From contig JAOUMR010000009.1 of NCBI GenBank assembly GCA_029881435.1, positions 1-59,767 on the forward strand: DNA of 59,767 bases. The letters run 5' to 3'. Below the pieces are notes generated by a model. It was not told the origin of the DNA and made no database searches. It worked only from the letters and a program-made list of their open reading frames with translations. Positions 1 through 59,767 of this stretch are shown here, in pieces. How positions within the stretch are numbered: the stretch's first letter is position 1; each line of letters begins with the position of its first letter. Source of the DNA: Nitrospira sp. (GTDB lineage Bacteria > Nitrospirota > Nitrospiria > Nitrospirales > Nitrospiraceae). A program made the translations under genes and the position numbers.

Positions 1-1086
1 CCGATCTGCATCGGCCAGCTGCTTCAGATCCACGAGCAACGCCAACCAGGAGAGATCGCGGGCTTCTATATGCTCCAGGGTGGCGCACCCTGCGTCAGCG
101 ACGCCTATATGGGATATTTTGAACGATTCCTCGCCGAGCAACGGCTGACCGATCTGTTCCTCTTCAACCCGCAGCCGGACAACGATTTTCTAGGCTTCGA
201 TAAAGATGTGCTGGCGCAACATATGTCGCCGGCCATTATCCTTGCCGACATTCTCGTGGAGATCGACCATGTGCTCCGCGTCGTCGGAGAAAAAGGCACA
301 CTTGATCAACTACAGACTAAATGGGAACGGTTCGCTCAGGAAGCGAGATCACTCGACGAGTTCCATGCCACGCTGCCGACGTTCGTCGAGCGCCTGGCGC
401 AGCTGCCTCGCACGAAAGATCCACAGACCTGCCCACGCGTTGTCGTGGCCGGCGACTTCTTCACCCGCTTCAGTTCGTTTTTCATGGACGGCGTGCGGGA
501 TCTCTATGCCGAACGAGGCATCATCCTCAAGCCAGTTGATTTGAGTGAGCTGTTTCTCTACGTCGCATACCACCCCATGGCGGAAACGGCGGGCACCTGG
601 GGCATGAAACCGGGAGGCCTGGCCCTGGCCAAAGCCTGCACAAGGATGTTTCAGCCTGAAGGGAAAGAGTACATTCAACAGTGGATGAGCTACCAGACCT
701 TGAAGCGTGAGGAAGCACATTACCGCGCGCTCTTTGGCAAGACTGGCCTGCTGGTGGCTGGCCCTAACGCAGTCTCGTCCATTTTTGAAAAGGGAGCCGA
801 ACATGTCTCGCCCGCAATATATGGCGAACTGCTCCCGACAGTCGGCAAGGGAATTGAGGCTGCCCGAGAAGGATACGACGGCATGCTCGTCATCGGGCCG
901 TTCAACTGCCTTCCCTACCGGATTTCAGAAGCCATTCTCAAACCACTCAGCGTTGAGCAAGGCTTGCCCATACTTACCTATGAGAGCGACGGGTACGCCG
1001 TCTCGCCCTCAGTGCTCCGACAGGTGGATGTTCACATCCAGCAGGTGCTCGAACATGCAGCGCTGACCCACGTGACGCATGGCTAA
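1..1086 (+). CDS. Acyl-CoA dehydratase activase-related protein, C-terminal part
   Basis: The reading frame is already open at base 1, so the N-terminus lies outside the window; 361 codons are visible. The sequence resembles the C-terminal, 2-hydroxyglutaryl-CoA-dehydratase-like half of the very large BadF/BadG/BcrA/BcrD-type activase proteins: an early GGAPC segment, a VVVAGDFF strand, and near the end the GPFNCLPYRISEAI signature typical of this family. In the family the N-terminal ATPase half energises electrons for a dehydratase-like [4Fe-4S] partner; the real substrate of the giant fused forms is unknown. It stands alone upstream of unrelated small genes. The family call is fairly secure, the function is not. 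Confidence 0.75.
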   Translation, partial: PICIGQLLQIHEQRQPGEIAGFYMLQGGAPCVSDAYMGYFERFLAEQRLTDLFLFNPQPDNDFLGFDKDVLAQHMSPAIILADILVEIDHVLRVVGEKGTLDQLQTKWERFAQEARSLDEFHATLPTFVERLAQLPRTKDPQTCPRVVVAGDFFTRFSSFFMDGVRDLYAERGIILKPVDLSELFLYVAYHPMAETAGTWGMKPGGLALAKACTRMFQPEGKEYIQQWMSYQTLKREEAHYRALFGKTGLLVAGPNAVSSIFEKGAEHVSPAIYGELLPTVGKGIEAAREGYDGMLVIGPFNCLPYRISEAILKPLSVEQGLPILTYESDGYAVSPSVLRQVDVHIQQVLEHAALTHVTHG

Positions 1087-1181
1087 TCCGCCTGTGGCAC
1101 CCGACGAGGCGATGAGAAGGTCCGCGGTATCGTGTTCAGCGGAATCGCCGTGTGAGGAATTGCCCCTGTGGGTTGTGACCT

Positions 1182-1496
1182 ATGACCAAAGACGAATTCA
1201 TCGATGCAGCCTTCGCTGAGCTTCACCGAATCGAATGCGGCGAGGCGACCGTGCAGCTCATCGAAGGAGATATCTTGCTCGGAAAGGTCTCGTACCAGAC
1301 GAGCAACGGGTGGAAGATTGTCGTATTCAGCGACGGCGATGCATGGGATTATATCGACTCGATCACCGCTCCGACCGGCGACCAGTTCCCGCTTTGGTCC
1401 GATGAGCCGGCTCGCGATTCAGAGGGAATAATCAAACTTCGCTCTTACCATCCACCGGCCGATCAAGTGACGGCAAAATGGGGTTTTATGACATGA
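1182..1496 (+). CDS. Hypothetical protein, 104 aa
   Basis: I do not recognise a family. The protein is small and acidic, with a KVSYQTSNGWKIVVFSDGDAWDYIDSI stretch split over residues 36-60 that looks like a beta-rich fold with conserved tryptophans, and a WSDEP turn near residue 72. Coding potential is supported by an ATG start and by tight spacing to the next gene, which begins 13 bases after its stop. No signal peptide or membrane segment is visible. Confidence 0.6.
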   Translation: MTKDEFIDAAFAELHRIECGEATVQLIEGDILLGKVSYQTSNGWKIVVFSDGDAWDYIDSITAPTGDQFPLWSDEPARDSEGIIKLRSYHPPADQVTAKWGFMT

Positions 1497-1509
1497 AAGG
1501 ACCGGCTCA

Positions 1510-1863
1510 ATGATCACCTCCATGGCCTTCACGGTCTATCCGATCTCGAATATGGAACGGGCGCGAGCATTCTACGAACACGTGTTGGGTTTGCACGTGA
1601 GCCATAACTATCGAGACGCCTGGGTGGAATACGGCCTCGGCGATTCCACCTTTGCCATCACGACGACCGAGATGGGCCATACGCCCGGCGCAAAGGGAGC
1701 GGTGGTGGCGTTTGAAGTGTCAGACCTTGATGCCTTTGTCCACAAGATGAAGGAGCGGGCTGTGCCGTTCGTCACGGAAATATTCGACACGCCCGTCTGC
1801 CGCATGGCGGTCATCGAGGACCCGGACGGGAACCATATCACCATTCATAAGCGTCACACCTGA
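1510..1863 (+). CDS. VOC/glyoxalase family protein
   Basis: This 117-aa protein has the single-module vicinal-oxygen-chelate layout: an N-terminal ISNMERARAFYEHVLGL segment, a central FAITTTEMGH strand and the C-terminal MAVIEDPDGNHITIHK signature with the DPDGN turn and a metal-ligand position. Proteins of this size act as dimers, as glyoxalases, dioxygenases or antibiotic-binding proteins; the substrate cannot be told from sequence. It follows the preceding small gene closely and may share a transcript with it. Confidence 0.8.
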   Translation: MITSMAFTVYPISNMERARAFYEHVLGLHVSHNYRDAWVEYGLGDSTFAITTTEMGHTPGAKGAVVAFEVSDLDAFVHKMKERAVPFVTEIFDTPVCRMAVIEDPDGNHITIHKRHT

Positions 1864-1956
1864 GGAAATCTCGAGGCTTTACGGCTCGTCCTTTCTGAGC
1901 TCACATCGCCATATCGCACGCTCACAGGACAGAGAGAACGAAGCGGACACCAATCA

Positions 1957-2517
1957 ATGGCCGTGGGTAATCTGAAACACGCTGACCACCAGCGCCACCT
2001 CCTCATTACCGGACTGCCGGGAGTCGGCAAGACCACCCTGATTCGTGAACTTGCGGAGCGACTGGCAGAATATCGACCGGCGGGATTCTACACAGAAGAA
2101 ATCCTGAACGAACGGGGAATCAGAGAAGGCTTTCGTCTCGTCACCCTCTGCGGTCGCCAACTGATCTTGTCCCACATCCAGCATCCTGGACCATACCGTG
2201 TTGGCCGCTATGGAGTTGACGTCGTGGAATTCGAGTGTCTGTTGGAGGAGTTGGACCTCCGGGACTCGCTGGCCCCCCTGATCATCATTGATGAAATTGG
2301 TAGGATGGAGTGTTTCTCCAGGCGATTTGTCGACGTTGTCACGCTGCTGTTGGACGGACCGAAGACCCTTGTCGCTACGATCGCGCTGAAGGGTGAGGGG
2401 TTTATCCGACAGGTGAAACAGAGGCCCGACTGCCGACTCGTGACAGTCACGAGGGAGAATCGCGATCGCCTCCCGGATGAGCTTGCCAGCGAATTGCAGG
2501 AAAGACTGCGTAAATAA
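1957..2517 (+). CDS. THEP1-type nucleoside-triphosphatase
   Basis: A 186-aa P-loop protein of the THEP1/cancer-related NTPase family. Walker A is GLPGVGKTT (about residues 15-23), the family-specific GFYTEEI follows at about residue 46, and Walker B is LIIIDEIGRME (about residues 107-117). Known members hydrolyse many NTPs slowly and their cell role is unclear. The family is common in archaea and thermophiles, which fits other archaeal-like genes nearby. Start is the ATG that leaves a complete N-terminus before the P-loop. Confidence 0.85.
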   Translation: MAVGNLKHADHQRHLLITGLPGVGKTTLIRELAERLAEYRPAGFYTEEILNERGIREGFRLVTLCGRQLILSHIQHPGPYRVGRYGVDVVEFECLLEELDLRDSLAPLIIIDEIGRMECFSRRFVDVVTLLLDGPKTLVATIALKGEGFIRQVKQRPDCRLVTVTRENRDRLPDELASELQERLRK

Positions 2518-2582
2518 CCAGGGTAAGGAAGGATCGCAGCGCTGATACGTCGCTCCAGCAAAGACTTTCCGACCGCAGACCA

Positions 2583-3398
2583 ATGAAAGATGCAGAAGGC
2601 GTTCACTTCCTGCAATGGTGCCTGCCGAAGGTCGGGCTCATCTGGCCTGGCTATCAAAAGGTACGGCGGCAGGTGTACAAGCGGATTCAGCGGCGACTTG
2701 AATCCCTTAGCCTCTCAACTCTCGTCGACTATCAGAGGTATCTGGAGACCCATCCGGAAGAATGGACTGTTCTCGACTCTTTGTGCTGGATCTCCATCTC
2801 GCGGTTCTACCGCGACAAGAGCGTCTTTGAGTTTCTTGAACGAGATGTACTGCCGTGCCTTGCTCGGGAAGTATCGGCGCAGGGTGATGACGTCCTCCGC
2901 TGCTGGAGCATCGGCTGCGCGGGCGGGGAAGAACCCTACAGCCTCTCGCTTCTCTGGAAGTTGGAACTCCAAGCCCAATTTCCAACCGTTCGGCTCCTCA
3001 TTCTTGCGACCGACATTGACGATCGAGCCATCGCCCACGCCCGGCAAAGTTGTTACCAGCCTAGCAGTTTGAAGGATCTGCCGACAGAGTGGCGCGCGCA
3101 GGGGTTTGATCGCACAGCCGAAGAATTCCAGATCAAACCGGAGTTTCAGGAGCCAGTGACCTTTCTCACGCAGGACATTCGGAAAGCGGCGCCAAAGGAG
3201 ACCTTTCACCTCATCCTCTGCCGGTACTTGCCCTTCACCTACTTCGATGTCCCGTTGCAGATCAACACGCTGCGATGTCTCGTGGAACAAATGCAGATAG
3301 GCAGTGCACTCGTCGTCGGAAAAGGTGAAGAATTGCCCACGGAGGGATTCGGCCTCGTTCCGTGGTCGGAGAAGGAGGGGGTCTATCGGCGAGCCTAG
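2583..3398 (+). CDS. CheR-like SAM-dependent methyltransferase
   Basis: The 271-aa protein has the CheR arrangement: a helical N-terminal domain, a SRFYRD motif (about residue 78), the SAM-binding IGCAGGEEPYSLS loop (about residues 112-124) and an ATDID motif that binds the ribose. The usual CRNVxIYF motif is changed to CRYLPFTYF. CheR enzymes methylate glutamates of chemoreceptors, but no chemotaxis gene is seen here and the C-terminus is short, so a stand-alone methyltransferase with another protein target is possible. Confidence 0.8.
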   Translation: MKDAEGVHFLQWCLPKVGLIWPGYQKVRRQVYKRIQRRLESLSLSTLVDYQRYLETHPEEWTVLDSLCWISISRFYRDKSVFEFLERDVLPCLAREVSAQGDDVLRCWSIGCAGGEEPYSLSLLWKLELQAQFPTVRLLILATDIDDRAIAHARQSCYQPSSLKDLPTEWRAQGFDRTAEEFQIKPEFQEPVTFLTQDIRKAAPKETFHLILCRYLPFTYFDVPLQINTLRCLVEQMQIGSALVVGKGEELPTEGFGLVPWSEKEGVYRRA

Positions 3399-3411
3399 TT
3401 CGGCATTCCTG

Positions 3412-4479
3412 TCAGCCGGCGCGTGATTGTTGAAAGAATCTCGCCAGTTCATCTACGGCAAACCGTGGAAACGGACGCGCACGACCCCTTTCAATGCGGG
3501 TGACGCCGCCCCTTTTCGGAACCACAGTTCCGATCCATGCCACCGGAATCCTGGCCTTTTGCAGCCGCGCGACAGTTCGCTTCTCAACAGCCGGATTGGT
3601 ACAGATCAGCAGAGCTCCAGATGAGATCGTACCCAAGGGATTGAGTCCGAACTCGGCACAGAGCTGCGCCGCCTCGGGCAAGATCCGTATCTTATCGGTT
3701 TCGATCGTCATACCGACGCCGGCCGCCTCAGCCAGTTCGTACAGCGCGGCGCTGAGACCTCCTTCCGTCGGATCATGCATGGCGTGAACCCCTCCGATAC
3801 TCATGGCCACCTGAGCCTCTTTCAGAACGCTCAGACCAGGCTCGGTGAGATAACGCCGGCAGCGAGCCAGAAAACGCGCACCATGCCGTCGCCGAATCTC
3901 GCCGGCCCGCTCGCGGGCGAGGATCGAGACTGCCTCTATCGCAAGACCCTTCGTGAGCAGTACTGCATCGCCAACCCGCGCACCGGCAGTCGTGATGATC
4001 TTGCCGGGCGAGCATTCCCCCAGCAGACAACCCACCACAACGGGACGAGTCACTGCGTCCGTGATCTCACTGTGGCCACCGCAGAGCGACACATGGAGAC
4101 GGCGGCAGATCGTATGGAGCTGTGAGAAGAGTCTGTTCACGGAGAAGGCGGTCGTGGAACGAGCAGGCAGTAGCACGGTGGCGAGAAACCACTTTGGTAT
4201 CGCCCCCATCGTCGCCAAGTCGCTAGCGTTAATCAGCAAGGCATAGGTGCCGATCTCGTCCGCCACAAAGGTGATGGGATCGGTCTTGGCGACGAGGAGT
4301 CTGGTGCCGAGGCGAATGGCAGCCGCATCCAGACCGATCCCCGCCCCGACCACCGCGCGTGAATCCCGAGCCTTGGCAAAACGCGCGAGCAGTTTGCGAA
4401 GCTGGTCGACGGGAACTTTCCCGATCGGTAACGTTGAACCGGTTGCCCGGCTCCAGCCTCGTGACCGTGCCTCATGCAT
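3412..4479 (-). CDS. AIR synthase-related protein (HypE/SelD/ThiL superfamily)
   Basis: About 355 aa with the two-domain PurM-like fold: an N-terminal nucleotide-binding part containing AKTDPITFVADEIGTYALLINASDLATMGAIP, where the aspartates bind Mg-ATP, a CGGHSEIT loop, and a C-terminal part with HDPTEGGLSAALYELA. It differs from the true HypE at 24-25 kb: it lacks the C-terminal PRIC cysteine needed for thiocarboxamide formation and carries a long basic tail. Function unknown; similar stand-alone proteins occur next to archaeal-type genes. The ATG is preferred to a GTG one codon upstream. It lies 15 bases after the SAM synthetase gene and is probably co-transcribed. Confidence 0.75.
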   Translation of the reverse strand: MHEARSRGWSRATGSTLPIGKVPVDQLRKLLARFAKARDSRAVVGAGIGLDAAAIRLGTRLLVAKTDPITFVADEIGTYALLINASDLATMGAIPKWFLATVLLPARSTTAFSVNRLFSQLHTICRRLHVSLCGGHSEITDAVTRPVVVGCLLGECSPGKIITTAGARVGDAVLLTKGLAIEAVSILARERAGEIRRRHGARFLARCRRYLTEPGLSVLKEAQVAMSIGGVHAMHDPTEGGLSAALYELAEAAGVGMTIETDKIRILPEAAQLCAEFGLNPLGTISSGALLICTNPAVEKRTVARLQKARIPVAWIGTVVPKRGGVTRIERGRARPFPRFAVDELARFFQQSRAG

Positions 4480-4494
4480 CACGCTAGATGCCCC

Positions 4495-5709
4495 TCAGCA
4501 CACCGCGTACAGACCTCGCGTCAATGCCTCACAGAAGGATTTCATATGAGTGAAGGCCAACCGGACTTCACGCTTGATCTGCGGGCGTACGGCCTCCAGC
4601 GTCGTCCCTCTCGCAAGGATGACTTCGACGACCACGGCCTGCGGCAATGAAATCGGCTGGCCGATCTGGCTCGTGATCCAGACAGTGACGTCTCGCAGTC
4701 CGCGCACTTTTCTATGAATGTCCTCCGCCAACACCTGCGCCAGTACGTTGTAGATCTTCCCCACATGGGCCACGGGATTCTTTCCCGGCGCAGCCTCGGC
4801 GCTGGCCGGCCGCCGGAGTGAGATGATTCCGCAGACGCGATTGCCCCGCCCGACCTCGCCGGAATCGCCCGCCTCGGCCGACGTGCCCATCAGCGTCAGG
4901 TAGGCGCCGGCTTCACCGGCGCCTGGTTGATCCAGCACATTCAAGAACAGGCGCGGAGAGAAGCGGCCCCCGCCCTTTCGTGTCACGAAATCCGTCAGGA
5001 CCCGTCCCACCATTGCCTTTCGCTTGAAATACTCGGACTCGCTACGGATCAGGGGAGCTAGAAACGGCATTGCCACAGTCACTGTCAAATCCTTGCCGCG
5101 TCGTACAGCGAGCACCTTCACATCTTCACCCGTGTCGGGAAATTCTTTCTTGAAGGAACGGCTGTTCAGAAATTGCTCGACTTGGAACACCAGCCGCTCC
5201 GTCGTCGTAAGCGGAGCATACCCCACCGTGGCGGAGGTGTCGTTGGCCACGGCTTCCCGAGGCCGCTCGGCCACAGACCTCAGCTCCTCCGACGCCGGCT
5301 TCAGTTCCACCTGGCATTCCAAATCTTTCAGCGGCTTGATGCGAGGCAAATGCCGCTTGAACCATGTATACGCTGCTCGTTCGGCGATCTCCTTCACCGG
5401 GATATGCGTGCCCTTCCATTCGAAGGTGGCTCGGTCGCCCATGACCAGACGCATCGGAGCCAGCACCGAGCCTCCGCCAAATCGGCAGACAACCTGACCG
5501 GCCACCAACATCCCCTTATCAGCGTTGAAATGGAGGACGCGGCCGCAGGTCTTGAGGTACGCCTGCGCCAGTCGGACGGCCACGGACTCCATCACGGCGT
5601 CGCAGATGGTGTCGGGATGACCCAGTCCCTTGCGTTCCACGATTTCGACGGCTTCCTGAGCGGGGGGAATCCGTGAGGACTCGAGAATCATGGGTTCGAT
5701 CAGGCTCAT
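4495..5709 (-). CDS. mat: Archaeal-type S-adenosylmethionine synthetase
   Basis: A 404-aa protein that makes SAM from methionine and ATP. It belongs to the archaeal MAT family, not the usual bacterial MetK: diagnostic segments are ERKGLGHPDTICDAVMES near residue 25, NADKGMLVAGQ, NDTSATVGYAPLT, and GTSAEAGDSGEVGRGNRVCG near residue 278. Bacterial carriers of this type are uncommon. The neighbours use SAM (CheR-like enzyme, radical SAM enzyme), which suggests a local SAM-linked module, but that is inference. A GGAG lies about 10 bases before the ATG. Confidence 0.9.
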   Translation of the reverse strand: MSLIEPMILESSRIPPAQEAVEIVERKGLGHPDTICDAVMESVAVRLAQAYLKTCGRVLHFNADKGMLVAGQVVCRFGGGSVLAPMRLVMGDRATFEWKGTHIPVKEIAERAAYTWFKRHLPRIKPLKDLECQVELKPASEELRSVAERPREAVANDTSATVGYAPLTTTERLVFQVEQFLNSRSFKKEFPDTGEDVKVLAVRRGKDLTVTVAMPFLAPLIRSESEYFKRKAMVGRVLTDFVTRKGGGRFSPRLFLNVLDQPGAGEAGAYLTLMGTSAEAGDSGEVGRGNRVCGIISLRRPASAEAAPGKNPVAHVGKIYNVLAQVLAEDIHRKVRGLRDVTVWITSQIGQPISLPQAVVVEVILARGTTLEAVRPQIKREVRLAFTHMKSFCEALTRGLYAVC

Positions 5710-5744
5710 TCTTCACACTCCAGCAATCCGGGCTACCTCAGGTA

Positions 5745-6554
5745 TCACACACAAAACTCCCGCATGGGACAAGCCTGCGTTCGCTGTCGCCGGCAATAAT
5801 CTCGTCCAAGCCGAACCAAGGCTGACTCGGAATCGCTGAAGCGCATGCCTTCCACGGCAGATCTCCTCCACAAGATGCGAAGTAGATCCACAGTTCCACG
5901 ACCTCTTTCTCCCCGTTGAGTCGAGAAAAGCGCCAGATCCCTGGCCGCCAGAATACTCAAAGGCGACAAGGTCGGTTGTGCTTTTGGCCAAATGTCGCGC
6001 AATTCGCGGAGAAAAATCTGAACCGTCACGTCGCCGATTCCCTTACCCAATGATTTGAGACGAGTTTCCAAGTCTCGGGCATCGGCGGCGGCATCGTGCA
6101 GCCTCTTCAGATCGCCGCCGTACTGATCCAAGAGGTGATTCATCACTTCCAGCAGTTTTGTCGCGGTCTTGAAATCGTACCGAGTATAGCCGCCTGCATC
6201 GAGCGCTCTGACTAACCCGTCCCAGCCGGTTTTCACGATGGTCTGCGGGCTCGTGAGCCCGCGCCGGACGAATTCGGCATGGGTTCTCGCCACGATCGCG
6301 CCAGAAATCCGTGCTCCATAGAGGACCGCCGCCAAGAACCAGAGAAAGAGATCCCTCCGACGAGGAGCGAACAGGTTGAGCCCGAGCTCCGATGAAAAAC
6401 GCCCTGGTACGCGCGAGAGGAGTGCACTGATCACGACCCGACATCGCGCAGCAGTCGGTCCAGATCCGGCCACGGCGGACCTCTTCTTCCCCAGCGTCTT
6501 CGCGTGACGGTGAGTTCCCCTTGGCCTGAGCGATGCGGTGCCAGCGTGAAGCAT
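5745..6554 (-). CDS. HhH-GPD/endonuclease III-like protein
   Basis: The C-terminal half shows a helix-hairpin-helix segment LKSLGKGIGDVTVQIFLREL typical of the endonuclease III superfamily of base-excision enzymes, and the protein ends with a cysteine pair (CPMREFCV) that recalls the end of a [4Fe-4S] loop motif. The N-terminal 60 residues are basic and not conserved-looking. The start at 6554 is chosen because it comes 2 bases after the stop of the radical SAM gene; a longer frame from 6599 would overlap it. A DNA glycosylase activity is plausible, but the catalytic lysine/aspartate pair is not obvious. Confidence 0.65.
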   Translation of the reverse strand: MLHAGTASLRPRGTHRHAKTLGKKRSAVAGSGPTAARCRVVISALLSRVPGRFSSELGLNLFAPRRRDLFLWFLAAVLYGARISGAIVARTHAEFVRRGLTSPQTIVKTGWDGLVRALDAGGYTRYDFKTATKLLEVMNHLLDQYGGDLKRLHDAAADARDLETRLKSLGKGIGDVTVQIFLRELRDIWPKAQPTLSPLSILAARDLALFSTQRGERGRGTVDLLRILWRRSAVEGMRFSDSESALVRLGRDYCRRQRTQACPMREFCV

Positions 6555-6556
6555 AC

Positions 6557-7693
6557 TCAGCCTCCGATGGCCCAACGCCCGCTCACGAACTGGAAGCAAT
6601 CAGGACATCGACCGGCTCGCAGCCGATTCTCCACCATCGTGAGTCCCCATCGACGGATGACGACCGTTCCACAGCCGGGGCAGATCGTATTCTCGGCTCC
6701 TTCTTTTTCCGGCACATTTCCCAAATACACGTAGCGCAGCCCCTCTTCTTGGCCGACTTCCCTGGCCCGCAGCAACGAACGGATCGGCGTTTCCTGCCAG
6801 TGCTCCATCTTGTAGGCGGGGAAAAAACGGCTGATATGCCAGGGCACATCCTCGCCCAGCTCAGTCTTGATAAAGTGCGCCATGTCCCTCAACTCGCCGG
6901 TCTCGTCGTTCAATCCAGGAATCAACATCATGGTGAGCTCGATCCACACGCCGAGCTTCTGGTATTCCCGAATGGCAGCCAAGGCCGGCTCCAGCCTGGC
7001 TCCGCACAACTTCTTGTAGTAGCTGTCGCGGAAGGATTTGAGATCGATGTTGGGGGCACCGAGGTACGGCGCGATCTCTCGCAGGGGATCGAGCGAGATG
7101 AACCCGTTCGTCACAAAGATGTTGCCTACCCCAGCTGCCGACACCAGTCGCGCCGTTGTGAGGGCCAACTCAAAGAAGATCGTCGGTTCAGTATAGGTAT
7201 AGGCAATGATTCGGCACCCTGCTCGTTCGGCCTGTGCCACCAGCTCGGAGGGCACCACTGGCGTCCCGATCCCCCAGCGTGACTCAGGTGCTTCTGTCTC
7301 CGCGCACCACTCGTCCGCTGGATGCTCTCCGGCGGCGGATGGCGTTTCCTCATCACGATCCATCAAGGCCCTGAGCTTCGGCCATTGCGAGATGGTCCAA
7401 TTTTGGCAGAATCGGCAACGAAAATTACAGCCGACCGTCGCAATGGAGTAGGCGGTGCTCCCAGGAAGGAAGTGAAACAGCGGCTTCTTCTCGATCGGAT
7501 CGACCTCCGCCGAAACAACGCGGTTCCCGACCCGCGTGAGCAGTTGACCGCTGTGATTCATTCGAACTCCGCAAACTCCTCGATGGTCTGGCGCAATCTT
7601 GCAGTCATGGGGACAGAGTGTGCATCGGACAAACTGATCAGGGAGACTTTCATAATACAGAGCGGGTTGGAGATTTGTTGGCATGAGAGGCAT
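6557..7693 (-). CDS. amrS: AmmeMemoRadiSam-system radical SAM enzyme AmrS
   Basis: The protein carries an N-terminal cysteine set (CTLCPHDCKI...CGVR), the radical SAM cluster motif CNFRCRFCQN, later GNIFVTNGF and DLKSF segments, and a C-terminal zinc-ribbon-like end (CPGCG...CPDC). This is the layout of AmrS (PflA-like). An insert of about 40 residues with acidic and alanine-rich sequence follows the radical motif. The usual partners AmrA and AmrB are not in the window. The ATG at 7693 is preferred over a frame that extends to 7792, because the extra residues look unlike the family. It is coupled to the HhH gene downstream. Confidence 0.85.
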   Translation of the reverse strand: MPLMPTNLQPALYYESLPDQFVRCTLCPHDCKIAPDHRGVCGVRMNHSGQLLTRVGNRVVSAEVDPIEKKPLFHFLPGSTAYSIATVGCNFRCRFCQNWTISQWPKLRALMDRDEETPSAAGEHPADEWCAETEAPESRWGIGTPVVPSELVAQAERAGCRIIAYTYTEPTIFFELALTTARLVSAAGVGNIFVTNGFISLDPLREIAPYLGAPNIDLKSFRDSYYKKLCGARLEPALAAIREYQKLGVWIELTMMLIPGLNDETGELRDMAHFIKTELGEDVPWHISRFFPAYKMEHWQETPIRSLLRAREVGQEEGLRYVYLGNVPEKEGAENTICPGCGTVVIRRWGLTMVENRLRAGRCPDCFQFVSGRWAIGG

Positions 7694-7972
7694 GGAAGCC
7701 TTCAAGAATAGGTATATCGAAAGGAGGAGCAAAGCTGGTGCCGTCCGGCGGCACAACAAAACCTTTGTCTCTCTAGCAGGTTGGAGCGCCACCTCAATCT
7801 TGGCGAACCCAAACTGAGGGATAACTTGCTACAACCCCGAGGTTGCCTCTGTCGTGCAATGCTACACCTCAATTGACTCAACGGGGCTTCGCTTCACTAT
7901 TTCGTTCAAAGCCGTGGCATCGCGATTGCTCCTTTTCAACATGAGTGCCTTGCCTGCTCAGCGAGGGGTTTT

Positions 7973-8725
7973 ATGAGATGTTTCCATCAATGTCCCTTGC
8001 GCCTCACACTCGTGTTCGTTGCAATCACCAGCCTGCCGGTGTTGATCTCCTCATGTAATGGAGGAAGAGGAGCAGATTCTCATCCTATGGATCAGGCGCG
8101 CAAGATCGAGCGCCAACGGATGGTTGACCAATACATCATCCCTAGCGGCGTCAAAGACCCTGACGTGATTGCGACGATGCGGCGCGTACCGCGCCATCGC
8201 TTCGTACCCGCTCGCTATTCCATCTTCGCGTATATCGATGGCCCCCTCCCGATCGGCTATAGCCAGACCATTTCGCAACCCTCCTTGGTCGCCGGTATGA
8301 CGGAGGCACTCGCGCTCAAGAAGACGGACAAGGTGCTCGAGATCGGAACCGGATCCGGGTACCAAGCTGCCATTCTCGCCGAGCTTGCAGAGAAGGTGTT
8401 CACCATCGAGATTGTGGAGCCGCTTGCTCTCCAAGCAACACAGACGTTGGCAGAGCTTGGCTACAAGAATGTCCAAGTTCGCGCAGGCGATGGCTATCTC
8501 GGTTGGCCCGAAGAAGCACCCTTCGACGCCATTATCGTCACCGCCGCACCAGACCACGTCCCGCAACCGTTGCTCGATCAGTTAGCCGTAGGTGGTCGTC
8601 TGATCCTGCCGGTCGGCCGAGATATCCAGACTCTTGATCTCTATCACCGCACAGCAGAGGGCTATCAGCGAAAAACTCTCACCCTCGTGCGGTTTGTGCC
8701 GCTGATCCATCCTGAAGAAAAGTAA
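7973..8725 (+). CDS. pcm: Exported protein-L-isoaspartate O-methyltransferase
   Basis: A 250-aa PIMT that methylates isoaspartyl residues to start repair of aged proteins. Motifs: PRHRFVP, the substrate-binding YSQTISQPSLVA, the SAM loop VLEIGTGSGYQAAIL and DAIIVTAA. Unlike the cytosolic enzyme it begins with a signal sequence of about 27 residues that ends in ISSC at Cys28, a plausible lipobox, so the product should be a lipoprotein or periplasmic. Since SAM is made in the cytoplasm this location is puzzling. AGGGG precedes the ATG. The permease gene starts 15 bases downstream. Confidence 0.88.
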   Translation: MRCFHQCPLRLTLVFVAITSLPVLISSCNGGRGADSHPMDQARKIERQRMVDQYIIPSGVKDPDVIATMRRVPRHRFVPARYSIFAYIDGPLPIGYSQTISQPSLVAGMTEALALKKTDKVLEIGTGSGYQAAILAELAEKVFTIEIVEPLALQATQTLAELGYKNVQVRAGDGYLGWPEEAPFDAIIVTAAPDHVPQPLLDQLAVGGRLILPVGRDIQTLDLYHRTAEGYQRKTLTLVRFVPLIHPEEK

Positions 8726-8740
8726 GAGCAGCCTATCCTG

Positions 8741-10093
8741 ATGGACAGAGCCGAGAAAGATCCGTCCACACTCCCTCGCCGCATCGGCTGGTTCACAGCC
8801 GCCTGCGTGCTGGTTAGCAACGTCGTCGGCACCGGCATCTTTACCACGACTGGATTTATGGCGCGTGATCTCGGTCATCCTGGCTTGATCCTTTTCATTT
8901 GGCTGATGGGAGGGCTTATCGCCCTTGCAGGCGCACTCGCCTACAGTGAGTTGGGGACGGCACTTCCGGTGGCCGGTGGAGAATACCTCTATCTTCACCG
9001 AGCCTATGGGCCGTTCATCGGGTTTCTCAGTGGATGGACGTCTTTCACCGTTGGTTTCAGTGCGGCCATTGCGGCAGGGGCCATGAGCGTCGCCGCCTAT
9101 GTGAATCAACTCCTTCCGCTTGATGGCGACCGAGGTCCGCTCTCGACGATCATCGCGCTTGCGCTCCTATGGTCCATCACGGCGTTTCACCTTGCTGGGA
9201 TAGAAGCAGGTGGATTTCTTCAACGAACACTGACGCTGTTGAACATGGGAGCCATCATTGCACTGATTGCAGCGGGCTTGCTGGTAGGGAAGGGGGACTG
9301 GGCGCATCTCAGTCTTTCCGAGGCACGTACTGCCCCAAGCATCGGACTTTCCATTGTGTCATTGATCTTTGCCCTCTACGCCTATTCGGGCTGGAATGCC
9401 GCGGTGTATTTGGCTGGAGAGGTCACCGAGCCGGCTCGTACCATTCCGCGTGCTCTGATCGGCGGCACGCTGTTCGTTACGCTCCTCTATCTCGCGCTTA
9501 ACGGATTCTATTTCTACGCGCTGCCGGTGACGGACTTGGCCACGCCACCGCTGTTACCCGTCGCCGACAAGGTAGCGGTGGCGTCGCTGGGCGTGGACGC
9601 GGCCCGGTTCGTGACAATGATCCTCTGCCTTTCGATTACAGGAGCCATGAGTGCTATGGTGTGGGCCGGCCCTCGCGTATATTATGCGATGGCGAAGGAC
9701 AAGTTGATTCCAGCATACTTTTGCAGAACATCCGGTGCACAACGCACGCCAGTATACGCTATCTTTCTACAAAGCCTGTGGGCCTCGGTCCTGATTCTCT
9801 CGGGGAGCTTCGAGCAGCTGTTGATCTACAGCGGCACCGTACTCATGATCTTCAGCGCCCTCGCGGTGGGAGCACTCCTGGTCCTACGCCGCAAAGAACC
9901 TGACCTTCCCCGTCCTTATCGCACACCACTCTATCCCTTCGTTCCAGTGTTCTTCATTTTGATGTCCATCGTGATCATCTGGAACGTCGTCTCGGAGCGA
10001 CCGCTGGAATCAGGCATGGGACTCGCGACCGTCTTGGCTGGAACGCCTCTGTACTTAATCTGGCAACGGTTCGGTGACACCCGCAACTTCTGA
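8741..10093 (+). CDS. APC-family amino acid permease
   Basis: A 450-aa polytopic membrane protein with about 12 hydrophobic helices. The N-terminal SNVVGTGIFTTTGF is the glycine-rich unwound helix 1 that binds substrate in APC transporters, followed by LAGALAYSELGTALPVAGGEYLYL, the family motif in helix 2-3. It is probably an amino acid-proton symporter or exchanger in the inner membrane; the substrate is unknown. It follows pcm at a short distance and may be expressed with it. Confidence 0.88.
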   Translation: MDRAEKDPSTLPRRIGWFTAACVLVSNVVGTGIFTTTGFMARDLGHPGLILFIWLMGGLIALAGALAYSELGTALPVAGGEYLYLHRAYGPFIGFLSGWTSFTVGFSAAIAAGAMSVAAYVNQLLPLDGDRGPLSTIIALALLWSITAFHLAGIEAGGFLQRTLTLLNMGAIIALIAAGLLVGKGDWAHLSLSEARTAPSIGLSIVSLIFALYAYSGWNAAVYLAGEVTEPARTIPRALIGGTLFVTLLYLALNGFYFYALPVTDLATPPLLPVADKVAVASLGVDAARFVTMILCLSITGAMSAMVWAGPRVYYAMAKDKLIPAYFCRTSGAQRTPVYAIFLQSLWASVLILSGSFEQLLIYSGTVLMIFSALAVGALLVLRRKEPDLPRPYRTPLYPFVPVFFILMSIVIIWNVVSERPLESGMGLATVLAGTPLYLIWQRFGDTRNF

Positions 10094-10600
10094 ATCGATA
10101 CCAGGGGGAGATAGGATTGAAAGTCCGGATACTGTTGTTGTCCTCAAACTCTTTCCCAAACTGATCGGCTGGTTCCATTTCAACGCGGCCGGCTTCTTGT
10201 TCCATTCGTCGACGACCTTCACCGATCTATTTGGTAGAATGCGGAAATTGGCAACAGGGTGGACGATTCTCCTGCCGCCTAACTCCCCAACCTCTCCGTC
10301 TCCTCATGTCTACGTTTGCACGGTCATTCTCCTAACGCTGCGATATTTGGATTGATCCTCTCTTTCAAACCTCATCTCGGTCGGTGGCACTCCAACTGCA
10401 AGACCGAAGACGCAAGTGCGCGGCACCCGGCGGTGCCGGATGTCAAGCACGATTACCACAACATGTAAGTCTTGGGCAGTTTCGTACGTGTAAGCGACTG
10501 TGTGTCACAGGAAACTTCTAGATTGAAGCCTGGAACGGCAAACGCAGATTCACTATTCACTATCCACTAACCTTCCCAACATTCACACAAGGAGGAACCC
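10094..10600. other. Intergenic, no gene recognised
   Basis: About 500 bases between the permease and the DUF4142 gene. The frames present have no start signals or recognisable motifs. It presumably holds the promoter of the downstream gene, but I could not pick out a convincing -35/-10 pair. Confidence 0.5.
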
Positions 10601-11128
10601 ATGATTCGCACAATCGTGATCAGTCTTGCTACGGCCACCGCAATGGCCGTCGTCCCGGTCGCATGGGCGCAAAGCGCCAAACCGGAGCCCAGGCCGTACA
10701 CCCAAGCGTTTCTCAAGAAAGCGGCTGAGATGCAGCAAGCCCAAATCTCGCTGGCCCTACTCGTCGACGGACGGGCGACCAGCAAGCGGGTGAAGGAATT
10801 CGCCGAGCACATGATCGGCGCCCACAAAAAGATCAGCCGGGAGATACAAGAGATGGCAGCTAAGAAGGGCGTTCAGTTGCCCTCGGAGTTACGCGACGAA
10901 CACAAGCAGAAACTGAAGGAGATCACACCACTATCCGGCCACGCATTCGATCGCGAGTACATGCAGTACATCCTGTGGGACCACCAGAGGGATGTACAAG
11001 AGTTCGAGGAGAGCATGCAGGCGGTGGAGGATCCGGATGTGCTCCATTGGTCGTATAGGACCTTGCCGATGTTGCGGGCGCATGTGGAGGAGGCACGATG
11101 GATCAAGCAGTCGCTGCAGACGAGTTAG
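10601..11128 (+). CDS. DUF4142 exported helical protein
   Basis: A 175-aa protein with a cleavable signal peptide ending AWAQS at about residue 25, followed by an all-helical ferritin-like DUF4142 domain: KKAAEMQQAQISLALL, KEFAEHMIGAHKK, and late YMQYILWDHQRDVQEFE. The position of paired His/Glu residues fits the four-helix fold, but no metal role is proven for the family. A strong Shine-Dalgarno AAGGAGG sits just before the ATG. It should act in the periplasm. Confidence 0.85.
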   Translation: MIRTIVISLATATAMAVVPVAWAQSAKPEPRPYTQAFLKKAAEMQQAQISLALLVDGRATSKRVKEFAEHMIGAHKKISREIQEMAAKKGVQLPSELRDEHKQKLKEITPLSGHAFDREYMQYILWDHQRDVQEFEESMQAVEDPDVLHWSYRTLPMLRAHVEEARWIKQSLQTS

Positions 11129-11269
11129 TCAGGAGAGACGGCGGCGGCGATGATGATGGAATAGAGATCGACCATGCGTGACCCCTGTTCTGTTCGCGAC
11201 CGTGGTATCGCTGAGTGGCGCGCGGTCCCCCCGTGCGCCACTGCCACCCGAAGGGTTGTTTTCTCTCTG

Positions 11270-11617
11270 CTAGCCGCGAAACTCGAATGGATTGACCCCT
11301 CGACAAGGCTCTAGAATCGTCATCAGGATGATCCCGCGTCGCATGGTACGCGTGTTCGCATCCATGCGGAATGTCCGGGATATGTGAGGACGTCTCGTCG
11401 AGAATGCTTCCGTGCCAGGCCGCGCCAGGCCCGGTTGTTCGCTCGGACCACGTGGCTCACGTACCGGGGTCCGCTTGCTCTCCTGGAGGCGGGTAATCAC
11501 TTCCCTGTCCGCTTCCTCCTCCTTCTGTTCAAGCCCTCGTTGTTTCCACACACGCATGAGCTGCGCTACCAGGGCCAGGACCAGGAGCACAGGGACTACC
11601 AGTTGCTCCCATGTCAT
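11270..11617 (-). CDS. Small single-span membrane protein, third gene of the nfeD-floA operon
   Basis: This 115-aa protein begins with a membrane helix ([16 protein letters not shown]) and continues as a charged, arginine-rich soluble tail with no recognised domain. Its ATG overlaps the floA stop in an ATGA junction, which argues for translational coupling. A role at the flotillin assembly is inferred from position only. Confidence 0.6.
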
Positions 11618-12606
11618 CGGCGCTCCTCCTTCTTCGGACCGCCCGGCGGTTCCTCGCCCGTCCCCGCAATCGCGTCGCGCATGGAGGTGTCCGCTTGCAC
11701 GTTCTTCATGCGGTAGTAATCCATGATGCCCAGGTTCCCTTGGCGAAACGCCTCCGCCATGGCCTTCGGCACTTCGGATTCAGCTTCCACCACCTTTGCG
11801 CGCATTTCCTGTTCCAGCGCCACGGCCATGGCGCGCCGTTGCTCGGCTCTCGCCTGGGCAATCTGCTTGTCGGCGTCGGCCTGATCGATCTGCAGTTTGG
11901 CGCCGATGTTCTCACCGACGTCGATATCCGCGATATCGATCGACAGGATCTCAAAGGCCGTCCCCGCATCCAGCCCTTTGCTTAGCACGTGCTTCGAGAT
12001 GTGATCGGGATTTTCCAGCACATTTTTGTGTGTCTCCGCCGAGCCGATCGTGCTCACGATCCCTTCGCCCACCCGTGCCAGCACGGTCTCCTCGCCCGCC
12101 CCGCCCACCAGCCGGTCGAGATTCGTGCGCACCGTCACACGGCAAATGGAATGGAGCTGAATGCCGTCTTTCGCAACCGCGGCAATGCGGGGTGTCTCGA
12201 TCACTTTGGGGAGCACCGACATCTTGACCGCCCCCAACACGTCCCTCCCGGCCAAATCGATGGCCGCCGCTCGTTTGAACGGCATCGCGATATTCGCTTT
12301 GTCGGCGGATATCATTGCGAGGACGACGTTCACGACGTTGCCACCGGCCAGATAGTGGGCTTCCAGATCATTGAGCGGGATGGTGAGTCCGGCCTTCACG
12401 GCACTGATGCGCGCGGTGACCACCGTGTCCGGAGGAACACGGCGAAGACGCATCCCGATCAGCGTCACCAGTCCCGTATAGGCACCGGAAGCCCAGGCTG
12501 CGATCCACAAGCGCAGGGGAATCAGGTACAGCAAAAGCATGCCACCGACAATCACCAGGATCGTCGTGGCGATGAATCCTAACAGACCGGTTTCCATTTC
12601 GTTCAT
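11614..12606 (-). CDS. floA: Flotillin-like protein FloA
   Basis: A 330-aa SPFH-domain protein with an N-terminal membrane hairpin ([21 protein letters not shown]) and the FloA hallmarks [21 protein letters not shown] (split at residue 70) and [23 protein letters not shown], then a coiled-coil tail rich in Ala/Glu ([20 protein letters not shown]). FloA proteins form membrane microdomains. It overlaps nfeD by ATGA, the usual nfeD-flotillin pair. Confidence 0.92.
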
Positions 12607-14084
12607 GACGCACTCCCTTCAGAATTCGGTTGGACGGGTCGGACGACGATACGATTGCCATCCACCCGAATGACCTCAATGGCCTCACCGGTTTCAATAA
12701 ATTCACCTTCCGTCACCACGTCCACCCGCTCATGATTGAAGTGAGCGATTCCGGCCGGCCGCAGCGTTGAGGCGGCAGTACCCCGTTTGCCGAGCCAGCG
12801 CCGATCTGTTTCCGGCGCAGAGGCATAGCCCGACTCAGCCGGCAATCCAGTCTCCAGCACCAATGGCCGGCCGAAGGGCAGGCGGGGAACGATCCTCAGG
12901 AACGCCAGCGCCACCGCGATGGCAATCAGCAATGCGAGCATCACTTGTCCCACGGCAAACAGAATCACACCCCACGTGGCTCCGGCTCCCACAAGGCTCA
13001 GTCCAAGCCCGCTGAGTAACGCCGCAATGCCGAGTCCGCCGAAGATGCCGAACCCGGGCACAAGAAATACTTCGATCGCCAGCAGGATCAGTCCGATCCC
13101 GATAAGGAGCACCTCTTCCCATCCGGCAAGACGAACCAGCCAATGGCCCCATAGGAAGAGGGCCATGCTGGTAAGACCAACCGCACCGGGCACGCCAAAA
13201 CCAGGAGACTGAATTTCCACCAGGATCCCGAGCGTCCCGACCGCAATGAGAATCCCGCTCACGATCGGATGTGTGAGGACGCGGACGAGCGATTCCGCCC
13301 AGGTTTCCTCTGCGCGACGGACCTCGGCATTCTCTATCTTCAATAGGTTGAGTACGCCGTCGAGTCGGTCGGCTCGGAAGTCGGCCAGTTGGTGTTCCAG
13401 GGCTTCGTCGGTCGTTAACGTGAGCAGTTTCCCCTTCTCAATCACGCCGGGGATCTCAACGTCCGCATCCACCATCGCTTCAGCAAGTAACGGAGGCCGC
13501 TTACGGGCTTCCGCGGTCGCGCGGAATTCCTTCCGCATATAGGAGACCGTCTTTTCCTCGACCGGCTGGGCAGGGGCCCCCGGCAGACCGATCTGGACGG
13601 GTGTCGCCGCCCCGATCGTGCCCCCCTCCGCCATGACAATCTGTTCTGCGGCTAGGCTGATCAGGGCCCCGGCCGAGATGGCTCGTTTGTTGATGAACGC
13701 GACGGTCCTGACCTTGGATCGCAGCAAGGCATCGCGGATCAGGACCGCGGCATCCACGCGTCCGCCAAAGGTGTCGATTTCAAGAATCACCGCCGCGGCA
13801 TCCTTCACGGCAGCTTCGTCCAAAATCCGTTCAACGAAGGGAGCCAGACCAAGGTCGATCACGCCTTCGATCGGGACGAGGTAGACGACCGGGCGTGCCT
13901 GCTGAGCAGACGACTGGTCGACCGGCGCGACAGCCCACAAGCCTACAACCGCAACAAGCATACAGCCCCATCGCAAAGCATGCCCTCCCTTCGCGCTTGC
14001 CGCGCATGACGCCCCTCTCGGTGTCACCGATTCCGCTCCATGTTGCGGCCATCCCAGCTTCCAACCTTCACCCACCATCATCAT
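12603..14084 (-). CDS. nfeD: NfeD family membrane-bound serine protease
   Basis: A long-form NfeD of up to 493 aa: a signal sequence, then a ClpP-class (SppA-like) domain with [13 protein letters not shown], the nucleophile segment [14 protein letters not shown] and the catalytic lysine region YMRKEFR, then four to five membrane helices ([17 protein letters not shown] onward) and a C-terminal OB-fold NfeD domain ending near [16 protein letters not shown]. The start is uncertain: three ATGs in tandem lie at 14084-14076, the last having the best spacing to AGAGGA, and an ATG at 13961 directly before the signal helix is also possible. The operon with floA supports a role in membrane quality control. 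Confidence 0.9.
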
Positions 14085-14471
14085 TCCTCTGAAATCACGG
14101 CAGAAGATCCGCGCCTTAGTCGGATCAGCCCACTTGGTCTACTCCGCAACGTCAATGCCAGAGGAGACACACCACCACTTCGAGCACAACCACATGGAAA
14201 AACAGACGGTTCTGGTCACATGACGACCGAACCGATCTGAGTCCGCCGCCACAGTGGGGAGCTGAAGGCCGGAGGTCTTGCCGAAGCTGTCGCATAATGC
14301 CCCAGGACGGATCTGGCGTCCCTGTGTTCGGGTGTCCGGAGATGCGCGCTCAGTTTGGCTTCCATTCCTACAGAAGCGAATGACGCTTCGTTGACGGCTG
14401 ATCGCTCAGCGGAGAGCACAATTCATGCGAAGGAGATTGCCGTGCCGGCTAGACTGGTCGCCCGCATCCCA
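14085..14471. other. Intergenic, no gene recognised
   Basis: The nearly 390 bases between the nfeD start and the peptidase stop hold no frame with recognisable sequence or start signal. The nfeD promoter should be here on the minus strand. Confidence 0.5.
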
Positions 14472-15476
14472 TCACCGTTGGTCGTCGAGCGAAGTGAGGG
14501 CTAGCCCCAGCCCTCCCACCAATTCTACCATCGCCCGGTAGTCCAGCCGTTCGGGGAGATCAAACGGGCTGTGATAATGGGGATTCCGAAACAAGGCCGT
14601 GTCGGTCAGCATGACGGCGGGATAGCCTTCGTTCCAGAACGATCCGTGGTCGGACCAGTCCACGCCTGGAACCCACCAAGGGCCGGTGTAAGTCTCAACC
14701 GGCAGCGCCATCCGGGCGGTCAGCACATCCCGAATCCGCTCCTGAAGCGGCCGCGAATCGGCGTTGCTGACGATCGTGAGGAAATTGCCCGTGCTCGGAT
14801 AACGCCAGCGCAGCCAGAACACGGGCCAGGGAAACGACTGGCTTCCCGGTTCTTGCGAATAATAACCGACCGATTCGAGGCAGAGCATCGCTTCGACTCG
14901 TTCACCACGTTCCTTGAGGGCCTGCACATAGACCCGGCTGCCCATATGCCGACTACGGAAAAACGGCGGCTCTTCCAAGGTGAAGCCCACGAACCGCACC
15001 GTCTTCCGAAAGCGGGTAGCCGCATGGAGGCGAGCCAGTTCCAGCAACACCGCCACTCCGCTGGCATTGTCATCCGCCCCCGGCGAGCCGACGACTGTGT
15101 CGTAGTGGGCTCCGACCACGATCACGCGATCGGGCTCCTCTATGCCTCGCCGCTCTGCAATGACGTTGCGGACCGGCAATTTCCCAGCTTGATAGGACTG
15201 CTCGGTGACGTGGTAACCCAAGGCTGCCATCCGGTTCGACACCAAGTCGGCAGCAGCGTCCAAGTTGGCAGGGTCCATGTAGCTTCGTGGGCCAATGGTC
15301 ACGGCCAGCGCTTGCACCAACTTATGGAGTTCTGCATCCACCGTACCCTCGTCCCAACCACCAACTGGGCGATCCATAGCCTCCAACCATCCTCCAGTTA
15401 CCACCAGGAACGCAATGACGCCCGCAATGGCGAGTCGGATGAAAAGGCGAGTGACATAGCGGCCATGCGTGATCAT
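14472..15476 (-). CDS. M28 family zinc peptidase
   Basis: An N-terminal hydrophobic segment (LFIRLAIAGVIAFLVVTGG) serves as signal or anchor, followed by a M28 aminopeptidase domain: GAHYDTV (first zinc histidine), GADDNASGVAVLLELARL (bridging aspartate), the Glu-Glu pair in FTLEEPPFF, and WSDHGSFWNEGYP (last ligand region). It should cleave peptides outside the cytoplasm. The ATG at 15476 is preferred because AGGAAG stands 8 bases upstream; longer versions run into the next gene. Confidence 0.88.
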   Translation of the reverse strand: MITHGRYVTRLFIRLAIAGVIAFLVVTGGWLEAMDRPVGGWDEGTVDAELHKLVQALAVTIGPRSYMDPANLDAAADLVSNRMAALGYHVTEQSYQAGKLPVRNVIAERRGIEEPDRVIVVGAHYDTVVGSPGADDNASGVAVLLELARLHAATRFRKTVRFVGFTLEEPPFFRSRHMGSRVYVQALKERGERVEAMLCLESVGYYSQEPGSQSFPWPVFWLRWRYPSTGNFLTIVSNADSRPLQERIRDVLTARMALPVETYTGPWWVPGVDWSDHGSFWNEGYPAVMLTDTALFRNPHYHSPFDLPERLDYRAMVELVGGLGLALTSLDDQR

Positions 15477-15558
15477 CACGTTTCTTCCTGTGACGTTTGA
15501 CCACTCTATGATCGAAGTTGCGCCTCGGCTCGAAAGGCATCGGCTTGATCGTGGCAGC

Positions 15559-15798
15559 TCAGGAACGCTCGCTTCGGCCATGCGTGGAAGAGTCGGACCG
15601 ACAGGCATTTTGGTTCAGGAAGTGCCGGAGAGGACAATACCCGACGCCGCCTGTGACGACCAGCAGCAATCCGATGACATCGGCGATTTCCTCGGCCCAG
15701 AGCGGGATCGGGGCAAACACCCCACTGAGGATCAGCCCCGCTCCTACGGCGATTCTGATCCATCGCTCCGTCCTTCTTACATTTACATTGCGGCGCAT
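15559..15798 (-). CDS. DUF2892 (YgaP-type) inner membrane protein
   Basis: A 79-aa protein matching DUF2892: the N-terminal NVNVRRTERWIRIAVG motif, two membrane helices with a glycine-rich turn, and GGVGYCPLRHFL, the family's conserved GYCPL box. In E. coli the related YgaP carries a rhodanese domain; here only the membrane part is present. The C-terminus is followed by a basic tail that may be less reliable. Confidence 0.82.
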   Translation of the reverse strand: MRRNVNVRRTERWIRIAVGAGLILSGVFAPIPLWAEEIADVIGLLLVVTGGVGYCPLRHFLNQNACRSDSSTHGRSERS

Positions 15799-16369
15799 AG
15801 TCCTCGAGTTCCTCCTATATTGATCGACGAGGCAGCTCTGGGGTCACAGGCGCCGACCACGATAGGCAACCCACAGAGTGAGAGGTTGTCCCGCTCCTCA
15901 ACGGCTGCGAAGAAGGCATCCATGTCGAGGTGGCCCACAATTCTCATGATGATTCACACATGGGAACGCTTCTCTTTCGGCTCATGAGTTCCGCCGCGCT
16001 TGGCTGTGGAATTATTTCACCCCTGTTCCGGCAAGAGTGGTGTCAAACGCCACAGACCTCCTGTGATTCCACAAATCGAGTGCGAGGGAACAGGCCGATG
16101 CGGTGCCGTGAAAATGCGATCTTATGACTGCTGGCTCTGGCATCGAACTTGATGCTGTTTCGCCATCGTCCCCACGTTCACCCAAAGAGCAGGAAGTGGA
16201 CCTGGGGCGCTTCTCTTCGCAATTCTGCTGTTCATGGGTGTGTGGCCGTTTTGAAACTTTGAAATTGCGAAGTGCGTTCGCTCGAGATTACTCAAGGCTT
16301 CGGCTCAGGTCATGTTCACAGGCGTCGCCACGGTCGGTGAACCGGTCCGACAATTCCTGAGCCTCCTAA
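15799..16369. other. Intergenic, no gene recognised
   Basis: About 570 bases between the DUF2892 gene and a repeat element. Short frames are present on both strands but none has a recognisable motif or ribosome site, so I leave it empty. Confidence 0.5.
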
Positions 16370-16615
16370 CAGGTTGTTGAAAAACTATTTTGACACTCGA
16401 TCCTTTTCGATCGCTTGGAGGTCACAGGCAAAATCAGAGCGGTCCGCAGGATGTTCAAGAAGGCCACCGGTTTCACCCACCCAACCCCGGCGCACCAAGA
16501 CGCGCCTTTCACCGGGTGCGGCCGCAGTGAGCGAAGAGGCGAGGCATACTCGGTGCCGTATGTTGAGCCTCTGAGTGAGACGAGAACGACGCTGGAGGAC
16601 TTTTTCAACATCCTG
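16370..16615. repeat. MITE-like element, copy 1
   Basis: The 246-bp segment starts with CAGGTTGTTGAAAAACT and ends with the near inverse of CAGGATGTTGAAAAAGT (about 15 of 18 positions agree). Exactly 77 bases from the left end there is an internal CAGGATGTTCAAGAAGG. The right part contains AGAGGC...GCCTCT style dyads and GACGAGAACGACGCTGG. A second copy with the same architecture lies at 55820-56020; this one has about 45 extra bases in the middle. No coding capacity, so it would need a transposase in trans. Confidence 0.7.
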
Positions 16616-16640
16616 CCAACCCTGACGAATGAGGTCCGCC

Positions 16641-16883
16641 ATGGTGAAGGCCAAGATCGAGCTGCAGAGGAAAGACGACGGTTGGCAAGTCAAAGACACC
16701 ACGATCGATTACGACGGTCAGGAAGTTCAGCGACTTGGGGCGATTCTCCACGTGATGGAATACGAGGAGGCGGTCAAGGAAGCCAAACGCTGGACGGTGG
16801 TCATGGTCCGGGAGAGAAACCGCAAGGAGACCGAAGACGACATTGTCTGGGAACTGGAGCCCGCCCTCCCACACATATCTTGA
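16641..16883 (+). CDS. Hypothetical small protein, 80 aa
   Basis: I do not recognise a family. The protein is highly charged, with KAKIELQRKDDGWQVKDTTI at the start, a central DYDGQEVQRLGAILHVMEYEEAV and the segment RERNRKETEDDIVWELEP. The composition looks like a real soluble protein and not a shadow frame. The second ATG is chosen since it matches better with the upstream purine-rich stretch. It begins 25 bases after the MITE-like element. Confidence 0.5.
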   Translation: MVKAKIELQRKDDGWQVKDTTIDYDGQEVQRLGAILHVMEYEEAVKEAKRWTVVMVRERNRKETEDDIVWELEPALPHIS

Positions 16884-17002
16884 AGCTGTAATGGAGTGGC
16901 CCGTTCCACGTCCCAAGCCTGACGCGCACATTGTGCCGCATCATCAGACAACACATATGTTGCCTTCGGAGCTGGAGCGGCAAGGAGACGGAACGCGGCC
17001 GC

Positions 17003-18376
17003 ATGAACGCATCACCGATGCCCTCCACTGAAAGGTCGCCGAACTGGCGCCCTGATTCAGATCACCCCGATCGTCAGACTGAATCCGTGAACGAGCCGAA
17101 CACGTCGCTCACCGGTCTCTGGTCGTGGGCCTTGTACGATTGGGCCAACAGCGCGTACTGGACCGTGATTCAGATGTTCATCTTTCCGCCGTACTTCACC
17201 CAAGAAATTGCGGCTGATCAAGAATCCGGCAGTCGGCTCTGGGGCATGACGTTGGGGATCGCAGGGTTGATCATCGCGATTGGAGCCCCGCTCTTAGGCG
17301 CCGTGGCAGACCAGATGGGTCGGCGCAAACCATGGATCGGCTTGTTCACTGCCCTGACGATCCTCTCGATCGGCTTCCTGTGGTTCATCGAACCCTCCAC
17401 GAATTTCCTCTGGCCCGCCATGTTGCTCGTAGGAGCCGGGACTATCACGTTCGAGTGCGCCTCTGTGTTTTACAATGCGATGCTGCCAGACCTGGTGCCT
17501 AAATCGCGGGTTGGGCGCTGGTCCGGTTGGGGATGGAGTGCGGGCTACGCGGGCGGTCTGGCCGGCCTACTGCTCGCCGGCCTGTTGTTTCTGATGCCGG
17601 AGCAGCTCCCGTTCGGCCTCGATCGCGATCGAGGCGGACACATTAGAGCCACGGCGTTGCTTGTCGCAGCCTGGTATCTGCTTTTCGCTCTGCCGTTGTT
17701 TATGTTCACGCCGGACGTGCCGGCTTCCGGCAAAGGGCTCAAGCGGGCCATGAAGGATGGGTATGCTCAGCTCCTCGATATGATCAAGGAGGTCCGGCCC
17801 TATCGTGGGATCGTCCGTTTCCTGATCGCCTTGATGATCTACCACAACGGACTGGTGGCCCTCTTCGCGTTCGGCGGTATCTATGCAGCCAGCGTGTTCG
17901 GGATGAGCGAAGGGGACATCGTGACCTTTGGCCTCGCCCTCAACGTGGCAGCCCTACTCGGATCCGCCGGGTTCGGCTGGATAGATGACCGGATCGGTGG
18001 GAAGCAGACTATTTTGTGGTCGCTGGTAGGATTGGCTCTGTCGATGGCAGCCCTGTTGCTCGTGGAATCACGTCTCCTGTTCTGGATCTTTGGGCTGTTG
18101 CTGGGCATCTTCGTCGGACCGGCGCAGGCTTCCAGCCGTTCCTACCTTTCTCGGATGGCGCCCGCCTCTTTGTGCAATCAGATGTTCGGACTTCATGCCT
18201 TAGCCGGTAAAGTCTCGGCTTTTCTCGGGCCGCTCGTCGTTGGTGTGACGATAGACTGGACCGGAAGCCACCGCCTGGGCATGAGCACCATCGTTGTATT
18301 TGTCGTGGTCGGGTTTCTCTTGATGCTTAAGGCGCCGTCGGACTGGAAAGAGGCAACCGGCGCCTCCACCGACTGA
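17003..18376 (+). CDS. MFS transporter, Atg22/UMF1 family
   Basis: About 457 aa with 12 membrane helices. The LWSWALYDWANSAYWTVI segment at the start of helix 1 is the signature of the UMF1 (vacuole effluxer Atg22-like) branch, and GAVADQMGRRKPWIG is the MFS loop 2-3 motif. Bacterial members are thought to export amino acids or related solutes; the substrate is unknown here. The ATG at 17003 follows AAGGAG at a long distance; a GTG at 17087 just before the conserved region is an alternative. Confidence 0.85.
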   Translation: MNASPMPSTERSPNWRPDSDHPDRQTESVNEPNTSLTGLWSWALYDWANSAYWTVIQMFIFPPYFTQEIAADQESGSRLWGMTLGIAGLIIAIGAPLLGAVADQMGRRKPWIGLFTALTILSIGFLWFIEPSTNFLWPAMLLVGAGTITFECASVFYNAMLPDLVPKSRVGRWSGWGWSAGYAGGLAGLLLAGLLFLMPEQLPFGLDRDRGGHIRATALLVAAWYLLFALPLFMFTPDVPASGKGLKRAMKDGYAQLLDMIKEVRPYRGIVRFLIALMIYHNGLVALFAFGGIYAASVFGMSEGDIVTFGLALNVAALLGSAGFGWIDDRIGGKQTILWSLVGLALSMAALLLVESRLLFWIFGLLLGIFVGPAQASSRSYLSRMAPASLCNQMFGLHALAGKVSAFLGPLVVGVTIDWTGSHRLGMSTIVVFVVVGFLLMLKAPSDWKEATGASTD

Positions 18377-18534
18377 TGTCAGTGGGAGGACTCGGAGTCC
18401 TGTCTTCGAATCCGATACCCGGCTCAGATGGTGAATGGGAGAAGTTGAGAAGACAGCCTCAACAATTTGTTGCGGGCAAGTCTACTGCACCGCCCAATGC
18501 TTATCCAGCAATCTGGCCGCCGTTATTCAGAACC

Positions 18535-18831
18535 TCAATTACGGCTCTTCCACACATCAGGGTCTCGATGCAGGTGCAGAACTGCCAGAACTATGATGGC
18601 CTCTGACACTTCAATGAAGTACACACCGTAAGGAAAGTGGTGGAGGAGAGCACGACGAACTTCGCCTTCCAGCCGCGAGAATTGTCGAGGATTGGTCTCG
18701 ATACGCTGAAACACCAACCCGAGTTCGTCGAGGAAGCGCACCCCCAAGCCGGATCGCTGGTCTTCATACCAGACGGCTGCTGCTTGGATATCGAGGTCCG
18801 CCTGAGGTTGGACGACCAGTCGCCGTGCCAT
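18535..18831 (-). CDS. RelE/ParE family toxin
   Basis: A 98-aa toxin with the ParE layout: helical start VVQPQADLDIQAAAVWYEDQ (split after residue 24), the GLGVRFLDEL helix, then the beta sheet RRALLHHFPYGVYFIEV and IIVLAVLHLHRDPDVW at the end. ParE members poison gyrase, RelE members cut mRNA; the tip residues here fit ParE better, but this is not decisive. Its gene follows the antitoxin gene by 8 bases. Confidence 0.88.
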   Translation of the reverse strand: MARRLVVQPQADLDIQAAAVWYEDQRSGLGVRFLDELGLVFQRIETNPRQFSRLEGEVRRALLHHFPYGVYFIEVSEAIIVLAVLHLHRDPDVWKSRN

Positions 18832-18839
18832 CCGTCAGA

Positions 18840-19079
18840 TCAACGATCTCGCAACTTACGTTCGATATCTGTCCGGACGTCTGTCCAGAGTCGACCAGCG
18901 GCGGGGTTCGCATGATACGCCTCCAGGCGCTCGCGAATGATCTGCCGGTGCCATTCGGGTACGGGAACTTGCTCAGGACTGGCCGCGATCTTTTCCCAGA
19001 GAGATTGTACGAAATCGATTTGCTCTTCGACTGAGAGATCGTCGAATCCTGGAGGAGGAGTGGGGACGGTCTTTGACAT
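18840..19079 (-). CDS. Addiction-module antitoxin (TIGR02574-like)
   Basis: A 79-aa partner of the ParE-type toxin. The pattern LSVEEQIDFVQSLWEKIAASPEQVPVPEW and the RLEAYHANPAAGRLW region match the putative addiction-module component family, which usually precedes ParE/RelE genes. AGGAG lies 11 bases before the chosen ATG; an upstream start would add unlikely sequence. This gene is upstream of the toxin in the usual order. Confidence 0.83.
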   Translation of the reverse strand: MSKTVPTPPPGFDDLSVEEQIDFVQSLWEKIAASPEQVPVPEWHRQIIRERLEAYHANPAAGRLWTDVRTDIERKLRDR

Positions 19080-19195
19080 AGAGCAAACTCCTAGGATGGC
19101 AAGTATATCGGAAATCAAGATTCAAGAAAAGCAGACCAGCATGATGAGGGATCAAGGAGCAGCCGCCGGTCCTGTCCATGCCAACTCAGCGTCGT

Positions 19196-19930
19196 TTACC
19201 GTGACTGGCCAAGCGGCGAATCCGGTGATTGCTCAGCAATCCGTGCGGCGCGCCGGAGTTGCCACGCGAGGGTCGTTCGGTTGAAGGCCCAGAATGGGGA
19301 GATCGGCAAGCCGGCTTCGCGCATGGCATGAGCAGCATACTGATGACAGGTATGAAACAGATGGTACGAAGGCCTCGCGGGATAAAAGACGGATTGTCCG
19401 AACGAGGCCAATGGTTCATCTCTCAACAGCGTTGCATGCAGGTGCCGGCGCAAGCTCTGATAGCCCTCTTCGGTCAGACGAAATGTGAAGAGGTCGGATG
19501 GCGGTTGCGGCGTGCGTTCCGCCCAGACGCGATCATAGTACCCGACTTCGACAACCCCTTCGGTGGGTGAGAAGAGTGCGCGAAGAATCCCGGTCAATCC
19601 CGTCTTTCCCTCCAAGTACCACGCCCGCTCGGCATACCCCCACTCCTCATATGAGTGTTGCGAACCGAGTGCCGAGTCCTCAGTCTCATTTTTCTGTGGA
19701 AAGGCGATCATCGCATGCCAGGTGTCGAGCGACACCACGATGGTCTGAGTGGTGGAGTCCGGAGGTGGCGGCCATAGGCCTTCGACCGGCGAAGCGCAAC
19801 CCGAGAGCAGAGCGAATAGGAGTACCGCACCTCTGAAACAAATCGTCCGCGCAATGGTATTCCTCCCCAATTCAGTTTGGCTCCAGATCGGAACTCGAGG
19901 AGCGGGACGTGAGGCACGGTTGTCGTTCAT
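19196..19930 (-). CDS. DUF2459-like lipoprotein
   Basis: A 244-aa protein with a hydrophobic segment ending in LLSGC at about residue 45, a good lipobox. The rest matches the DUF2459 (TIGR02117) pattern: SLDTWHAMI in place of the usual HGWHTG, EEWGYAERAWYL, and FYPARPSYHLFHTCHQYAAHAM followed by GLPISPFW. The invariant HGWH is not kept, so it is a divergent member. The N-terminus before the signal helix is long and the true start may be internal. Confidence 0.7.
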   Translation of the reverse strand: MNDNRASRPAPRVPIWSQTELGRNTIARTICFRGAVLLFALLSGCASPVEGLWPPPPDSTTQTIVVSLDTWHAMIAFPQKNETEDSALGSQHSYEEWGYAERAWYLEGKTGLTGILRALFSPTEGVVEVGYYDRVWAERTPQPPSDLFTFRLTEEGYQSLRRHLHATLLRDEPLASFGQSVFYPARPSYHLFHTCHQYAAHAMREAGLPISPFWAFNRTTLAWQLRRAARIAEQSPDSPLGQSR

Positions 19931-19963
19931 GTCGGTTCGGTGAGAAGCTGAATGACATCTTGT

Positions 19964-20113
19964 TTAAGGCGGTAAGATTGCCGAGGAAGACGAACTTCCG
20001 GTCACCTCCTTCATTCCAAACGGCTGCGGCGTATGGGGCGGGTGTCGGGGACGACAACCGATCGTTGCGAGTAAGGCAATAGCCATGAGCCACAGCAGTA
20101 AATGACGATTCAT
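19964..20113 (-). CDS. Small lipoprotein, 49 aa
   Basis: Too short for most gene finders. It starts MNRHLLLWLMAIALLATIGC, a classic signal with a candidate lipidation cysteine at residue 20, followed by a short Pro/His/Ser-rich tail. GGAGG precedes the ATG at good spacing. It sits between the SPFH lipoprotein and DUF2459 genes in the same direction, so it is probably part of the same envelope cluster. Function unknown. Confidence 0.62.
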   Translation of the reverse strand: MNRHLLLWLMAIALLATIGCRPRHPPHTPQPFGMKEVTGSSSSSAILPP

Positions 20114-20187
20114 TTATGCCTCCACGCCAAGGTTGCCAAGTGCGTTTCTCTGTTCCGCTTCGCTTCTCCCGAGCACGATCGCGAATT

Positions 20188-21054
20188 CTATCTGGGCCCT
20201 TCGGCACCAGGGCTGAGAATCAACGGAAGATTCAGCTTTTCTGGCACGATGATGGTCTTGGAATTAGGGCTCTCATATAACTTGAACCGCAAATAGTCCG
20301 GCGTCAGCGTTTTGGTGATGATGTCTTGCGCCTGCGACTGCCCCACGGCCCGGATCCTCAGGCTGTCGGCTTCGCCTTCCGCGCGAATCTTCAACGAATC
20401 ACCCTCGCCTTTGGCTTGAATCCGGGCAATGTCGGCATTGCGCTGCGCGATGACCACCTCGAAGTCTTTCTGCTCTTTCTCCTGCTCCTTTGCCTGCTTC
20501 TGTTCAATGGCCCGCAACACCATCTGGGAGAACTCCATTTCCGAGAGTGCCACGTTGTAGACGTCCAGATGACGCCCCTTCAACGCTTCAACCACCACGG
20601 CTTCGATCTTGTTCCCGATTTCGCTGCTGCGCTCCGGAAGCGTCACCATCGTGTAGTTCGCGACCACGCCGCGCACCGCCGACAAAAGTTGCGGTTGAAC
20701 CAACTGCTTGTACCAGTCAGGTCCCACTTCCTGGGCGAGAAAATAGACTTCATCCGGGATTGGGCGCATGGTAATCGCGGCATACACGGTGACCGGCAGA
20801 TCGTCCGCAGTCAGCGCATCCACCTTTTCCTTGAAACTCTTCCATCTTGTGTCATACACAAAGACGTCATTCCAGGGCGCCCGCCAGTAGAACCCTTCTT
20901 TGAGCGGTTCCTTGATCAGTCCGGAGGTGAGGGGGTACCAACGTAGCCCTCGACTTCCCGGATTAACCGTACTACTGCAGCCCTCGAGGACCATCAGTAT
21001 GGGCAGTATAGGGATCAGAAGAAGAAGTGTGCGAGCTTTCAGCAAGTGTTTCAT
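20188..21054 (-). CDS. SPFH/band 7 domain protein with lipoprotein-like start
   Basis: A prohibitin-type SPFH protein of 288 aa: after the hydrophobic start (LLLLIPILPILMVLEGC, cysteine 26) come GFYWRAPWNDVFVYDTR and VDALTADDLPVTVYAAI, then NVALSEMEFSQMVLRAIEQKQAKEQ and a repetitive coiled-coil with IQAKGEGDSLKIRAEGEADSLRIRA split over two repeats. Instead of a plain membrane anchor it seems to carry a lipobox (E at -2 is unusual). A strong AGGAGA stands 6 bases before the ATG at 21054; a longer frame from 21291 is rejected. May scaffold an envelope complex. Confidence 0.82.
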   Translation of the reverse strand: MKHLLKARTLLLLIPILPILMVLEGCSSTVNPGSRGLRWYPLTSGLIKEPLKEGFYWRAPWNDVFVYDTRWKSFKEKVDALTADDLPVTVYAAITMRPIPDEVYFLAQEVGPDWYKQLVQPQLLSAVRGVVANYTMVTLPERSSEIGNKIEAVVVEALKGRHLDVYNVALSEMEFSQMVLRAIEQKQAKEQEKEQKDFEVVIAQRNADIARIQAKGEGDSLKIRAEGEADSLRIRAVGQSQAQDIITKTLTPDYLRFKLYESPNSKTIIVPEKLNLPLILSPGAEGPR

Positions 21055-21100
21055 ATAGTCTCCTCTCGGTGCATCGTCCGTTGAGCCAAACCTCTCTGAC

Positions 21101-21505
21101 CTACGGGACGGCAGTTGAGCGCCGCCCGGTGCGATCCACGGACGCATGAGCTTTAGCGAGACGCTCAAGTTCGAGGGCGGTCTCCTCGTAGTAATGTGCC
21201 AGCAAACGAGCCCCTGACACCAAATCCGACTCAGCCCCGAACAGCTCCTCGTAACGCGCTGCAGTGGTAGTTTGTGCCTTGGCTTTCTCATGCATTGCTA
21301 AGGCCTGATTCTGGTAGTAGCCGGCAATGGCTCTCTGATCATGAGAGGGGTCGTAGGAACCCATCTCGAGCGATTCAGGTGAGGCACAGCTGGAGGTCAC
21401 ACCAATGATCAGGCAAAACAGCAGCAACCCTCGGCTTCTTACGGCAATCGTATGATCGCCGTGGATTACGCTCTTCTTGCATCTTCTGATTGAACTATCG
21501 ATCAT
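21101..21505 (-). CDS. Small lipoprotein, 134 aa
   Basis: Starts with a basic segment and hydrophobic helix LLLFCLIIGVTSSC, with a lipobox-like TSSC at residue 40. The mature part is helical (IAGYYQNQALAMHEKAKAQ, GARLLAHYYEETALELERLAK) and looks like a small coiled-coil envelope protein, not a recognised family. AGGGGGG lies just before the ATG. It precedes the SPFH gene by 46 bases and is likely in its transcript. Confidence 0.68.
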   Translation of the reverse strand: MIDSSIRRCKKSVIHGDHTIAVRSRGLLLFCLIIGVTSSCASPESLEMGSYDPSHDQRAIAGYYQNQALAMHEKAKAQTTTAARYEELFGAESDLVSGARLLAHYYEETALELERLAKAHASVDRTGRRSTAVP

Positions 21506-21747
21506 CAACCACCCCCCTGGAAGCATAAACGCCTTCGGTAAGAGATGACTGAGCAAATTAGGTGCCTTCGAACGATCATCCGAAGATCGATGGCTCGAAC
21601 CCCCGGATATACTCAAAGAAAAACAGCCGGTCACACAGGAAGAAGGAGCGAGATGAAATAGGATACGCCTCACGGGGGTGTGGAGAATTGGGGCAACACC
21701 GCCGTGCACACTGTTGCCGAAGACCTCAGATGCGAGCGGAGGTTCGC

Positions 21748-22047
21748 TTAATAGATGACGGGCGGCCGTTTCTCGTCGACGATCAACATAAGCCGCCGAT
21801 GTTTCAACGGTCGTTCGGGGTCTCGCGTATAGTGCCCGAGGTCCTCTGAAAGTTCCGTGAGCCTGAGCGGCACTGAGACCCGTTGCTTGATATGAGGCGC
21901 CTTGGTTTCAATCGAGAGATCGACCAATTCCTCAGTGGTCCCTGTCACCTCGGCGTTCAGGTCCTTCTCGTCGAGAAAGTGCACGGTCACGCGCTCCTCA
22001 GGATCAATCCAGGGAATGATTTTCTTTCGCTTTTCATGGTTGGTCAT
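21748..22047 (-). CDS. Hypothetical small protein, 99 aa
   Basis: I do not recognise the family. It begins NHEKRKKIIPWIDPEERVTVHF and contains TEELVDLSIETKAPHI and VPLRLTELSEDLGHYTRDP. The alternation of charged and hydrophobic residues suggests a beta-rich PilZ-like small domain, but the PilZ RxxxR and DxSxxG motifs are not complete, so this is only an impression. It lacks a signal peptide. Confidence 0.5.
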   Translation of the reverse strand: MTNHEKRKKIIPWIDPEERVTVHFLDEKDLNAEVTGTTEELVDLSIETKAPHIKQRVSVPLRLTELSEDLGHYTRDPERPLKHRRLMLIVDEKRPPVIY

Positions 22048-22110
22048 GTCAGCTGCTCCACGCCTTGAACCAAAAATCAAGCAGAGCGATAGTTCGCAAA
22101 CGGCTTTCGA

Positions 22111-22482
22111 TCATCGAGCCAGCCGCCGGATATAGAGTAGGATATTCTGCTTGTCCTTTTCCGATAGCTCCCATTTCCAAGACCCCATCGCCGTGCCGCG
22201 CTCACCTTCATGAATCGTCTGGGTCAACTCGGCATCCGACTTCTGCTGGACGGCAGCACTGGTGAGATCCGCAGGTGGAGGGGTCACGTCATAGGCCTTT
22301 CCTTTTCCCTGTTCCCCATGGCAGAACCGGCAATATTGCTCATAGAGACGCTTGCCATCCTGAAGATCGTAGTGTTCGCGCAGCGCCTTGGCATTACTGC
22401 TCTCCCCTCTAGACGTGGCATACCCAAGAGGGAGGCACAACAGAGCCACTACGACCGCCATCATTATGGATCGCGCCGACAT
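22111..22482 (-). CDS. Monohaem c-type cytochrome
   Basis: 123 aa with a signal peptide (IMMAVVVALLCLPLG), a single haem-binding CRFCH (Cys51, Cys54, His55), and a distal Met in GTAMGSW as likely sixth ligand. This is a small class I cytochrome c exported to the periplasm where it could carry electrons. The ATG at 22482 is chosen with GAGGG about 8 bases upstream. No oxidase or reductase gene neighbours it. Confidence 0.88.
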   Translation of the reverse strand: MSARSIMMAVVVALLCLPLGYATSRGESSNAKALREHYDLQDGKRLYEQYCRFCHGEQGKGKAYDVTPPPADLTSAAVQQKSDAELTQTIHEGERGTAMGSWKWELSEKDKQNILLYIRRLAR

Positions 22483-22767
22483 AGCCCTCAAGGTCTCCTT
22501 GCCTAATATCGCCTAGAATCAATTGATGGCAATCCTCGTACCATCCAGACTGACGATGAACTATGCATGCCATGGGACCTAACCCCGTTGAAAGTTAGGC
22601 CATCCTGAGAACTCCGTCTATAGAGCGACAGGCAAGAATCCCCAGAACGACGAAATCTGCTGTCGCAAGATTCCACAATTCATTCCTGTCCCACTGCCTC
22701 TCAGACACGAGTTAGGCCCATGGAATCTGAAGGGAAGGGATGGTGCTGTGACTGTCACGAAAGAATC

Positions 22768-23448
22768 CTACGGGGAGGGATTGCTGGCGACTTCGAAAAT
22801 CAAGAACTCCTGTCGCGGCAGGAAGTGATGCCGCGCGGTCACCTTGTATCCCGCCTTGCCCATCTCTGATCGAAACTGCTCCGGTGGAAAACGAAACTCC
22901 TTCGGTGGACCTACTGGAGAGTCTGGCTTAAAATCGATAATCGCAACCTGACCACCAGACCTAATCGATTTGGCCAGCCTTCGGAAATACGTTTCACGGT
23001 CACCGATGTGGTGATACGTGTTCACGATCAGAATCAGATTGACGGGCTCTGGTAGATTGAGCCCGTCGGGAGACGCTTGAATGGCAATCACATTGTCCAA
23101 ACCTTCCTTGGCGGCGCGTTCCCGTAGGTACTTCACCATCGAGGGTTCGATATCAGCCGCATACACCCTCGGCGAGGCTTTCGTTTTGGCCAGGCGCACG
23201 GTGAAATACCCAGTACCAGCACCGATGTCGGCCACAGTTTGGCCCCGTTTCAAGTTCAGCGCCGCAATCACTTGATCCGGCAACTGCCACGCATCACGCG
23301 CCGGGTCGTCAAATCTTTGGGCCGACTCCTCCGCATCGAAGTGTCTCTCCAGGTGGTCAGCATGGGATTGCCCGTGTTGTTCAGCTTGACCGACCACTAC
23401 GGGAGCGGTGAGCAAGCAAAGCGCGAGCAGGTAGAGTTTTGTATGCAT
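22768..23448 (-). CDS. Class I SAM methyltransferase with signal peptide
   Basis: 226 aa. A signal peptide (LYLLALCLLTAPVVVGQA) comes first, then a helical linker with LERHFDAEESAQRFDDP and a Rossmann methyltransferase domain: QTVADIGAGTGYFTVRLA (SAM loop), YAADIEPSMV and VNTYHHIGDRETYF. It thus seems to be exported, as is the pcm product. A similar N-terminal region is common in methyltransferases of environmental bacteria. Substrate unknown. ACAGGAG lies before the ATG. Confidence 0.8.
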   Translation of the reverse strand: MHTKLYLLALCLLTAPVVVGQAEQHGQSHADHLERHFDAEESAQRFDDPARDAWQLPDQVIAALNLKRGQTVADIGAGTGYFTVRLAKTKASPRVYAADIEPSMVKYLRERAAKEGLDNVIAIQASPDGLNLPEPVNLILIVNTYHHIGDRETYFRRLAKSIRSGGQVAIIDFKPDSPVGPPKEFRFPPEQFRSEMGKAGYKVTARHHFLPRQEFLIFEVASNPSP

Positions 23449-23581
23449 TGCGCACTCCTGTTTCCTATTTCATCCGCTTCGCAGGAAGCCGCGGCTGTAA
23501 AGCGGTGGGACTCCACTATCGTCTGATCTTGGATCAAGTCGCACCGGCGTTGTAGTGGTCGTCACCATCACGAATACATCT

Positions 23582-23953
23582 TCATGCCGGCTGGCGTTTG
23601 AATTGTTCATGAATCCAACCCAGCGCGTAACTCAGCACGCTCCCAAGAATAAACCAATGAAGACCCCCAAACACAGCTGTGAGAATAAACGCCCTCAGGT
23701 TGACCCCTTGATGCCCGTAGAACCACAAGTCGGTCCACGAATCGGTCAGGTCGGCGAGGAGTCCGATCTTTCCTTCGAGTTCGAACGCCAAGGGAACGGT
23801 CGGTGCGTCAACGACAAAGAAGAGAAAATAGACGAATACCGACTGGCTTTCGGTATTGATATGGCAGTAGAGAAACACCAGGAACGAAGCAAACGAGTGG
23901 ATGACGAGCAGGGTCGTCCCCAGCACCAGACCGTCTTTCATGATGCGATTCAT
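23582..23953 (-). CDS. Small integral membrane protein, 123 aa
   Basis: Three hydrophobic segments (LVLGTTLLVIHSFASFLVFL, VYFLFFVVDAPTVPLAF, FILTAVFGGLHWFILGSVL) separated by short charged loops. No family recognised. It lies just downstream of hypE in the opposite-neighbour sense (same strand, 72 bases), but nothing ties it to hydrogenase function. Confidence 0.6.
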   Translation of the reverse strand: MNRIMKDGLVLGTTLLVIHSFASFLVFLYCHINTESQSVFVYFLFFVVDAPTVPLAFELEGKIGLLADLTDSWTDLWFYGHQGVNLRAFILTAVFGGLHWFILGSVLSYALGWIHEQFKRQPA

Positions 23954-24025
23954 GATTAAGATCGTCGTGAAACTCGGGGTCGTTCGTTACCATTTACAAC
24001 TCATCTCCCTGCAACTCGTATGCCC

Positions 24026-25081
24026 TTAGCAGATTCGTGGCAGTTGCTCGCCTGAGAGCAGATCGAGTACACGATGCGTGCCCACAACAGTCCGTAAAAC
24101 AACCATGGAAGGGTCGCGATCCGTCACGACGCCGATGTGAACCGCCAGACTCGCGGCCTTGTGGCGGTGCATCACAGCAAGTACGGCCTCGGCCTGCTGC
24201 GCCGGGACCATCGCGACGAAGCGTCCTTCGTTCGCCACATAGAGTGGATCGAGCCCTAAGAGCTCGCAGGCTCCACGCACCGTCTCGGTCACCGGAATGG
24301 TCGACTCATCCACTGTTATGCCGACCTTCGCCACAACAGCCAGTTCGTTCAGCACGCTGGCCAGTCCGCCACGGGTGAGGTCGCGCAAGCAATGGATCTC
24401 GGTACCGCTCTCGATCAGATCTGTGACGATCCGATGCAACGGCGCCGAATCGCTTTCGACATGGCCGTCGAACGTCAGCCCTTCTCGCACACTGAGCACG
24501 GCCACGCCATGGGAACCGAGATCACCACTCACAAGGATCGCATCACCCGGCTGGATCAACGTCGGCAAGACACGGACGCCGGTCGGGACCAGCCCAACGC
24601 CGGACGTATTAATGAAGATCCCGTCGCCTTTGCCGCGATCCACAACCTTCGTATCGCCCGTCACGATCGGGACTTCCGCCGCCCGCGCGGCCTCGGCCAT
24701 CGAGTTCACGACTTGCTGCAGCACCTCTAGGCTCAGCCCCTCTTCCAAGATGAATCCCGCACTCAGGTACAACGGTTTCGCGCCACACATGGCCAGATCG
24801 TTGATCGTGCCGTTCACTGCCAGAGTTCCGATATCGCCACCGGGGAAAAACAGCGGCCGCACGACATACGAATCAGTCGTGAAGGCGAGCGTGCCTTTCT
24901 CCACGGGCCAGGTGGCACCGTCGTGCAGCAACTCCAGCATGGGATTGTGAAAGGCCCGCACGAACACATCTTGAATCAACTCCTGCATCAGCCGACCGCC
25001 CCCACCATGCGCAAGCTGCACGGTCTTCTTCGCGGAGACAGGCAAGGGGCAGGATGGTTCAAAGGATTTATCGCCGCTCAT
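24026..25081 (-). CDS. hypE: Hydrogenase maturation protein HypE
   Basis: 351 aa. HypE dehydrates the carbamoyl group received from HypF on its C-terminal cysteine to give the cyanide ligand of the Fe(CN)2CO centre. Visible: LAHGGGGRLMQELI near the start, FTTDSYVV, the GDTKVVDRGK metal/ATP segment, DLTRGGLASVLNELA, and the terminal PRIC, with the reactive cysteine as the last residue. It is 136 bases after hypD. Confidence 0.96.
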   Translation of the reverse strand: MSGDKSFEPSCPLPVSAKKTVQLAHGGGGRLMQELIQDVFVRAFHNPMLELLHDGATWPVEKGTLAFTTDSYVVRPLFFPGGDIGTLAVNGTINDLAMCGAKPLYLSAGFILEEGLSLEVLQQVVNSMAEAARAAEVPIVTGDTKVVDRGKGDGIFINTSGVGLVPTGVRVLPTLIQPGDAILVSGDLGSHGVAVLSVREGLTFDGHVESDSAPLHRIVTDLIESGTEIHCLRDLTRGGLASVLNELAVVAKVGITVDESTIPVTETVRGACELLGLDPLYVANEGRFVAMVPAQQAEAVLAVMHRHKAASLAVHIGVVTDRDPSMVVLRTVVGTHRVLDLLSGEQLPRIC

Positions 25082-25119
25082 GGCATTCTCTCATAGTTCG
25101 TATCTCGTCCTGAGTTGCT

Positions 25120-25202
25120 AGTTTCGAGTTTCATGTTTCAAGGGGAGTTTAATTCTGTGCAGAAGCCAAGAACCTCAAGCATGAAACATAAAACTTGAAA
25201 CT
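25120..25202. repeat. Inverted repeat between hypD and hypE
   Basis: Two arms of 23 bases (25120-25142 and 25180-25202) can pair over about 20 positions; the left arm begins AGTTTCGAGTTTCATG and the right arm ends ACTTGAAACT. The A/T-rich look differs from the flanking genes. It could form a stem-loop in the mRNA and separate or tune expression of hypE from hypD. Confidence 0.6.
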
Positions 25203-25217
25203 GTGGGCCGATACGTT

Positions 25218-26327
25218 TCACGCTTCACGAGTAACGTGGCTTCGGTATCGATAATAAGCGGCGCAGGCCCCTTCGCTCGACACCATCGGCGCACCCAACG
25301 GCCGCTCCGGCGTGCAACGGGTCCCGAAGGCTGGACAGTCTGTGGGCTTGAGTAACCCTCGGAGAATCAGCCCACTCTGGCAGTCTGGATCCTCTTTCCC
25401 TTCGGTAAGTTGCGATAGCTCGTGCTGAAACTTCAATTCGGCGTCGTAAGCGCTGTACGCAGGTTTGAGACGCAGACCACTTGCCGGAATCTCGCCGATC
25501 CCGCGCCAGGCCCTCGACGCCGGCTCAAAGACTTCGCCGACGATGCTCCTCGCCTGTCGGTTTCCTTCACGGCTGACGGATCGCGCATACTGATTCTCGA
25601 CCTCGACTCGTCCCTCTTCCAACTGACTCACCAGCATGGCCACACCTTCGAGCACATCGAGCGGTTCAAACCCGGTCACAACAATCGGGACGCGATACTT
25701 CTGTGCAATGGCCTCATACTCCTCATAGCCCATCACAGTACAGACATGGCCCGCGGCCAGAAAGCCTTGAATCCGATTCTGCGGCGACGACAGAATCGCC
25801 TCCATCGCCGGAGGCACGAGCACATGGGCAATCAGCAGGCTGAAGTTGGTGATCCCCAACTGCTTCGCCTGCGCGACCGCCATGGCCCATGCCGGTGCAG
25901 TCGTCTCAAATCCCACGGCGAAACAGACAACCTCGCGATCTGGGTGCTTCCGAGCCAGCTCGAGCGCATCCAATGGCGAATAGATGATCCGCACATCTCC
26001 GCCTGCTGCCTTTACTCCAAACAAGTCACCACGGGTACCGGGAACACGCAGCATGTCGCCGAACGAGCAGAAGACCACCCCCGGCATAGACGCAAGACAG
26101 ACCGCTTGGTCGATCAATGACACCGAGGTCACACAGACCGGGCAACCAGGTCCATGAACAAGCTCGAGGTTCTTCGGCAACAGGCTATCGAGCCCGAACC
26201 GCACGATTGCATGTGTCTGTCCCCCACAGACTTCCATGATCGTCCAGGGCCGCCGCACCGTCTGCTTGACCCGCTCCGCCAAAGCCGCCGCCACGGCGCG
26301 ATCGCGAAATTCATCCACGTACTTCAT
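25218..26327 (-). CDS. hypD: Hydrogenase maturation protein HypD
   Basis: 369 aa. HypD carries the iron scaffold on which Fe(CN)2CO is assembled, together with HypC. Hallmarks: [10 protein letters not shown] (Cys34), [10 protein letters not shown] (Cys62, Cys65), a [13 protein letters not shown] segment and a C-terminal [4Fe-4S] cysteine group. It is separated from hypC by a 5.5-kb accessory segment, although the usual order is hypCDE. GAGGGA stands before the ATG. Confidence 0.96.
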
Positions 26328-26364
26328 GAGCGTAATCCCTCGCGACTAGCTAACACGCGTGCCT

Positions 26365-26452
26365 CGTGAAGCGTATCTCGTATCTCGCAAACAAAGACGA
26401 GACAGGCTTTCTTTCCATCCTGCGCTTCATACTTCACGAACGACGCTTCACG
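26365..26452. repeat. Inverted repeat upstream of hypD
   Basis: CGTGAAGCG (26365) and CGCTTCACG (26444) are perfect inverses, with related partial copies between them. The same TTCACGCTTCACG motif reappears at 25207 close to the hypD stop. No gene is present between hypD and the next gene; this segment marks the edge of the accessory insert. Confidence 0.45.
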
Positions 26453-26561
26453 CTCACGGCGATTGCATTAGAAGCGTTCATGGTGACTGACGATATCGAA
26501 GGAGTGGGAGGCATCGATACTTCTCCTTGTGGATCGAACGCCGGCTCAACGTCTTTGGCGC

Positions 26562-27146
26562 TCAGCCGCCGGAGCCGCTCTGGGCACCGGTAGGCTGCTG
26601 CGTCGTGTTGGGCCCCTGAATCCAGGAACGAACCTCATGCATCAAGTCCCAGAACACCAGAGGGCCACCGAAATGCTCAAGCACCAGGGGCTGACCATCC
26701 AAGGTGGTCATATCTACCTGCAGATCATGACACCCGAACCGCACCCGCATCTGCTGGGCATACGGGCCTCGCACACTCCACGTCGGAACCTGAAGGTCGT
26801 GAGCAAATGCTGACCGAATCATGTAGACAAGGCTCCGCACTTGACCTCGTTCAGAACGGTCATTCGGGTCGTTACGAATGCCAGCGCCTTGCAGGGCCGC
26901 TTCCATGGCCACGGCGGAGGCTGCCAAAGCCTGCGAGTAGAGATTCTCGCTTGCATGAACGAGATCGTCGTAGGTATGGAATGTCGACTGGCCCAAGCGC
27001 AGGTTTCCGTCCGGTAGGCAAATCAACGTGTCGCAGTCGAGGTCGTCCTTGTTGATCTTGCCGAGAGCTATGTAGTTCATGACCTTGATGGCGAACTCCA
27101 GGGCTAGGAGGGCTTGGTCAATTCTGTTGATAGGCCTCAAGGTCAT
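26562..27146 (-). CDS. Hypothetical protein, 194 aa
   Basis: No family recognised. The protein begins TLRPINRIDQALLALEFAIKVMNYIALGK and has an acidic N-terminal helix, a middle with ASENLYSQALAASAVAMEAALQG and a C-terminal beta-like part with RVRFGCHDLQVDMTTLDGQPL. The LVYMIRSAFAHD segment recalls HEPN-like RN/H motifs but is not complete. A TTG at 27194 would extend it. It ends the putative cassette run on the hypD side. Confidence 0.55.
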   Translation of the reverse strand: MTLRPINRIDQALLALEFAIKVMNYIALGKINKDDLDCDTLICLPDGNLRLGQSTFHTYDDLVHASENLYSQALAASAVAMEAALQGAGIRNDPNDRSERGQVRSLVYMIRSAFAHDLQVPTWSVRGPYAQQMRVRFGCHDLQVDMTTLDGQPLVLEHFGGPLVFWDLMHEVRSWIQGPNTTQQPTGAQSGSGG

Positions 27147-27188
27147 AAGTGACGAAGGCAAGACAATCTGTGGGCCCACCGTTGTCTT

Positions 27189-27261
27189 AATCAACGTGGG
27201 GCAAAGTGCGCCAGGAAACAGCGTACCGTATCGCCACGTCTGCTTAAAAGCATGGTTAGCC
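27189..27261 (-). repeat. attC-like site 4 (degenerate)
   Basis: Read on the minus strand it begins GGCTAAC right after the stop of the 183-aa gene and ends GTTGATT shortly before the next gene, with an ACGTGG/CCACGT pairing inside. Length about 73 bases fits attC sites, but both cores are imperfect, so the call rests on the pattern in the whole row. Confidence 0.4.
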
Positions 27262-27267
27262 GATATC

Positions 27268-27819
27268 TCATAGCCCTGAATTTGCCCAACTATCTCGGGT
27301 TCGAACCATCTTTACCTTAATGATGGCCAATACATGACCCGGATCTATCGGCTCTAACAGCTGATCCGCAGATACAGACACGGAAGTAACAAGAGAGTCG
27401 TCCTCAAGTAAACAGAAGAAAGGGTCTTCACTTTCCTTAGGCTTGTCGTCTTTTGGCAGTTCCTGCGAGCTACGTGGCACTCGCAGGCTGTCTAGTAATG
27501 TTTTTAGCCGATTATCAATATCGCCGCCACCCGTGAGAATGAACCCCTTTGGTTCTGGGCGCAAGAACAACACTTGCAGTTCCGCATGAAGAAACAGTCG
27601 TTCGGAAATTAATGGTGCGAACTTGAATCCGGCGCGGTCAAAAATTACCGATGACGCCGTTACAGTTTGCTCCGCCAAAAGAACTCCCCTAGACTTCAAA
27701 GGTTCTAAACTCCAAAGCTGTTTCAACTGCAGGTGGAATGAACGACGGAGCCGCTGTTTATCTTCCGGCCTAGCAGAATTCCCCTTGAGAGGGCCTCGAT
27801 ATGTAAATCGAAATTCCAT
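27268..27819 (-). CDS. Hypothetical protein, 183 aa, possible RusA-like fold
   Basis: The protein is not firmly recognised. GGDIDNRLKTLLDSLRVP (about residues 96-113) followed by LLEDDSLVTSVSV resembles the DLDN...LLDAL and DDxxV motifs of RusA-type Holliday junction resolvases, so a nuclease of that fold is possible. The rest (LWSLEPLKSRGVLL, ERLFLHAELQVLFL) is not diagnostic. Lower GC and different codon use than the hyp genes suggest transfer. It lies between two attC-like sites. Confidence 0.55.
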   Translation of the reverse strand: MEFRFTYRGPLKGNSARPEDKQRLRRSFHLQLKQLWSLEPLKSRGVLLAEQTVTASSVIFDRAGFKFAPLISERLFLHAELQVLFLRPEPKGFILTGGGDIDNRLKTLLDSLRVPRSSQELPKDDKPKESEDPFFCLLEDDSLVTSVSVSADQLLEPIDPGHVLAIIKVKMVRTRDSWANSGL

Positions 27820-27838
27820 TTCGCATCCGTTCGGGGTC

Positions 27839-27917
27839 GGCTAACGTTCAGGTCGAGGCGCGTGGGCGGAGGCGCAGAACCGGTGCCATAGCGTCGCTCT
27901 CCAACCGGTTGTTTAGG
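27839..27917 (-). repeat. attC-like site 3
   Basis: On the minus strand it begins CCTAAAC just after the stop of the 225-aa gene and ends CTGAACGTTAGCC, with an ACCGGTT...ACCGGTT dyad inside (AACCGGTT is self-complementary). Length 79 bases. The right end matches the usual attC R' side closely; the left core is imperfect. Confidence 0.5.
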
Positions 27918-27922
27918 ACGCA

Positions 27923-28588
27923 TCACCATTTCGCAACATTTGCAAAAACGCCATCAACGAAATTGGGAAAGACATCGGCTAGGCTGACTCTTAAATTGTT
28001 CTCCTTCTTGTACGCATCCAATTTGCCGTCATCAAAAGAGGCGCCTACATATAGCCCCCCTTTTTGAGAGAACGACATTGCCGCAGCAATGGTCATCGTC
28101 GTGACATGGCTATATTTGTGGTAGAAGTCCTGGGACCTCTTCATCACCTCAAGTACGTCGCCCTTGAGGGATAGCTTTTTGTGATGTCGCAGTACATCAC
28201 GTATAGCATCGTTACTTGAGTATTTGTCTTCCATAAAGCGCTTCAATACATCCAACTCCTTACCGGAGCATAGGAGTGCCAGAGCAATGCACTCGAGGAC
28301 TTGGCGGAAAAGGTTGCCGGCGGCGACCGGTTGTCCAGCGAGAAAAGCCTTCATCGACAACACATGGAGGGTGATCGCAACGTAGACCAAAGCTGACAGC
28401 TGAGCTCGCCTCTCATCCCCCTTTAGCTCGTTGTCGAAGTCGCGCCACTTGACGAAGGCTTTGGCCATCGACACCGCAAATCCATTCGCCGCTCCCTCGA
28501 AATGCTTTAGGTACTCTCCACGGACCTCAGAATCGTCCGAGGTGATCTCCCTAAAGATCATTGCCTGCGCCTGATCGACCGTATCCAT
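27923..28588 (-). CDS. Hypothetical helical protein, 221 aa
   Basis: No family recognised. All-helical, with FRQVLECIALALLCSGKE, RFMEDKYSSNDAIRDVLRHHKKL and a conserved-looking FYHKYSHVTTMTIAAAMSF. The pattern of R/E helix followed by a Y-x-x-Y-S-H segment recalls uncharacterised HEPN-like defence or integron-cassette proteins. The ATG at 28588 is used; a GTG at 28600 would be 4 codons longer. Confidence 0.55.
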   Translation of the reverse strand: MDTVDQAQAMIFREITSDDSEVRGEYLKHFEGAANGFAVSMAKAFVKWRDFDNELKGDERRAQLSALVYVAITLHVLSMKAFLAGQPVAAGNLFRQVLECIALALLCSGKELDVLKRFMEDKYSSNDAIRDVLRHHKKLSLKGDVLEVMKRSQDFYHKYSHVTTMTIAAAMSFSQKGGLYVGASFDDGKLDAYKKENNLRVSLADVFPNFVDGVFANVAKW

Positions 28589-28646
28589 GCGCTCTAACAC
28601 TGTTTAGGCCGATCCGCATAGGAGCCGGATCTGCCGTGTTCCGTCC

Positions 28647-28747
28647 GCCTAACACGCCATCGAATGGTCCGAGCATAACGCCAGAATCGTTGGCGTTTCA
28701 ATGAGAAGAGGCAATGGCGTGGGCGCACGGGCGAACGGCGGTCAGGC
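28647..28747 (-). repeat. attC-like site 2
   Basis: On the minus strand it starts GCCTGAC, which overlaps the stop codon of the DUF2442 gene, and ends with a perfect GTTAGGC core at 28653-28647. Inside are two nested stems: CACGCCAT (28653-28660) with ATGGCGTG (28714-28721), and AACGCCA (28677-28683) with TGGCGTT (28691-28697). A 37-base segment within it is repeated at 29725. Length 101 bases, within the attC range. Confidence 0.6.
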
Positions 28748-29053
28748 GCGCGTGATCCTGCTTCTGCGGATGGGCTGCTTCGATCGTCGCGAGACTTTCG
28801 AGACGAGAGGAAATTTTTCCGGGTGTCTGATCGATTCGACTGCAACATCGACATCGAGATCGGGCCAATATAGGTGATGCGGATGAGGCCAGGCGACGTG
28901 CAGAAGCTCTTCTACGGAGGCCTCCTTAAACCAAGGGAATTCCTTGAACGGAAGAAACAGCTCTTCATCGGCCAGGAGCAGCCAGAATCCGTGCTTCGAG
29001 ATGTTGGTGACTTCAACTCCCGAAATGTTCTTGCCAAGCGTCGCGGATTTCAT
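28742..29053 (-). CDS. DUF2442 protein, paired with DUF4160
   Basis: 103 aa with the DUF2442 pattern GVEVTNISKHGFWLLL, ELFLPFKEFPWFKEA and HHLYWPDLDVDVAVESIRHPE. DUF2442 and DUF4160 genes are usually adjacent and have been proposed as a toxin-antitoxin-like pair, without solid proof. The start overlaps the end of the DUF4160 gene by 41 bases. The stop overlaps the left core of an attC-like site. Confidence 0.82.
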   Translation of the reverse strand: MKSATLGKNISGVEVTNISKHGFWLLLADEELFLPFKEFPWFKEASVEELLHVAWPHPHHLYWPDLDVDVAVESIRHPEKFPLVSKVSRRSKQPIRRSRITRA

Positions 29054-29252
29054 TCTCATGTTTCTCGATAAGGGCTTTGGCAGCTTTGAGCTGACGGGCG
29101 GACATTCCAAAATTTCGCGCCAACTCAATTCGCGGACTTAACCAAAACTTCGCCTCCCCGCGTTCGCTATAGACGTGAACGTGCATCCGGTTTTCCTCGC
29201 GAGAGAAGAAGTAGAAGCGAAATCCTCCTGCTCTAAATATTGTGGGACTCAG
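29013..29252 (-). CDS. DUF4160 protein
   Basis: About 79 codons encoding LSPTIFRAGGFRFYFFSREE, then RMHVHVYSERGEAKFWLSP and ALIEKHENEIRDAWQEHF, the DUF4160 pattern with the conserved HVHV. The frame has no ATG before the conserved start; CTG at 29252 is the nearest usable codon, while an ATG 5 bases upstream is in another frame. Either CTG is used or a one-base lesion has broken the start. Follows an attC-like site by about 55 bases. Confidence 0.7.
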   Translation of the reverse strand: MSPTIFRAGGFRFYFFSREENRMHVHVYSERGEAKFWLSPRIELARNFGMSARQLKAAKALIEKHENEIRDAWQEHFGS

Positions 29253-29306
29253 ACATGCCCCCGCTCAATCATGGCCAGCCGATTTACACACGTCCTTCAT
29301 TTCGGC

Positions 29307-29440
29307 GCCTAACTTCACCCGTTGGGCTGTCCGCAGCGCAACAGGTGAAGTCTACTTGCACAAGACGCATTTCCGCAAGATTTCACTCTCCTTGCATCGT
29401 CGGGCAGACTGGCGGTATCTGCGCAAGCAATTTGTTAGGC
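29307..29440 (-). repeat. attC-like site 1 (best conserved)
   Basis: On the minus strand it begins GCCTAAC (29440-29434), which contains the TAA stop of the upstream DUF2442 gene, and ends GTTAGGC (29313-29307): both are perfect RYYYAAC and GTTRRRY cores. The right half folds as nested stems ACTTCACC/GGTGAAGT and GTTG-GCTG/CAGC-CAAC. Length 134 bases, at the upper end of the known attC range. Confidence 0.65.
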
Positions 29441-29692
29441 GGTTGTTTGCCGGGCTGCTTTCCCCACAACCTGCCACCGCGCCTCGATCGTGTCCGCTGA
29501 CAAGTCGGCGCCACAATCCGATTCGACAAAGTACCCATCATTGACCACCTTCACAAATTCGGCCTGGTCTCTAAGCGCCTCGAACGCCTCATACTGAAGA
29601 TAGGGGCTCATATCAAATCGGCCAACCCGGCCGTCATCTGCCACAATGGAGAGTACCCAGTTTGGTTGTGCCTCGAGTTCCACAATTCTCAT
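29435..29692 (-). CDS. DUF2442 protein
   Basis: 85 aa matching the short DUF2442 form: RIVELEAQPNWVLSIVADDGRVGRFDMSPYL split at residue 20, ALRDQAEFVKVV and the ESDCGADLSADTIEARW ending. No DUF4160 is directly upstream, so it would be a solitary gene in its own cassette. The stop codon lies inside the left core of the attC-like site. The first DUF2442 protein in this array is a distant paralogue. Confidence 0.8.
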   Translation of the reverse strand: MRIVELEAQPNWVLSIVADDGRVGRFDMSPYLQYEAFEALRDQAEFVKVVNDGYFVESDCGADLSADTIEARWQVVGKAARQTTA

Positions 29693-29715
29693 TGATCAAG
29701 TCCTTTGATTTGGAC

Positions 29716-29771
29716 TGATAACAGGCCATCGAACTGTCCGAGCATAATACCAGGATCGTTGAACCCCTAGC
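29716..29771 (-). repeat. Degenerate attC-like site / 37-bp repeat copy
   Basis: The segment 29725-29761 agrees with 28656-28692 at 32 of 37 positions (shared GTCCGAGCATAA core). It fills the gap between the hicA stop and the DUF2442 gene, where an attC would be expected, but its end cores (TGATAAC) are not canonical. Reads as a decayed member of the same site family. Confidence 0.45.
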
Positions 29772-29998
29772 CTACTTGTTTGAGGTATCGAGGAACTGTT
29801 CAATTGTCAGTCCTGCCTTTGCAATCAAGCTGCGCAATGTGCCTCGTGCCACTTCCTGATGATTGGGTATCGAAAGGGTAGCAATGTGGCCTGGTTTGGT
29901 CATGATGATATGGCTGCCTTTCTGGCGAACTATCGCCAGCCATGGCGCTGAAACATCTTAATGACGTCGGAAGGGGGAAGGAGGGGAACGGGGGGCAT
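29772..29998 (-). pseudogene. hicA toxin gene with a frameshift
   Basis: The N-terminal part reads MPPVPLLPPSDVIKMFQRHGW and then stops; moving one base restores IVRQKGSHIIMTKPGHIATLSIPNH and EVARGTLRSLIAKAGLTIEQF, a typical HicA with the catalytic histidine in GSH. A single base is missing after codon 22. The start overlaps the hicB stop (TGATG). So the mRNA interferase is likely dead while its antitoxin is intact, unless the lesion is an assembly error or is bypassed. Confidence 0.8.
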
Positions 29999-30204
29999 CA
30001 AGCAACGACTTCCACTTGGCGAGTGAGGACGGTTAGCGGCATTCCCATTTCGGCACGAACCTCAAGGCACTGTTTGATGGCGTCGTGCACGTTGGCTTCA
30101 GCCTCTGCTTCCGTCTTGCCTTGACTGACACATCCCGGAATAGCCGGGCACTCAGCGATGTACATTCCGTCCTCGTCGCGCGTGATGGTAATCGTAAACT
30201 TCAT
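29998..30204 (-). CDS. hicB: HicB family antitoxin
   Basis: 68 aa with the partial RNase H fold of HicB: FTITITRDEDGMYIAECPAIPGC, QGKTEAEAEANVHDAIKQCLE and a short C-terminus. No DNA-binding domain is attached. ATG at 30204 is used because the longer frame lacks the conserved start. It precedes the broken hicA, in the B-A order also seen at 56.4 kb. Confidence 0.87.
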   Translation of the reverse strand: MKFTITITRDEDGMYIAECPAIPGCVSQGKTEAEAEANVHDAIKQCLEVRAEMGMPLTVLTRQVEVVA

Positions 30205-30296
30205 GGCGGCTCCCTTGATTCCAGTGTGTCCAAACAAGTCTACTGAAATGTTACGTGTTTATCTACAATTTGGCATCACTCGTCAGATGACGCGCA

Positions 30297-30503
30297 TCAT
30301 TTGTCCTTAAATACTTCCTCCATCGAGAGGCCTTCCAGCTTCCCATCACGATACGCCTGGAGTCATTTTTCTGCTTCTTCCGCCCAAATTTCAGCCAGCC
30401 TCTTATCAGGCTCATCCAGGCTCTTTATCAGGCTCTCAAGTAAGGCGAACCGTTCCTCTGGTTTCAGTTTCATAGCCTCGTCTAACGGATCTTTCGTGCT
30501 TAT
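30297..30503 (-). pseudogene. Decayed addiction-module antitoxin
   Basis: The frame reads DPLDEAMKLKPEERFALLESL, IKSLDEPDKRLAEIWAEEAEK, then a TGA, then LQAYRDGKLEGLSMEEVFKDK: a TIGR02574-type antitoxin with one in-frame stop where arginine (CGA) is expected. The codon at the expected start position, 8 bases after GGAGG, is ATA instead of ATG. No toxin gene follows. Two independent lesions make function unlikely. Confidence 0.72.
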
Positions 30504-30611
30504 TGCGTGTACCTCCGATTGTCATGAAACATAACACCGAGTCGCAACGGGGGTCAGAGTACAATTTCAGCAAGGCGATTAGCTCGCTTCAGAGCCACGC
30601 CCTCTTCCACC

Positions 30612-30992
30612 CTAGCTGCTCTTTCCGTCCACCACCCTGTTGGGAAATGACACCTCGAGTACTACACACCCGACATCGGTCTTAAACGGTCCATGACGTT
30701 CTCCGGGAGGACGGCTTGCGTATTCTCCCGCTTCAAGCCAGCGATCGAAGGTGTGGTCGTACAGCCGCCCACTGACAATAAATATCTCCTCAGGGTATGC
30801 ATGGGTCTTTGCCCCAAAAGCTGACGTATCAGCGCCCGGTAGGAAGCGGGTCAGCCTGGTGTATTCGCCTGTCACCGGATCAAGACTCAGGGTGATCTCC
30901 TCGGCCATCCCCTCCAGACCGTTGATGGGAGTCCAGCGGGTGCGTTGGTCGGGAGCCAACGGGTTCCAATAGGTTGTGGTCGATTTCGACAT
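30612..30992 (-). CDS. Cupin domain protein
   Basis: 126 aa. The core FGAKTHAYPEEIFIVSGRLYD and GEYASRPPGERHGPF carries the cupin metal-site pattern (HxxxxE...G and PxxxxH), so a small single-domain cupin, as in ChrR-like or dioxygenase-like proteins. The start at 30992 gives SKSTTTYWNPLAPDQRTRW, a usual N-terminus. It is followed by the decayed antitoxin and preceded by the nuclease gene. Confidence 0.8.
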   Translation of the reverse strand: MSKSTTTYWNPLAPDQRTRWTPINGLEGMAEEITLSLDPVTGEYTRLTRFLPGADTSAFGAKTHAYPEEIFIVSGRLYDHTFDRWLEAGEYASRPPGERHGPFKTDVGCVVLEVSFPNRVVDGKSS

Positions 30993-31017
30993 TCCAGCCT
31001 CAGTGCCAATGTATGGT

Positions 31018-31515
31018 TCAGTTCTTCTGTGCGCCGGGGGATCGTCTCCGCTGGGCCTTCCGGAACTCCCATGGTGGGATCGGTTCAGGATCTTCCCACA
31101 GCCCCTTCTTCGCCTCTCTTGCTTCCAGCTCAAGCCGTTCCAGTTCAGCGTTGTTCGGTGCGGACCTCCGAGACCACCAGCATCGGCCCTCCTTCACCAA
31201 GGCATGATTCACGTTGGTCCCGTCCGCAAGCAGCACGTCGGCCATGATTCGCCCGTACTTGTCCTTCCCATGCGGCTCGACCGTGACTTCCATGGCAAAG
31301 ACAAGGGCCGAGATCGCCGGTTTCACCTCGTCGCCGTAGGGTTGGTCCTTCTCAGGACAGTCGAGGCCATCCAAACGGATGAGGGCCGTCTTCCCGAGGC
31401 GCCCGACTTCGATGGTGCTCCCCTCAAGAACTCCAACCACTTCGCCACCGAAGGACAATGCGTCGGCTGCGCTCAAGAGAAAGACCAGAACCAGGGGAAG
31501 AACTCGTGTTTTCAT
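31018..31515 (-). CDS. Thermonuclease (SNase-like) family protein, exported
   Basis: 165 aa with a signal peptide (LPLVLVFLLSAADALS), then an SNase OB-fold: LEGSTIEV, LIRLDGLDCPEKDQPYGDEV and DKYGRIMADVLLADGTNVNHALV, followed by EAKKGLWEDPEPIPPWEFR. The catalytic Arg-Glu-Arg pattern of staphylococcal nuclease is partly kept (RLDGLDCPE, KDKYGR), so nuclease activity is possible. A second ATG 12 bases upstream is equally plausible. Confidence 0.85.
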   Translation of the reverse strand: MKTRVLPLVLVFLLSAADALSFGGEVVGVLEGSTIEVGRLGKTALIRLDGLDCPEKDQPYGDEVKPAISALVFAMEVTVEPHGKDKYGRIMADVLLADGTNVNHALVKEGRCWWSRRSAPNNAELERLELEAREAKKGLWEDPEPIPPWEFRKAQRRRSPGAQKN

Positions 31516-31848
31516 GAGATGTGCCATCCCAATGGTGAGAGGTTTGTGATACTTCCATAGCCAGTCTCGTTCCCACGCCTGTATCCAACGGAGATGAAGA
31601 CCGGAAAAGGGTAGTGGCGGCGGAGAGCAAAAAGCATGGTTGAACACCGTGAAAGAAGAGCGAACCGTATTGTAGGCGGGCCACTGTTGAAGGTGCAAGA
31701 AGTGAGGCGAACCTTCCGATTTCTGCCCGGATCTCACGTTACCGACGCTGCACAGTCTTATCACCCAGCGTCGAGCGGGATGATGGGTTGGACGCCTTCG
31801 TGGCGCTAGAAATTGTGCAACTCCGCTTCCACTACTGATTCACGGTGC
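31516..31848. other. Intergenic, no gene recognised
   Basis: About 330 bases between the thermonuclease start and the hypC stop. The frame upstream of the nuclease is open but shows no conserved sequence. The left edge of the accessory insert relative to hypC probably lies here. Confidence 0.45.
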
Positions 31849-32097
31849 TTAACCATCGGCCCCATCTGGCGAGCCTGAAGCCGCCAGGTCGGCGTAAGTC
31901 TCCAAGGTTCGTCGTGCTGCTTCTTCGTCCAGCTTACTGATGGCAAACCCGACATGGACGATGACATAGTCACCGACCACTGCTTCCGGGACCAAGGCCA
32001 ATGAGATGGACTTCGTCACTCCGCCGAACGAGACGGTCGCGGTGCGGAGCGTGTCGTCCTCGATGTTCAGAACTTGTCCTGGAACTGCGAGACACAT
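31849..32097 (-). CDS. hypC: Hydrogenase maturation chaperone HypC
   Basis: 82 aa starting MCLAVPGQVLNIE, where Cys2 is the essential residue, followed by VSFGGVTKSISLALVPEAVVGDYVIVHVGFAISKLDEEAA (split near residue 40). HypC carries the Fe(CN)2CO unit with HypD and hands it to the large-subunit precursor. Its start overlaps the hypF end by 31 bases. Residue 2 fixes the start; a longer frame would hide it. Confidence 0.94.
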   Translation of the reverse strand: MCLAVPGQVLNIEDDTLRTATVSFGGVTKSISLALVPEAVVGDYVIVHVGFAISKLDEEAARRTLETYADLAASGSPDGADG

Positions 32098-34490
32098 CCT
32101 CGGGTCTCCCTCTCTTCCTGAACGGCATTGAGGCAATGAGCAACTACCACCGCCTGCCCCAGCGACAACCCGCCGTCATTGGGCGGGACCAGCGCATGAC
32201 TATAGACGGTGAAGCCGGCTTCTTCCAGCCGTTGTCTGACAAGCGACAGGAGCAGCCGATTCTGGAAACAGCCGCCGGTCAGGACGACGCGAGGCAAGCC
32301 TGCCGCATGGGCCACGCGAACCACTCCCTCCGCGAGGCCAATATGAAATCGCGCCGCTGTTTGCTCACGGCGACAACCCCTGTGAAGATCGTCCAGCATG
32401 GCGCTCACCATGGGGCACCAATCGATCATCCACTTAGCATCGGGACTCTGACTGGGCGCCATATCCATCGGATAGCCTTCCACGCTCATTCCGCCTGCAT
32501 CTATTTCTTGCTCCGCAGCAAACTGGACCGCCATCGCCGCCTGGCCTTCAAATGACGTTTCTCGGCAGATCCCTGTGAGAGACGCAACCGCGTCGAACAG
32601 TCGCCCCATGCTCGTCGTCCAGGGCGATGCGACGCCGGACCGGAGCAGACTTTCCCATCGCGCCCGCTGACCGTGCGTCACGCTCCAAGAAGGAAGACCA
32701 TGCTCCGGCATGTTTTCGCCCATCAGCTCCCACAAGATTGCTGCAGCAGATCGGCCCGGCTCTTTCATGGCTGCTTCTCCACCCAACAACCGAAAAGGTC
32801 TGAGCGAGGCAACCCGCGTGAACTGTTGATAGTCCGCGATGAAGAATTCTCCGCCCCACACCTGGCCGTCTCCTCCATACCCAGCCCCGTCCCACGCGAT
32901 GCCCAACACTTCACCGTCAAGTTTGCGTTCAGCCATGCAAGAAGCCACATGGGCATGATGGTGCTGCACGGGAACCAGCGGAACGGACAAGGTCGCGGCC
33001 AGCTCTCGCGCAAAACTGGTCGAGCGATAGTCCGGGTGCAAATCACAGGCAATCGCCTGGGGGGTCACGTGTAGCAGCCGCTGGAGATCTTCGATGGCCT
33101 GCCGAAAAGCTCTGTCCGCTTCAACAGTAGAAAGATCGCCAAGATGTTGGCTGAGCATCACGCGATCACCTGTAAGGAGAGCAACGGTGTTCTTGAGATG
33201 TCCACCCACGGCAAGGATCGGGCTCTGCACTTTATGAGGCAAACCATCACTCCATCGAATGGCCTGAGGCACATAGCCTCGCGCCCGGCGAACAATTATC
33301 ATCTCAGGCTTGGGCTTGGTCACCGCACCCCTGTCGTGGTTCTCCGACTTCCCATCAACCAGCAATACCACTGAGTCGTCCACCGGCCTTGTGATCGGCC
33401 GGTCATGCACGAGGAATGCATCGGCAATGCCTTTGAGTCGAATCACCGCGTCTCGCTCGTCTGTCACAATCGGTTCTTCAGATCGATTTCCGCTCGTAGC
33501 AACAATGGGCCGCCGAAGCGACGCCATCAAAAGATGATGAAGCGGCGTCGCAGATAACATTGCGCCGAGATAGGGATTGTCCGGTGCCACCGCATCGGCT
33601 AGGCGTGCGTCTCGTCGCTTTCGGGCTAAGACAATCGGCGCTTGTGGCGAGAGGAGCAATGCCTCCTCCTCCGAGGACAACAGGCAATAGCGTCTGACCT
33701 CTTCAATGGAAGGAAACAACAGCGCGAAGGGCTTATCAGGCCTTCGTTTCCGATTTCGTAAGCGCTGGACGGCCTCTTGTGACCTTGCATCAACCCAGAG
33801 TTGAAATCCGCCCAATCCTTTCACCGCAACGATAAGTCCTTGTTCCAGCAGAGACACTGCCCGTTGTACCGCCTCTTCCCCATCGGTGACGTCGTGACCA
33901 TGCTCATTCCACAGACATAGGCTCGGACCACAGGTGGGACAGGCGATCGCTTCGGCATGAAAGCGTCGATTGGTTTCAGCGCCATACTCTGCGGCACAGG
34001 CAGAGCAGAGTGTGAACCCAGCCATGGTCGTGTTGGACCGCTCGTACGGGATTGCCGTGAGCAGGCTATAGCGAGGTCCGCATTGGGTGCAGCAGAGAAA
34101 CGGATATCGATGGCGACGGTCATGTGGGTCGTCGAGCTCGCGTCGGCAGTCTGCACAGGTTGCTAAATCAGGAGGGATGACGAGGGCTCGTTGGCCGGAT
34201 TCCGTTCTCTGGTTAATCGAAAAGCCGGCGGCGTCGCGCACTGGAACGACCGTCGTGCTCATTGTCTCAACGGAAGCTGAGGGCGGGGCGTCGGTGCGCA
34301 TCCTCTGGAGAAACGTCTCCACAGCTGCGACACCCCCTTCTGCTTCGATGAACACACCGTTTCTCGTGTTCTGCACCCACCCAGTCAGCCCCAACTCATG
34401 TGCCAGCCGATAGACGAACGGGCGGAATCCCACACCTTGCACCGTTCCCTCCACCTCGATCCGTACACGCTGTGCAAGAGCGTCACTCAT
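32067..34490 (-). CDS. hypF: Hydrogenase maturation carbamoyltransferase HypF
   Basis: About 807 aa. Order of domains: acylphosphatase-like (VEGTVQGVGFRPFVYRLA), two zinc fingers (CADC...CCTQCGP and CSAC...CPTCGP), YrdC-like, and Kae1-like with HHAHVASCMAE. It makes carbamoyl-adenylate from carbamoyl phosphate and moves the group to HypE. The ATG at 34490 overlaps the hypA stop in ATGA, so hypA-hypF are translationally coupled. Length is normal. Confidence 0.96.
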   Translation of the reverse strand: MSDALAQRVRIEVEGTVQGVGFRPFVYRLAHELGLTGWVQNTRNGVFIEAEGGVAAVETFLQRMRTDAPPSASVETMSTTVVPVRDAAGFSINQRTESGQRALVIPPDLATCADCRRELDDPHDRRHRYPFLCCTQCGPRYSLLTAIPYERSNTTMAGFTLCSACAAEYGAETNRRFHAEAIACPTCGPSLCLWNEHGHDVTDGEEAVQRAVSLLEQGLIVAVKGLGGFQLWVDARSQEAVQRLRNRKRRPDKPFALLFPSIEEVRRYCLLSSEEEALLLSPQAPIVLARKRRDARLADAVAPDNPYLGAMLSATPLHHLLMASLRRPIVATSGNRSEEPIVTDERDAVIRLKGIADAFLVHDRPITRPVDDSVVLLVDGKSENHDRGAVTKPKPEMIIVRRARGYVPQAIRWSDGLPHKVQSPILAVGGHLKNTVALLTGDRVMLSQHLGDLSTVEADRAFRQAIEDLQRLLHVTPQAIACDLHPDYRSTSFARELAATLSVPLVPVQHHHAHVASCMAERKLDGEVLGIAWDGAGYGGDGQVWGGEFFIADYQQFTRVASLRPFRLLGGEAAMKEPGRSAAAILWELMGENMPEHGLPSWSVTHGQRARWESLLRSGVASPWTTSMGRLFDAVASLTGICRETSFEGQAAMAVQFAAEQEIDAGGMSVEGYPMDMAPSQSPDAKWMIDWCPMVSAMLDDLHRGCRREQTAARFHIGLAEGVVRVAHAAGLPRVVLTGGCFQNRLLLSLVRQRLEEAGFTVYSHALVPPNDGGLSLGQAVVVAHCLNAVQEERETRGCVSQFQDKF

Positions 34491-34840
34491 TCCTGGACTA
34501 CCAATTCGTGGAGCACGACTTCTGGTTCTGTTGGTTTCGCGATCACCGCATCCCCGCAAACCGGACAGACATCGTCTGATTCCGTAACCATTGTGTCTCG
34601 AGTGCAGCGGGGACACCACGCCTCTCCTGGGACGGGGATGATTTCCAATGCCGCACCTTCGGCCTTCGTGCCACGAGCAGCCAGTTCAAACACCATCTGC
34701 AACGCGGAATGATCATGAGTCAGCAAGTGAGACAGTGCGCTGACCTTGAGTCGCACTGTGGACAATCTGCCGGATCCGGTTCCGTTCAGCTCCTTCCCTA
34801 CAGCCTTCACGACTTGTGTCATCAGATGAAACTCATGCAT
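34487..34840 (-). CDS. hypA: Hydrogenase nickel incorporation protein HypA
   Basis: 117 aa starting MHEFHL, where His2 is the nickel ligand and fixes the start; a longer frame with four extra residues is rejected. The zinc domain CPRC...CPVC follows at about residues 76-94. HypA inserts nickel into the large subunit, normally with the GTPase HypB, which is missing in this locus. The start overlaps the protease stop by 8 bases. Confidence 0.94.
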   Translation of the reverse strand: MHEFHLMTQVVKAVGKELNGTGSGRLSTVRLKVSALSHLLTHDHSALQMVFELAARGTKAEGAALEIIPVPGEAWCPRCTRDTMVTESDDVCPVCGDAVIAKPTEPEVVLHELVVQE

Positions 34841-35315
34841 GACAGGCTTCACATTCCTGGATGATCTGTTTCACGACTTGATCCAACGCCTCGCCCAGAG
34901 GAGGCGACAACGGTTGTCCGACTTCCATATCCCCTACCTCGACTCCGTACACGATGACGGTAGCTGGAAGGACGTCCATTGCTCGGGCCAGCTCGATCGC
35001 CTCCGATACCCCGATGGCATGGCTGGAGCGAGGAAAGACTTGTCCACTGATCGGGCTCGCCGAAGCATCGAGTCGATGGACGCTGCCAGGAGCCTTCCCA
35101 CTGCGCGCCGCATCGATCAGGATCACGACAGACGCACCTTTCATCAGTTCGATAAGGTCAACGCCCACCATCCCCGCTTCGATCACCTCAGCCCGATCAC
35201 CGATTGCTTGCCGAAGCCGTCGGACAGTCAGAAGACCGACGGCATCATCACCTCGCAGGTCGTTGCCAAGGCCGATAATCCGAATTGAGGAGAAGCGAGG
35301 ACCGTTTTTTCTCAC
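34833..35315 (-). CDS. Hydrogenase maturation protease (HyaD/HycI family)
   Basis: About 160 aa with a GTG start that overlaps the hydA stop (GTGA). The motif [24 protein letters not shown] carries the nickel-sensing glutamate/aspartate region, [12 protein letters not shown] is the second motif, and [13 protein letters not shown] the histidine box. It removes the C-terminal peptide of HydA after nickel insertion. Position right after hydA supports the pairing. Confidence 0.93.
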
Positions 35316-36622
35316 GTGCTGGTCTCCCTCCTGATTTCCAGATTCAGAAAATGAGTCGCACAGGAAATGCACGGGTCGTAGCAACGGATGACCCGCTCGC
35401 AGGCCAGTGCCGCCTCCTGATCGGGAAGAGATAAGAGGCGTGGCATGAACAGACGCAGATCCTGTTCAATGCGAGATTGGTTCTGCGAGGTGGGTGGAAC
35501 GATCTTGGCCTCACGGACGATGCCGTCTCCGTCCACCTCATACCGATGATAAAGAATCCCTCTGGGCGCTTCTGTGCAGGCCATACCGATGCCCGGCTGC
35601 ACCGTAATAGGTGCAGCCGGTACGGGCGGAGGTTCATACCGTTCGATAAGCCGCAATGATTCCTCCAGTGCGTAGAGGATTTCGACCGAACGCGCGATGA
35701 TGCCATGAAATGGATTACGCAACGGCAATGCAATCGCACAGTCGACCAAGGCCTGCTTTGCCAGCGGCGTTAGGTGATCATGATTGAGGTTCAGCCGCGC
35801 CTGCGGACCGACTAGATACGATGACCCTTGCAACGTACAGTGGAGGGCCGTGGAATAAGCCACCTGGTGCTCGGTGAAATGTTGTTCGAATTCGTTCACC
35901 GAGATCTGCAAGCCACTGGAGGCGACGATCTGCCCTTCATTGAACGGATACTCATCAGGATGACGGAGCGCGACATCATTGTAGCCAGGAGTAAAATCTG
36001 GATAGTCGAATCCCGCAACCCATCGCACGGTTTCCACTGCAGCATCGCGCGCCCATAAGAGTTCATCTTTCATCCCCTCCAGCTCGCGCCGCCTGGGCAC
36101 CCGCGAGAAGCCACCCACCTTCACAGAGACCGGATGCACGGACCGGCCGCCGAGTACCGTCATGATCGCATTGCCGGCTTTCTTGAGCCGCAAGCCACGA
36201 GTCACCACCGCCGCATGATCTTTCGCCATCGCGATGCCGCTCTCGTACCCGAGAAAATCAGGCGCCTGAAGCAGGTAGACATGCAACGCGTGGCTCTCGA
36301 TCCACTCGCCGCAATAGATGAGCCGCCGGAGGTCTCGCAACGCCCCTTCGACGCGCAGGCCAAAAATCTGTTCGAGCGCATGGACCGCGCTCATCTGGTA
36401 GGCGATCGGACAGATCCCGCAGATCCGCGCAACGATATCCGGCACTTCGCCGTAATGCCGACCCTGCAAAAAGGCTTCAAAAAACCTGGGTGGCTCGAAA
36501 ATCTTGAGTTGTACGTCCTGGACTGCGTCGCCCTTCACGGTGACATGGAGCGCGCCTTCCCCTTCCACGCGGGCCACCAGATCGACGGCAATGGTCCTCG
36601 TGTGCGCATGCTCTTCAGACAT
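35312..36622 (-). CDS. hydA: Group 3b [NiFe] hydrogenase large subunit
   Basis: 436 aa. The L1 motif VARICGICP gives Cys68 and Cys71, and the L2 motif DPCISCATH gives Cys418 and Cys421, which together bind the NiFe site. Cleavage by the protease after His424 would remove the last 12 residues. Group 3b enzymes are bidirectional cytoplasmic NADP-linked hydrogenases, also called sulfhydrogenases. The gene is in the order beta-gamma-delta-alpha, as in Pyrococcus hydBGDA. Confidence 0.95.
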
Positions 36623-36658
36623 TCAGACCTCGAAGGACGTTCCGCTTCAGTACACACG

Positions 36659-37483
36659 TCACGTCTTTTTCTCCCAAGCCTCGCTCTCCGTGCGAAAGGG
36701 CGACACAGACCCGTTGATGCCGCGAAAACGGCGCATGACCTCGACCGGGATCAGTTGCAGCTCGCGATGGAAGCGCGTTGCGAGCGAGACCGTGTTGGGT
36801 GGAAGACCTGGACCTTTCCGTTCTCCCTCGCTTGGCCCAAAGCAGCCGTAACAGTCACGACCCATGCCGGGACAGATGGCCCCACAACCAGTCCGCGTGA
36901 CTGGCCCGAGGCACGGTATCCCTTTCGCCACCAACACACAGACATTTCCCCGCCGCTTGCACTCCAAACACACACTGTCGCCCGGCAAACGGGGCTGGAC
37001 TCCAACCACGAGATCCGTGATGACACGAAGCAGCTGATTCTTATCGATCGGACAACCCCACAGCTCGAAGTCCACATGAACATGTTCCGAAATGGGAGTG
37101 GACGTACTGAGGCTCTGAATATATTCCGGGCTGGGATAAACGGCCTGTTTAAACGCCTCGACATCGGCCCAGTTGCGCAAGGCTTGAATCCCGCCGGCCG
37201 TCGCGCAGGCCCCGATCGTGATCAACACCTTCGTCTGTTGCCGCACCGCGAGAATACGATGGGCATCTTCTGCGGTGGTGATCGACCCTTCCACCAGCGC
37301 GATGTCGTAGGGCCCCGGCTTCATGTCGCTGGAGGCTTCGGGGAAATAGGCAAGATCCAGCGCCTCTCCCACGGCAAGGAGGTCTTCCTCAAGATTTAGG
37401 ATGCTGAGCTGGCACCCGTCGCAGGAGGCGAACTTGAAGACCGCCAGCCTTGGCCGTTCTCGCTGTGCCTCCGGCTTGGACAT
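36659..37483 (-). CDS. hydD: Group 3b [NiFe] hydrogenase small subunit
   Basis: 274 aa. FKFASCDGCQLSIL gives Cys21 and Cys24 of the proximal [4Fe-4S] cluster, with IGACATAGG and WGCPID as the other ligands. The C-terminal half adds CLECKRRGNVCVLVAKGIPC and CGAICPGMGRDCYGC, a pattern for two more clusters. The absence of a Tat signal shows a cytoplasmic enzyme. The hydG gene lies 9 bases upstream. Confidence 0.95.
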   Translation of the reverse strand: MSKPEAQRERPRLAVFKFASCDGCQLSILNLEEDLLAVGEALDLAYFPEASSDMKPGPYDIALVEGSITTAEDAHRILAVRQQTKVLITIGACATAGGIQALRNWADVEAFKQAVYPSPEYIQSLSTSTPISEHVHVDFELWGCPIDKNQLLRVITDLVVGVQPRLPGDSVCLECKRRGNVCVLVAKGIPCLGPVTRTGCGAICPGMGRDCYGCFGPSEGERKGPGLPPNTVSLATRFHRELQLIPVEVMRRFRGINGSVSPFRTESEAWEKKT

Positions 37484-37492
37484 TGTTTCGCT

Positions 37493-38347
37493 TCAGACTC
37501 CTGTTCGGCCCAACCACTGCTCGACTCGATCGTAGCGCATGACCGGACCGTCTTTGCACAAGAAGTACGGACCCATTTGACAATGACCACAGAGACCGAT
37601 GCCGCATTCCATATGCCGTTCGAGCGACACATAAATGGCCGTCGCCGGAATCCCGCGCCTCATCAGAATTGGCACTCCCAGGCGCATCATGATCTCAGGC
37701 CCGCACATCAGGACCGTACTCTTCGCAGGATCGATCGACACCTGCTCAAACAGTTCCGTCACAACGCCGACGTGATAGCACCAGGTCTTATCCGGCTGAT
37801 CGCTCGTCAACAAGACTTCGGTATCGGGATGCCGCCGCCAGGCATCGAACCGCTCGCGATAGAGGAGGTCGTGCGGTGTCTTGACGCCGTGGAGGATCTT
37901 GACCGACCCATACTGCGCTCGTCGCCGGAAGATGTATTCAATAGCCCCCACAACCGGTGCGCATCCCAGCCCACCGGTAACGATCACGACATTCCGTCCC
38001 TTCGCCTCTTCCAGCGGCCAACCTTCCCCAAACGGACCGCGGATGCCTAAGGTCTCACCAGGCTGGAGATCGGCAATCGCCTTCGTGGTTCGGCCCACGG
38101 CACGGATGGTATGGTCGAGCAGCTCCGGTTCATCCGGGTCGGACACGATGGAAATCGCCACCTCGCCGACGCCGAACAGATAGACCATATTGAACTGGCC
38201 GGCCTTGAATCGAAATTGCTGCCGTGTTTGCTCGTCGACAAGCTGCAACCGGTAGGTGTTGATGTCTTCGGCTTCTCGAATTTTCTCCACTATAGTCGCC
38301 GGATGAATAACGTAATGATTGACCATCGAATCAGCTTCGGCTTGCAC
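37493..38347 (-). CDS. hydG: Group 3b hydrogenase gamma subunit (FAD/NAD(P)-binding)
   Basis: 284 aa, a ferredoxin-NADP reductase-like electron transfer subunit: FAD-binding AISIVSDPDEPE and HTIRAVGRTT, NAD(P)-binding VIVTGGLGCAPVVGAIEY, and a C-terminal [2Fe-2S] motif CGIGLCGHCQMGPYFLCKDG. A GTG start is taken because AGAAGG stands 9 bases before it; an ATG at 38326 is the alternative. The name follows the archaeal sulfhydrogenase and is not the radical SAM HydG. Confidence 0.92.
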   Translation of the reverse strand: MQAEADSMVNHYVIHPATIVEKIREAEDINTYRLQLVDEQTRQQFRFKAGQFNMVYLFGVGEVAISIVSDPDEPELLDHTIRAVGRTTKAIADLQPGETLGIRGPFGEGWPLEEAKGRNVVIVTGGLGCAPVVGAIEYIFRRRAQYGSVKILHGVKTPHDLLYRERFDAWRRHPDTEVLLTSDQPDKTWCYHVGVVTELFEQVSIDPAKSTVLMCGPEIMMRLGVPILMRRGIPATAIYVSLERHMECGIGLCGHCQMGPYFLCKDGPVMRYDRVEQWLGRTGV

Positions 38348-38349
38348 GG

Positions 38350-39498
38350 CTATGTGCCTTCTAGCTGCTGACTAGTGATGGACGGCTGGGTGCCCGGCGT
38401 CAGCAACGCCGGCAATTCCTCGGTCAAATCAATCCCGACCGGGCACCAGGTGATGCATCGGCCACATCCGACACAACCGGACGTGCCGAATTGATCGATC
38501 CACGACGCCAGCTTGTGTGTCAGCCACATGCGATACCGATCCTTGATCGTCGGGCGAATGTTCTTCCCATGGATATAGCCGTGCTCCTGCGCAAAACAGG
38601 AATCCCACAACCTCGCGTGAGCCGTTTGCTGACGCGAGAGGTCCAGTGTCTCCTCGACTGTATGACAAAAGCAGGTCGGACAGACCATTGTGCAATTCGT
38701 GCAGGCGAGGCACCGCCCTGCCACCTCATCCCATCGCGGATGTTCATGGGCATCATAGAGGGCTTGCGGCAAGCGTGAGTGATCGAGCCGTCGCACCTGA
38801 CCACCTGCGCAGGCGTCGATACGCGTCACTGCTTCAGCACTTAGTTGTTCTGAACCTGTAGACAAGGAGAGGTTGGAGAGAAGATCGCGTCCTGCCTCGC
38901 TGCCCGCTTCGACCAACAGCCGGTCGTCCACTTCGGTTAAAGCGAGATCGAAGCCACGCTTGGCACGAGGGCCGGTCTCCATGGATGCGCAGAAACAAGT
39001 CTGTAGTGACCGTGTACAGTTCACAGCAACCACGAAGAGCCCGTCACGACGGGTCGCGTAGTAGGGATCCCGATACGTATCGTTCAGGAAAATCCGGTCT
39101 TGAATGACCAGCCCGGCGAGATCACAGGCTCGGGCCCCGATGACTGCCACCTTTTCCGATTGAGGTAGCGTTGGGCTCGTGGTGAATCCATCCTTGCTCC
39201 GCTTGATCTGGAAGAGCGGCTCACGCGGCGCAAAGATGAACGGCTTCAGCGATTGCGGTCCATGAACGACACCGAAGATTTCCTGTGAGCCGGTCTGTTC
39301 CAGCCGGTAGCGTCCCGGTTCCTGTTGATCACGCCAGCCGATCGGCAGTTCGGACACCGAGCTGATCGTCTCCCAGACAACGGATCCTTCTCGCACTATG
39401 GGCCCGACCACTCGATACCCCTTCGCGCTCAAGGCATCGAGCAACCATTGGAGGTCGGCTGAGGGTAGGACAGCACACGTTTCTGATGCAGTCGCCAT
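38350..39498 (-). CDS. hydB: Group 3b hydrogenase beta subunit (4Fe-4S)
   Basis: About 382 aa. The C-terminal part holds two ferredoxin motifs: [21 protein letters not shown] and [17 protein letters not shown]. The N-terminal part with [24 protein letters not shown] is the family region of the sulfhydrogenase beta/AsrA proteins. First gene of the hydBGDA unit. Start chosen at the [11 protein letters not shown] with GAGAG before it; upstream ATGs at 39528 and 39546 are possible. Confidence 0.92.
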
Positions 39499-39690
39499 GA
39501 TACGAATTCTCTCGTCGCGCTCCAACATAGTGGACTGTCGTTTCATTCACCATGCTAAGGGTTCGTCCTGGCTCTTGCAAGACAAGGCTCATCATCTCTG
39601 AGCGGCAACTTTCATAAGTCGGTATTGGACTACAACTCAGAATCCTTTGCGTCTAGTTATCCGGCGGACATGACTCGCAGCTCGGACTCT

Positions 39691-39942
39691 CTACGCCTTG
39701 CATTCGAGACCGACGAGTTCCCGCTCAGCCTCCAGCCAATCATCAAGCGCATAACCCTGTCGGTGGCCACGCTCGGCATAGAGTTCATAGGCACGATCGG
39801 TGATGCGAGCTTGTCTGTCATCAGGAGGCGAAACGGGTTGGCTATGGACCGGTTCCTTCTGGAGCACATCAGGCTCCGGGCTTTGAATAGGTTCAGAACG
39901 TTTCTTCCTGCGGGGCTCTTTCGCGACGAGTGGTTGCCTCAT
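39691..39942 (-). CDS. DUF2934 domain protein
   Basis: 83 aa. An N-terminal basic linker (KEPRRKKRSEPIQSPEPD) leads to the DUF2934 helix-turn-helix-like box RITDRAYELYAERGHRQGYALDDWLEAEREL (split between YAER and GHRQ). This domain is common in Nitrospira and other environmental bacteria; function unknown. It starts 22 bases after a member of the CP-LTWNQ family. Confidence 0.85.
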   Translation of the reverse strand: MRQPLVAKEPRRKKRSEPIQSPEPDVLQKEPVHSQPVSPPDDRQARITDRAYELYAERGHRQGYALDDWLEAERELVGLECKA

Positions 39943-39964
39943 CCTATTTCTCCTTTCTTGATCG

Positions 39965-40153
39965 CTACACGGGGGAGTTGCACGCGGTCGAGCTCGACAC
40001 CGCATAGAGGCCAGGACCTTTCATCATCAGTCGGACTTGTCCCGTTCGGCTCATGCGGTCCAGCTCACAAAACACCTGGTTCCAGGTCAAGTCTGGACAT
40101 TCGAAGACCACTTCTTCGAGCTGGCCACCGGGGGAACGAATAATGACTTTCAT
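39965..40153 (-). CDS. Small CP(D/E)LTWNQ-family protein A
   Basis: 62 aa. Motif line: RSPGGQLEEVVFECPDLTWNQ, then LDRMSRTGQVRLMMKGPGLY. Two paralogues, at 40856 and 52209, share the same order of a short acidic strand, CPDLTWNQVF, a basic helix and a KGxGxYxV ending. The shape suggests a small winged-helix-like module, but no known domain was recognised. GGAAGG stands before the ATG. Confidence 0.72.
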   Translation of the reverse strand: MKVIIRSPGGQLEEVVFECPDLTWNQVFCELDRMSRTGQVRLMMKGPGLYAVSSSTACNSPV

Positions 40154-40497
40154 AATGCGCCTTCCTTCTCTCTCATTGGGTCAGAAGACAACTTTTGCTC
40201 TCCAGGAACAGAGAGGCTCCTTGTGCATCTTGGATGCCACTCGGTGTGGCCGATGAGACGACAACACCAATTTCCTGAAAACGATGCTCTTGCTGGCATG
40301 CGACGCTTTGGTCAGCGACTGATCGACACGGACACACCAGCATAGGCTGGGGTATTTCGCGGCAATGCTGGAGGAAATCCTGTGGCAGATTAGCGCACGT
40401 ACCAAGACGCCCTCTCCGTGCGGTTCACGTCAAAGCAGTCTCTTGGAGAAAGGCACCACGCCAGCGGGAGGTGAATCCACGTGCTCACCAGATCACG
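40154..40497. other. Intergenic, no gene recognised
   Basis: About 340 bases between the two small genes. Frames present are short, without start signals or recognisable motif. Probably carries the promoter of the 39.7-40.2 kb pair. Confidence 0.45.
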
Positions 40498-40740
40498 TCA
40501 CCTTGAACCCTGGTAAGGATCGTCAAAGATGGTCCCACACTCCAGACATCGAACCTTGCCGGTCCGCTTGCCGCCTCTGGTCAGGATGTTATCAATGAGC
40601 CGTTGGTGCGTGCAGCAAGCGTTCGAGGTGGTCTCGCTGGATTTCCGACCGGTTTCCTGAATCATGTGGGTTTCCATAGACACCTCCGCTTCTTCGAGCG
40701 TTGAATGTTCGTCTCCTGGCACTTGTTGAGATTCGTCCAT
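40498..40740 (-). CDS. Small protein with zinc-ribbon-like end, 80 aa
   Basis: The C-terminal half holds ACCTHQRLIDNIL and VRCLECGTIFDDPY, a CxxC/H arrangement that resembles half of a zinc ribbon. The N-terminal half is acidic (DEHSTLEEAEVSMETH). Not recognised as a family. GGAG lies about 12 bases before the ATG. Placed between two members of the CP-LTWNQ family. Confidence 0.5.
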   Translation of the reverse strand: MDESQQVPGDEHSTLEEAEVSMETHMIQETGRKSSETTSNACCTHQRLIDNILTRGGKRTGKVRCLECGTIFDDPYQGSR

Positions 40741-40855
40741 CGAGGATACTCCAGCCTCATATTTCGTAAGGCCGAGTGAAGGCTGACTTCTAGCACAAAT
40801 CCCACTTTGGCAGACCTAGGAATTCCCTAGTCCAGAGCCAAAATTTACAGAACAT

Positions 40856-41101
40856 TTACATAGGAGCTTGTGCTGTAGGGGAAGCTGCGACCGGGACGGC
40901 GTGCTGGGCCTGCACCCTGTAAGTCCTGTCGCCATCCAGCGTTACACGAATCTGCCCAGCTCGGCTCAAGTAATCGATCGCGAGGAACGCTTGGTTCCAC
41001 GTGAGCTCCGGGCAGAGGTTCACCAACTCTTCCATGGAACAATCGGTCCCAAGCTGTTCCAACGCACGGTGCACGCGCACAATGATCGCCGGGAGTGCCA
41101 T
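40856..41101 (-). CDS. Small CP(D/E)LTWNQ-family protein C
   Basis: 81 aa. It carries LCPELTWNQAFLAIDYLSRAG and then a shorter RVTLDGDRTYRV ending, with an N-terminal extension (VRVHRALEQLG) not found in the other two copies. A very strong AGGAGGTG precedes the ATG. The Ala/Pro-rich tail of about 15 residues seems disordered. Confidence 0.72.
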   Translation of the reverse strand: MALPAIIVRVHRALEQLGTDCSMEELVNLCPELTWNQAFLAIDYLSRAGQIRVTLDGDRTYRVQAQHAVPVAASPTAQAPM

Positions 41102-41251
41102 AGGACACCTCCTTTTTTTGAGGTCCACGTTCCACGCGATGCATCGTAGGTGAAGAAATCGAAGAGGAATACTAGGCAAAGCCTAGATGGGCGATAAAAT
41201 ATTGCTGGAGCGAATATACTGAACCATGCGAGGAGCGAGCGATGGAGCTGT

Positions 41252-41902
41252 TCAGAGACTCGCCAGGCCCTCGGTGATGGCATACCGGGTTAGCTCGGCA
41301 ATCGAATGGAGGTTCAGCTCCTCCATAATCTTGGTCCTATGGAATTCCACGGTCTTGATGGAGATGTGCAACATGGAGGCGATGGTCCTGGTGCTTTTCC
41401 CCTCCGCGATGAGTTGCAGCACTTCCCGCTGGCGCGGCGCGAGGGCGTTCACAGGCCGTTTACAGCCAGGCCCCTTAGATGGATGATGGAGTGTCGCTCC
41501 CATCATATCCTTAGTCACCGACGGTGTCATGTAGTGCTGCCCCCTCAGGACCGTCTGGATGGCTTGCTTGAGTTCCATCGCCGAGGACTGTTTGACCAAA
41601 TAACCTACAGCCCCAACCTTAAAGGCCTCGGTCACGTAGGTGGGGGTGGCATGCATGGACAAGAAAATCAGTTTGCTGTCCGGCACCAGTTTCGTGAGTT
41701 GTTTTGCCGCGTCCAGGCCATTGAGCAGCGGCATGGAAATGTCCAAGAAAATAAGGTCCGGCCGCAGCCGTTGCGCCTCCTCGACCAAAGCTCGCCCATC
41801 TTCGACCATGCCGACCACGTCCCCTTCGTCTTCCACCAGTCTTCGGAGACCGGCCAGTACGAGCGAATGGTCATCCGCCATGAGGATGCGAGGACGGGTC
41901 AC
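41252..41902 (-). CDS. NarL/LuxR-family response regulator
   Basis: 216 aa with a receiver domain (acidic pair Asp10-Asp11 in ADDH, phospho-acceptor Asp54 in FLDISMP, Lys near 104) and a C-terminal LuxR HTH with LAPRQREVLQLIAEGKST and KTVEFHRTKIMEEL. The GTG start overlaps the kinase stop (GTGA), so the two are co-translated as a two-component system. Target genes unknown; the nearest divergent or co-oriented candidates are the small proteins and the hydrogenase operon. Confidence 0.92.
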   Translation of the reverse strand: MTRPRILMADDHSLVLAGLRRLVEDEGDVVGMVEDGRALVEEAQRLRPDLIFLDISMPLLNGLDAAKQLTKLVPDSKLIFLSMHATPTYVTEAFKVGAVGYLVKQSSAMELKQAIQTVLRGQHYMTPSVTKDMMGATLHHPSKGPGCKRPVNALAPRQREVLQLIAEGKSTRTIASMLHISIKTVEFHRTKIMEELNLHSIAELTRYAITEGLASL

Positions 41903-43572
41903 GGGATCTTCTCCTGAAATGGAATCCAGGCACAGACCTTGGTCCCGTCCGCCGGCCTGGAATGAATGTTGAGAAAGCCGTTCAGCAACCGCAGCCGCTC
42001 CCGCATGCTGGTCAAGCCCAGTCCCTTCTGGTGTCTGCTCTTGTCGCCCTCGTCGAATCCCTTGCCGTTGTCGATTACGGAAAGGCCGATACCTTTCGAC
42101 GAGCCGCTCAGGTTGACCGATACCTCTGTGGCCTTCGCATGCTTCGCAACATTCTGAAGACTCTCCTGGAACACGCGAAACAGGCATGTCGACCAATCAA
42201 GATGTATTGATCGGGGATAATTGTTGACCTTCAAGACGATGTGGAGGCCCGTCCGCTCGATCGCCTTGGCAATATGATCCTCGATAGCCGCCTGTAGCCC
42301 TAAATGCTTTAGGAGAGGTGAGTGCAGCCGGTAGGCCAAATCATGAAGGTCGTTGCAGAGCTGCGTCAGTTCTTCTCGAACCGGCTCCAAGGCTTTGCCG
42401 AGTAACTCCGGCAAGAGCGGGGGTTGCCGTTGGAGTGCCGCCACATCGAGCACCAGTGCGGCCAGCCGCTGGCCGAAGTCATCGTGCAGATCGCGTGCGA
42501 TCCGCTGGCGTTCGCTGTCCTGAGCCGTGAGGAGCTTTGACGTCAGGCCTTGTAACTGTGCTTGTGAACTCTGTAACTCACGTTGATTCTGATGGAGTGC
42601 TTCTTCCGCCTGCTTTCGTTCGGTGATCTCCGCTTGCAGTCGTTCGTTCAACTTGCCAAGCTCGGCCGTCCGTTCAACCACGCGTTGTTCCAGTTCCTCA
42701 TAGGCCTGCCGCAACTGATCCTGTACTCTCGTCAGCGGGGTTATACGCCGGCCTTCTGGAATAATTTGTGTAATTTTTCCGGTTCGATCTGTAATCGGCG
42801 TCAACGAGAAGTCGATCTCCTCAATTGCGCCGTCCTGGGCTCGATGTTGGGCCCGCAATCGTACAAATTCCCCGGTCGCCGCCTCCGCGATGGCCGCCTT
42901 CAGCTTCTCTTGGAGTTCGCGCGAGAGATCCCACCAGGGTGTCTTCCAGAAGGGCTTCCCCACCACATCCGATCGCTGCAATCCACGAAACGCCAGCGCG
43001 GTATAGTTCACATCAATCAACGTGCCATCTGGTGTGAGTAGTCCGATGAATTCATAGGTCTGGTCGTAAATCGCACGGAATCGCTGCTCACTCTCACGCA
43101 ACGCATCCTCCGCCTTCTTACGTTCGGTGATGTCGTTACCGATTGTCAGCAGGCAAGGTTTACCTCCCAACGTAATCAGGTCCGTTGAAATAATAAACTG
43201 GCGGAGTACTCCATCTTTCATCCGCATGGACACTTCGAGATTCCGAACCGCCCCTTCGGATTTCAGCCGATCGATGAGCCGGATCCGCTCATGAGGGTCA
43301 GGCCAGATCCCCAACATCAATGTCGTGTGCCCCACCACTTCGTCGCGTCGAAACCTAAAGATCTCCAAGCACGCATCGTTGACTTCGAGACAGCGCCCCG
43401 TTTCCAGCTCGGTGATTCCGATTGGATGCGGACTCGAACGGAAAGCCTTGGCAAACAGCTCTTCTTCAGCCGACGATACCGCGCGACGCCGTGGAGTTAT
43501 GCCGTGGCTTCGTGCACCCTGAGGTGACCTTCTCTTGGGTAAAGATTTCTTCTTGATGGTTTTCGGTGGCAT
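41899..43572 (-). CDS. PAS-PAS sensor histidine kinase (HisKA_3)
   Basis: About 557 aa, no membrane segment, so cytoplasmic. Two PAS domains (around residues 45-150 and 165-285, the second with FWKTPWWDLS) are followed by a coiled coil and the HisKA_3 box RIARDLHDDFGQRLAAL with the phosphorylated histidine at about residue 363. The ATPase has VIDNGKGFDEG and GLGLTSMRERL. Phosphorylates the NarL-type regulator encoded downstream. The ATG at 43572 is used; a GTG four codons upstream is possible. Confidence 0.92.
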   Translation of the reverse strand: MPPKTIKKKSLPKRRSPQGARSHGITPRRRAVSSAEEELFAKAFRSSPHPIGITELETGRCLEVNDACLEIFRFRRDEVVGHTTLMLGIWPDPHERIRLIDRLKSEGAVRNLEVSMRMKDGVLRQFIISTDLITLGGKPCLLTIGNDITERKKAEDALRESEQRFRAIYDQTYEFIGLLTPDGTLIDVNYTALAFRGLQRSDVVGKPFWKTPWWDLSRELQEKLKAAIAEAATGEFVRLRAQHRAQDGAIEEIDFSLTPITDRTGKITQIIPEGRRITPLTRVQDQLRQAYEELEQRVVERTAELGKLNERLQAEITERKQAEEALHQNQRELQSSQAQLQGLTSKLLTAQDSERQRIARDLHDDFGQRLAALVLDVAALQRQPPLLPELLGKALEPVREELTQLCNDLHDLAYRLHSPLLKHLGLQAAIEDHIAKAIERTGLHIVLKVNNYPRSIHLDWSTCLFRVFQESLQNVAKHAKATEVSVNLSGSSKGIGLSVIDNGKGFDEGDKSRHQKGLGLTSMRERLRLLNGFLNIHSRPADGTKVCAWIPFQEKIP

Positions 43573-43759
43573 AGCAGAAGGCACAATTCTAGGCCTCTAT
43601 GGTGAAGGCAAGCAAGAGCAGTGAGTCGCCGAACGGCTTGATGATGGGGACTCCAGTAAGATTTGCGCCCATGACTGAGGAACAACCTAGCGGCGGAAGA
43701 TCCACGACAAGTGCTGTCGCCTTATGCCTCACTCCGCTTGCGCGGCAATGAAGACTTCG

Positions 43760-44565
43760 GGTTCTGTCGCAAGTTTTCTTTCGGAGTCTATTCCGCTCTG
43801 CTCCTCTGTCGAACGTGAAGCCGTGGAGGGGTACGGTGATCGACTGTAAGGGGAGTCATTTCGAGCAAGAGATTATTCTGTGGGACGTGCGCTGGGATGT
43901 GGCCTCCACGATCAGTGACCGCCAGTTGGAATAGAGAATGCATGAACGCGGGGTGGCCGTCGATCATGCAACCTGTAACCGGTGGGTCATCACGTATGCC
44001 CCGGAGTTTGAAGAACGGGTTCGTCGTCGGCAACAGCCAGTGGGCGGAAGCTGGCGAATGGATGAGGCCTCCGTGCGACTGAAAGGAGAGTGGAAATGTT
44101 TGTATATCGCCATGGACAAGGAAGGCCATACCATTGACTTCCTGCTGACGCCTCATCGCGATCGGGACGCGGCCCAGGCGTTCTTACACAAGGCGATTTG
44201 GACTCAGGGACTCCCGGAGAAGATTACGATTGATCAGAGCGGCAGCAACACGGCCGCGATGACCCACGACAATAGGACTCACCAGGCAGTCATCGCGATC
44301 CGGCAATGTAAGTATCTCAACACCTTTGTCGAGCAGGGACCCTGGCGGTGAAACGCAAGGTGCGGCCGATGTTCGGCTTCCAATCGCCGTGGGCGGCCCG
44401 GCGTACGATTGCTGGGATTGAACTCATGCACGCTATTCGCAAGGGACAACTGGCATCCGCTGGAGTGGTGTACCAAACTCCGGCAGCGCAGTGTTATGCC
44501 TTGGCTGCGTAGATGACAAGAAGTGATAATCTCGCTCGTCCTCAGCTAAAGTTTGCGACAGAGCC
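43760..44565. mobile_element. IS6-family element, inactive
   Basis: Terminal inverted repeats are GGTTCTGTCGCAAG on the left and the inverse of GGCTCTGTCGCAAA on the right, matching the IS6 family ends (GGTTCTGTTGCAAA type). Length about 806 bp, typical of the family. The transposase between them is interrupted. No matching 8-bp direct repeat was found in the flanks. Confidence 0.8.
43836..44512 (+). pseudogene. IS6-family transposase, disrupted
   Basis: The DDE transposase reads CKGSHFEQEIILWDVRWDVA, a TAG stop at 43932, then MHERGVAVDHATCNRWVITYAPEF, SWRMDEASVRLKGEWKCLYIAMDKEGHTIDF (first Asp, split after residue 17), FLHKAIWTQGLPEKITIDQSG (second Asp), and near 44345 a frameshift into RKVRPMFGFQSPWAARRTIAGIELMHAIRKGQ with the last conserved block. 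At least two lesions. Not functional. Confidence 0.88.
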
Positions 44566-44727
44566 TGGAGGAGTGCTTCAGCGGATCCAGCCACCGTCAA
44601 TCTTCTTCCGGAATGTGTTCGGTGATGACATTGCGCAGCTGCTCAATCAGGGTCAGCTGGCCGTCAGGGACAGCGGGGCTACTCCTGCGATGTGTTCGTC
44701 GATCCGCCAGGCAGAGTGTGAAATAAT

Positions 44728-44769
44728 TTCGACGGCATCCGAGTCAATAACTAACTCAATGCCGTCGAA
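44728..44769 (-). terminator. Stem-loop after the porin gene
   Basis: TTCGACGGCAT and ATGCCGTCGAA form a perfect 11-bp stem 8 bases after the porin stop; the strand downstream reads AAATTATTTC. It looks like an intrinsic terminator with a weak U tract, or a simple mRNA-end stem. Confidence 0.55.
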
Positions 44770-44776
44770 TGAAATC

Positions 44777-46222
44777 CTAGAACGGCAACACTTGTTTCAC
44801 GTCCTCTTGCAACCTGACCAGGTCATACTTCAAGAGAAAATTAATCCTGAAGCCCTCACCCGACACATCGTTTTTGTTGACTCGTTGCCCCCACAGAAAT
44901 CCTCCACCGATCGTAATCCCTTCCGCGGGACTATACATAAGATTGCAATCGAGATACTGCGTTCTCTTGTAGGTATCGGCAGCAGAACTTTCTGTCGTAT
45001 TGACTTGAAGAAAGCCATAGGTCACGGTTGAGCGCCAGTGTGCATTCCAGAAATGTTGAATGGCAGCATAGCCTCCATACGCCGGCTGGGCTTTGAGGAG
45101 TCCCGAGGCGTCATAGCCTGCATCGAGATTGAGATTCTTAGGATCGATAAAGTACCGAGAGATCCCCTCACCGTAGACTACCTGAAATACGATATTGTCT
45201 CTCCCCCATAATCTCATCAAGCCTGATGCCATCACTCCGTATCCAAACACATGGTCCGATTGTCCGGAACTTGTGACACCACCGATCGAACGAAACAGCC
45301 CGGCGGTGTTGAAGTGGTAGTCATCGGTTTTATACCGATACCGAACCACAAAATCAGGAAGAGGACTGGTCGAAGAAACGGGCTGGGCAGTCACGGGATT
45401 AATCGAGGGGATGCGCGAAGAAGGCTGTTCGGCCGAAACAGAGACCGTCTGTCCTGTGGCCAGACGGTGCGTGTATCGCACCTGCGGATTGAACTGGAAG
45501 ATCCAGGAGTTCGGGCCGTTGAAGTCCGCGGTTTCAGGGATCACATCCGAATCGTGGAAGGTCGTCCAAGATTGTCCGACCAGAATGTTTCTTAACTGCG
45601 CGTAGAAGTGCCGCAGACGAAGCTCGGCACTATTTCCTGGGCCGACAAAGTCAATCTCGATATAGGTGCGCAAGACATCCCATTTGGTATCTGTCCGTGA
45701 TTCCAGGGTGAGGCGAGAGGCTCGTGCGGCCATATTGTAATTTGAGGTATCTAGGTTTGGGGTCGGTATCGATTCGGGCCTAAACTGGTTTGTATTCCCG
45801 AGCTGACTAAAATCGTAAATCGCATCGGTCCTGATGTACCCTCCTATCCGTATCATGGTGTGAGAATCAGGAACGCGGAAGAATCCGCGAAGGGCTGGAT
45901 CAAACGGAGCATTGTCCAGTCGAGCATCCGCGTATGCATCGTCGGTTACCAGCCCCCGTTCCCGATCGATGGCAGGAACGACCGTGTTGGTTCCCGATGA
46001 GAGCGGCTCAGCAGGCTGCGTTTCTTTTTTCTTGATGTCCTCGACTGATTGCTCCAGTTGTTTGACCTTGGCCTTCAACGCCTCTATCTCCGACTGTTGA
46101 GTTGATGGTTCCGGACCTTGAACCTCAGCGCCAGGCACCTGCCCCAATGCTGAAGCCGAAACATACGTCGTGGTTACGACGATGATAATCGTCTGTACGA
46201 TCATCAACTTCCATCTGCTCAT
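44777..46222 (-). CDS. DcaP-like outer membrane porin
   Basis: About 481 aa with a signal peptide (LMIVQTIIIVVTTTYVSASALG), a short coiled coil (QQSEIEALKAKVKQLEQSVEDIK) that is typical of the trimeric DcaP/porin N-terminus, then a beta barrel with IRIGGYIRTDAIYDFS, ASRLTLESRTDTKWD and YVVRYRY-type strands, ending in QVLPF with a terminal aromatic residue. Likely lets organic acids or anions into the periplasm; substrate unknown. AGGAG precedes the ATG. Confidence 0.87.
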   Translation of the reverse strand: MSRWKLMIVQTIIIVVTTTYVSASALGQVPGAEVQGPEPSTQQSEIEALKAKVKQLEQSVEDIKKKETQPAEPLSSGTNTVVPAIDRERGLVTDDAYADARLDNAPFDPALRGFFRVPDSHTMIRIGGYIRTDAIYDFSQLGNTNQFRPESIPTPNLDTSNYNMAARASRLTLESRTDTKWDVLRTYIEIDFVGPGNSAELRLRHFYAQLRNILVGQSWTTFHDSDVIPETADFNGPNSWIFQFNPQVRYTHRLATGQTVSVSAEQPSSRIPSINPVTAQPVSSTSPLPDFVVRYRYKTDDYHFNTAGLFRSIGGVTSSGQSDHVFGYGVMASGLMRLWGRDNIVFQVVYGEGISRYFIDPKNLNLDAGYDASGLLKAQPAYGGYAAIQHFWNAHWRSTVTYGFLQVNTTESSAADTYKRTQYLDCNLMYSPAEGITIGGGFLWGQRVNKNDVSGEGFRINFLLKYDLVRLQEDVKQVLPF

Positions 46223-46293
46223 TGGACTCCTGTTATGAACAGAAAAGGTCTCGCCCGTCTCGACGGCGCCGGTCAAGCGTCACAGCCCCACAT

Positions 46294-46497
46294 TCACCCG
46301 ATACTCTCCTCATAAGCGGCAGGTGGAATGCCGATTATCCATGAACGCTTCTGCTGCAATCGCGGATTCGCTGCTGTGGCGAGTATGGCAGGAAGGATAT
46401 CGCCCCACAGAGCTTCGGGACGCACCGAGCGATTCTGAATGACATACTGATCCACCAACCGTCCGAGCATGACATCACCGGTCAGCGCGATTCTCAT
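46294..46497 (-). pseudogene. CapA-family protein, N-terminal remnant
   Basis: Only the N-terminal MRIALTGDVMLGRLVDQYVI and ALWGDILPA are kept, which match the start of CapA/PgsA-type polyglutamate synthesis proteins. The rest of the 67-codon frame is unrelated and the usual 300 downstream residues are absent. A deletion or rearrangement has removed the gene body. Confidence 0.7.
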
Positions 46498-46643
46498 CGT
46501 TGCGACACGCGATGTGTCCCCTGCCGGAATCAGCCGGTCAGATACAAGGCGGCCACGACCTTGTGAGTCGCTCCGAGCCTGTCGAATTCAGCACCCGATC
46601 ATGCACTTGCCGGCTCTGAATTCATTGCCGTTCGATGATATTT

Positions 46644-47078
46644 CTAAGCCAGGGCCTGGATACGAATTTTCACGGCTTCGGGATCGCACACTCCCCGCAA
46701 TGACAGCGTTCGATCCGAGGTCCGCGAAGGAATGACCAGCGTGCCGATTCCAAAGAACTGCGCGACGAAGCCTTGCCGTATCGTCACTTCGCGGATATCA
46801 CGCAGGAGAATGGATTGAATCACGCGTCCCGTATAGCCGTTCCGCACGGTGATCTGCTCCCTCGTGAGTTCGTAGTGCACCCAGTGCCGCAGGACTGCGG
46901 CGCAGGCAAGCAGAATCCCAGCCCCTATCACCCACATCTCCCACCCACCCAGGCCAAATCTATGAAACAGCGCCGCACGGATGGCGGCGAGAGCGCTCAT
47001 GAGATAGAGCCAACTGAACTGTGCCCAGGAGGGAAAAGCCTCCCAGACCACGGATCGTTCCGGCTTCCGCTTGTCCAT
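46644..47078 (-). CDS. Bacterial PH-domain (DUF304-like) membrane protein
   Basis: 144 aa. Two membrane helices (FSWLYLMSALAAIRAALF, EMWVIGAGILLACAAVL) are followed by the bPH2-type domain HYELTREQITVRNGYTGRVIQSILLRDIREVTI with IGTLVIPSRT. Such small proteins sit in the inner membrane; function unknown. ATG at 47078 is preferred, another lies 18 bases upstream. Confidence 0.8.
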   Translation of the reverse strand: MDKRKPERSVVWEAFPSWAQFSWLYLMSALAAIRAALFHRFGLGGWEMWVIGAGILLACAAVLRHWVHYELTREQITVRNGYTGRVIQSILLRDIREVTIRQGFVAQFFGIGTLVIPSRTSDRTLSLRGVCDPEAVKIRIQALA

Positions 47079-47588
47079 GAGCTGCAATGTCCTCATTGCA
47101 CTGCCACTAGAGCCATTCCCGCTCTGCCTTGTTGGCCCGTTCGCCACACACGGCGCTGAGAGGAAGATCCACAAGAGAGTAGGCGCCGGAGTCAAGATTC
47201 GACAACGCTTTCCGCTATGTGGAGGAGCAATTGGAGTGCCGACAATTGTTTGATGACCTTTTGTGTGACCTCGCTTGATTTTTTACGGAACAAACTCGCC
47301 GACTTCGGATGACCACGGAATCTGGAATTTTTGGAGTAAAGAATTGCCGAGGTCTCACCGCTCTGGGAATCCATGTGTCCTTTCGCAACACCAGTGAGTG
47401 GAGCTTTGTGGCAGATTTCCTCAGTGAGGTTGCTTGCCGGCACCAACCGTTCGATTCAACCTTTGGTGTTTTCAACGACTTGCGCGCGTGTTCTTCATCG
47501 TGTTGCGTGGCGCTCTTCTTGCCAGGACTTAGGTACGGTTGGGAGATCCTGCACCGCATCATTGGTACAGAAAAGAAGGTGGTTTCTT
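47079..47588. other. Intergenic, no gene recognised
   Basis: A 510-base gap between divergent genes. The frames present on both strands have no motif or ribosome site; the sequence may hold the promoters of both neighbours. Confidence 0.45.
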
Positions 47589-47927
47589 ATGAGAACGAAC
47601 ACGTACGTGCTCGCTGTGGCTTTAGCATGTGGGTTGGCGAGCATCACAATTTCCGTCGCGAGTTCCACGGCAGAGACCATTCAGCGGACGATCCAGGGGA
47701 CAGTGGTCGCCACGAATGTTGACGTTGATCCACAGATCATCGTGGTGGAAGTTGTGCTCCCTACTGAGGAAGAACTCGTCGTCGGAGCTCGTGTGGCGAC
47801 AGATACGAAGATTATGAAGGGGAAACAGGCTGCTCAGTTCGCCGATATCCAAGTCGGTGAGAAGGCTGATATCACGTATCTGAAGACGCCTGACGGCTTG
47901 ATCGCTCGATCCATTCACGTTCGATAA
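47589..47927 (+). CDS. Small exported OB-fold-like protein
   Basis: 112 aa with a signal peptide (LAVALACGLASITISVASST) and a mature part of alternating beta strands: TIQGTVVATNVDVDPQIIVVEVVL, ARVATDTKIMKGKQ and KADITYLKTPDGLIARSIHVR (split at residue 20 of each). This resembles DUF5666-like exported proteins. AAGGTGG precedes the ATG. The pal-like gene follows 13 bases downstream. Confidence 0.7.
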   Translation: MRTNTYVLAVALACGLASITISVASSTAETIQRTIQGTVVATNVDVDPQIIVVEVVLPTEEELVVGARVATDTKIMKGKQAAQFADIQVGEKADITYLKTPDGLIARSIHVR

Positions 47928-47940
47928 TGAGGGAGGAGAA

Positions 47941-48537
47941 ATGATGTCGCCCCAGGTTCGTCGCCAGTATCACACGCTTGTGCTATGGCTGACTGTAGTC
48001 ATGATCGTCTCGGGCTGTAGCGGGCGGAAAATCGTGACCTCGACGGAGGATCAAGCGTTCCAGGCCGGTCCTCCTCCTGCACCTGTCGCAGAAGAGACGA
48101 AGGTCGTACCCCCAACAACTCCGGAAGAACCGGAGCTGCGTGTGGAGGAAGAGCCTGTTGCGCCGGTGACCCCGGTTCAACCATCACCTCCACCAGTCGA
48201 ACCACCGGTTGAGCTCTCGGATGTCTATTTTGATTTCGATCAGTATGCGATCCGCGCAGACGCGCAATCGACGTTGAAGCGCCTTGCTGGCCTGCTTACA
48301 TCGGAACTGACTCAAGAACTCGTGATCGAAGGTCACTGTGACGAGCGGGGCACCAGTGCCTACAACCTCGTCTTGGGAGAACGGCGCGCTCAGTCCGCCA
48401 AACACTATTTGGAGGATCACGGTATGACCGCGCCTCACATCCAAGTCACCAGTTATGGAAAAGAACGGCCCTTCTGCACCGAGCACAGCGAGGTATGCTG
48501 GCAATCGAACCGGCGTGTGCATTTCAGGAAGCCGTAA
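47941..48537 (+). CDS. pal: Peptidoglycan-associated lipoprotein (OmpA family)
   Basis: 198 aa. Lipoprotein signal ending VSGC (Cys26), a Pro/Glu-rich linker of about 55 residues, and an OmpA domain: VYFDFDQYAIRADAQSTL, LVIEGHCDERGTSAYNLVLG (NALGxxRA-like), ERRAQSAKHYL and a C-terminal WQSNRRVHF. Pal binds peptidoglycan and anchors the outer membrane, with TolB. No tol genes flank it, so it may be a second copy. GGGAGG precedes the start. Confidence 0.9.
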   Translation: MMSPQVRRQYHTLVLWLTVVMIVSGCSGRKIVTSTEDQAFQAGPPPAPVAEETKVVPPTTPEEPELRVEEEPVAPVTPVQPSPPPVEPPVELSDVYFDFDQYAIRADAQSTLKRLAGLLTSELTQELVIEGHCDERGTSAYNLVLGERRAQSAKHYLEDHGMTAPHIQVTSYGKERPFCTEHSEVCWQSNRRVHFRKP

Positions 48538-48614
48538 GCGGCATGATGGAACAACATCTCCCGCTCCAGTGGCGAGAAGTAACTCGTTTCAACCTATGCA
48601 TTAGGGAGGTTCTT

Positions 48615-49238
48615 GTGAAGCATCTACTTATGCCGCTCATCGGTGGGATGGGGCTCATCGCTCTCATTGGATGCGCAGGAACTGGTGGAGTGATTCCCTT
48701 GCAACTGCACGTAGCCCCAGCAGGCGCTAAGAAAATCGTGAAACCGGATGAACCCCTGAAGGTGGCCATCGGGGAATTCGTAGATGGGCGGAGGTCTCAA
48801 ACGGGCCTCGGGGTACGGAGCCACCTCTGGGGAGGCGTCAGTTATTTTGATGTCCCGGGAAACAAACCGGCCGAAACGGTCGCCCACCTGATGACCGACT
48901 ACCTCACAGCCAACGGATGGAACGTCTTGAAGGAGGGTAGCACCGAGCGCGCCGATGTCGTCCTGACAGGAAAGCTGCTTGAGCTGTTCGTCCATGCGAA
49001 AAGCCGAGTCGGCTTCACGGAGATGACGACCAAGACGAAGCTGGCCATTCAAGCAAAGAACTTGTCGGACGACAGCATCGTGCGTATGACGCTGAGCGGC
49101 GCAGGAGCTGAAGATGTCTTCTGGTTCGACCGGGAAGATCTGGAGAAGGTCGTCAACGAAGTCCTCACCGATAGTTTCAGCAAGTTGGGACAAGACACTA
49201 CTGTCGTGAATCGGATGCTCCGGCTCACAAACCCGTAA
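48615..49238 (+). CDS. YajG-like lipoprotein
   Basis: 207 aa starting at a GTG with AGGGAGG 6 bases upstream. The signal ends LIGC (Cys20). The mature part (PLKVAIGEFVDGR, HLMTDYLTANGWNVLKEGSTERADVVLTGKLLEL, EMTTKTKLAIQAKN) has the beta-alpha layout of the YajG/DUF799-type lipoproteins. Located downstream of pal, so probably in the outer-membrane group. Function unknown. Confidence 0.75.
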   Translation: MKHLLMPLIGGMGLIALIGCAGTGGVIPLQLHVAPAGAKKIVKPDEPLKVAIGEFVDGRRSQTGLGVRSHLWGGVSYFDVPGNKPAETVAHLMTDYLTANGWNVLKEGSTERADVVLTGKLLELFVHAKSRVGFTEMTTKTKLAIQAKNLSDDSIVRMTLSGAGAEDVFWFDREDLEKVVNEVLTDSFSKLGQDTTVVNRMLRLTNP

Positions 49239-49282
49239 GAAGACAACTTGTCACTCCTGAACGGGGAGGCCCAAAGGGTCTA

Positions 49283-49621
49283 GTGATGGGCATGATTACG
49301 GATCACGACATTTGCATGGCTGCAGCCACCAAGAACAAGCCCCCGTCCGAGATCACCGTGTGGGAAACGACGTCGGGGAAGGCCTACACCTGCCAGCCGA
49401 TCGACAACGTCCACACGGCTCTGGACATCATGAAACGGGAACGGGTCAGACGACTTCCAGTGATGGATGAGGAGGGGCTGTTCCAGGGGATCATCGCGAT
49501 GAACGATTTTTTCCTTGCGGCGCAGGAGGCGAGAGGAAGGAGCATCCCCGCGGTGGCATATGAGGATGTGGTGCACACGATGAAAACAATGAGTGCACAC
49601 CGGATCCTGGTCGGCACTTGA
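49283..49621 (+). pseudogene. CBS-domain protein, N-terminally truncated
   Basis: Begins inside the first CBS domain (GMITDHDICMAA) and then has an intact second one: PIDNVHTALDIMKRERVRRLPVMDEEG and IIAMNDFFLAA. The usual first 50 residues are missing; the frame upstream is open but not conserved. Start at the GTG of 49283 or ATG 49286. Could still make a single-CBS protein, though loss of the first half suggests decay. Confidence 0.6.
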
Positions 49622-49714
49622 AACCGTGTTGAAGTGTGAGTGCTGAGTCCTGAGTTACGGACCTGGAGTCATGTCACTCGGCACGCCCTCAACTCAGAAC
49701 CAGAAGAAACGTGT

Positions 49715-51442
49715 ATGTATCGTCGTGTTTTGGCGTTCGACTTCGACGGCACGCTTGCTGTCAACGGGGATGTCTCTCCCGAAGTTGAAGCGGCCCTGGA
49801 GGAATGCCGCGCAAACGGGTACGTACTCTTCCTCGTGACAGGGCGCCGCTATGAGACCGTCACGCTTGGCCATCTGAGGGAACTGTTCACCGGTATCGTC
49901 TGGGAAAACGGCGCAGTCCTAACCCACACCGCCAGCGGAGAAACCTACCTCCCCTTCGGCCAACTCGATGAGCGGCTGCTCAAGGCAATCGAAGAGGCAG
50001 GCATTCCGTTCGAGCGGGGGCTCGCCATCGGCGCCACTTGGACACCCCATGATCAAACCCTCTGGCGCATCCTCAGCTCATGCGGCAGCAGTGCCTCGAT
50101 CGAGTACAACAAGAGCGCCGTCATGGTTTTGCCACCAGGGGCGACAAAAGGTGCCGGTCTGGAGAGGCTCCTCACCCTCTGTGCTCTATCTCCGAGAAAC
50201 CTCGCGGCGTTCGGCGATGCGGAAAACGACCTCTCGATGCTGACACTCGCCGAGGTGTCGGTCGCGGTGGGCGATGCTGTCCCCGCTGTCATCGAAATAT
50301 CGGATGTGCTTGCCACAGCTCCCGGCCCTCAAGGCGTCCTTGAAGTCCTCAGAGAGTATCCATTAGGCGAAAAATTCCTCGACATCCCACTCAAACGCGA
50401 GCGCCCCATCTTGCTGGGGCAGACCGACTCCGGCACGGCAGTCAGTATCCCGGCAACGCGGTTAGCGGGTCGGAATCTGGGCGTGTTCGGCAATTCTGCC
50501 ACGGGTAAGTCGTGGATGGTAGGCCTCCTCGCGGAAGGACTCCATCACGATGAGTATCAAGTGCTGCTCATCGATCCCGAGGGAGACTTCCGCGGGCTGA
50601 GAGTCCTCCCTCGCTTCGTGTCGATCACAGGTGACCAGGCTTCGCTTCCCCCACCATCCGCAGTCGTCTCGCTCCTTGAGGAAGGAGGCGTGTCGTTGGT
50701 CCTCGATATGAGCCGGTATCCAATCGCTTCGCGCAGCCACTATGTAGCCGAGTTGCTCCGCACCCTGCGTCCCGTCCGGGAGCAAAAGTTTCGCCCCCAT
50801 TGGATCGTGCTGGATGAAGCGCAGGAAATCCTGTTTGAAGGCAGCGAGGTTTCCTCGTTGCTACGTCCCGTTCTGAACACGGGAGGATGGGCCTTTGTTT
50901 CTTATCGTCCCGATCGCCTCAGTGGTTCAGTCCTTGAATCTCTGAATCATCTATTGTTGACCCGGATCACGGACCACGCGATCTGGGATTGCCTGCGCAC
51001 CCATTGTGCCTCGTGCAACTTGCAAGGAGCGAGTCTCGATCAGATCCCGATGGGGAGTGCCCTGCTCTGCGGCGGCGACATCGTCCGCATGCGCCCCGCC
51101 ATTCGCCGAGTCCCCCATGTCCGTCACCTGTATAAATATCTCGATGTCCCGCTCCCACCCGGCAAACGATTCGCCTTTCGTACCGAGAAAGGTCACCTTG
51201 GTATCGAAGCTGCCAGTCTGTATGAACTGTCGCATCTGATCCCGACACTTCCCCTGGAGAGCTTGGAGTATCACGATCGGCGAGACGATTTTGTGAAATG
51301 GGCCGAAGGAACGCTTGGTGATGCAGGACTCACCTCACGCCTTCGTAAAGTGGCGAACCGACGCTATCAGGGAGAGGAACTCCGGCAGGCGCTCGAGCAC
51401 GTCGTGTCGTCTCACTACGATGAGGTCAGAAAGCTCCAGTAA
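49715..51442 (+). CDS. HAD phosphatase fused to HerA-like ATPase
   Basis: 575 aa. Residues 1-220 form a Cof-type HAD hydrolase: LAFDFDGTLA (nucleophile Asp), LFLVTGRR, SAVMVLPPGATKGAGL (Lys) and AAFGDAENDLSML. From about residue 250 a P-loop ATPase follows: GNSATGKSWMVGLLAEGL (Walker A), LLIDPEGDFRGL, WIVLDEAQEIL (Walker B) and a HerA/VirB4-like core ending with SGSVLESLNHLLLTRI. The C-terminal 150 residues are unlike other proteins I know. The two modules in one chain are unusual. Start ATG chosen where the HAD begins. Confidence 0.85.
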   Translation: MYRRVLAFDFDGTLAVNGDVSPEVEAALEECRANGYVLFLVTGRRYETVTLGHLRELFTGIVWENGAVLTHTASGETYLPFGQLDERLLKAIEEAGIPFERGLAIGATWTPHDQTLWRILSSCGSSASIEYNKSAVMVLPPGATKGAGLERLLTLCALSPRNLAAFGDAENDLSMLTLAEVSVAVGDAVPAVIEISDVLATAPGPQGVLEVLREYPLGEKFLDIPLKRERPILLGQTDSGTAVSIPATRLAGRNLGVFGNSATGKSWMVGLLAEGLHHDEYQVLLIDPEGDFRGLRVLPRFVSITGDQASLPPPSAVVSLLEEGGVSLVLDMSRYPIASRSHYVAELLRTLRPVREQKFRPHWIVLDEAQEILFEGSEVSSLLRPVLNTGGWAFVSYRPDRLSGSVLESLNHLLLTRITDHAIWDCLRTHCASCNLQGASLDQIPMGSALLCGGDIVRMRPAIRRVPHVRHLYKYLDVPLPPGKRFAFRTEKGHLGIEAASLYELSHLIPTLPLESLEYHDRRDDFVKWAEGTLGDAGLTSRLRKVANRRYQGEELRQALEHVVSSHYDEVRKLQ

Positions 51443-52208
51443 CTTCGTCGAGGAAGAGAAGCGAGCGCACGGTGGGCTTCTTATCTGAACTATGACCAGA
51501 CCTGACCGGACTCTACCGACCTCTCTTCTCAGCCCTCAGCGTACAGTTTTGGCAGAATCGGCGAACGACCCCAATAGGGACCTCAACCGATAGTGTCACT
51601 GGCGCCGTCGGGATGCCTCCCGGTTCGGCCTACGCTCCTTCGGGGAAAGAGCGTGGGCTGAAGGTGCTGGGGGGGGGCTGCAGTGTCTGGGGTTCTATGT
51701 GGTACTCCCTTGGAAGAAGATGAAGGGTTTGCAGGGGGGTAATTCGCCACTCACGCTAAGGTCATCCTTTCATGAGCGGGCATTCGAGTCGATCGTTTCC
51801 ATTCTTGTCTTGCTCATATTCGAGGTATTACGCAACCGTACATATAGAGATGATTCCTCGTACCCCTCCTCAATATAGACTTGTTCACGCATTCTCAATT
51901 CATTCCAGGGGCTCTTGGAACCAGGCTCATCGAGGCAACTATCCATCCTGCCACGCCTTCCCTTCCAACTGATCCAGGCATGCTCGTGCGGATCTCTGTG
52001 GGGACAAGAGCGACAGCCGTTCCTGCTTTGCTGACCCAAAACACCACAAGGCTCAGTGGTGTGGAGGCCCCACGCCCTGTTCGAGCGACGGATCCGCCCA
52101 TGGTTCTTCTGATCTCCTCTGGAGTTGTTCCGCTGGTGTGATCTGGCACTCATACTGCAATACGTTTGAGCGGGGCATTGCATCTCACATCACGCCAGGA
52201 GAGGCCCC
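51443..52208. other. Intergenic, no gene recognised
   Basis: About 770 bases with frames up to 138 codons on both strands, none with family motifs or ribosome sites. ACGCTC...GAGCGT near 51630 can pair. I cannot support a gene here. Confidence 0.5.
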
Positions 52209-52448
52209 ATGCTGACGCACCACGAGACCGATGATCGCGTGCTGGAAGTCATTGTGCGATCGCCAGACAGGATGCTCGATGAGGTGGCGCTTGAGTGCCC
52301 GGATCTCACGTGGAACCAGGTCTTCATCGCCATCGATCGTCTCAGTCGCGAGGGCACACTCTCACTGACGTCCAAAGGGCGAGGACTCTATACGGTGCGG
52401 CTTTCGAACCAGGCCCTCTACCAAGCGGGTCAGCCTGCTCACGATTGA
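52209..52448 (+). CDS. Small CP(D/E)LTWNQ-family protein B
   Basis: 79 aa with ECPDLTWNQVFIAIDRLSREG and SKGRGLYTV, the same motif line as the proteins at 39965 and 40856. An N-terminal LTHHETDDRVLEVIVRSPDR extends the shared strand. Purine-rich GGAGAGG precedes the ATG. It is 12 kb from its paralogues, on the opposite strand, which argues for spread beyond a tandem duplication. Confidence 0.72.
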   Translation: MLTHHETDDRVLEVIVRSPDRMLDEVALECPDLTWNQVFIAIDRLSREGTLSLTSKGRGLYTVRLSNQALYQAGQPAHD

Positions 52449-52739
52449 GACGCACGCGTCACCGGGACGAAGGAGAGGCCCCCCTCGCTGGAGGAGCGTC
52501 CCACGTGCATGGCGTCCTTGGGCCCCGAAGTCTGGGGTGTTGCTAGGCATAGGGCTAGGAGTCGGACCTCCACATGGCGAGCCTCAGAAGTACGGACCAA
52601 CCGGGTTGACGGAGGCGAGATCCCAATCTTTCAACCGGCCGCGGAGAGCGGGCGCAGCGACTCCCCCTTCTCCATCGAAAATGGTCCTTGACCGATCGGC
52701 TGCGGACGCGTAGAGCTGCAAGTAACCAGGAGGCATGCG

Positions 52740-52997
52740 ATGCCATTCAAGAAGAAGACTCCGAGTCCGATGAGACGATACCGCCCCCGCGGGCGCGCGA
52801 CGAAGACTGCGGCGAAGAACACGACGGAATCCGGGCTCAGCCTCCGGTTGGACGAGTTGACGGAGCGGATCGATATTGTGCTGCCGGAGGTGACAGCGCG
52901 GGTCGCGGCGCTGGAGCATCTGCTGCTAGAGCTGAAACTGTGCACGCACGACGACCTGCGTCGCGCGCGGCAGTTCGTGCGCGAACAGGAGGCGTAA
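52740..52997 (+). CDS. Hypothetical small coiled-coil protein, 85 aa
   Basis: Basic N-terminus (PFKKKTPSPMRRYRPRGRATKT) followed by a helix with LRLDELTERIDIVLPEVTARVAALEHLLLELK (split after residue 18) and a DDLRRARQFVREQ end. Unknown family. CAGGAGG lies before the ATG at a good distance. GC-rich; could bind nucleic acid by its basic part, as a guess. Confidence 0.6.
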   Translation: MPFKKKTPSPMRRYRPRGRATKTAAKNTTESGLSLRLDELTERIDIVLPEVTARVAALEHLLLELKLCTHDDLRRARQFVREQEA

Positions 52998-53379
52998 AGG
53001 ACCATGAGTGATCGGGGGCCTGAAGAGCTGGTAGTCGATGGCTGCACATCAGCCAGAGGCATGAGGTAAGGGGAAGCCCTTTGCCTGCGTTCATGGTCTC
53101 GACTGGCGCCGAGATAAGTGCTGAGTTAGACCGCTCACGTCTCAGAAGGAGCTGAGCGATGAATGGGCGGGGCGGAGCATCAAGAATCACGCTGCGCCTG
53201 GCGGTATGACCACCATTCCCCTCCGGATTGGACGTGGATCAGCAGGACAGGGATTGGCGCTCAATTCGCCGCGATACTCTGCGTGTACCGAGAGAGGGAA
53301 CAGCAGCCGTCATCGCGTTCTGTGGTGTGGTGGGGACACCGATGGCTCACTCCGCGCGTGAATGAAAGGACGGACGTCG
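52998..53379. other. Intergenic, no gene recognised
   Basis: About 380 bases ahead of groES. No CIRCE element (TTAGCACTC-N9-GAGTGCTAA) is visible and no coding frame convinces. Confidence 0.5.
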
Positions 53380-53694
53380 ATGAAATTACAACCGTTGCAC
53401 GATTGGGTCTTGATCCGGATCGGCAAACCGAGCGAGAAGAGCACCGGTGGCATTATCATCCCCGACAGCGTGCAAGAGAAACCGGAGGAAGGAGAGATCC
53501 TCGCCGTGGGGGCTGGCCGCTTCGTCGAGGACAAGGATTCGAAGGACAAGGTCAAGAAGAAGACCTTTGTGAAGACCGCCCTCAAACCGGGCGAGCGTAT
53601 CCTGTACGATAAACACGCGGCCAGAGAAGTGGAGGGCGATGATGAAGAGTTGGTGCTCGTTCGTGAAGAGGATGTCTTGGGCTATCTTCCGTAA
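53380..53694 (+). CDS. groES: Co-chaperonin GroES
   Basis: 104 aa, the normal 10-kDa length: KLQPLHDWVLIRIGKPSEKSTGGIIIPDSVQEKPEEGEILAVG (mobile loop around residue 20-30), LKPGERILYDKHAAREVEGDDEELVLVREEDVLGYL. It caps GroEL. No groEL follows, so this is a solitary copy, which could be an extra GroES. ATG chosen at the conserved start. Confidence 0.92.
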   Translation: MKLQPLHDWVLIRIGKPSEKSTGGIIIPDSVQEKPEEGEILAVGAGRFVEDKDSKDKVKKKTFVKTALKPGERILYDKHAAREVEGDDEELVLVREEDVLGYLP

Positions 53695-53895
53695 TTGGCA
53701 TGCTTCACAGAAAGACGAAGGCACTCACATCGGGGCCTGACTTCACCCTCAGACATCTGACGCTGACCCCGATTTCTGCCTCGTCGTGTGAGCACGGCAG
53801 GCGGTGTCAGAACGTGGCCGAACAACAAGCCTGGCAGGAAGACCATCCGATCACGGACCGGCCGGCCAACAGCACAACGGTCCAGGAGCACGATC

Positions 53896-54207
53896 ATGAA
53901 GATGCTGCAGATTGTCTGTGGGGAGAAACTTGACGAGGAGATCCTCGCCCTGTTTCAGAACTTGGGGATCAAGGGCTACACGATGATTAAGGGTGTGGGA
54001 GGCAGTGGTCAAACCGGAACGGTCTCCGGAACCGGTAGCTCGATCGATCGCAATACGTTGTTCATGGTCGCGCTCGAAGATGAGCACATTCACATGACAC
54101 AGGTGCTGAACGCCGTGAAAGAGATCCATGCTAAATATGTGCACGGGTACCGTGGCCTTGAAATCCCGCTCAAGGTCTTTCTGCATCCCTGCGAAGTCAT
54201 CCTGTAA
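53896..54207 (+). CDS. PII-like (DUF190/GlnB-fold) small protein
   Basis: 103 aa: MLQIVCGEKLDEEILALFQNLGIKGYTMI, GVGGSGQTGTVSGTG, NTLFMVALEDEHI and a C-terminal strand LKVFLHPCEVIL. The order of strands and the GTxSGT loop are PII-like, but the tyrosine in the T-loop of true GlnB is not found, so it is a PII-like protein of unknown partner. AGGAG precedes the ATG. It is separate from ammonium transporter genes. Confidence 0.7.
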   Translation: MKMLQIVCGEKLDEEILALFQNLGIKGYTMIKGVGGSGQTGTVSGTGSSIDRNTLFMVALEDEHIHMTQVLNAVKEIHAKYVHGYRGLEIPLKVFLHPCEVIL

Positions 54208-54365
54208 CGAGGTGAGGCTCGACTCCTGGTACGACGTGGGCATGGCAACGTGGAGTGGAAGCCCGCCGCCAGACCATCCACATCGCGCGCCGCCGAAACC
54301 CCTGAACACTCAATGGATAATAAAGTAGAATGTCCCCGCTTTCTGGGCCTCCGTTCCTCGATACC

Positions 54366-54710
54366 TCAACCCCATGTGCGATGGACCACGCTCACATGCT
54401 CCACCCCGTCAGTTTTCTCGATCTCCCATGCGACGTCATCCGGAATTTCTACAATCCTCAGCTCCGCGCAGTGACCGTTTGCCTCCTCACCGAGTTCCTC
54501 CACCACGCGCACAAGCTTCTCGTCGTCGCGCGGAATCAGCGCACCATATTGATTCAAACTCGGTTCTCGTGGTGTGGCGGCTTGAGGCCAGTAGGCGCCA
54601 CGATCTGTTTCCTGAAGCGCCTCCCGTTGCCCGAGTTCCTGCAGACGCAGCAATGCCTTATGACTCACGCAAAACCTTTCGTAGCTCTTGTTAATCACAA
54701 TTTTTCGCAT
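54366..54710 (-). CDS. Conserved hypothetical protein, 114 aa
   Basis: Begins RKIVINKSYERFCVSHKALLRLQELG, with further DDEKLVRVVEELGEEANGHCAELRIVEIP and AWEIEKTDGVEHV. This is a known conserved hypothetical layout in proteobacteria and Nitrospira (IVINxxxGGFxLSxxA start), but no function is known. AAGGAAGGGG lies upstream of the ATG. Confidence 0.72.
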   Translation of the reverse strand: MRKIVINKSYERFCVSHKALLRLQELGQREALQETDRGAYWPQAATPREPSLNQYGALIPRDDEKLVRVVEELGEEANGHCAELRIVEIPDDVAWEIEKTDGVEHVSVVHRTWG

Positions 54711-54793
54711 AACCACCCCTTCCTTTTCCTTGACTCACCCGGCACAGGCATCGCCGACTCCTTTACTCAGCTCACGAAGACGGCATGTCGCAT

Positions 54794-55048
54794 TCAAGAG
54801 GCCTTTGGATCGGCATCCTTGTATCCCGCACCCACATAGTTGCCGGTCCAGTGAGCATATCGGCGGTTGACCCAGGTGATGACCTCATCCTTCTGCGCCG
54901 CGCCATACCGTTTCTGCACCACGCTGCCAAACGTGGTGAGATTGCCCTCGATCTCGAGAAGATCCTCATCGCTAATCTTCTCCCACCGCGCCTTGAGGGG
55001 CGCTTTGAGTTGGGTCCAGAACTGTCCGAACTGTTCCTGATTCATCAT
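54794..55048 (-). CDS. CsbD family protein
   Basis: 84 aa with the CsbD pattern: FGQFWTQLKAPLKARWEKISDEDLLEIEG, LTTFGSVVQKRYGAAQKDEVITWVNRR split after residue 18. CsbD proteins are stress-induced small helical proteins of unknown mechanism. AAGGAG stands before the tandem ATGs. A much longer frame from 55345 is rejected because the extra part is not conserved. Confidence 0.87.
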   Translation of the reverse strand: MMNQEQFGQFWTQLKAPLKARWEKISDEDLLEIEGNLTTFGSVVQKRYGAAQKDEVITWVNRRYAHWTGNYVGAGYKDADPKAS

Positions 55049-55567
55049 GTGCTCCTTCATTATGGGTGATGGCATCGAAGACCGCTCTGCCTCCTCACGA
55101 CGGTCGAAACGCATGAACCCGATCCAGGGCCTCGTCGTCGACCACGGACACTGTGGATCTGGCCCACCGTGCGGAATCCTCCGGCCGACACCCAGGGCAA
55201 TGCCCACAGCATCATCTTGTTCTCTTGTTGAAGCCTCTTGCTCTTCTTTTAGCTCCATCCATATTGAGGGCGGTGAGATAATGATTGACGCTCCTGTAGC
55301 GAACACGGTAGTGCCAGGCGATGCAGGACACACAGCGAACATCATGCCAATTCAGACCCGACGAGAATTCAAACAGTTGAGAGAAGCAAGAGCGTCAGAC
55401 TGGAGGAATTCTGAGGTGAAAATCCTCAAGCTGAACGTATCGAAGGTGGCATATTGCGACAAGTTCGCTGTTCCGAAGTGGAGCAGCGGGCGAAGGGAGA
55501 GTGACGGGGTCCGACCCTCATGGCACGACCTTAAGCCGCAAGGCCCCGGGCGTGCGAGAAGAAGGGG
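55049..55567. other. Intergenic, no gene recognised
   Basis: About 520 bases with no supported gene, between the CsbD gene and a transposase fragment. Frames here look like low-complexity shadows. Confidence 0.45.
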
Positions 55568-55786
55568 TTGGCTGAGGAGCGCAGGACAAATTGGGGGCAG
55601 CTCGATGGCGGCTATGTGCGTGGCCGGCGGGGAAAATCCTGCACCGACGGTCATTTCGAAGTGATCGCCGGCAAGAGCCTGGCCGACGACACTTCAAAAT
55701 GTTTCGCGTTCGTCCATCGCTACGACCAAAAGCCCAAGCGACAGCTGTTCGAGGTGCTCAAAGGCCAAGGCATGCAGCGTCACGCC
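55568..55786 (+). pseudogene. ISKra4-type transposase fragment
   Basis: The piece QLDGGYVRGRRGKSCTDGHFEVIAGKS followed by CFAFVHRYDQKPKRQLFEVLKGQGMQ (first D and following box split) matches part of ISKra4-family transposases. The sequence on both sides is not conserved and no complete ends were found. It breaks off before the MITE-like element that starts at 55820. Confidence 0.7.
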
Positions 55787-55819
55787 ATCGGGGTGGCGAT
55801 AGCGCTCGATGCGCTCCAG

Positions 55820-56020
55820 CAGGCTACGGAAAAACTATTTGGACAAGGTTCGCATACGCAACTGTGGAACATCATGGCCTGGTTCAGGAACATGCACAGG
55901 ATGCTCAAAAAGTCTGTCCAGCAAGGCCACAGCGAGTAAAGAGGCGAAGCGTACTCTCTGCCGTACGGTGAGCCTCTGAGCGACGCGAGAACGACGCTGG
56001 CGGACTTTTTCAGTATCCTG
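55820..56020. repeat. MITE-like element, copy 2
   Basis: Begins CAGGCTACGGAAAAACTATTTGGACA and ends with the inverse of CAGGATACTGAAAAAGTCC. As in the copy at 16370, an internal CAGGATGCTCAAAAAG stands exactly 77 bases from the left end, and the right 124 bases hold AGAGGC/GCCTCT dyads and GAGCCTCTGAGCGACGCGAG. Total 201 bp. The right end abuts a RAYT transposase fragment. Confidence 0.72.
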
Positions 56021-56132
56021 CTAGATAGGCGTGGTAATTCGCGTCGTCATGGAAGATCGTGGCGAGGCGATTCCCGCGAACGAGGACGTGGTAGAACCCG
56101 CAGGGAACATCGAGGCGTGGCTTGGGGGCCAT
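56021..56132 (-). pseudogene. RAYT (REP-associated tyrosine transposase) fragment 1
   Basis: The N-terminus APKPRLDVPCGFYHVLVRGNR and then TIFHDDANYHAYL is a typical start of Y1_Tnp/RAYT proteins. It is cut off at about residue 37 by the MITE-like element. The HUH motif and catalytic tyrosine are missing. Confidence 0.78.
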
Positions 56133-56349
56133 TGGGGGGCGCTTGCTGGCTGAGTTGTAATAAGTCCATACGCATGCCTGACCCCAATTCGTCCATGATA
56201 AAACCAAGGGAATGTCACATCTCATAGGCTCGGTTACGCAGTCCTATTGCGAGGAAGCCGAGGGGGACTTATACTGCCTTGGGACGCCCTCCGGGTTTTG
56301 TGCAGAGCCAGATAATCCATAGTTCGATTAATGGGAGAAAGGAGAGTCA

Positions 56350-56568
56350 ATGAAAGCTGAGCTCACAGCAATTATTGAACCGGCACCCGAGGGGGGCTAC
56401 TGGGCCATTTGTCCAGAGATTCCCGGCGCCAACGGGCAAGGGGAAACGATTGAGGAAGCCAAGGATAGTCTGAGGCAGGCCATCGAATTGATTCTCGAAG
56501 ACCGCAAGGCGGACATCCTTCGTGGGCTGCCTGAAGACGCCATCCAGGACAAGGTACTGATCGGGTGA
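56350..56568 (+). CDS. hicB: HicB family antitoxin
   Basis: 72 aa: LTAIIEPAPEGGYWAICPEIPGANGQG, TIEEAKDSLRQAIELILEDRKAD. Typical HicB without a DNA-binding domain. It overlaps the following hicA gene by 4 bases (GTGA). The module lies between two RAYT fragments. Confidence 0.87.
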   Translation: MKAELTAIIEPAPEGGYWAICPEIPGANGQGETIEEAKDSLRQAIELILEDRKADILRGLPEDAIQDKVLIG

Positions 56569-56744
56569 AACGGCGAGACTTGGAGCGCAAACTGCGGATC
56601 GCTGGGTGCTATTTGAAACGGGAAGGTGCTTCCCACTCCCTTTGGATCAACCCAAGAACCGGAGTTGCGGAAGCGGTCCCGCGGCATTCCGAGATCAAAG
56701 AGCCATTAGCGAAGAAAATCCTGAAGAATTTGAATTCGGAGTGA
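56565..56744 (+). CDS. hicA: HicA family mRNA interferase toxin
   Basis: 59 aa from a GTG overlapping the hicB stop: KRRDLERKLRIAGCYLKREGASHSLWINPR, with the catalytic histidine in ASHSLW, and PRHSEIKEPLAKKILKNL as the last strand-helix. All HicA features are intact here. This gene is missed by length-based searches, as it is under 60 codons. It is the intact counterpart of the broken copy at 29.8 kb. Confidence 0.85.
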   Translation: MKRRDLERKLRIAGCYLKREGASHSLWINPRTGVAEAVPRHSEIKEPLAKKILKNLNSE

Positions 56745-56834
56745 GCGACCGAACAACTCGTTAACAGGATGTGGCAAAAGTCAGCGAATAGGTGTCGTTC
56801 AGAAATTGCTCTCTGACTCCGATTCATTCTTGTC

Positions 56835-56918
56835 GTGGAAGATCGTGGTGCGGCGATTCCCGCGGGCGAGGACATGATAGAACCCGCCAGGGACATCGAG
56901 ACGTGGCTTGCGGGCCAT
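56835..56918 (-). pseudogene. RAYT fragment 2
   Basis: ARKPRLDVPGGFYHVLARGNR, then TIFHDKNE: only about 28 residues of the N-terminus remain, cut at the same region as fragment 1. The 60 bases upstream of both fragments share GAGTTGTAATAAGTC and a CCCCAAT box, presumably the RAYT promoter/leader. Confidence 0.75.
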
Positions 56919-57037
56919 GGGGAGAGTGCAGCGGGTAGAGTTGTAATAAGTCAATGTGCATGTCTGTCCCCAATCCCTGACCCCAATTCGATGACCCGAA
57001 TACGACAGACGCAACGAATCTCCTCTGAGTAAGATTT

Positions 57038-57220
57038 TCAAATGGCTTGATAGGTAAACAGCTCCGCACTGGCCAGAGTTCCATCCTTACCGTACCCTCC
57101 CGCCACCAGTACCGTGCCGTCAAGTAAAAGCGTGGCAGTGTGCTGTGCTCTCCCCACCATCATGGGCGTTGTCGCGCTCCAGGTTCACAACAGTAGGCTC
57201 TTCGCTGGGATTAAATACCC
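57038..57220 (-). pseudogene. Kelch-repeat protein remnant
   Basis: On the minus strand MVGRAQHTATLLLDGTVLVA followed by GGYGKDGTLASAELF and a stop is one kelch repeat with the VLVAGG signature. The frame upstream needs a one-base shift (FNPSEEP... to TWSATTP). So the C-terminus of a decayed kelch beta-propeller protein remains, truncated by the IS5 insertion 110 bases further. Confidence 0.6.
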
Positions 57221-57330
57221 AAACAGACTTACATCAAACCCTCCGCTACTGGGCTTATTACTCAAATCGATCGTGTACTGCACTAACTCGTCGGCATATG
57301 CTCGCATGTGTGCCAACGCGACATAATTAA

Positions 57331-58629
57331 GGGCACCTCTAATAACCGCTAAGTGAAGCCAGGAAAGTCATTTCTCGAAAACGAGGGCTCTTGCCAGCCA
57401 GTGTTTTTGTTTTCTGACACCCTGATTGTCTCTGCTCCCCACTTGTGTTCGCCTTTTGCGTTTCATTGTTTCTTCTTGCCGAGGTCGTTTCATCCCCCGA
57501 GCCCATTACGCCAGCCGTAACCTCAGGATCTGCTCGTATCGGGCCAGGTTGTACACCAGATTCAACAGCCCGATCCCGGCAGTGATCCGCGACATCCCGA
57601 TCCATCGCATGTTCAACCCCTGTTTCAGCGTATTCGTCATGAACCCGAACATAGGCTCCACACGAACCCTGATTTTGCTCTTTTTGCGATTCCGCTTCTT
57701 CTGTGCCGTCGTCAACGGATGATTCCGATACCCCTTCTCGCACATCTCGCCCGTAACCCCGTGCTTCTCAAGGATCGTCTCGATGGCTTCACCCGTATAC
57801 GCGCTGTCCGCATGCACAATCCCGTCGCCTGTTTCCACCAGATCGTCAACCACCTGACTGTCGTGGACTCTGGCGTCAGTGACTTCGTAGTCCTCGATCA
57901 ACTTGGTGGTCCGATCTGCCTTCACATGATTCTTGTACCCGTCATGCACGTCCTCGCCCTTCTTCGCCCATCGGGCCGCCACATCTTTCTGTTCCCTCCG
58001 GTTCTCGTTCTGCTGAAACAACTCAGGCACCGTGCCCTGTTTGATCTCCTCGTTCTCCTCACGGCTGTTTCTCTGCCGCGGGACATCCACAAACGAGGCC
58101 TCAATTATCTTGCCCTCGCATCCCATCAATCCGGCGTCATTCAGATGTTTTTCAAATCGCCTGAAGAGCGGTTTGACCTGTCCTCTCCGGATCAACACTT
58201 CTCGAAACAGCCAGATCGTTTTCTGGTCTGGAACGGAATCGGACAACGTCAATCCCAGAAACTTCTGGAACGAGAGCCGGTCGTTGATCTGGTACTCCGT
58301 CTGCTCATCCGAGAGATTGTCGTATCGCTGCAGCACGAGCACTTTAAACATCATCACCACATCATGGCGGGGGCGGCCGCCAGGCCCCCTGACCTCCTTC
58401 GCAACGGCGCGTTCCAGATCCTCCTGAAATATCGTCCAGTCGATCCGAGCGTTAAGCCTCGCCAGTGGGTCAGGGCCGCGGTCCAGCTTCTTCATGCGGT
58501 TGGCGTAGTCGAACAATCCGGGCTGTTGTTTTGGAATGGTGTTCATGCGGTCTTCTACCACATCGCCTCTCACCGCTCAGCTGATTTTTGCGCGTTCACT
58601 GAACACGAGGTGAGTTTTTAGAGGTGCCC
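57331..58629. mobile_element. IS5-family insertion sequence
   Basis: Ends are GGGCACCTCTAATAAC at the left and the inverse GGGCACCTCTAAAAAC at the right, with a complete transposase on the minus strand. Length 1,299 bp. Flanks read TTAA on the left and TCAA on the right, close to but not identical with the short YTAR-type target duplication expected for this family, so a simple insertion is not fully supported. Confidence 0.85.
57506..58546 (-). CDS. IS5-family transposase
   Basis: 346 aa, intact. DUF772-like N-terminus with MKKLDRGPDPLARL and VMMFKVLVLQRYDNLSDEQTEYQINDRLSF, the DDE catalytic part with IIEASFVDVPRQRN, VKADRTTKLIEDYEVTDARVHDS, VHADSAYTGEAIE and RVRVEPMFGFMTNTL (E region), and a C-terminal AGIGLLNLVYNLARY. 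Start ATG 58546 is preferred; the next GTG codons give a non-conserved extension. Confidence 0.93.
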   Translation of the reverse strand: MNTIPKQQPGLFDYANRMKKLDRGPDPLARLNARIDWTIFQEDLERAVAKEVRGPGGRPRHDVVMMFKVLVLQRYDNLSDEQTEYQINDRLSFQKFLGLTLSDSVPDQKTIWLFREVLIRRGQVKPLFRRFEKHLNDAGLMGCEGKIIEASFVDVPRQRNSREENEEIKQGTVPELFQQNENRREQKDVAARWAKKGEDVHDGYKNHVKADRTTKLIEDYEVTDARVHDSQVVDDLVETGDGIVHADSAYTGEAIETILEKHGVTGEMCEKGYRNHPLTTAQKKRNRKKSKIRVRVEPMFGFMTNTLKQGLNMRWIGMSRITAGIGLLNLVYNLARYEQILRLRLA

Positions 58630-59051
58630 TCAAGTATTTGAATGAATCTATCCGATGCGCGGAGACGAAATGCATCCGTGCTTCAGTTGTGCTCGCTTGG
58701 TGCGCCGTTGCTTACGTAGTCCACAAGAAGCTCACGTCGCTCGGCATCGTGACGCTGAACACTGAATTCGCGAGGATGAAGGCCGACAAAGGTCTGATGT
58801 TCAAGACGTTCACAAAGGACTACAACCTCTCGACTGACCCGGACGTTCAGGAAGCTGCCGACGCCCACCTGATTTTACTCTGCCGATTCCTTACGTATCT
58901 GGACGACACCTAGTACAAGCATCTCAAAGGAGCACTTGACCTACGGAACGGCTGTGGCCACCCGACTGGTTATGAGCCTGATCCAGTGAAGCTGCAGGCC
59001 TACTACGCCGATATTACGCAGCTCGTTCTTCTTAACCAGAAGTTTGCCTGA
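58630..59051 (+). pseudogene. HEPN-like protein remnant
   Basis: Starts directly at the IS5 end: YLNESIRCAETKCIRASVVLAWCAVAYVVHKKL, FKTFTKDYNLSTDPDVQEAADAHLILLCRFLTYLDD, a TAG at 58911, then YKHLKGALDLRNGCGHPTGYEPDPVKLQAYYADITQLV. The RNGCGH block fits the R-x4-H motif of HEPN proteins. The N-terminus is missing and one in-frame stop interrupts it. The left IS5 flank does not carry the missing start. Confidence 0.7.
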
Positions 59052-59107
59052 CTCCCTCATGGAACAAATAAAAAGGGCCCACCCTGGATGGAGCGAGCCA
59101 TTCATGT

Positions 59108-59133
59108 GGTAAGGCCTGACCGGAGGCCTTACC
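59108..59133. other. Perfect short stem-loop
   Basis: GGTAAGGCCT and AGGCCTTACC form a 10-bp perfect stem with a 6-base loop. There is no run of T after it on either strand, so it is not an obvious terminator. It lies in the gap between the HEPN remnant and the RRM gene. Confidence 0.55.
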
Positions 59134-59427
59134 TAGAGATTCTTGATCGCTTGTTCGCCCTTATCAATCGGACCGCCAGTGATTCCCCAAGGGGTAAGGA
59201 ACACTTTCTATTGTTGTGGCATTTTGATAGACTGGGACTGTTTCATCGCTTCAGGCCTCGCATGAAACGAGCGCAAGATGGCCTATTACCGATGTTGTGC
59301 CTGCCGAGACTGTGATTGGAAGTCTAGCCCTCAGCCCCGTTACACCGTACCAGCCTTGGGACGTGCCTTCCTTTTGCGACACCCTCTCGCGTCATGGACA
59401 ATGTCATCATCACAGGAGGACCCCAAG

Positions 59428-59751
59428 ATGGGTTCAAAGCTTTACGTCGGTGGGTTGCCGTATTCGGTGACCGAGCAGCAATTGACTGATACATTCGGGG
59501 CGCATGGCACGGTGGCCTCGGCAAAGATCATCTCGGATAAGTTCACGGGACAGTCGCGTGGGTTTGGTTTCGTGGAGATGTCCTCGGATGCTGAAGCGGC
59601 CGCGGCGATCACGGCGCTTCATGGCACGGAGCTGGGTGGCCGCACGCTCACGGTCAACGAAGCGAAACCAATGGAGCGTTCTGGCGGCGGTGGTGGTGGA
59701 TTCGGTGGCGGGGGCGGCGGGGATCGGGGTGGAAAGCGCGATCGCTGGTAG
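59428..59751 (+). CDS. RRM-domain RNA-binding protein (glycine-rich)
   Basis: 107 aa. One RRM with the RNP2 motif LYVGGLP near the start and RNP1 GFGFVEM near residue 45, followed by GGRTLTVNEA and a Gly-rich tail (SGGGGGGFGGGGGGDRGG). Cold-shock-related bacterial RRM proteins of this type bind mRNA. CAGGAGG lies 8 bases before the ATG. Confidence 0.92.
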   Translation: MGSKLYVGGLPYSVTEQQLTDTFGAHGTVASAKIISDKFTGQSRGFGFVEMSSDAEAAAAITALHGTELGGRTLTVNEAKPMERSGGGGGGFGGGGGGDRGGKRDRW

Positions 59752-59767
59752 ACGGCTCGTACTGATC

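Follow-up and report, generated by a model that had tools for sequence, protein, structure and literature searches.

A HAD-IIB phosphatase fused to a HerA-fold ATPase and a single OrfY/DUF5752-type unit in Nitrospira and other bacteria

Two roles are known for ATPases of the HerA type: they drive DNA as motors, and they work alongside defence enzymes. What such an ATPase might do when it shares a chain with a HAD phosphatase is the question raised by a gene of Nitrospira sp. (assembly GCA_029881435.1, contig JAOUMR010000009.1), located in a stretch of 59,767 nucleotides that was analysed as a whole and is called the window here. An open reading frame spans 49640-51442 on the forward strand, and from the ATG at 49715, chosen as the equivalent of the start in close homologues, to the stop at 51442 it encodes one intact protein of 575 residues. 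An HAD-IIB phosphatase (residues 1-215) is followed by a HerA-fold ATPase (about 228-462) and a tail (about 484-571), with all catalytic motifs present. The gene is single-copy in its host genome, and 22 related loci encode the same fusion at 54-89% identity, the nearest relatives by this gene being Nitrospira genomes. A frameshift or assembly artefact as the source of the fusion was rejected because many independent genomes have the same reading frame unbroken. The preliminary description, made from the sequence of the locus, had proposed a single chain joining an HAD hydrolase and a P-loop ATPase without frameshift, and the open frame, the profiles and the homologues all agree with it.

Phosphatase and ATPase modules

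The phosphatase domain (49715..50359, + strand) is matched above the curated Pfam cut-offs by Hydrolase_3 (1.8e-25) and S6PP (4e-9), and the NCBIfam model HAD-SF-IIB (TIGR01484; 64.2 bits, cut-off 41.8) places it in HAD subclass IIB, while none of the substrate-level equivalog models of NCBIfam reached its cut-off for this domain. Its motifs (D9xD11, T42, K145 and GD168xxND172) were compared across a diverse set of 38 family members: D9 and D11 occur in all 37 members with sequence at that position, K145, D168 and D172 in all 38, and T42 is conserved apart from a serine in one member. The closest solved relatives are YidA, PH1421, BT4131 and other C2-capped phosphatases, with 1ymq and 1wr8 found by Foldseek. 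Given the complete conserved motifs and this kinship, the domain is expected to be an active enzyme for a small phosphoester. A Cof-type HAD with complete motifs had been anticipated, and Pfam, NCBIfam and fold now converge on HAD-IIB.

A linker of 12 residues (216-227; 50360..50395, + strand), delimited by alignment and by the split point of a two-gene version described below, leads into the ATPase core (residues 228-462; 50396..51100, + strand). Pfam DUF87 ("Helicase HerA, central domain") matches residues 237-306 at 1.4e-8 (35.5 bits, cut-off 23.2). Walker A reads G259NSATGKS266 and Walker B IVLDEAQE (D367-E368), with DPEGD at 287-291 and SYRPDRL at 396-402; the 38-member alignment shows no variation in Walker A, the DPEG motif or E368. 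A profile built from the ATPase region only retrieved from the PDB, as its top match, the HerA of the SIR2-HerA complex (8j4u, 2.1e-10), aligned from the P-loop to a segment past Walker B, and further Sulfolobus HerA (4d2i, 4.5e-8), the HerA of the HerA-NurA complex, YjgR and VirB4, with ABC-transporter P-loops also among the matches. In fold comparison by VIA-align, HerA chains lead the matches for this region at Z 6-7, using AlphaFold models of moderate confidence. For the two models (pLDDT 63; pTM 0.39 and 0.43), the moderate quality reflects an input of only 21 fairly similar sequences, and we draw no claim on domain packing from them. Pfam, the profile search against the PDB and fold comparison thus confirm the HerA-fold assignment by three routes. 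The competing identity named in the preliminary description, a CbiA- or PRK-type kinase, was rejected: the window protein has no CbiA or PRK match at E<=1, and DUF87 matches 14 of 14 diverse members against two of 14 for CbiA, whose best E-value is 0.0024. Weak APS_kinase matches occur in four of the 14.

Of the HerA/VirB4-like motor that had been proposed, the P-loop ATPase with its two Walker motifs and its fold stand, supported by profiles and structures, but two hallmarks of the motor do not. The HAS barrel is absent, as the HAD domain holds the N-terminus and only about 12 residues separate it from the ATPase core. Further, Deinococcus HerA has a trans-acting arginine, R513, which follows the acidic pair of Walker B by about 25 residues and for which contact with the gamma-phosphate is expected (PMC9960219). 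Its equivalent, placed at R398 by profile alignment rather than by structure, is arginine in 15 of the 38 sequences compared, all of them of Nitrospira type and the window protein among them; 19 have histidine there, and the remainder carry neither. We do not claim a loss of ATP hydrolysis, since other arginines (R340, R355 and R360) are almost invariant across the fusion family and, judging from this conservation, could replace the trans-arginine.

An OrfY-type tail and its trehalose context

Behind the ATPase, a connector (51101..51163, + strand) carries the motif R470-H471-x2-K474-Y475, conserved in the 38-member alignment with K474 replaced by asparagine in one member. The preliminary description had seen a C-terminal region of about 150 residues resembling nothing familiar. 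The region is real, but it contains a unit of about 90 residues with known relatives (residues 484-571; 51164..51427, + strand; invariant H520, D525, W529 and D536), identified by profile and by fold. Pfam DUF5752 matches residues 496-564 of the window protein below threshold (model positions 131-207; 21.6, cut-off 23). A profile made from fusion tails only finds the fusions and also, separately, both halves of stand-alone DUF5752 proteins in Nitrospiraceae, for example at 17544-17810 and 17895-18077 of a contig of the window's own genome (G000:C32), as well as both halves of OrfY from Thermoproteus tenax (PDB 4cso, 2.6e-11). The predicted tail superposes on 4cso in VIA-align with Z 11.9 (92 residues, rmsd 1.9), well ahead of the next match in the region (Z 6.0). 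Foldseek with the shorter AlphaFold model returned nothing at E <= 0.001; the OrfY match rests on VIA-align and, independently, on the profile search. The stand-alone DUF5752 protein of the window genome itself matches OrfY at 3.9e-17. We conclude that DUF5752/OrfY consists of two tandem copies, produced by duplication, of a unit some 90 residues long, of which the fusion tail is a single copy. PDB entry 4cso names OrfY a transcription factor, which is the depositors' name only, and our literature search found no paper on OrfY.

The stand-alone DUF5752 proteins are tightly associated with trehalose synthesis. A TreT-type glycosyltransferase gene is among the neighbours in 22 of 22 DUF5752 loci, often together with OtsA/OtsB, and in the window genome the DUF5752 gene (L048:9461-10162, on G000:C32) belongs to an operon of the order GlgE, maltokinase, GH15/trehalase-like, DUF5752, TreS-like amylase and TreT. 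In G160 (L049:4981-6357) and in similar frames of 440-469 residues, DUF5752 is joined C-terminally to a mechanosensitive channel (MS_channel_2nd), and the G160 channel fusion adjoins TreT, OtsA and OtsB. By analogy, this arrangement echoes the msc-gt-tpsp operon of T. tenax, which includes a mechanosensitive channel and in which the glycosyltransferase activates the trehalose synthase/phosphatase by complex formation (PMC3634074). The fusion loci differ: TreT is nearby in one of about 55, against 22 of 22 for DUF5752. A trehalose operon for the fusion was therefore rejected, DUF5752-TreT being found near one locus only (L104) and OtsA near another only (L062). Likewise, the HAD domain was rejected as a missing trehalose-6-phosphate phosphatase, a role that is unnecessary in the window genome since both OtsA and OtsB are encoded there.

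Distribution and gene neighbourhoods

The recurrence of the domain order in other genomes was examined, and the three-part order was found in Nitrospira, in alpha-, beta- and gammaproteobacteria, in an actinomycete and in a cyanobacterium. Full-length homologues with 28-30% identity over 94-99% of the length occur in Caballeronia, Paraburkholderia, Aminobacter, Agrobacterium, Sinorhizobium, Synechococcus and Nonomuraea. Many Nitrospiraceae genera carry the fusion, and 175 Nitrospiraceae genomes contained 62 strong tail matches in frames of at least 562 residues; among the Pseudomonadota genomes sampled, nine of 299 encode it at E <= 1e-110, sample centre included. In a tree of the ATPase domain, the Nitrospira-type sequences form clade A together with two gammaproteobacterial bins; a wider clade B is distinct from it, and the three stand-alone ATPases included fall outside both. 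Where the fusion is annotated at all, it is only as "HAD-IIB family hydrolase" or similar. Our literature search on HAD-HerA fusions and DUF5752 found nothing (a 2004 FtsK-HerA survey lay outside it), so that the three-part architecture is without description in the papers searched, yet listed in databases under a generic HAD hydrolase name, and is a variant of known domain families.

In one closed, one-contig Nitrospiraceae genome (G179; L107:7977-9741), HAD and ATPase-tail are adjacent ORFs separated by a gap of about 25 bases. The split falls at the linker, between residues 218 and 229, and both halves have in-frame starts; a frameshift is a possible origin. This natural division into neighbouring genes supports a functional coupling of the two parts. 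Broken fusion copies with frame changes or stops were observed as well, at L108:7971-9703 in G154, a genome that also has an intact copy (L050), and at L008 in G012. In G020, a short ORF that lies roughly 3 kb away from the fusion (L053:4301-4594) matches the tail end (residues 546-575) with its first 30 residues at 53% and is perhaps a duplicated tail fragment.

Upstream of the window fusion lies a CBS-domain gene (49283..49621, + strand; Pfam CBS 4.9e-10). Such a gene precedes the fusion at 12 of 27 clade A loci, over a wide range of divergence, in addition to the window, and at none of 22 control loci, which are not random genome windows; among the cases listed, CBS gene and fusion share a strand in all seven. 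The window copy is truncated at its 5' end: its frame (49274-49621) is without the first 40 residues of its homologues, matches a homologue at 80.7% only from residue 41 onward and has roughly one and a half CBS repeats left, with the GTG at 49283 as its probable start. CBS domains often bind adenylates, although several ligand types exist. Neighbour sets differ between lineages, and those of clade B vary, including PRC-barrel, universal stress protein (USP), CBS, cytochrome bd (cyd), sigma-54 response regulator, Slp lipoprotein and glycosyltransferase genes; the Aminobacter fusion is accompanied by OtsA, a debranching enzyme and a GT4. Read qualitatively, these neighbours suit a role in stress and carbon metabolism better than one in DNA repair. 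No NurA, nuclease, repair or defence gene was seen among the annotated or profiled neighbours of the fusions, with many small ORFs lying outside the profiling. Transposase-like ORF pieces, judged by eye to be of IS6-like DDE and REP-associated types, flank the region in the window at 43938-44351 and 56799-57041.

Candidate functions and known relatives

Our preferred reading, held tentatively, is that the fusion might be an ATP-gated phosphatase for a small molecule, probably a sugar phosphate, acting in stress or energy metabolism. The HerA-fold part would bind and hydrolyse ATP, probably as an oligomer, and would serve as scaffold or switch for the fused phosphatase, comparable to the assembly of HerA with the effector enzyme in SIR2-HerA, rather than as a DNA translocase. 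The tail might dock the enzyme to a partner, in analogy to the DUF5752 proteins that travel with trehalose-forming glycosyltransferases, and the output would be a phosphosugar or similar metabolite dephosphorylated in tune with the energy or stress state of the cell; for clade A, we assume that the upstream CBS gene contributes adenylate sensing. This reading is favoured by the HAD motifs kept in all 38 members, by the invariance of Walker A, DPEG and E368, by the identity of the tail as an OrfY unit according to profile, fold and genome search together with the constant company of DUF5752 and TreT, by the CBS gene conserved in clade A and by the stress and carbon neighbours in clade B. The trehalose phosphatase/synthase of T. 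tenax, regulated via a complex with the glycosyltransferase of its operon (PMC3634074), further speaks for it. However, fusions rarely lie in trehalose operons, and the trehalose link of the tail may not carry over to them.

One competitor keeps the enzyme and gives up the gate: a housekeeping HAD phosphatase with the ATPase-tail as a localisation or assembly module, its ATPase cycle uncoupled from the phosphatase. A stand-alone close relative of the HAD domain in Nostoc (L068), with 54% identity to a fusion HAD, and the fact that the two parts can be separate genes fit this explanation, which we nevertheless regard as unlikely because the maintenance of the fusion across several phyla and the invariant ATPase residues argue for joint selection. 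We consider it still more doubtful that the protein works in repair or export as a HerA-type hexamer driving the translocation of DNA or polypeptide, while its HAD domain strips phosphate from a DNA end or a nucleotide. The HerA/FtsK/VirB4 fold matches, the intact DE of Walker B and the arginine of the window protein at R398 would suit a motor, but the HAD domain sits where HerA has its HAS barrel, arginine at the R398 site is confined to the 15 members noted above, no NurA or repair gene was seen adjoining, and the HAD domain is of the C2-capped metabolite-phosphatase type.

Two further explanations appear improbable. In an anti-phage effector, the HerA-fold part would sense infection and switch on the HAD domain, which would deplete a nucleotide or phosphometabolite, similar to SIR2-HerA or to the CARF-HAD phosphatases, which deplete ATP and IMP. 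A HAD phosphatase effector known from CRISPR defence (PMC12715507), structural kin among HerA defence complexes (8j4u, 8woc, 8zis) and weak PADLOC matches to HerA and mad8 are in line with such a role; on the other hand, the PADLOC matches lie mainly over the P-loop region, the fusion was found in no phage record and a relative in no viral contig, and the many Nitrospiraceae genera that carry it do so with household or stress neighbours. A defence island was rejected on the weak PADLOC matches, the lack of a defence gene in the neighbourhoods read and the lack of a phage or viral relative; a defence role as such is still live, though less likely than an ATP-gated phosphatase. The export, repair or defence function envisaged in the preliminary description thus finds no support, with no NurA, nuclease or defence neighbour seen, weak PADLOC matches, no HAS barrel and an unconserved trans-arginine. 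About as improbable as the anti-phage effector is a bifunctional kinase-phosphatase following the logic of PFK-2/FBPase-2 or PNKP, in which the P-loop domain would phosphorylate a metabolite or its own protein and the HAD domain remove the phosphate. Two intact domains for nucleotide binding and phosphatase activity, their conserved fusion and the weak APS_kinase matches would agree with it, but a DE Walker B with an invariant catalytic glutamate (E368) is the signature of a hydrolase, not of a kinase, and the best profile and fold matches of the ATPase region are to HerA.

If the ATP-gated phosphatase holds true, a conserved HerA-metabolite phosphatase family would extend the HerA fold into metabolism. 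In its broadest form, which we put forward with still more reserve, there might be a widespread class of bacterial enzymes whose HerA-fold ATPase has given up its DNA role and now uses ATP to gate or assemble a sugar-phosphate phosphatase, with the OrfY-type unit as partner address. A HerA machine would then serve central or osmolyte metabolism. Beyond this, the unexplained tail receives a structural identity, with DUF5752 as a tandem of the same unit, and the tie of DUF5752 to trehalose synthesis makes the role of OrfY testable.

Compared to known systems, the fusion shares with HAD-IIB phosphatases (the Cof family, the archaeal phosphoglycolate phosphatase PH1421/TA0175 and sucrose-phosphate phosphatase) all HAD motifs, the C2-type cap and the best PDB folds, yet these are stand-alone enzymes, while the HAD of the window is fused. 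With HerA (Sulfolobus 4d2i, Deinococcus 7wrw, SIR2-HerA and the HerA-DUF4297 complexes) it has in common the RecA-type core, Walker A, an acidic motif after strand 2, a Walker B of the form DEA[QH] and a similar downstream P motif; it differs in the HAD replacing the HAS barrel, in the unconserved trans-arginine site and in that no NurA or effector gene was seen adjoining. The nearest stand-alone ATPase relatives found are compact HerA-like ATPases of Proteobacteria (about 480-515 residues; L093-L095), which have the DPEGD motif of the fusion ATPase and likewise begin directly at the ATPase core, but carry no HAD and no matched OrfY-type tail and lie on a long branch apart from the fused family in the tree. 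Finally, profiles relate the tail to each half of OrfY (4cso) and Pfam DUF5752, and fold comparison relates it to the OrfY structure, but OrfY/DUF5752 consists of two units, with DUF5752 situated beside TreT, whereas the fusion joins a single unit to HAD-HerA and rarely occurs in trehalose operons.
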